Source: a virus. From it: a stretch of DNA of 20,952 nt. Location of the stretch: positions 1 to 20,952 of the IMG/VR virus record IMGVR_UViG_3300012920_000349; one strand, written 5' to 3'. The translations under genes were made by a program, and so were the position numbers. The notes under the pieces are model-generated. The model was not told the origin of the DNA and did no database searches. It was given only the letters and a program-made list of their open reading frames with translations. How positions within the stretch are numbered: the first letter of the stretch is position 1; each line of letters starts with the position of its first letter. Below, one piece after another: positions 1-20,952 of this stretch.

Positions 1-89
1 GCTTGATCGTGAGTTCTACTGTTTCGTGCATAAGGAATTAATTCCTTCACATCTTTGAGTTTTATTTCTGAGTTTAATTCTATTGCCAT
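1..89 (-). CDS. ParB-like N-terminal domain protein, partial (runs off left edge)
   Basis: A minus-strand reading frame begins with ATG at 89-87 and stays open to the window edge, giving 29 codons: M-A-I-E-L-N-S-E-I-K-L-K-D-V then KELIPYARNSRTHDQ. The phrase 'I.LKDVKELIPYARNSRTHD' is the typical opening of ParB/Srx-type nuclease domains (Lx-P-xxxN-x-R-x-H) that phages often fuse to a DNA methyltransferase. A Shine-Dalgarno GGAG lies 6 nt before the ATG (minus strand, near 99-96), which supports the start. It is divergent from the plus-strand cluster beginning at 214. Only the first part of the domain is visible, so a C-terminal methyltransferase domain is a guess from family habit. Confidence 0.75.
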   Translation of the reverse strand, partial: MAIELNSEIKLKDVKELIPYARNSRTHDQ

Positions 90-107
90 ACTGCTCTCCG
101 AGTTGTA

Positions 108-122
108 CGACATATATTGTCG
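108..122. promoter_or_regulatory. Short palindrome in the divergent intergenic region
   Basis: The arms CGACA and TGTCG flank TATAT. The site lies between the ParB-like gene (minus) and the plus-strand promoter at 164-192, just upstream of the ParB-like ribosome binding site. It could be an operator or a small leader hairpin for the minus gene. The arms are only 5 bp, so chance is possible. Confidence 0.3.
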
Positions 123-163
123 CATAAAGGAATTTATTTTCATAGATTAGGTCTTGATCTAGT

Positions 164-192
164 TTTACTATTTTATTCAGATCACTTATAAT
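164..192 (+). promoter_or_regulatory. Sigma70-type promoter for the plus-strand cluster
   Basis: TTTACT (164-169) and a perfect TATAAT (187-192) are separated by 17 bp. Transcription would start near 199, about 15 nt before the ATG at 214. A GGAGA ribosome binding site is at 206-210. This is the only good plus-strand promoter I see ahead of the 214-2500 gene cluster. Confidence 0.6.
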
Positions 193-213
193 CCTACTAG
201 TTATCGGAGAAAT

Positions 214-462
214 ATGAAAAACAACCTAGCTAAATTTAAAGAAGGAAAATCTACTTTCATAAATAGTCCTTCATTATCTAAAGTTTATGGCTATCCTAGA
301 CCTATTCGGTTTTGGTTTGATGGCTATACTAAAAATGGTTTATTCCCCCTTTACACACTTTTTATAACAGATGACTTAATGCTAGATCGAAAGATAAGAA
401 AATCTATTCATTTCGAGATTACAAGTCATATATTGGATAATCCTAATGAATACAAAGTTTAA
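214..462 (+). CDS. Hypothetical protein, 82 aa
   Basis: I do not recognise this family. It is the first gene after the promoter at 164-192, has a GGAGA ribosome binding site just before its ATG, and overlaps the next gene by 17 nt, so it is probably translated. The protein is mixed in character with aromatic clusters (YGYPRPIRFWFDGY around residues 25-38) and no signal peptide or membrane segment. By position it is a small early accessory protein of the methyltransferase cluster. Confidence 0.6.
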   Translation: MKNNLAKFKEGKSTFINSPSLSKVYGYPRPIRFWFDGYTKNGLFPLYTLFITDDLMLDRKIRKSIHFEITSHILDNPNEYKV

Positions 463-640
463 ACATCAAGAAAGACATTTTATTAAACAAAAAGAAAAAG
501 GCTTAGTTCGTGTCACTGTATGGTGTCCTGTGCAGTCTACTAAAGAGTTAAAAGCTTTTTGCAAAGAGCTAAGAGAAAAACACTTTATAGAACAGCGTGG
601 AGAAGTTAATCCACAGCAGAATGGGTATGATCAAGAATAG
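446..640 (+). CDS. Small basic protein with an RHH/antitoxin-like motif, 64 aa
   Basis: Residues 13-44 read KQKEKGLVRVTVWCPVQSTK then a charged helix ELKAFCKELREKH. A basic helix, then a 'GLVRVxVWxP' strand, then a charged helix is a pattern I associate with small phage proteins and MazE-like/ribbon-helix-helix antitoxin-type proteins (DUF3018-like). The identity is by motif only. The start overlaps the preceding gene by 17 nt and the end overlaps the next, as expected for a tightly packed phage operon. A DNA-binding or autoregulatory role is an inference; no toxin partner is obvious. Confidence 0.6.
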   Translation: MNTKFKHQERHFIKQKEKGLVRVTVWCPVQSTKELKAFCKELREKHFIEQRGEVNPQQNGYDQE

Positions 641-893
641 CGATCTAAAATTATTAGCAGAAGACTGTTTTGAAAGTCTTGCTATAGACTTCGCTACAGA
701 TAAGGAGTGCGCTAAAAAGGTTAAGCACTATGTAGCGATATATCTTAAAACAGGCGATAATGTCGGCTTAAATAAAGAAACCAAAAGATTAGTAGATGCT
801 TTGATGAATTATGGGATTTATCAAATGCAAAAGAAATTAGAAAGCGTGTCTATCAAATCTCCCCTAAATAAGATAGTCCCCCCTAACCGATAG
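627..893 (+). CDS. Hypothetical alpha-helical protein, 88 aa
   Basis: The frame is open from a GTG at 597, but I prefer ATG 627 (MIKNSDLKLLAEDCFESL...). It keeps the overlap with the preceding gene to 14 nt and starts at the first well-formed helix. ATG 621 is equally possible, and none of the three has a strong Shine-Dalgarno. The protein is helical and mildly charged, with no motif I recognise. It sits in the operon between a putative RHH-like protein and the basic microgene at 909. Confidence 0.55.
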   Translation: MIKNSDLKLLAEDCFESLAIDFATDKECAKKVKHYVAIYLKTGDNVGLNKETKRLVDALMNYGIYQMQKKLESVSIKSPLNKIVPPNR

Positions 894-908
894 ACGCGCT
901 TTCACCCA

Positions 909-1061
909 ATGGCTACTAAATTCAAAAGCACTTTCCGAGAAACTAAAATAGGATCAAGGGGAAAGAAAACTTCTCAAGGAAACCATAGAAATATTAGGCT
1001 ATCTTCTATGAATAAGCACAAAAGAAGATCATTTAAAGCTTATAGGGGACAAGGCAGATGA
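909..1061 (+). CDS. Very basic 50-aa microprotein, coupled to the methyltransferase
   Basis: The ATG at 909-911 opens a 50-codon frame ending at TGA 1059-1061, with a classic ATGA overlap onto the methyltransferase start at 1058. Of 50 residues, 16 are Lys or Arg and only one (Glu11) is acidic. The C-terminus NKHKRRSFKAYRGQGR strongly suggests nucleic-acid or ribosome/RNA binding. The start has little Shine-Dalgarno. I have the impression that small basic proteins ending in YRGQGR recur in marine phages, but I cannot verify this here. Translational coupling with the methyltransferase is seen in the sequence; the function is not known. Confidence 0.65.
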   Translation: MATKFKSTFRETKIGSRGKKTSQGNHRNIRLSSMNKHKRRSFKAYRGQGR

Positions 1062-2062
1062 ATATTAAGATCATACAAGGAGATTGCACTAGATCATTAT
1101 TAAATCTAGATAATAAATCTATAGATACTATTATCACTTCTCCGCCTTACTATGCGCTTAGAAACTATAATGACGAAGAAGAACAGGTCGGCTTAGAAGC
1201 TACGCCTGAGTTATATATTCAAAAGCTAGTGTCTATCTTCAGGATTGCTAGAACTAAACTAAAAGACGATGGCACTGTATGGCTTAATTTAGGCGATAGC
1301 TATGCGGGTAGTAATGGTAATGGCTATAAACAAACTATCTCGAAATATAATCGATCTAATAATGCTAAAGAAAGCGTTTCCTTTAGAGATAAATATAAAA
1401 GACAAGATACAGGCTATAAGCCAAAAGATTTAATGTTAATTCCTTTTAGAGTAGCTTATGCGCTTCAGCAAGATGGTTGGTATTTGCGCCAGGATATAAT
1501 ATGGAATAAGCCTAATCCTATGCCTGAGAGTGTAAAAGATCGTTGCACTAAGGCTCACGAATACATATTTTTATTAAGCAAAAGCCAAAGATATTATTTT
1601 GATAGTGAAGCTATAAAAGAAGAAGCTGTCACTCAAGGACAGAAAAAGATTTCTCCTAGCGGTTGGGATATATCTAAAAAAGGAAGTCATGGCTCTTTCC
1701 ATAAAGAAGGCAGATCCACAGAACATTATGAGTTCGAGCAAAACGAGAAAAGAAATAAGAGATCTGTATGGACAGTCACTCCTAAAAGTTTTAAAGGCGC
1801 ACATTTTGCAACCTTTCCTGAAGATCTGATAGATCCCTGTGTTCTTGCCGGATCTAAAGAAGGCGGGACAGTTTTAGATATATTTGCGGGATCAGGAACT
1901 ACCGGAATAGTAGCTAATAACCATAATAGAAATGCTATTTTATTAGAGTTAAATAAAGAATATATCGAGATAGCTGAGAAAAGAATTTTAGATCAGGGAA
2001 GTTTATTTACTGATTTAGAGATAATATATGAAGAAAATGAAAATAAACGAAGAATTTCATAA
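1058..2062 (+). CDS. Site-specific DNA methyltransferase (N4-cytosine/N6-adenine, beta-type order)
   Basis: This is an S-adenosylmethionine-dependent amino-methyltransferase acting on phage or host DNA. The catalytic motif IV is T-S-P-P-Y at residues 27-31. The region DGTVWLNLGDSY is at 71-82. KPNPMPESVKDR (151-162) and HEYIFLLSKS (167-176) are family landmarks. HFATFPEDL (249-257) precedes the SAM-binding motif I, LDIFAGSGTTG (273-283). Catalytic motif first and FxGxG motif last is the beta-class order, with the target-recognition region around residues 85-240. SPPY is commonest in N4-cytosine enzymes but also occurs in N6-adenine ones, so the modified base and target are uncertain. At 334 aa it is full length. 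No restriction enzyme partner adjoins it, so it is probably an orphan protective or regulatory enzyme. Confidence 0.9.
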   Translation: MNIKIIQGDCTRSLLNLDNKSIDTIITSPPYYALRNYNDEEEQVGLEATPELYIQKLVSIFRIARTKLKDDGTVWLNLGDSYAGSNGNGYKQTISKYNRSNNAKESVSFRDKYKRQDTGYKPKDLMLIPFRVAYALQQDGWYLRQDIIWNKPNPMPESVKDRCTKAHEYIFLLSKSQRYYFDSEAIKEEAVTQGQKKISPSGWDISKKGSHGSFHKEGRSTEHYEFEQNEKRNKRSVWTVTPKSFKGAHFATFPEDLIDPCVLAGSKEGGTVLDIFAGSGTTGIVANNHNRNAILLELNKEYIEIAEKRILDQGSLFTDLEIIYEENENKRRIS

Positions 2063-2195
2063 CTTTTGTATGAAAATGTATAAAGCTAACTGCAAAGAAA
2101 GGGAAGCTTATGGGGAAAAACCTTTAACTTTCTTAGAATATACAGGCAAAAATATGGATTTTATTAAGAAAAAATATGAAAAAAGAAACAGATAA
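2037..2195 (+). CDS. Hypothetical microprotein, 52 aa
   Basis: The ATG at 2037-2039 overlaps the methyltransferase end by 26 nt, and the frame ends at TAA 2193-2195, overlapping the next small gene by 20 nt. A GAAG-type ribosome binding site precedes it. The peptide (MKINEEFHNFCMKMYK..., ending DFIKKKYEKRNR) is charged and helical with two cysteines. No family is recognised. Codon use and tandem overlap with neighbours support it as a real gene. Confidence 0.5.
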   Translation: MKINEEFHNFCMKMYKANCKEREAYGEKPLTFLEYTGKNMDFIKKKYEKRNR

Positions 2196-2340
2196 CGAAT
2201 ATAGTGACGAAGATCTGAAGCTGAATATTCACAATATCTATAAACATCGTTGGGTCTGGTATCACACACTGCTATTTGTGGCGATCTTATTCACAAATTC
2301 CCTTCTCATTGCTATTCTAGTCATATTAGCGGTAAAATAG
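2176..2340 (+). CDS. Small membrane protein, 54 aa
   Basis: The ATG at 2176 overlaps the preceding gene by 20 nt, and the frame ends at TAG 2338-2340. Residues 1-28 are charged and soluble (KKETDNEYSDEDLKL...), followed by a hydrophobic stretch of about 24 residues (31-54, TLLFVAILFTNSLLIAILVI then LAVK) to the C-terminus. It is a tail-anchored single-span topology. Size and topology are compatible with a holin-like or superinfection-exclusion type phage membrane protein. No lysis gene is adjacent, so a function cannot be assigned. Confidence 0.6.
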   Translation: MKKETDNEYSDEDLKLNIHNIYKHRWVWYHTLLFVAILFTNSLLIAILVILAVK

Positions 2341-2347
2341 CAGTACT

Positions 2348-2500
2348 ATGCACTATAACTGGCACGAAAATAAGGCGCTTATGCTTTTGATCCAAAAGAC
2401 TGATAAGGAAATCAGACAGAAGAGTGAAAAGCTTGAAGCCTTGCAAACTAGAAGAAAGCTTTTGAAAGAAAGTTTAAATAAAAACTTACTTTCCGCTTAA
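2348..2500 (+). CDS. Hypothetical coiled-coil microprotein, 50 aa
   Basis: The ATG is at 2348 and TAA at 2498-2500, starting 7 nt after the membrane microgene. From residue 11 the peptide is a continuous charged helix with hydrophobic residues spaced like a coiled coil (LMLLIQKTDKEIRQKSEKLE). It is the last plus-strand gene of the cluster, and its 3' end overlaps the convergent minus-strand gene at 2486 by 15 bp. No family is recognised. Confidence 0.5.
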   Translation: MHYNWHENKALMLLIQKTDKEIRQKSEKLEALQTRRKLLKESLNKNLLSA

Positions 2501-2683
2501 AAGCTGATCTTTTAAAACAGCTTGAAAAGGTATATTTTCATATACCCTAACTTCTTTATGCCCTTCCGCTTTTAATCTATTGATTTTATCTTCTGCCTTA
2601 TCAAAATAAGGAGTGGACATAGCTAACACCCACCCCTTAGTTTGCTGATCAGCTTCTATAAATTGCACATATATAGAGTACAT
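2486..2683 (-). CDS. Hypothetical protein, 65 aa
   Basis: A small mixed alpha/beta protein (MYSIYVQFIEADQQTKGWVL...) without a recognised motif. It is the last gene of the minus-strand cluster. Its ATG overlaps the stop of the upstream gene by 1 nt, and its 3' end overlaps the convergent plus-strand microgene. The beta-alpha-beta pattern (YSIYVQFI, helix DKAEDKINRL, strand EVRVYENI) suggests a small ferredoxin-like fold, which is inference only. Confidence 0.55.
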   Translation of the reverse strand: MYSIYVQFIEADQQTKGWVLAMSTPYFDKAEDKINRLKAEGHKEVRVYENIPFQAVLKDQLLSGK

Positions 2684-2865
2684 TATCCTAACTCCTCGTC
2701 ATCCCACTCGAATTTCCAACCTAATTTTAAGCATAACTCCTTATAGGTTTCTCTTCCGCTAGTAGTTAAACTCTGATAATCCCATCCAAGATCATCGACT
2801 AACTTCATAATCTTCTCTATATCAGCTTTATTTAAAAGCTTAACTTTGACTTTGTGATCTAACAT
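2683..2865 (-). CDS. Hypothetical protein, 60 aa
   Basis: A short acidic-tailed protein (MLDHKVKVKLLNKADIEKIM..., ending KFEWDDEELG). It is joined to both neighbours by single-nucleotide stop/start overlaps. Its ribosome binding site is a run of six G (minus strand, 2875-2870) four bases before the ATG. No family is recognised, and no membrane segment or cysteine motif is present. Confidence 0.55.
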   Translation of the reverse strand: MLDHKVKVKLLNKADIEKIMKLVDDLGWDYQSLTTSGRETYKELCLKLGWKFEWDDEELG

Positions 2866-3323
2866 TATTCCCCCCTTAAAGCGTTCTGAAAGCCTTCGCT
2901 TAATTCTTTAGCTTTATATCTAAAAGAAGTAACAGATTTATCAGCTTCGTTAGTGGCTAGAAATTTAAGATCAAGCCACTCTGCAGGTATTTTAAACTGT
3001 TGAGTTTCTGCATAGCCGTGAAAGTCACATCTAACTCCAACTTTTTCGTTGTAAGCTTTCTCGATATAAACCTGATAGCTTCCTTCTCTATCTATGCCAT
3101 TAAAAGAAAAGCCTTCAGGCACATTCATAATAGTTGTGTGATGACCTTTAGCTAAAAGTTTTTTGATTTCTTTGCAGATCTGCCTTCTATCATTTCTTTT
3201 AGCCTGATCTTTCGATCTTCTTCTAGCATTGATAATGTCTATTAATTCATTGACAGCAATCATCAGATCTCTGTCTGAAGAATTGTCGTCAATCCCCGCT
3301 AATATATTAGATATATTTTTCAT
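2865..3323 (-). CDS. Hypothetical protein, 152 aa
   Basis: The N-terminal part (residues 1-60) is helical and basic (INARRRSKDQAKRNDRRQ around 32-49). The C-terminal part looks beta-rich and ends in a charged helix (KAKELSEGFQNALRGE). It starts with an ATGA overlap with the microgene upstream (3320-3478) and ends with a TAATG overlap with the gene downstream. No known domain is recognised. The basic helix would suit nucleic-acid or protein binding. Confidence 0.55.
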   Translation of the reverse strand: MKNISNILAGIDDNSSDRDLMIAVNELIDIINARRRSKDQAKRNDRRQICKEIKKLLAKGHHTTIMNVPEGFSFNGIDREGSYQVYIEKAYNEKVGVRCDFHGYAETQQFKIPAEWLDLKFLATNEADKSVTSFRYKAKELSEGFQNALRGE

Positions 3324-3478
3324 TTTAACCTCTCGTATGAAAGTTCTAATTTTGACTTATGATAGGTTTTGATCTCGTTGGTTTCTTCATCTAAGAAGAG
3401 AACATATTCTTTCGCTTCGTCTTTATAGCCTAAAAACTCCCCGAAAATGCAATGTCCTTTCAATCTCAATCTAGCCAT
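3320..3478 (-). CDS. Hypothetical microprotein, 52 aa
   Basis: Minus-strand ATG at 3478-3476 with an AGGGGA ribosome binding site 6 nt upstream. The frame runs 52 codons to TGA (3322-3320), overlapping the next start as ATGA. The peptide reads MARLRLKGHCIFGEFLGYKD, then EAKEYVLFLDEETNEIKTYH, ending in a charged helix. This has a small beta-barrel (SH3/KOW-like) look, which is inference. It fills the otherwise empty stretch between the genes at 2865 and 3518. Confidence 0.6.
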   Translation of the reverse strand: MARLRLKGHCIFGEFLGYKDEAKEYVLFLDEETNEIKTYHKSKLELSYERLK

Positions 3479-3499
3479 AATAAGTCCCCTTATTTAAAA

Positions 3500-3525
3500 A
3501 TTTGTGATCCCGAAAGATCATAAAT
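3500..3525 (-). terminator. Candidate Rho-independent terminator
   Basis: Read on the minus strand, arms ATTTATGATC and GATCACAAAT (ten pairs with one A-C mismatch) enclose the loop TTTCGG and run directly into a T tract (3500-3496). The stem overlaps the stop codon of the gene at 3518-3727. It could end or attenuate transcription before the microgene at 3320-3478. The stem is A+T-rich, so its strength is doubtful. Confidence 0.4.
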
Positions 3526-3727
3526 TATTATTCCTTAATGACAGCTTTCTAGCTGTCAATTCCCTGATCAATGTTTGAATATCCGCTTCTGAATAGTTAG
3601 TGGATTTCATTATATTGCTATCAAGAAATTCTTCAGATTTTGCATTTATATAGAATAGCGCGTGAACTATTAGCGCTTCTTTATCTTCCAATCGCATAGG
3701 AAGTTGATCTTTAATTATTTTAGACAT
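3518..3727 (-). CDS. Hypothetical helical protein, 69 aa
   Basis: A small all-helical protein (MSKIIKDQLPMRLEDKEALI...). The C-terminal half, STNYSEADIQTLIRELTARKLS, is helix-turn-helix-like in spacing, but I cannot assign a family. A strong G-rich ribosome binding site (six G at 3740-3735 on the minus strand) precedes the ATG by 7 nt. The start overlaps the upstream gene by 8 nt, and a candidate terminator hairpin overlaps its stop codon. Confidence 0.55.
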   Translation of the reverse strand: MSKIIKDQLPMRLEDKEALIVHALFYINAKSEEFLDSNIMKSTNYSEADIQTLIRELTARKLSLRNNNL

Positions 3728-4136
3728 AATCTCTCCCCCCTTTCACAAACTTGTGAACTTCAAGCATAGATTTTCGCTTAGATATATTTTGATCGTAAAA
3801 ATCCTGAGTGACTAAACCCATTTCTCTTTCTCTAGTTAAAAATTCTTTGCTTTGTCGATAATAAACTTCGAGATCATAAATAAATTTTTCAGCTTCATAT
3901 TTGAATTGAAATAATCTTTTTCTCTCAAAATCTAGATTGTGATTATCGTTAGCCAAATAGAGAAGATCAAAATATGCGCCTTCGTTAATAAAAAGCTGAT
4001 ATTTGAAGCCTTTATAATCTGCTTTAGTGATCAGATAGCCACCTGAAGAAAGCTGATAAAGTTCTCCTACTTGATTTTTCTTTAAGATCTGCTTTTCCCT
4101 AGCAGATAAGGGTGTTTTATTTCCGCCTATAATCAT
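3720..4136 (-). CDS. Hypothetical protein, 138 aa
   Basis: An N-terminal basic segment (KTPLSAREKQILKKN) is followed by a beta-rich core (GELYQLSSGGYLITKADYKG and KYQLFINEGAYFDLLYLAND, residues 23-64) and a long charged helical C-terminal part. No family is recognised. It is linked by an ATGA overlap to the upstream coiled-coil gene and by 8 nt to the downstream gene, so the three are likely co-translated. Confidence 0.55.
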   Translation of the reverse strand: MIIGGNKTPLSAREKQILKKNQVGELYQLSSGGYLITKADYKGFKYQLFINEGAYFDLLYLANDNHNLDFERKRLFQFKYEAEKFIYDLEVYYRQSKEFLTREREMGLVTQDFYDQNISKRKSMLEVHKFVKGGRDYV

Positions 4137-4525
4137 TTTAATTCCTTTAATTTTTGATTAAGTTCAAAGATTTTATCAACTGATACTTGCAAGGCATTTT
4201 CGCATCGTTCCATTCTATAACTATGATCATTTTGTTTTTTATAATAATTACGAATTGCCCTTAGAGTATCTAATTTATTACTTTCTTCTTTAATCTTTTC
4301 TAAGATTTTATCTTTAGACTTTTCCCCCCTTATCTCCTTAATCACATCTGAATAAAGATCATCATTTATACAAGTTCTAGCCATACTCATAATTTTTGCC
4401 CTTTCTTCTTTATTCAGAATAGAAAGCAAATCATTAAAACGAATATTGCCATACCTACCATCAGGCAAGTCATACCTAATATCTGTTATTTGTATTTCGT
4501 TTATATCAAATTGATCGTTAGACAT
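4133..4525 (-). CDS. Hypothetical coiled-coil protein, 130 aa
   Basis: Residues 1-35 look beta-rich (DINEIQITDIRYDLPDGRYG). The rest is charged helix, with probable coiled coil from about residue 65 to the C-terminus (IRGEKSKDKILEKIKEESNK and SVDKIFELNQKLKELK). A run of six G lies three bases before the ATG as ribosome binding site. Overlaps on both sides (8 nt upstream, ATGA downstream) tie it into the 4775-2486 operon. Function unknown. Confidence 0.55.
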   Translation of the reverse strand: MSNDQFDINEIQITDIRYDLPDGRYGNIRFNDLLSILNKEERAKIMSMARTCINDDLYSDVIKEIRGEKSKDKILEKIKEESNKLDTLRAIRNYYKKQNDHSYRMERCENALQVSVDKIFELNQKLKELK

Positions 4526-4775
4526 TTTCCCCCCTTCTTTCTTTTTCTTGATCTATAAATGTATATAAGGATTGAAAACCTTTTTCCATTTCTATTTCAA
4601 GAAGATCGCCTTTTCCAAGACTATCTGTTCCCCATAATTCAGAAGCCAAGCGAATATATATCCTAGTTAAATCGTGGCTTCCGCCAAGATCAGTTATTAC
4701 TCTTTCGACTCCATTGTTATCTTCGATAAGAAACCTAGTTCCTTGATCGATAGAATAGCTAGTGTATGAACTCAT
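4518..4775 (-). CDS. Hypothetical protein, 85 aa; first gene after the regulated promoter
   Basis: MSSYTSYSIDQGTRFLIEDN opens a small beta-rich segment, followed by helices (DLTRIYIRLASELWG and ESLYTFIDQEKERRGENV-like). The ATG at 4775 has a GAGAGAG ribosome binding site. It is immediately preceded by the palindrome at 4790-4817 and the promoter around 4821-4849, so it is the leading gene of the minus-strand small-protein operon. No family is recognised. Confidence 0.55.
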   Translation of the reverse strand: MSSYTSYSIDQGTRFLIEDNNGVERVITDLGGSHDLTRIYIRLASELWGTDSLGKGDLLEIEMEKGFQSLYTFIDQEKERRGENV

Positions 4776-4789
4776 ATTTTCTCTCTCGT

Positions 4790-4849
4790 TATATCTAAGC
4801 TTAATTGCTTAGATATATACATTATATAGTATGACTATATATATGTGTA
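4790..4849 (-). promoter_or_regulatory. Promoter with two palindromes, minus strand
   Basis: On the minus strand TACACA (4849-4844) and a perfect TATAAT (4826-4821) are 17 bp apart. One palindrome (4823-4841, arms TATATAGT/ACTATATA around ATG) covers the -10. A second (4790-4817, 11-bp arms TATATCTAAGC/GCTTAGATATA around TTAATT) begins about 3 nt before the predicted start of transcription and ends just before the ribosome binding site. This fits either operators or a 5'-terminal mRNA hairpin. It would drive the 4775-2486 operon. Confidence 0.6.
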
Positions 4850-4859
4850 CTAGCAGATC

Positions 4860-5324
4860 CTAAAGTTTTTCTAGATCCAGGAATAAAATATGATTTAAGC
4901 CTACTAAAAGAATGTGTTTCTTCACTCGTACTTGTTGTGGAAGCTTCTTAAAGGCTAATCTCTCTTCTCCTTCTACAGCTATCCAAATCACTCCCGCTTC
5001 AGATAACTCTCCCATACCTTTAGAAAATATTCTCCTAGATATTCCTATAGTCATAGCTAAATAAGTATAGCTATCCCACACAGAAAAAGACTGCCCTCTA
5101 AATCTCTCCGCTAAAGACCATAAGATCAGTTTATTTCTAGCTGATAAATCCTTTCGATTGACTTGCGATCTATACCACTTCCACACACACGCTTTAAGCT
5201 TTCCATAATCTTTATATTTATTTGCAACCGATAAAGATATAACCCCTGACTCTCTAGGAACTATCTCTGTGCTTATCCACCAAAACTTATCGAAGTTCCC
5301 TTTCTTATTGTAATAACTCTTCAA
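4860..5324 (-). CDS. Winged-helix/HTH protein, possible replication initiator (TTG start)
   Basis: The start codon is TTG (5324-5322), chosen because a strong AGGAG ribosome binding site lies 8 nt before it and no upstream ATG fits. Residues about 60-115 (LSARNKLILWSLAERF..., SYTYLAMTIGISRRIFSKGM, GELSEAGVIWIAVEGE) form a typical winged-helix pattern: helix, helix-turn-helix with recognition helix, then a beta wing. This resembles the HTH domain of phage replication proteins (O/DnaD-like) and of regulators. It lies directly after the primase-helicase in transcription order, with a palindrome-rich gap between them, so it may bind that gap. Whether it initiates replication or controls transcription cannot be decided from sequence alone. 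Confidence 0.6.
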   Translation of the reverse strand: MKSYYNKKGNFDKFWWISTEIVPRESGVISLSVANKYKDYGKLKACVWKWYRSQVNRKDLSARNKLILWSLAERFRGQSFSVWDSYTYLAMTIGISRRIFSKGMGELSEAGVIWIAVEGEERLAFKKLPQQVRVKKHILLVGLNHILFLDLEKL

Positions 5325-5342
5325 CCTTCTCTCTCCTTTTAT

Positions 5343-5373
5343 GAAGCGGGGTAGCCTGACAGCTACCCGCTTC
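5343..5373 (-). promoter_or_regulatory. GC-rich stem-loop before the winged-helix gene
   Basis: The arms GAAGCGGGGTAGC and GCTACCCGCTTC pair over 12 bp with one bulged G around CTGACA. This is the most G+C-rich structure in its region. Neither side carries a T tract, so it is not a standard terminator. On the minus strand it sits between a possible promoter (TTAGCA 5406-5401, CATAAT 5382-5377, 18-bp spacer) and the ribosome binding site of the TTG-start gene, so it would form near the 5' end of that mRNA. Confidence 0.55.
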
Positions 5374-5374
5374 T

Positions 5375-5436
5375 ATATTATGTTTAATAATATGTCTATC
5401 TGCTAACCCATCATTGCAGAAAAGAGATTTTTTCTG
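5375..5436. repeat. Inverted repeats in the palindrome-rich gap (possible origin)
   Basis: Two further inverted repeats follow the GC-rich stem. ATATTAT/ATAATAT (5375-5381, 5387-5393) has perfect 7-bp arms. CAGAAAA/TTTTCTG (5417-5423, 5430-5436) also has 7-bp arms. Together with 5343-5373 they fill the 141-bp non-coding gap between the primase-helicase and the winged-helix gene. An A+T-rich, palindrome-dense gap next to replication genes is a plausible origin. No clear iteron series is visible. Confidence 0.35.
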
Positions 5437-5465
5437 TGATGTCGGGGTTTCACAAAGATAACTCA

Positions 5466-7310
5466 TCAGATCCAATTTATTTTGGTTTCGTCACTTAAAA
5501 TCTCTAAAAAAGCGCCCTTTCTAATTAAAGTTTTGACTGTCATATCAGCTTCAGAATTAGCCTTAACTATGCAACTTCTTACCACTCTTAGCCTATCATA
5601 TTCTAATCCCTGATCTAAACAGATCTGTCTAGCTTCTTCTTCTTCACAAAGAAATAAAGCTAAAACCCACCTAGAAGAGTCAAGAAATGAACTAGCGCCA
5701 CGCACACTTTGACGAACTTGCATAGGATCGTTGACCGCCACTAATCCTTGCTTAGACATGTGGTGTATCGAGATCACAGAAGTTTCAAATTTAGTGGCTA
5801 TCATTTGACAATAAGAACTCCAAAGCTGTCCGACTTCATTATCATTAGTGGGCGCAGAACAAAATGACTGTATTGGATCGATCACTACTAGCTCTAAATC
5901 CTTTATGGCTTCTAAACTATCTATTAAGTCATAACCTTCGTTAGTTATGTGTAAGCCATTGATTGCATCATTTTTTATTAGAGTGAGTGGCTTATCTAAT
6001 TCAGGGATTGGTAAAACAAAAACATCATATAAAGCTTTTTCTCTTTCATTATGTGGATCGATAGCATTTATTCTTCGCCATACTTCGTTGGTATCGTCTT
6101 CCGCACATAGCATAACCACATTTCCATGTTTATTGACAGGCTTTCCTAAAAAAGATCCTTGCCCTTTAGCCACCGACATAGCTAAGGACAAGGAAATAAA
6201 ACTTTTACCTATTCCACCTATAGAAGCGATAATACCTGTCTTGGAACTTTCTAATAAATTTTCTACTAGCCATTCTCTTTCAGGCGGTTGCCCATTTAGA
6301 TTTCTTACACTTATTCTTTTTAAATCAAACCCTTCTATTATTATTTGCGATCTAACTTCTTCTAATCCAAATTCTTGTGCGACATCGTTAAAGTCGTAGC
6401 CTGATTGATTAGGAATTTTAAGTTCTGTATTTTGAATAGATGATTTTATTTTTTCTGCACATTTCTGACCGACTAAGTGATTATCGTTATCGAAGCAAAG
6501 ATAAAAAGAAGCAGAAGTTAATTTTCTAAGATTTATAAGACAATCTAATCCAAAAGAAGCGGAGAAGCATACTATAGTGGGTAAATTAGTGGCTTCAGCT
6601 ACGCTACAAGCAGAAGCTAAACCTTCGCAGACCGCTATCTTTTTTAAAGAAGGAAGCTCGTCTAAAGTGAAATTTAAATTATAAAAATTTCCTTTTACAG
6701 AAGATCCGGAAACAAATCTTTTATTACCTGAGTGATCAATATACTGGATACTTCTTATTTTATAATCTAGGTTTTTGCTATCATACGCGGGAATAGAAAG
6801 CTTATCGCCTATCTGTTTAAACCCGAAATTTTTAACTTTTTTCTTTTCAAGATATTTATGATCTTTACATTCTATCGCTTTTTTAAATCTCGTTTCACAA
6901 TCTTTAGCAACTTCATCGTGCAGTTCTTTGCGCCTTTTCTCCCTCTCTTTGTACCTTTTATCTAATTCTTCTTTTAATTTAGCTTGTTCGATAGGAGTCA
7001 AAGACTCTGTAGCTATAGACGAAAATTTATAGGTTTCATTAGTTCGCCAGTTTCCATAACTACAAAAGAAATTTCCATTTCCATTATCGTAAAAAAAATA
7101 ATAGCCTGACTTTTCTCCAAATTTATCAGGTCTTCCATTTTTTGTTCCTTTAACAGCACATCTAACTACTTCTCCACTAGTGTCTATTGCAGATACTTCT
7201 AAGCCATTATTATTCATCTCTGTTATTAAATCGCTTATAGATCGACTTACATTTCTATAAGCTAAATTCTTGTCTTCTTTAAATTCAAATATATTTGTGA
7301 CATCTACCAT
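5466..7310 (-). CDS. Toprim primase / RepA-like (DnaB-type) helicase
   Basis: A fused primase-helicase that would unwind the phage fork and make primers. The N-terminal region (about 1-220) has a charged coiled coil at 103-160. A Toprim-like domain follows: KIAVCEG (224-230, Glu229) and LCFDNDN (271-277, Asp274/Asp276). The C-terminal RecA-like ATPase of the AAA_25/RepA type has Walker A GGIGKS (365-370), Walker B ELVVIDP (473-479) and the motif SVISIHHMSK (511-520). No N-terminal zinc ribbon of the T7 gp4 type is evident; the cysteine-rich 120-aa protein encoded just upstream may fill that role (inference). The ATG at 7310 overlaps that upstream gene by 7 nt. At 614 aa it looks complete. Confidence 0.88.
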   Translation of the reverse strand: MVDVTNIFEFKEDKNLAYRNVSRSISDLITEMNNNGLEVSAIDTSGEVVRCAVKGTKNGRPDKFGEKSGYYFFYDNGNGNFFCSYGNWRTNETYKFSSIATESLTPIEQAKLKEELDKRYKEREKRRKELHDEVAKDCETRFKKAIECKDHKYLEKKKVKNFGFKQIGDKLSIPAYDSKNLDYKIRSIQYIDHSGNKRFVSGSSVKGNFYNLNFTLDELPSLKKIAVCEGLASACSVAEATNLPTIVCFSASFGLDCLINLRKLTSASFYLCFDNDNHLVGQKCAEKIKSSIQNTELKIPNQSGYDFNDVAQEFGLEEVRSQIIIEGFDLKRISVRNLNGQPPEREWLVENLLESSKTGIIASIGGIGKSFISLSLAMSVAKGQGSFLGKPVNKHGNVVMLCAEDDTNEVWRRINAIDPHNEREKALYDVFVLPIPELDKPLTLIKNDAINGLHITNEGYDLIDSLEAIKDLELVVIDPIQSFCSAPTNDNEVGQLWSSYCQMIATKFETSVISIHHMSKQGLVAVNDPMQVRQSVRGASSFLDSSRWVLALFLCEEEEARQICLDQGLEYDRLRVVRSCIVKANSEADMTVKTLIRKGAFLEILSDETKINWI

Positions 7311-7666
7311 TTATCCATACCTTCTCTCGCTAATTTATCTTCTAATCCAAGATAAAGAGCTATAAATCTTTGAAAGAACATTTTTTTATCTAAACTGTCC
7401 CATTCGTGAAATATATAGGAGTTATTTTTTTTAGCATATTCTAGATAAATAGGCTTAAATTCTGATAAAACCTTATCCACAGACGCCGGGTTAGGTGTGA
7501 TCGTGTTTTTTATATCTTCTTTTTTAGCCACTCTTTCTCTTATTTTTTCTAGATGATTATAAGAACAACTCGCATATATTTTTTCGTTAATCGTTATGTA
7601 AAATCCCTTCCCCCCGCGCAAACAATAACCGCAAAGAGAAGGAACTTTATCTTTAGGAAATATCAA
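7304..7666 (-). CDS. Zinc-finger-like protein, 120 aa (TTG start)
   Basis: The start is TTG (7666-7664) forming a TTGA overlap with the stop of the SSB-like gene, the counterpart of the ATGA overlaps elsewhere. The N-terminus carries C12-x2-C15-x18-C34-x3-H38, a likely zinc-binding site. The remaining 80 residues are helical and charged, ending MDKW. It lies between the SSB-like protein and the primase-helicase and overlaps both, so a role in replication is likely, perhaps supplying a zinc finger in trans for template recognition. That role is inference; no named family is recognised. Confidence 0.6.
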   Translation of the reverse strand: MIFPKDKVPSLCGYCLRGGKGFYITINEKIYASCSYNHLEKIRERVAKKEDIKNTITPNPASVDKVLSEFKPIYLEYAKKNNSYIFHEWDSLDKKMFFQRFIALYLGLEDKLAREGMDKW

Positions 7667-8229
7667 AATGGAATGTTCTCATCATCTATATCTAAAACTG
7701 AATTTTTAGTTTCTTCAGTTTCAGAAGTAGCTTCTGAATTTTCATTCGCATCCTGATCTACAGACTCTCCCCAATTTTGCCCGACAGCGCCAGGATCGAG
7801 TTCCATATATCCATTCTCTCCTTCTTTAAGCTCACAAGAAAACTCTCTTCCTACTAAAGAGTCAGTGTTCTCTAGGTTTGCGCCAGCTACAAAACATAAA
7901 GCTTTATATTTCTTCATACCCATTTCTACTAGTGACTCTCTTTTAGAGTTTCCTGAAGCGTCTTTGACTAAAGGATCGTAGTCGCAACAAAAGGTTTCTG
8001 AAAAAGTTATCTCCTTTTCCTTTCCTTCCGACTGTTTCAATTTAAAGAAAAGCTTTAAAGCTTTCCAACCATTTTTGCCTTCGCATATTCCCTTGTCATC
8101 AGCATAGTCGCTTTCGTTAGCAACTCTATCAAAGACTAGGTTATATCTTCCCGCAATCAGCTTCTTACCACCGCCTGAACTAGAAGGCTCAGGCTTGTCT
8201 TCAGCTGTAAAGTTAAAAGGTGTTTCCAT
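7663..8229 (-). CDS. SSB-like protein (DUF669-type) with acidic IPF tail
   Basis: The N-terminal METPFNFTAEDKPEPSSSGG, then a beta-rich core with GRYNLVFDRV, KLFFKL and SETFCCDY, matches the phage DUF669 family, which is usually found beside Sak4-type ATPases and behaves as a single-strand DNA-binding partner. The C-terminal 40 residues are acidic (SEATSETEETKNSVLDIDDE), and the last residues are D-D-E-N-I-P-F, the tip used by bacterial SSB to recruit partner proteins. The ATG at 8229 has an AAGGAG ribosome binding site. Upstream are the Sak4-like ATPase and the RecB-type nuclease; downstream is the primase-helicase. Confidence 0.78.
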   Translation of the reverse strand: METPFNFTAEDKPEPSSSGGGKKLIAGRYNLVFDRVANESDYADDKGICEGKNGWKALKLFFKLKQSEGKEKEITFSETFCCDYDPLVKDASGNSKRESLVEMGMKKYKALCFVAGANLENTDSLVGREFSCELKEGENGYMELDPGAVGQNWGESVDQDANENSEATSETEETKNSVLDIDDENIPF

Positions 8230-8262
8230 CTTTACTCCTTAATATTAAAAGTTAAATCCCAT

Positions 8263-8469
8263 TTAGCCGGGATCGTAAGTGTGATAATCAGTGAAGTATT
8301 TGATCTCCTTGTCGACATAATCGCAAAGCGACTCAATCGCGTGGGGTACTTCTCTATGCAGATCTTCAGGATCAGTAATAGATAATCTATCTTCAATTTT
8401 AGATAAATCTTTTCTAATCTTTTTAAGAAAATCGACATAATCGTCATCACTTAGTTGCTTCTTCGCCAT
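8263..8469 (-). CDS. Hypothetical helical protein, 68 aa
   Basis: A small charged helical protein (MAKKQLSDDDYVDFLKKIRK..., ending FTDYHTYDPG), overlapping the end of the Sak4-like ATPase gene by 23 nt and followed by the SSB-like gene. The competing frame over the same stretch (8232-8450) gives an improbable Ile/Leu/Lys-rich product, so I take this one as real. Its position suggests a recombination/replication accessory protein; no family is recognised. Confidence 0.55.
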   Translation of the reverse strand: MAKKQLSDDDYVDFLKKIRKDLSKIEDRLSITDPEDLHREVPHAIESLCDYVDKEIKYFTDYHTYDPG

Positions 8470-9250
8470 CAGCTTTCGCGTCTTTAGAATTAGCTATAAT
8501 CATTTTCCTAATTTCATTCCAGTCGTAAGGAAGTTCTTTAGGAAGTTGATACCTATTCTTAGCTAAAAAAGAAGCAGACTGTTCAGCATAGATAACTCTA
8601 TCTCCTTGAACAACCTTAACACCTTCGCCACCCTTTCCTTGAGTTTTGACTGTGCCTTTTTTATAAGTCAAAAAGAAAATAGCATCTGCATTTTCTTGAC
8701 ATATAGCTGAAGCGCCTTTTTTAAGTTTAAGAACATACTGATCATAAGTTTCACTTTCCGGATCTGCAAAAGGTCTTATATCTGAGTGACAGATCATACA
8801 GATAACCATATTTTTTTGATCCCTTAACTCATTAGTGAGAGCTAAAAACTCTCTCCAATGAACTAAAGCTTCTGCGTATGATTTACCAAAGCCAACCGAC
8901 TCCATAGATTTCCAACCATTCATTTTGCAAGTGTGGTCGTGAATGATCCTTTCTAGCCAATCTAAAGAGTCAATTATCAAAGTCTTTTTATCGTGCTTCT
9001 CTTTAAGAAGTGTTAAAAGCCTTTGCTTCACTCCTACATTCTTATCATCTTTACTCTCAGGCTCTCTATCCCAAAATTTGCACACAGGAAAGTGCGCTAG
9101 ATTTAGAGTGCCTAATCCATCTTCAGTAAGAATGGCGATAGGATCTTGCATTTTAGATGCCCAAGTTGTCTTACCTATTCCCGCTCCCCCATAGATAATA
9201 AGACGCGGACTTCGGATAACAGCTTTATTTTGTATATCTAATAAGCTCAT
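8447..9250 (-). CDS. Sak4-like / RecA-type ATPase for single-strand annealing recombination
   Basis: Phage nucleotide-binding ATPase with Walker A GGAGIGKT (21-28), Walker B LIIDSLDW (91-98) and a sensor region MVICMICHSD (148-157, His155). This is the layout of the compact RecA-like Sak4 proteins (AAA_24 type) of about 230-270 aa, which act with a DUF669-type SSB to anneal or exchange strands. Both the nuclease upstream (9591-10334) and the SSB-like protein downstream (7663-8229) are the usual partners. The C-terminal residues 250-267 are a charged tail (NSKDAKADGEEATK). The start overlaps the upstream gene by 4 nt. Confidence 0.85.
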   Translation of the reverse strand: MSLLDIQNKAVIRSPRLIIYGGAGIGKTTWASKMQDPIAILTEDGLGTLNLAHFPVCKFWDREPESKDDKNVGVKQRLLTLLKEKHDKKTLIIDSLDWLERIIHDHTCKMNGWKSMESVGFGKSYAEALVHWREFLALTNELRDQKNMVICMICHSDIRPFADPESETYDQYVLKLKKGASAICQENADAIFFLTYKKGTVKTQGKGGEGVKVVQGDRVIYAEQSASFLAKNRYQLPKELPYDWNEIRKMIIANSKDAKADGEEATK

Positions 9251-9594
9251 TTTTCTATCTCCTTGCTTGTTGCTTTTTGTACATCAGCTACAACATTTAG
9301 ATCAGCTTTAGCTTCAACAATATTGGAAGTTCTTCCGCTATTTATTGAATAAAGCTTTTCTAAGAGTAATTGCTGACTCTCCTGAAGAGAAGTCACTAAG
9401 TCAACCACCGCCATAGCTTGATCAAACAAAGCTTTTTTCTCTTGCTGTTTTTTTATGTTTTCTACAAGTTTGCCTAAGACTTGAACACCTTCAGGTGTTA
9501 AGTCTTTCTCGTAGAACTCAGTTTTAACTCCATCTTGGTTATCGATAAGCGCTGGCTCATCCCAAGAATTAGAGTACAAAGGTTTATCTTTCAT
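9247..9594 (-). CDS. Hypothetical coiled-coil protein, 115 aa
   Basis: An acidic N-terminus (YSNSWDEPALIDNQDGVKTE) is followed by a helical middle (LVENIKKQQEKKALFDQAMA) and a long heptad-like stretch (TSLQESQQLLLEKLYSINSG), then a short tail. No domain is recognised. It overlaps the nuclease stop and the ATPase start by 4 nt each, and is therefore probably a co-translated part of the recombination module. Confidence 0.55.
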   Translation of the reverse strand: MKDKPLYSNSWDEPALIDNQDGVKTEFYEKDLTPEGVQVLGKLVENIKKQQEKKALFDQAMAVVDLVTSLQESQQLLLEKLYSINSGRTSNIVEAKADLNVVADVQKATSKEIEK

Positions 9595-10334
9595 TTAGAT
9601 ACTCTCCTTTCATATAGTTTATATTCATCGCAACTGTCTTTGTAATTACAGAAGCGACACCATTCCCCCGCCTTCTTAGGCGGATCGTCTTCAAAACAAG
9701 CTTCAGCAGAAGGTTTTAGAACTCTAAAACCCCAATCTACTAAAGCATCAGAAGTCATTTCATAAGTCATTATAAATTTCCCATTAGTGCTTCTAGGTTG
9801 CACTATTGTCATTTCAACTTTTGTGTCTATATCGCCATATCGCGCTAAAGCGCCTAAACTATATATCCACAGTTGATAATTTTCTTGTGGCGGTTTCACA
9901 GGAAATTTACCAAACTTAAAATCTATCACGGCTATTTTGTCCTTAGCTAATATAATCGCATCGCTAGTACCCCATATAGCTTCGTGTATTTCGTTTAATT
10001 CTACTCTCTCTTCTATAAGTAGCTTTCCTTCAAGCTTCTCAGTTCTTTCTTTTACATAATTAATATAGATTTTTGCTTTATCTAATAATTCTTGTGTGAC
10101 TAAAATTTCGTTATGTTCGTTTTCTATTTTTTTATCTAGCCAATATTCTTCTAGAGATACTCCTTCTATATTTCCTTTAAGTTCCATTTCAGCTATTTCG
10201 TGCATAACTGTTCCTTCACTAGCGTAATAAGAAGAAGTGGAAGGTATTTTAGCGTTGGCTTGTGCTGAAAAAGGACAGTGATCTTTCTGCCATCTATCAA
10301 AAGAACTAGGAGAGCATACAGCGTGTTTACCCAT
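9591..10334 (-). CDS. RecB/Cas4-type PD-(D/E)XK nuclease (DUF2800-like) with Fe-S cysteines
   Basis: I start this gene at ATG 10334 (MGKHAVCSPS...; 247 aa) because the longer frame to 10448 would overlap the HTH gene by 95 nt, and ATG 10334 follows an AGAG box at 9 nt. Nuclease residues line up as His45 (GTVMHE), Asp125 (GTSDAI), Asp138 and Lys140 (VIDFKFGK), then the QL helix ENYQLWIYSLGAL. One N-terminal cysteine (C20) and a C-terminal set C226-x2-C229-x5-C235 match the four-cysteine iron-sulphur pattern of Cas4/AddB nucleases. It probably resects DNA ends for the Sak4/SSB pair downstream. Confidence 0.82.
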   Translation of the reverse strand: MGKHAVCSPSSFDRWQKDHCPFSAQANAKIPSTSSYYASEGTVMHEIAEMELKGNIEGVSLEEYWLDKKIENEHNEILVTQELLDKAKIYINYVKERTEKLEGKLLIEERVELNEIHEAIWGTSDAIILAKDKIAVIDFKFGKFPVKPPQENYQLWIYSLGALARYGDIDTKVEMTIVQPRSTNGKFIMTYEMTSDALVDWGFRVLKPSAEACFEDDPPKKAGEWCRFCNYKDSCDEYKLYERRVSK

Positions 10335-10353
10335 TTCTATTATCTCTAAGTTA

Positions 10354-10563
10354 TTAGTCGTTTCCGCGTGTTTGTCTTCTCTCATATTCATACACATCTG
10401 ATTTTTTATAACGAACAGCTTTCCCGAATTTTTTATAGGGAATGCCAATAGAATTTTTAGGATTTGATCTAGCTCTCCAAGAATTTAGTGTCGATACACT
10501 TAGTCCCAAATATTTAGCCAATTCTTCAGTAGTGAAGTAATCAGTCTTAATGTCTTCTGTCAT
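10354..10563 (-). CDS. Excisionase/MerR-like HTH protein
   Basis: A 69-aa DNA-binding protein of the HTH_17/AlpA excisionase type: YFTTEELAKYLGLSVSTLNS (residues 9-28) is the helix-turn-helix, followed by WRARSN, a wing (IPYKKFGKAVRYKKSDV) and a basic tail. Such proteins act as recombination directionality factors or as regulators. It is the first gene after the strongest promoter in the window and is next to the operator-like repeats at 10563-10618, so it may bind them. The ATG (10563-10561) has no visible Shine-Dalgarno. The integrase lies about 300 bp away on the other side of one plus-strand gene. Confidence 0.78.
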   Translation of the reverse strand: MTEDIKTDYFTTEELAKYLGLSVSTLNSWRARSNPKNSIGIPYKKFGKAVRYKKSDVYEYERRQTRGND

Positions 10564-10618
10564 TTATGTTGTTTTATGTTGTCTACTGTGCGATTATCGT
10601 TCATAGAGACAACAAAAG
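10563..10618. promoter_or_regulatory. Nested palindrome and tandem 10-bp repeat around the promoter
   Basis: TTTATGTTGT occurs twice in perfect tandem (10563-10572, 10573-10582). GTTGTCT (10578-10584) and AGACAAC (10607-10613) form a perfect inverted repeat. Its centre carries the palindrome CGATTATCG (10591-10599), which contains the -10 box. One arm is inside the promoter spacer and the other covers the start of transcription, a geometry typical of repressor or autoregulator sites. The likely binder is the HTH protein starting at 10563 (inference). Confidence 0.6.
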
Positions 10619-10622
10619 TCAA
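10593..10622 (-). promoter_or_regulatory. Strong sigma70-type promoter for the replication operon, minus strand
   Basis: TTGACT (10622-10617) and GATAAT (10598-10593) are each 5 of 6 to consensus and are 18 bp apart. The start of transcription would be near 10586, leaving a leader of about 22 nt before the HTH gene's ATG at 10563. It would drive the HTH, nuclease, ATPase, SSB-like and primase-helicase genes. Confidence 0.7.
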
Positions 10623-10626
10623 ATTT

Positions 10627-10881
10627 ATGATCCAAAAAAAAATGAGTAAAAAAGCTAGTGAAATTCAAATAGGCGGTGATCACTACAAAAAATTAAAAAT
10701 TTCTCCCTTAGATTTTATCCTTGCTAATAACCTTTCTTATTGTTTAGGGCAAGTCGTAAAATATATTTGTAGAGATAAAGATAATAAAATAGAAGATCTG
10801 TTAAAAGCCAAACACTATATTGATCTTGAACTAGAAAAAGTTCACAAAGTAGATAAGAAAGGGAAAAAGCTAGTTGATTAA
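10627..10881 (+). CDS. DUF3310-type protein
   Basis: The core ASEIQIGGDHYKKLKISPLD, then FILANNLSYCLGQVVKYICR and DLLKAKHYIDLELEK, is a clear match to the phage DUF3310 family (GGDHYxxxxIxPxxFI ... N ... G ... KYxxR ... DLxKAxxY). These proteins are often found in replication/nucleotide gene sets, but their biochemical role is unsettled. The frame is open from 10576, but a start there would leave no room for the divergent promoter, so I choose ATG 10627 (84 aa); ATG 10642 is also possible. It is divergent from the HTH gene and its 3' end overlaps the convergent integrase by 12 bp. Confidence 0.78.
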   Translation: MIQKKMSKKASEIQIGGDHYKKLKISPLDFILANNLSYCLGQVVKYICRDKDNKIEDLLKAKHYIDLELEKVHKVDKKGKKLVD

Positions 10882-11937
10882 ATAATTTCCTATCTTTTCT
10901 ATATCTTGATTTAAGGTTTCAGGCTTAGGTGTTTGATAGATCTGCATAGCTTTTATAGAAGTGTGTCCCATAAGCTCTCCCACCCTGATCATAGATATAC
11001 CCATATTCATACTCTGTGACCCAAAATTATGGCGCAAGTCATGAAATCTAAAGTTTCTGATACCTGACCTCTTAATTAGTTTTTTCCACTGTCTATCAGG
11101 GTTTTTAATCCCTAGAATAGTGTCTTTATCTCTAGGCAATCTTCTTATTAATTCCATAGCTTCTTCATTAAGATAAATAATTCTAGGATTATCTGTTTTG
11201 TCGTCTGTTTTATGTTCTTTTAGAATTATGGTGTTGCCTTTCAGATCTTCCCATTTAGCTTTTGCTAACTCTCCTTTTCTAGCGCCAGTAAGATAGGCTA
11301 GATAAATAAAAGCAGATCCATAAGGACTTTCTTTTCCTAACTTTCTTAACTCAGATAAAAATATTTTTCTCTCTTCTTCTGTGAAGTATCTTCTTCTAGA
11401 AGCTATTTTATTTTTAGTAATTTTATCTGCGGGATTTATCTTAGCCTGATTAAATTTGATAGCTAAGTTATACATAGCTTTAAGAATAGATAAAGAATGA
11501 TTAGCTGTACCTTTAGAATGAGAACTTAAATCTAAAAACCATTTATAAATAATATCAGCTTGTACCTTTATCATAAGCTGATCGCCAAAATTATTTTTTA
11601 TATTTCTTATATATAAGCTTTCTATTTCGCTTATGGTTTTTCTATTATTGTTTTCTAAACTAGGTTTATAAAATTCGTAAAAAAAATTATCTATCGTTAA
11701 AGAACTATCTCCTAATTTATGAAAGTTTTTTATTTCTTCTCTAACTCTATCTCTCATAACAGCTATAGATAAGCCTTCTCTACAGCTACCTATTTTTTTT
11801 AGCTTAGGATTTTTCTTTCCATCAATCCTGATACCCGCATAAAAAGTTTTATAAGTTGGCAGATTAGGATTGTCTTTTATATTTCTTTCTATAATGATCA
11901 GATTTCTTTCTTTATGATCCACAGTTCTTTTGTACAT
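10870..11937 (-). CDS. int: Tyrosine-recombinase integrase
   Basis: A 355-aa phage integrase catalysing site-specific insertion and excision at att sites. It has an N-terminal arm-binding-like domain (1-75, with YKTFYAGIRIDGKKNPKLKK), a SAM-like core-binding domain (about 80-170), and a catalytic domain with Arg220 (TGARKGEL), Lys243 (ILKEHK), His299 and Arg302 (FHDLRH), His325 (ELMGHTS) and the nucleophile Tyr334 (MQIY). All five standard residues plus the tyrosine are present, so it should be active. The ATG at 11937 has a strong AAGGAGAG site. The gene sits between the replication and virion modules with its own short upstream gap. No att core or tRNA fragment is recognisable nearby. Confidence 0.93.
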   Translation of the reverse strand: MYKRTVDHKERNLIIIERNIKDNPNLPTYKTFYAGIRIDGKKNPKLKKIGSCREGLSIAVMRDRVREEIKNFHKLGDSSLTIDNFFYEFYKPSLENNNRKTISEIESLYIRNIKNNFGDQLMIKVQADIIYKWFLDLSSHSKGTANHSLSILKAMYNLAIKFNQAKINPADKITKNKIASRRRYFTEEERKIFLSELRKLGKESPYGSAFIYLAYLTGARKGELAKAKWEDLKGNTIILKEHKTDDKTDNPRIIYLNEEAMELIRRLPRDKDTILGIKNPDRQWKKLIKRSGIRNFRFHDLRHNFGSQSMNMGISMIRVGELMGHTSIKAMQIYQTPKPETLNQDIEKIGNYLIN

Positions 11938-11962
11938 ATTTCTCTCCTTGTAAAATAGTACG

Positions 11963-11968
11963 ATTATA
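11963..11968 (-). promoter_or_regulatory. Possible -10 box of the integrase promoter
   Basis: A perfect TATAAT on the minus strand lies in the 45-bp gap upstream of int, inside a palindrome ACGAT-TAT-ATCGT (11960-11972). No convincing -35 is found at the right distance, so it would need an activator or is a chance match. Its CGATTAT core resembles the centre of the palindrome at 10591-10599. Confidence 0.35.
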
Positions 11969-11982
11969 TCGTGAATAAAGTT

Positions 11983-12414
11983 TTATGGGTGTACCTTTTC
12001 TAATGCACTATCTAACGATTTCACGCTATCTATTTCTTCTATTTGTTTATCGCTAAATCTTATGCTCTGCGCGGGATAAGAGCTTGATAAAAACACAACT
12101 TTATTCAAAGGCATAATGCAACAGGCATATATATCGACTTGTCCTTTTAGATAAGATCTGTTTTTTGTGAATGATCCGCGCCTGAAATCGAAGCGCCAGT
12201 TTGTTCTATAAGATTTACCTGTATGCTTAGATATAACTCTTTCTTTTTTAGAAGCTGTTTTGACCTGACATTTATAAAGCTTAGATTTGTATTCAAAAAT
12301 AATATCTGCGTGAGATGAATGTGGCAAGATAGTCACTGAGTCGGAAATCATAGAAAGAACTGAGCATACGAAATACTCCCCGCTTCTTCCTAACCTTTCA
12401 GTCGATCTTGTCAA
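11983..12414 (-). CDS. PD-(D/E)XK endonuclease-like protein, start probably frameshifted
   Basis: A 143-aa protein with the fold pattern of small PD-(D/E)XK nucleases and resolvases. It has a helix with Glu13 (GRSGEYFVCSVL), then HADIIFEYKSKLYKCQVKTA, giving the active-site pair Asp (ADII) and Gln-Val-Lys (QVK in the ExK position). Basic and aromatic residues follow (NWRFDFRRGSF). The only in-frame start near the N-terminus is TTG at 12414, which has no spaced Shine-Dalgarno. An ideal AAGGAG plus ATG at 12424 lies in another frame and hits TGA after 8 codons (MFKLDKID). A +1 shift there would join it smoothly to ERLGRSGEY. A mutation, sequencing error or programmed shift is therefore suspected. 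It lies between the integrase and virion genes. Confidence 0.65.
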   Translation of the reverse strand: MTRSTERLGRSGEYFVCSVLSMISDSVTILPHSSHADIIFEYKSKLYKCQVKTASKKERVISKHTGKSYRTNWRFDFRRGSFTKNRSYLKGQVDIYACCIMPLNKVVFLSSSYPAQSIRFSDKQIEEIDSVKSLDSALEKVHP

Positions 12415-12425
12415 GTTTGAACATA

Positions 12426-14708
12426 TTACTCTCCTTGATCAGAAGTTAAGACTACAGATCCAGGAAGAAGACCTTGCGCTGTTTTAAGTCTTTTTTCTAC
12501 TTCTTTTGCTAAAGTTTCATTAGTTTGTGATAAAGCTTTTAAAACTTTTTGTTGCTCTGATTTACTTGTAGTAAATAATCTTTGTGCAATAAGCTCTGCT
12601 CTTTTTGCATTAGTCCCACCTGATAATACATTCTGACCTTTTCTAAGTCCTTCTCTAGCTAAATTTCTAGCTAATCCATAAAAACTTTCTGCATCAAATA
12701 CGCTTCTGCTGTCTCCTTTAAATTCTTCTATAGCTTCTCTTTTAGTAGCTGTATCTGACCCAATTCTCATTTTGTTATAAGTTTCTCTCATAGCTTTTTC
12801 ATTTTTTAATAAATTTTTAAAAGCTTCTTTCTGAACAGGATCAGTTATTATTAAGTCAAATATTTCATCTAATTTATTAGAAGAGTCTATTTCTCCTAAA
12901 AAGTCTCTATTTTTACCTTGAGTGTTTGCAATATCATCAAGTTTAGAAACCATACCTATTTTCCACGCATCCATTTCAGCTTTAGTGAAATCTTTGATCT
13001 GATCTTTTATTCTATCCATAGTTGTTGTTTTATATTTTGATCCTAGTAAGAAAGCTTCTTGTAATTTTTTGTTATCTGCAAACTCTTTGTTAGCTTTAGC
13101 ATAAGCGGGATTATTTTTCTTAATAACATCATTGAAAGCATTTTTAAGGTTGTTTAAATCTACACCATCATCAGTCAGTTTAGTTGTAAATCTATCAACT
13201 GTGATAGTTTCTTTTTTTACCATTTTATCTAAACCTTTCTTGATAGCGTGTAAAAACTCAGTAGATAAATCCTGAGTCATAATGTCATCAAATCCGCCAA
13301 AATAAGAAGGATTATTTTCATCAAATAATTTTTTTAGATCAGGCGGTAATTCTTTTTTGTTTCTGCCAAACTTTTTATAAACTTCCTTAGAAGCTTTAAT
13401 AAGGTCTTCTCTTATAGTTGGGTTTTTGAAAAATTCCTCAAATTCTTTTGCGGGTATTTTTACGTTATAGGCTTGTTTATATAAAGGATCTGAAATTTCT
13501 TTGACGAAATCATCAATGCTATTTATAAAGCTTATTCCTAAATTATCGTCAGAAACACCTGTGGTCTGCTTAACAGCATCCATTATTCTTGACCCCTGTT
13601 CTTGATTTCTAGATACAAGAGTTTCTGTGACTCCTCTTCTTGAAGGGTTTTGTATTTGCTGTGTGGCATAGCCTAAAGATCGTAAATTTTCTCCCGCATC
13701 AGCTAAGACTATAGGAGATTTAGTACCCATAGGAGTTTCGCCTAAACCAGCAATCTGATTATTAGGCGCGGTGTCATCTAGTCTTTGTCCTATACCTAGC
13801 ATTAAAGGTGTGTATTTAGGGTTGCCAACTCCTGTGCTACTTGTACCGACATCCTGAGTTGCTTTTTTCAATATTGTTTCATTAGCATTTCTGTCTAGTG
13901 CATCTTTACTACCAAAAGTTTTCTTTAAATTCTGATTTAAAGCGCTTATTCCTTGCATACCTTTTACCAAAGTTGGATTTACTACACCGCCTGTGACACC
14001 ACCTAAAGCGCCACCACTACCCATACCAACTAGTCTGTCTTTAGCTATTTCAAAAGCATTGGCATCAGGATCTGACTCAGCAGTTCCTGTTCCATAAACA
14101 GCGCCATAGCCTGTGCCTGTTTTCATACCTTGATATAAATTAGGTGTTTTTGAAGCTATAACTGAAGCGCCGGGTATTTTATCCACAGATTTACTAAGAG
14201 CATTTATACCTTGAGAAACAGGTCGTGCAAGTCTGGCGGTAGTTGCTGTTAATACACCCGCACCGCCGGCTCCACCTGCCGGCGCAGTACCGAAAGTTGC
14301 TAATATTGCCGGTAAGACCGCGCCACCTATTTCTGATCCATAAGCTAATCCTGGATCTGAAAATCTGAAAGCATCTATATCATCTCTAATATCTCCGACT
14401 GTTTTTCCATAGTCTCCTAAAAGACCGAAACCTGTTCTTAAACCCGCTTCTATTTCATCTCCAAAACCTAATGTAAGTCCCTGTCCAAATCCTCTAACAG
14501 ATCCACCTATTTTTTCTCCTAGAGAAGAAGTTTCTTTTTCTACAGCTTGTTTTTTTGTTTCTTCTATCTGCTGATTTAAGTTCTGCTCGTTATAAAGTGC
14601 TTCTTGCTCTCTATAAAATTTGACTTTATCTTCTTGCGAAGAATTTTCCCAAGCTTCTTTATTTACTGGTACAAAATTACCGCTTCCTTTTGGAATTTCT
14701 ACTTGCAT
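12426..14708 (-). CDS. Large internal virion / DNA-ejection-type protein, 760 aa
   Basis: An N-terminal charged coiled coil (residues about 25-60) is followed by GQGLTLGFGDEIEAGLRTGF (74-93), a signature I associate with long virion proteins of marine podophages. Next comes a Gly/Ala-rich hydrophobic part (AVLPAILATFGTAPAGGAGG, about 130-150) that could cross or perturb a membrane. The second half is a long charged helical region typical of ejection proteins. It is probably packaged in the head and injected with DNA. It is the last of the virion genes in this operon. The ATG at 14708 has an AAGGA site. No lysozyme domain is evident. Confidence 0.65.
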   Translation of the reverse strand: MQVEIPKGSGNFVPVNKEAWENSSQEDKVKFYREQEALYNEQNLNQQIEETKKQAVEKETSSLGEKIGGSVRGFGQGLTLGFGDEIEAGLRTGFGLLGDYGKTVGDIRDDIDAFRFSDPGLAYGSEIGGAVLPAILATFGTAPAGGAGGAGVLTATTARLARPVSQGINALSKSVDKIPGASVIASKTPNLYQGMKTGTGYGAVYGTGTAESDPDANAFEIAKDRLVGMGSGGALGGVTGGVVNPTLVKGMQGISALNQNLKKTFGSKDALDRNANETILKKATQDVGTSSTGVGNPKYTPLMLGIGQRLDDTAPNNQIAGLGETPMGTKSPIVLADAGENLRSLGYATQQIQNPSRRGVTETLVSRNQEQGSRIMDAVKQTTGVSDDNLGISFINSIDDFVKEISDPLYKQAYNVKIPAKEFEEFFKNPTIREDLIKASKEVYKKFGRNKKELPPDLKKLFDENNPSYFGGFDDIMTQDLSTEFLHAIKKGLDKMVKKETITVDRFTTKLTDDGVDLNNLKNAFNDVIKKNNPAYAKANKEFADNKKLQEAFLLGSKYKTTTMDRIKDQIKDFTKAEMDAWKIGMVSKLDDIANTQGKNRDFLGEIDSSNKLDEIFDLIITDPVQKEAFKNLLKNEKAMRETYNKMRIGSDTATKREAIEEFKGDSRSVFDAESFYGLARNLAREGLRKGQNVLSGGTNAKRAELIAQRLFTTSKSEQQKVLKALSQTNETLAKEVEKRLKTAQGLLPGSVVLTSDQGE

Positions 14709-14710
14709 AT

Positions 14711-15775
14711 TTATTCCTTAGTAACAAAAGTCATGTCTGCATCAGACTCAGGTTTATCCACTCCTGATAAATCATAAATATTGTCAATAGCTTTTAATTT
14801 TGCTTTCTTTTCTTGCGCTAGTCCTTTTTTATAATCTAATAAAAACTGTTTTACACCTTCAGGATCATTGGCACTTGCTAGTGATTGTGCGATTGCAACG
14901 AAGTCAAAGTCTGTTTTTGTGCCAGGTTGCATTTGTAAAGCTTTGTTAACTAAATTATTTTTCCAGTTTGTGAAAGCTCTAGAATTTCTAGACTCCTGAT
15001 CACTAGTCATTCCAAAATAGCCTTCATTTCTAAAATAGTCTCCGATACCTTCCCCAAAACCAAAGTCTAGTTCTTCGTTATCTATCATTTCTATAAAGCC
15101 ATCTATTTCTTCAGAAGTTGAGTCCATAGAAGCTAAGTTTGACTCATTTTCATTTATATCTTTGATAGCTGAATAACTTAATTCTTTAGGATCAGTCGCT
15201 TCTATTACAGGAAGATTAGGTTTAGCGCTTATGATATTTCCTTGATCATCTCTTTCAAAAATTAATTTTCCATCAGAAGATACTGTAGACATATCCACAT
15301 CACGATTTATTCTGTTAAATATAGACTGTTTTGATGATGCATCGCCACTTTCTAAAGCTAAAGAATTTAATAGATCATAATTTCCATCAGCGTAAGCTTG
15401 TGACATTCTTTGATTTAAGTCTAAAAGTCTATCTTGTTCTTCCTGTAATGCTCTTTGTTCTCTTAAATTATTCACATTACCTTGTATATCTTCGCCTTTA
15501 AAAGCAGATCCTAAAGCCATAAGCAGATCTGAAACACCTTTATTTTTAGAAGCACTTCTAGTTGCCATATATTTATCTAAATCTTCCTGAGTCATACTTC
15601 CAAACTTCATAACTCCTTTATCTCCCGCCGGTATAATATCCTGAGAGTTCATTCCACCTAGACGCGCCATAAGATTTCCAAATCTAGAAACATTAGGCAT
15701 TTCTACAGGCGCAATGGTCGGAGTTGTTGCGGGAATAGATGTGGAAGTGGTACTTCCTGTCTTACCAATACTCAT
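14711..15775 (-). CDS. Virion-associated protein, probable ejection protein, 354 aa
   Basis: A Ser/Thr/Pro-rich N-terminus (SIGKTGSTTSTSIPATTPTI) precedes helical and mixed regions. The segment with LQMQPGTKTDFDFVAIAQSL, then ASANDPEGVKQFLLDYKKGL (about residues 282-321), recurs in internal virion proteins of marine podophages as I recall them. It overlaps the upstream S74-tailed gene by ATGA and is followed 2 nt later by the 760-aa ejection-type gene. The set of three resembles the internal-core trio (gp14-gp15-gp16) of T7-like phages, by position only. Confidence 0.55.
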   Translation of the reverse strand: MSIGKTGSTTSTSIPATTPTIAPVEMPNVSRFGNLMARLGGMNSQDIIPAGDKGVMKFGSMTQEDLDKYMATRSASKNKGVSDLLMALGSAFKGEDIQGNVNNLREQRALQEEQDRLLDLNQRMSQAYADGNYDLLNSLALESGDASSKQSIFNRINRDVDMSTVSSDGKLIFERDDQGNIISAKPNLPVIEATDPKELSYSAIKDINENESNLASMDSTSEEIDGFIEMIDNEELDFGFGEGIGDYFRNEGYFGMTSDQESRNSRAFTNWKNNLVNKALQMQPGTKTDFDFVAIAQSLASANDPEGVKQFLLDYKKGLAQEKKAKLKAIDNIYDLSGVDKPESDADMTFVTKE

Positions 15776-17058
15776 CTTAATGCTCCATAATTAACTTTGA
15801 AGTACCCCGACTCATCTCTAATAACTGCATTAGGAATATGCATAACTTCTTGAGCTAAAACTCCAACTGTGTAGTCTTCAGGAATTTCTAAGTCTTTAGC
15901 TTTTTCATTCCATTCCCAAGAATAAATATTAATTCCATTAGCAAGTTTAAATAAGAATTTAATAGACTTTTTAAGTCTAGAGTCTGAGAATAAAGACGCT
16001 ACTTGTAATCCCGCGCCTAGAACATCTCCGAAGCCTGTTTTCTTCTGCGAAGATCCAGTTGTGCTAATTAAAGGAGATATTCCGCTTAATCCTGACTGTA
16101 AAACACCCAAGTTTCTAAGTCCTTGATTTTGTTCTCTATCAAATTCTCTTCTTATCGCGTCAAGTTCTGCCTGTTCATATTGGTTTCTAATCAGACCTTG
16201 TTGATTAAGTTGTTGTTGCATCTGATTTTGTTGTCCTAAAATAGTGTTAAAGATACCTTGATCTCTAGCTAACATCTGATTTCCAATATTAGCGTTAGCA
16301 ACATTCATAGCATTATCTAAATCCGCTTGTCTTAATAAAGACTGCTGATCAAACTGCTGATTTTGTAATCCCGCTTGTTGACCTAGCTGTGCGTTTTGTA
16401 GAGCAAAAGCGCTGTCCTGTCCCGCCATAAATTTATCTGCATCGAGCATTCTATTTATATCTTGACTAGCTAAATTAGAAGCAACATTAAAAGCGTCTTC
16501 TCTTTTCTTATCTACAAAATCTGCGACACTCTCGTTATAATTTTTATTTGTTTCTGCTTCTAATAAAGCACCTCGCGATCCACCGAATGCGCCACGACCA
16601 ATCTGAGCATCTTGATCTGACTGTAGCTGTTTTATTCTAGCTCTATTCAGATCTCTAACTCCCTGATCAATATTAATCTGAGTGTAGGGGTTCATATAAT
16701 TTCCAAGAACACCCATAATCTGCTGTGGAGAAACATCTCTTACACTCTGTCTATTAGCTTGTACTCCACTAAAATCATCAGCATTACCTACATTAGTTCT
16801 GCCGACATCAAATTTTTGTCCCACTAGTCCTTGCATACTTCCTAAAGGATCAAACTGATTTGCTCTGTTGCTACCTGTTATAGCATTACTGAATGCCATA
16901 TTCTGTGCTTGATTTGGGTCTGCAACCATATCTCCTCTAAAAGCCACAAAAGGCTTGTTGCTTTCAGCTTCTGATCTAGCATAGACTTTTTTATAAAAGT
17001 CTTCTTGATACTGTGGGACACTTGCTTCTGATTTTTGTACTGTTTTGCCTTTACTCAT
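15772..17058 (-). CDS. Virion protein with C-terminal S74 intramolecular chaperone
   Basis: A 428-aa protein. Residues 1-130 are polar. Residues 130-320 are Gln/Asn-rich helical sequence with repeats of the ANIGNQ/QLGQQAGLQNQQ type. The C-terminal 70 residues are an intramolecular chaperone (peptidase S74): FSDSRLKKSI (357-366), then YSWEWNE (379-385), GVLAQEV (399-405) and GYFKVNYGAL (418-427). In this family the chaperone trimerises the protein and cuts itself off at the serine of the SDxRLK motif (Ser358 or Ser360). A fibre-like or ejection-complex protein assembled as a trimer is likely. It overlaps the next gene by ATGA. Confidence 0.8.
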   Translation of the reverse strand: MSKGKTVQKSEASVPQYQEDFYKKVYARSEAESNKPFVAFRGDMVADPNQAQNMAFSNAITGSNRANQFDPLGSMQGLVGQKFDVGRTNVGNADDFSGVQANRQSVRDVSPQQIMGVLGNYMNPYTQINIDQGVRDLNRARIKQLQSDQDAQIGRGAFGGSRGALLEAETNKNYNESVADFVDKKREDAFNVASNLASQDINRMLDADKFMAGQDSAFALQNAQLGQQAGLQNQQFDQQSLLRQADLDNAMNVANANIGNQMLARDQGIFNTILGQQNQMQQQLNQQGLIRNQYEQAELDAIRREFDREQNQGLRNLGVLQSGLSGISPLISTTGSSQKKTGFGDVLGAGLQVASLFSDSRLKKSIKFLFKLANGINIYSWEWNEKAKDLEIPEDYTVGVLAQEVMHIPNAVIRDESGYFKVNYGALR

Positions 17059-17059
17059 T

Positions 17060-17461
17060 TTATAAATCCTTAGAAATTAAATGTTCTGACTTCCAACCAA
17101 GATTTTTAAGTTTCCTTAACCATCCTTTTCTTCCGCCACCGAATAACTTAGATACTCCTATCTCTTTGCAGAATATTTCTATTTTATCGGTAATATCTAT
17201 GAGTTCTTCTAAGTCTCCACCGCAAAATAAAAGATTGCATATTTTTTTCTGTGAAAACTCTAAGACCTCTATGACCATAGCAGATTGTTTTCCTGTCCAT
17301 AATAGGAAAGTTCCATCTTCTATTTTACACTCTACATCGATAATATCATAGAGATCATCGTGTTCTAGCGCCTTGATTATATAAGGCTTTGCTTTTAGCC
17401 AATCTTCGCGAAGATTAGGAACTATATCAAACTGCGACTGTACTAAGTGTTCCCGCATCAT
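17060..17461 (-). CDS. GNAT-like virion-cluster protein, 133 aa
   Basis: The centre reads FLLWTGKQSAMVIEVLEFSQ, then KICNLLFCGGDLEELIDITD and GGGRKGWLRKLKNLGW. The order of a beta strand with charged turn, a G-G-D helix start, and a final G-R-x-G-W-x-R-x-L motif is a degenerate N-acetyltransferase (GNAT) pattern, as predicted for T7 gp13-type proteins. I see no intact acetyl-CoA loop, so a structural rather than enzymatic role is likely. The start ATG 17461 overlaps the upstream gene by 35 nt without a Shine-Dalgarno, which suggests translational coupling; 17458 is an alternative. Confidence 0.5.
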   Translation of the reverse strand: MMREHLVQSQFDIVPNLREDWLKAKPYIIKALEHDDLYDIIDVECKIEDGTFLLWTGKQSAMVIEVLEFSQKKICNLLFCGGDLEELIDITDKIEIFCKEIGVSKLFGGGRKGWLRKLKNLGWKSEHLISKDL

Positions 17462-17654
17462 TAACTGTTAGTTTGTATCTAGTACCATTAGGCGATACTA
17501 GAATTAATTCTGAACTATCTGCTCCATTTAATTCTATTCTTTCGCCTTTAAATAAAGTTGTACTAGTTAGGTTTTCTATTTCGTTAGTTAAATTAACTAT
17601 ATAAGTTCTATCTACTTGATCTTGATAGGGTTTAGGTAAAGTTCTTCTAGCCAT
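17427..17654 (-). CDS. Small virion-cluster protein, 75 aa
   Basis: I start it at ATG 17654 (MARRTLPKPYQDQVDRTYIV), which overlaps the upstream stop as TGATG; the frame could extend two bases of coupling to a TTG at 17657. The second half is beta-rich (ELILVSPNGTRYKLTVNDAG). Similar small proteins with a 'SPNGTRYKxTVxxxG' end recur in marine phage virion operons as I remember them. The role is unknown; a small decoration or fibre-adaptor protein is possible. Confidence 0.55.
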   Translation of the reverse strand: MARRTLPKPYQDQVDRTYIVNLTNEIENLTSTTLFKGERIELNGADSSELILVSPNGTRYKLTVNDAGTLSTVAV

Positions 17655-17950
17655 CAATCTATTCCATATATTTCTTTATGCAAACGAGATACTTCGTTTT
17701 CTAAATAATTAATTTTTTCGTTTTGTTTTACATCTAAAGGCAGAACTCCGCCATTTTCCCATTCTCTTTGCCATTGAGTATGCTCTTTAATATCTTGTTT
17801 CATAGAAGATACTTGATTTTCTAAAGTAGAAATCTGACCTGTAATAGTCACATAGGCATAGGTAAATATAGCTATTGCTGACATCAGCTGAATTAAATAA
17901 CTTAAATTAAAAGTTAAATTAGATTTTTCAGAAATAGCTTTATCAACCAT
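17654..17950 (-). CDS. Membrane-anchored coiled-coil protein, 98 aa
   Basis: Residues 13-36 are hydrophobic (LTFNLSYLIQLMSAIAIFTY then AYVT), one membrane span near the N-terminus. A heptad-rich region follows (QISTLENQVSSMKQDI) and a second helix (KINYLENEVSRLHKEI) after a Gly/Pro break at GGVLPLD. This is the layout of phage holin-accessory/spanin-like or antiholin proteins. No endolysin gene adjoins it, so lysis function is only a suggestion. The TAATG junction with the upstream tail gene and the TGATG with the next gene show tight coupling. Confidence 0.6.
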   Translation of the reverse strand: MVDKAISEKSNLTFNLSYLIQLMSAIAIFTYAYVTITGQISTLENQVSSMKQDIKEHTQWQREWENGGVLPLDVKQNEKINYLENEVSRLHKEIYGID

Positions 17951-19446
17951 TACCTTCTACCTCTAGCCTTAACATCTATTCTTATGTTTCCTACTTTGAA
18001 ATCCTGAGTGGTATCGCCTTCAACTTTTAAATTAACCTGTCTAGCAGAAAATCTGCAGTCCTGATAACCACTTTCGTTAAAAGTAAAACTTCCAAAATCT
18101 TCTTCATTACCCAAAGGTGTTTGTTTGCCTTTAAAAGATATTGTGACGCCGGGTTTTGTCGTGCTTTCGCTGTCAGGAATTATTTTATTAACCTGAGCTA
18201 GTCTATCTCCCTGAGCTATTTCTATAGCGCCACTTGTAGCAAAAGGTTTTCTGTTGCCTAAATTTAAAGATGAAGATAATAAACCACTTTCGTGTTCGTA
18301 TACTATGCCATCGGAACTACAAGCCACAGGATAGTCTAGGACTCCCTGATCTAACCAAACAGATCTGTCTAAATTTCCTATACTCCACACATTATCCACA
18401 TAGTTCCAAATAACATATTTATTAGGAACTTTTGACTCTCCACTAGGAAAAAACCACCATATTTCTGTGAATAGCTGATTATGACCACCGCAGGAAGTTG
18501 CTCTATAAGGATAATTTATGTTGTCAAAAACATAGTCGTGAACATCAGAAGGAATTTTCCTAACCTGTCCATCATAAATATAAAAAGAATTATCTCCCAT
18601 CCAAGCTACAAAATTACCTGTAGATACTATTGATCGCATACTACTTGTTCTGCAGTTAGTACCCGCTTCCTGTATTCCATAAAGCAAAGGCGCACCTGAA
18701 TAATAGATTTTCTGCAAACCTATATCTGTAAAAACTAAAATTTCAGATCCATACCTGACTCCACCCAAAACATTACCACCTGTTGTCACAGTCAGATCTC
18801 CCGCAGTATTTGTTGTAGCGGGTGTCCAAACTGTTGGCGCTTCTCTAGAACTCCACCTTATTTGTTTTTTGTCGCTATTATTACCAAAACAAAAAATATG
18901 TCTTTCGCTTGATACTAATATTCCATTTACTCCTGTTGGAGAATTAGAAATTTGAGTAGCTAAAGCAGAAGGAGAAGAAGGTTGCCACTGATAAACTTTT
19001 CCATCAGAAGCAGAACAGATGATTAAATTTTCTCCAAAGTTATCAAAAGAAATAGGCTTAGTATCAAAGGCTAAACCCGACTGCGATCTAGCATCTCCAT
19101 AAGTTTCTCGACCATAAAGGTATGCGCCATAACCCAAAGGACTTGCCTGTGTGTCATCTACATAGCCTGTTGGAGTTATGTTGTACCACTGATTATCAAA
19201 TAAAACATAAATCTTAGCTCTAGTTCCTACAGCTAAAACAGGTTTAGAATTATTAGTGGTGTAAGCAAAAGCTGAAATAGGAGTGCCATCTAAAGCTGTT
19301 TGTTTAATTTTTTTCCAACCGCCTATATTAGTTAAAAATCCATTCTCAAATCTAACAAGATCTGCATCAATCCAATTACCTTTATTTTGGTAGTCAGTAC
19401 CATTAGTTCTGATCCCCGCTTTTATGTCTAAAGGTAAAAAAGCCAT
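17950..19446 (-). CDS. Tail nozzle/stopper-like virion protein, 498 aa
   Basis: The N-terminus (FLPLDIKAGIRTNGTDYQNK, then NWIDADLVRFENGFLTNIGGWKKI) is the usual opening of podophage head-completion/tail nozzle proteins (T7 gp12 / P22 gp10-type). The body is repetitive beta-strand sequence with several W/G-rich turns, such as VWSIGNLDRSVWLDQG and WMGDNSFYIYDGQVRKIP. This fits a beta-propeller. It would sit in the short tail that passes DNA. The assignment rests on the overall pattern and the position among virion genes. No Shine-Dalgarno is obvious beyond a GGAG about 10 nt before the ATG at 19446. Confidence 0.6.
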   Translation of the reverse strand: MAFLPLDIKAGIRTNGTDYQNKGNWIDADLVRFENGFLTNIGGWKKIKQTALDGTPISAFAYTTNNSKPVLAVGTRAKIYVLFDNQWYNITPTGYVDDTQASPLGYGAYLYGRETYGDARSQSGLAFDTKPISFDNFGENLIICSASDGKVYQWQPSSPSALATQISNSPTGVNGILVSSERHIFCFGNNSDKKQIRWSSREAPTVWTPATTNTAGDLTVTTGGNVLGGVRYGSEILVFTDIGLQKIYYSGAPLLYGIQEAGTNCRTSSMRSIVSTGNFVAWMGDNSFYIYDGQVRKIPSDVHDYVFDNINYPYRATSCGGHNQLFTEIWWFFPSGESKVPNKYVIWNYVDNVWSIGNLDRSVWLDQGVLDYPVACSSDGIVYEHESGLLSSSLNLGNRKPFATSGAIEIAQGDRLAQVNKIIPDSESTTKPGVTISFKGKQTPLGNEEDFGSFTFNESGYQDCRFSARQVNLKVEGDTTQDFKVGNIRIDVKARGRR

Positions 19447-19447
19447 T

Positions 19448-20200
19448 TTATGCAGTCTCCATTTTTTTATAGCTTTCTAGAAGCTCATACCAATAAGGCT
19501 TTATACTTTCCCATACAGGAAAATCTTTTATATTTAATTCTTTTCTAACATCTTCAAAAGGTTTATTTAAATGTTCTCGCCAATCAATAGTCATAAACCA
19601 TTGAGTTTTTCTGCCATTTAAATAAGCTTCTTTTATCAATCTAATAACACTAAAAAAAGGCATGTATTTTATTCTGAATAATAGCGATCCTTTTATAGCC
19701 TTTTTGCCAAAAGAATTTTTAAAAGCCATAAAAACACTAGCCAGGAGAATATAAAAAAAACTGTATCTAAAACCTTTTGCAATAGTAAAAGCTAAAACTG
19801 AAACTTCTGCTAAAGGTGTGGAGTCTAATTTATTAAGACAATGAATTATGTCGTGTTCATTGAGTGTGCCTTTCATATAAGCTATGTCTTTTTTGCGTTT
19901 AGTTTTTGAAATGTTTAAATTCTTTTTAAACAGATCCTCTTTATTTTCTTTCCAAAATTTTTTTAATTCGCTTCCAAAAGTTCCTTTTTTATATCTGCCT
20001 TTTAAAACTTCTTCTCTTAAATCGCCTTGCTTATAAAATTTATTTGCATAGGGATGACATTTGAATTTCTTTTTAAGCTTCACATCGCAATTTCTGTCAA
20101 GCTCATCGACCATTTCCATAATTAATGTTAGATCAGCATTAATATGACTTCTTCCCGAAGCATAAGCTTTTAAAAACTTTATTCCTTTTAAGATCTGCAT
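19448..20200 (-). CDS. coq4: Coq4-like protein (ubiquinone biosynthesis family)
   Basis: A 250-aa protein with a clear Coq4 signature. DIAYMKGTLNEHDIIH (105-120) gives His116-Asp117-x2-His120, and exactly 11 residues later Glu132, the HDxxHx11E metal site of the family. The helix after it (VSVLAFTIAKGFRYS) and the C-terminal DWREHLNKPFEDVRKELNI (206-224) match the Coq4 pattern W-x2-x-L-x-P-x3-V-R-x2-L. In cells Coq4 supports a late ring-modifying step (C1 oxidative decarboxylation) of ubiquinone synthesis. Here it lies inside the virion operon, 13 nt overlapped with an unknown gene and 1 nt ahead of the tail gene. It is either an auxiliary metabolic gene or a protein of this fold reused by the phage. 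Confidence 0.75.
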   Translation of the reverse strand: MQILKGIKFLKAYASGRSHINADLTLIMEMVDELDRNCDVKLKKKFKCHPYANKFYKQGDLREEVLKGRYKKGTFGSELKKFWKENKEDLFKKNLNISKTKRKKDIAYMKGTLNEHDIIHCLNKLDSTPLAEVSVLAFTIAKGFRYSFFYILLASVFMAFKNSFGKKAIKGSLLFRIKYMPFFSVIRLIKEAYLNGRKTQWFMTIDWREHLNKPFEDVRKELNIKDFPVWESIKPYWYELLESYKKMETA

Positions 20201-20898
20201 ATCATCACGACACGACAGACTTTGTCGCTAACATTTTTAATAAAACATTTTTCGCTAGATAATTTTTTGCAGTCATACTGTTCAAAGTTATATTTTTTTT
20301 CTTCTCCTATAACATCAGGGGAAGGAACAGTGACTTCACATTTATTGCCGACTAGCAAATAGTTTATGTTTCCAAATTTCTGAGTTTCTACTGTTTGATT
20401 AGGCTTTATATCGACATTATAAAATTCAAAACCATAATTATTTTGTAAACAGCAAATAATAATAGTGCCATCTTCTATAGCTTTTAAACTGGCTTTGTTA
20501 GTAGAAAGCTCATAATCTGCTGATCTTTTCTGCCAATCTTCTACATAACCGCCATAGTCAATGTCAAAACCATAAGAATTATCTGTCACGACTTCTGTAG
20601 AATGAGTGTCTTCAGGATTTTGTCTATTTAGCTCTACTATTTTATCTACATCTCTCTGAGAAATATTATCGCTTTCATCAAATTCATAACGAACACTTAC
20701 TTTGCCACCCATAAATAAATAATTAGTAAGAGATTTATTTATTTTGTAATCTTCTAAATATTGAATTTTGTCAAAATTAGGTTGTTCCTGTATTTCTTCT
20801 CTAGAAATTTCTGATCCAATATTTCCAATAACAACAGAAAGTTGAAATTCATTTTCAATGTTTACAGTCTTTATTCCTTCAAAAGTAAATTTAATCAT
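20188..20898 (-). CDS. Hypothetical beta-rich virion-operon protein, 236 aa
   Basis: Acidic, beta-strand-rich protein without a recognised domain. The N-terminal strands (MIKFTFEGIKTV) are followed by a polar middle with TDNSYGFDIDYGGYVEDW. The C-terminal half (GTIIICCLQNNYGFEFYNVD then KCEVTVPSPD) looks like a jelly-roll or beta-sandwich. Eight cysteines are present (CC near residue 150 and five others near the C-terminus). It precedes Coq4-like with a 13-nt overlap and has a GAGG box about 12 nt before its ATG. A decoration or tail-adaptor role is only a positional guess. Confidence 0.5.
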   Translation of the reverse strand: MIKFTFEGIKTVNIENEFQLSVVIGNIGSEISREEIQEQPNFDKIQYLEDYKINKSLTNYLFMGGKVSVRYEFDESDNISQRDVDKIVELNRQNPEDTHSTEVVTDNSYGFDIDYGGYVEDWQKRSADYELSTNKASLKAIEDGTIIICCLQNNYGFEFYNVDIKPNQTVETQKFGNINYLLVGNKCEVTVPSPDVIGEEKKYNFEQYDCKKLSSEKCFIKNVSDKVCRVVMICRS

Positions 20899-20900
20899 TT

Positions 20901-20952
20901 TTACATTTCCTCTACTGTTTCTATTGGTATATTTATAGCGGGTGTTAATGAA
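20901..20952 (-). CDS. C-terminal end of an upstream gene, partial
   Basis: The last 16 codons (SLTPAINIPIETVEEM, then TAA at 20903-20901) of a minus-strand gene entering from the right edge, in frame from the window boundary. It ends 2 nt before the next ATG and supplies that gene's GAGG box. It presumably belongs to the same virion operon. Too little is visible to name it. Confidence 0.55.
   Translation of the reverse strand, partial: SLTPAINIPIETVEEM

Follow-up and report, generated by a model that had tools for sequence, protein, structure and literature searches.

Phages carry a gene of the Coq4 family, and they carry it together with a second gene, orf236, whose product is predicted to adopt a bicupin-like fold. 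In our judgment, which is not a computed value, it is close to certain that the 250-aa ORF described here is a Coq4-family protein and very probable that orf236-coq4 is a mobile phage cassette. We hold it an evenly balanced proposition that the two proteins are late-expressed cargo of this cassette, with a metal-dependent prenyl-lipid enzyme that most likely acts on a ubiquinone precursor. New here are a bicupin-like partner that is always present, movement of the cassette among types of phage, and a connection to SAR11-type phages; we found no literature report of a phage Coq4. The window, meaning the whole stretch of DNA analyzed, is the linear IMG/VR virus record IMGVR_UViG_3300012920_000349 (20,952 bases, 34% GC over its full length). 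Its relevant features are the following:

20188..20898, minus strand: ORF236, the cassette partner, predicted bicupin-like; 236 aa, overlapping coq4 by 13 nt
19448..20200, minus strand: coq4-like gene; 250 aa, ATG start, assigned by Pfam PF05019 and the fold model
17950..19446, minus strand: virion structural/P22 gp10-like stabilization protein (phrog_3287, E 1.3e-69; tblastn to annotated phage stabilization proteins)
15772..17058, minus strand: DNA-ejection-type protein with a C-terminal S74 chaperone domain (phrog_4287, E 8.5e-20; PF13884, E 5.2e-7)
10870..11937, minus strand: tyrosine integrase, as in a temperate phage (tblastn to phage integrases)

The first-pass annotation had placed the gene inside a late virion block, and the neighborhood agrees. 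Window coq4 is co-oriented between orf236 upstream and the phrog_3287 stabilization gene downstream, and 1 nt separates its stop codon from the ATG of this P22 gp10-like virion protein. The overlapping ORFs suggest read-through instead of a dedicated promoter or terminator, and the gene overlap would be consistent with late co-transcription and co-expression of the cassette. In a related 37.7-kb contig (L005), the order runs coat protein, gp4-like protein, S74 tail fiber, small fiber, 88-aa ORF, ORF236, Coq4, and stabilization protein. Inspection of the ORFs of the window and of L005/G388, together with Pfam searches of ten window proteins, revealed no recognizable second ubiquinone gene. Integrases (PF00589) are also present in related near-complete contigs. 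A gene for a PD-(D/E)XK-like nuclease (phrog_5018; 11983-12414, minus strand) adjoins the window integrase, and homologous-looking ORFs lie near the integrase in two related contigs (L210 and L211). By eye, a small ORF (10576-10881, plus strand) has a DUF3310-like pattern of the GGDHYKKL...PLDFI type, which recurs next to the integrase in related phages, and an ORF at 1058-2062 (plus strand, opposite to the late genes) resembles a DNA methyltransferase with a TSPPYYALR motif.

Assignment to the Coq4 family, proposed in the first-pass annotation, was borne out by profile search. The window protein matched PF05019 with 33.8 bits (E 2.8e-8) against a curated gathering cut-off of 22.9 bits, with residues 70-227 aligned to positions 81-220 of the 221-position profile. 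Each of the 10 relatives in an initial set matched the same family, and the most divergent subfamilies still scored above the cut-off (31.8 bits for L200 and 25.6 bits for L236). Thirty other IMG/VR contigs carry a phage coq4, with identities to the window ranging from 94% down to 34%. Identity to bacterial homologues is about 18-24%, and a profile of phage Coq4 proteins retrieved cellular Coq4s with E values down to 2.8e-13 among the 385 alphaproteobacteria searched.

The phage proteins form a type of their own. A scan of cellular genomes (with A1) found no phage-type homologue, and the phage-protein profile (A3) recovered only ordinary divergent Coq4s from the 385 alphaproteobacteria. Conversely, no Coq4 was found in 50,697 phage records, including phages with homologous virion proteins, or in PHROGs, and four queries (P0001, L236 Coq4, L156 ORF236, and L236 ORF236) returned no relative from a cultured phage. 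The canonical cellular pattern HD-[L/I/V]-[F/Y/W-type]-H..G......GE had no match in viral contigs. Two pattern hits in viral contigs were set aside, one (L146) not being Coq4-like and the other (L141) being a cell-like Coq4 that clustered in the tree with a copy from a Cupriavidus plasmid.

The HDxxHx11E metal motif noted at first reading is intact in the window protein (H116-D117-I-I-H120-x11-E132; coordinates 19805-19855), and the C-terminal P...VR.ELNI pattern is likewise there. Every relative that spans the motif retains the four metal ligands, including Coq4s at 34-40% identity (L191 ends before the motif and is outside this count), which rules out ligand loss even for divergent members. 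The residues around the ligands differ from those of cellular proteins. The T-G that follows the second ligand histidine in cellular Coq4s is replaced by N-[K/N/D/R] in the phage family, where the HxxTG(Y/F) of most aligned cellular members gives way to HCxN[KNR]LD or HF[LF]N[DN]YD. Purifying selection acts on close coq4 pairs: dN/dS was 0.04-0.27 in 16 of the 18 examined, with one further pair having a dN of 0 and the last a dN/dS of 0.61 at a dS of only 0.12.

Structure prediction pointed the same way as the sequence. The Coq4 model (pLDDT 83, pTM 0.82) had confident Foldseek matches in the PDB only to 6e12 and 3msq (probability 1.0, E 3e-5 to 1e-4, TM 0.55-0.67). These are Nostoc Alr8543 and a putative ubiquinone biosynthesis protein of Nostoc punctiforme, and both share the ligand spacing of the phage protein. 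The 6e12 structure holds oleate and Mg, and the records of the two cyanobacterial proteins do not establish their function. The alignment used for folding (A5) contained cellular Coq4s, so the predicted fold is not fully independent of sequence and supports the assignment without independently proving it. Taken with the Pfam match and the conservation, the fold rules out an unrelated family bearing a chance motif. A 66-row tree, which carries long-branch and composition warnings, groups the phage Coq4s in a single clade (SH-aLRT 98); the stem of this clade measures 1.9 substitutions per site, and the tree resolves no cellular sister for it. Given so long and isolated a stem, the function of the phage proteins may have shifted.

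The partner gene, absent from the first-pass annotation, is always present. Wherever sequence upstream of coq4 is available, ORF236 occupies it: in the window and in 27 of 27 IMG/VR contigs; the other 3 of the 30 are truncated on that side. The ORF236 profile, used by itself, retrieved 23 loci, every one of them (23/23) with coq4 directly downstream, and four more contigs (L001, L231, L235, and L236) have a full or partial ORF236 upstream of coq4. The overlap between orf236 and coq4 is 4, 10, or 13 nt at the ten loci measured; in L235 and L236 the genes lie a few nucleotides apart. ORF236 had no confident sequence match in Pfam, PHROG, or the PDB. Its model (pLDDT 89) matched bicupins in Foldseek with probability 1.0 at low TM scores (up to 0.48), and the protein is thus predicted to be bicupin-like. 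The resemblance to oxalate decarboxylase OxdC and other bicupins lies in the predicted double beta-barrel, whereas sequence identity is about 8-9%. Across the ORF236 family alignment (A4), no histidine is invariant, which argues against a classical cupin metal site.

The pair was found in at least four phage backgrounds, and alignments between contigs delimit it sharply. Between L143 and L156, the alignment covers the pair at 86% nucleotide identity, bordered by the start of ORF236 and the stop of coq4, together with a fiber fragment and little else. For L142 and L156, the common DNA is the pair, at 87.7%, and a 77-nt piece of the fiber region. L142 and L143 have more in common upstream, with 94.6% identity from fiber to cassette in longer loci of the same contigs (L203/L195). 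Between L235, which is P22/HTVC106P-like, and L236, which is T7-like, the shared block comprises a 112-aa ORF, ORF236, coq4, and a 90-aa ORF at 86%, in addition to short fiber pieces. The cassette has a GC content of 24-31%, compared with 34-39% in the rest. Exchange is not confined to the outer borders: identity between L198 and L200 is 81-99% as far as ORF236 but about 60% from the start of coq4 onward, with the breakpoint (L200:2940/L198:3426) at the ORF236/coq4 junction and the divergence running on into the stabilization gene. Recombination can therefore also fall between the two genes, and strict co-adaptation between a particular Coq4 and a single ORF236 is not necessary. Among the carriers, L156 contains one ORF longer than 2,900 aa (L156:3-8774) with an AlkB/2OG-oxygenase-like stretch by eye; part of this ORF has weak similarity to one Aeromonas phage.

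Phage morons and other mobile cargo cassettes are typically low-GC inserts with sharp borders and variable presence, common to unrelated phages. The orf236-coq4 cassette resembles them in each of these respects, but unlike them, it reads as part of the late block with overlapping ORFs. In different kinds of phage it adjoins fiber and lysis genes, and insertion near such genes accounts for its place among virion genes, which is consequently not evidence for a virion role. The suggestion in the first-pass annotation that a position among tail genes favors lipid binding during DNA entry is accordingly weak, the gene being half of a mobile, low-GC, cargo-like cassette.

What the cassette does is best approached from the characterized members of the family. 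Animal COQ4 is a Zn-dependent C1 decarboxylase in which the HDxxHx11E ligands form the Zn site, and mutants of these ligands lose C1 decarboxylase activity (PMC7615680); human COQ4 has been described as an oxidative decarboxylase (PMC11495197). Phage Coq4 shares with COQ4/Coq4 of coenzyme Q biosynthesis the PF05019 match, the fold, the metal motif, a hydrophobic segment, and the C-terminal pattern. It differs in its long isolated branch, the replaced T-G, and a Pfam match that begins at profile position 81, as well as in being phage-borne and bicupin-paired, and its activity is a prediction. By analogy, phage Coq4 is probably a metal-dependent enzyme, and we are fairly confident of that, as a matter of judgment and not of computation; a ubiquinone precursor as its substrate is a more tentative proposal of the same kind, and one that we place somewhat short of even. 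The protein would be membrane-associated, with Zn as the metal by analogy; its hydrophobic cavity would hold a polyprenyl lipid of the host, on whose head group the enzyme would act. The most likely single substrate would be the prenylated 4-hydroxybenzoate precursor of ubiquinone, undergoing C1 decarboxylation, such that host quinone supply would be kept or redirected late in infection. ORF236 would provide a second component, perhaps one that binds a ligand.

Simple transfer of function is weakened by the replaced T-G, by the high divergence, and by where other homologues occur. Homologues of Coq4 occur in cyanobacteria, Actinomycetota, Myxococcota, and Acidobacteriota, groups that are not known to make ubiquinone. 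A Sphingobium plasmid homologue lies in a catabolic-looking cluster with P450, transporter, and acyl-CoA dehydrogenase genes. On two sphingomonad plasmids (L015 and L016), Coq4-family genes sit amid P450, acyl-CoA dehydrogenase, and TonB receptor genes, and in Novosphingobium a second Coq4 gene is nearby. The context on sphingomonad plasmids suggests non-ubiquinone roles.

These occurrences bear on the possibility that the phage protein is a Coq4-type metalloenzyme acting on a different host lipid or on an aromatic or isoprenoid compound, which we consider doubtful. The cyanobacterial, actinomycetotal, and myxococcal homologues presumably have non-ubiquinone substrates, some alphaproteobacteria have several Coq4 paralogues per genome, the Sphingobium homologue has the clustered neighbors just described, and the residues near the metal site diverge in the phage clade. 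Counting against this reading, no substrate is known for any of these bacterial homologues, and the chemistry demonstrated for the family in the cited work is that of ubiquinone C1 decarboxylation (PMC7615680, PMC11495197).

Reuse of the Coq4 fold as a structural or entry part, whether as a virion protein or as a lipid-binding protein for membrane docking whose metal site is structural or binds a head group, appears unlikely. The cassette is always beside fiber or other virion/lysis genes, follows the tail-fiber genes in most contigs with upstream sequence, and in the window stands a single nucleotide from its neighbor; Nostoc Alr8543 was also crystallized with oleate bound. Against this, Coq4 is missing from the phage records searched, homologous-virion phages among them, and so is not essential to the virion; movement of the cassette is not tied to that of the virion backbone, and the catalytic-type ligands are invariant. 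It is improbable that the two proteins serve adsorption or host range as accessories traveling with the tail-fiber module, for instance in fiber-tip assembly or receptor-lipid modification: the succession of fiber, small GAISLN-type fiber, 88/112-aa ORF, ORF236, and Coq4 recurs in P22-like and T7-like phages, and cupin-like beta folds such as that predicted for ORF236 occur in some phage proteins, but beyond orf236-coq4, L143 and L156 share only short fiber pieces at the DNA level, and the near-identical L198 and L200 share fibers and ORF236 yet carry very different Coq4s.

The cassette carriers are probably marine phages of alphaproteobacteria, SAR11 included. The terminase of L236 is 70-72% identical to those of Pelagibacter phages of the HTVC019P type, and this cassette carrier therefore probably infects SAR11. 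In three near-complete contigs of the window type, a complete tRNA-Lys(TTT) gene lies beside the integrase (L211:659-734, L212:636-711, and L213:3343-3418; G389-G391); the three genes differ from one another in the acceptor and T arms and are likely attachment sites. The best full-length match, which at 84% is too distant to prove the host of the window phage, is in an alphaproteobacterial order with genomes around 1.2 Mb, spanning about 1.0-1.5 Mb, which we infer to be Pelagibacterales; L217, a locus from the genome that anchors this order (G101; loci L217 and L226), has 29% GC. A pattern scan for the tRNA-Lys gave no hit among 369 genomes from the class to which the Pseudomonadales genome L106 belongs.

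In this candidate order, Coq4 was found in none of 117 sampled genomes and UbiD in none of 30 (genome completeness not being established), compared with Coq4 in 33 of 385 genomes across the class. The A3 search of the order is a weak negative, no genome there being known to match. On these samples, a Coq4 brought by a phage would not be redundant with an enzyme already in such hosts. The order counts cover Coq4 and UbiD; other decarboxylases, such as UbiN, occur in alphaproteobacteria (PMC10626278). A more specific scenario, which we offer as speculative and rather unlikely to hold in full, is that in marine phages, including those of SAR11, a mobile, cofactor-poor metal decarboxylase of the Coq4 type, with its bicupin, supplies the C1 step of ubiquinone synthesis or rewires the quinone/isoprenoid pool in hosts lacking Coq4 and UbiD, so that respiration late in infection is kept or changed.

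A virus-borne gene of quinone metabolism has a precedent in ubiG of Baltic Sea viruses (PMC9301287), which is likewise a viral gene assigned to ubiquinone synthesis but encodes a different enzyme for a different step. Should quinone precursors prove to be the substrate of the phage Coq4, respiration in abundant ocean bacteria would come under the control of their phages through a step new to phages, and candidate hosts without Coq4 and UbiD would make an effect on quinones easy to read. Even with another substrate, the always-paired mobile cassette would be a compact system for studying the function of bacterial Coq4 homologues. The pairing and the mobility make phage control of host quinones, or of related lipids, a testable proposition.
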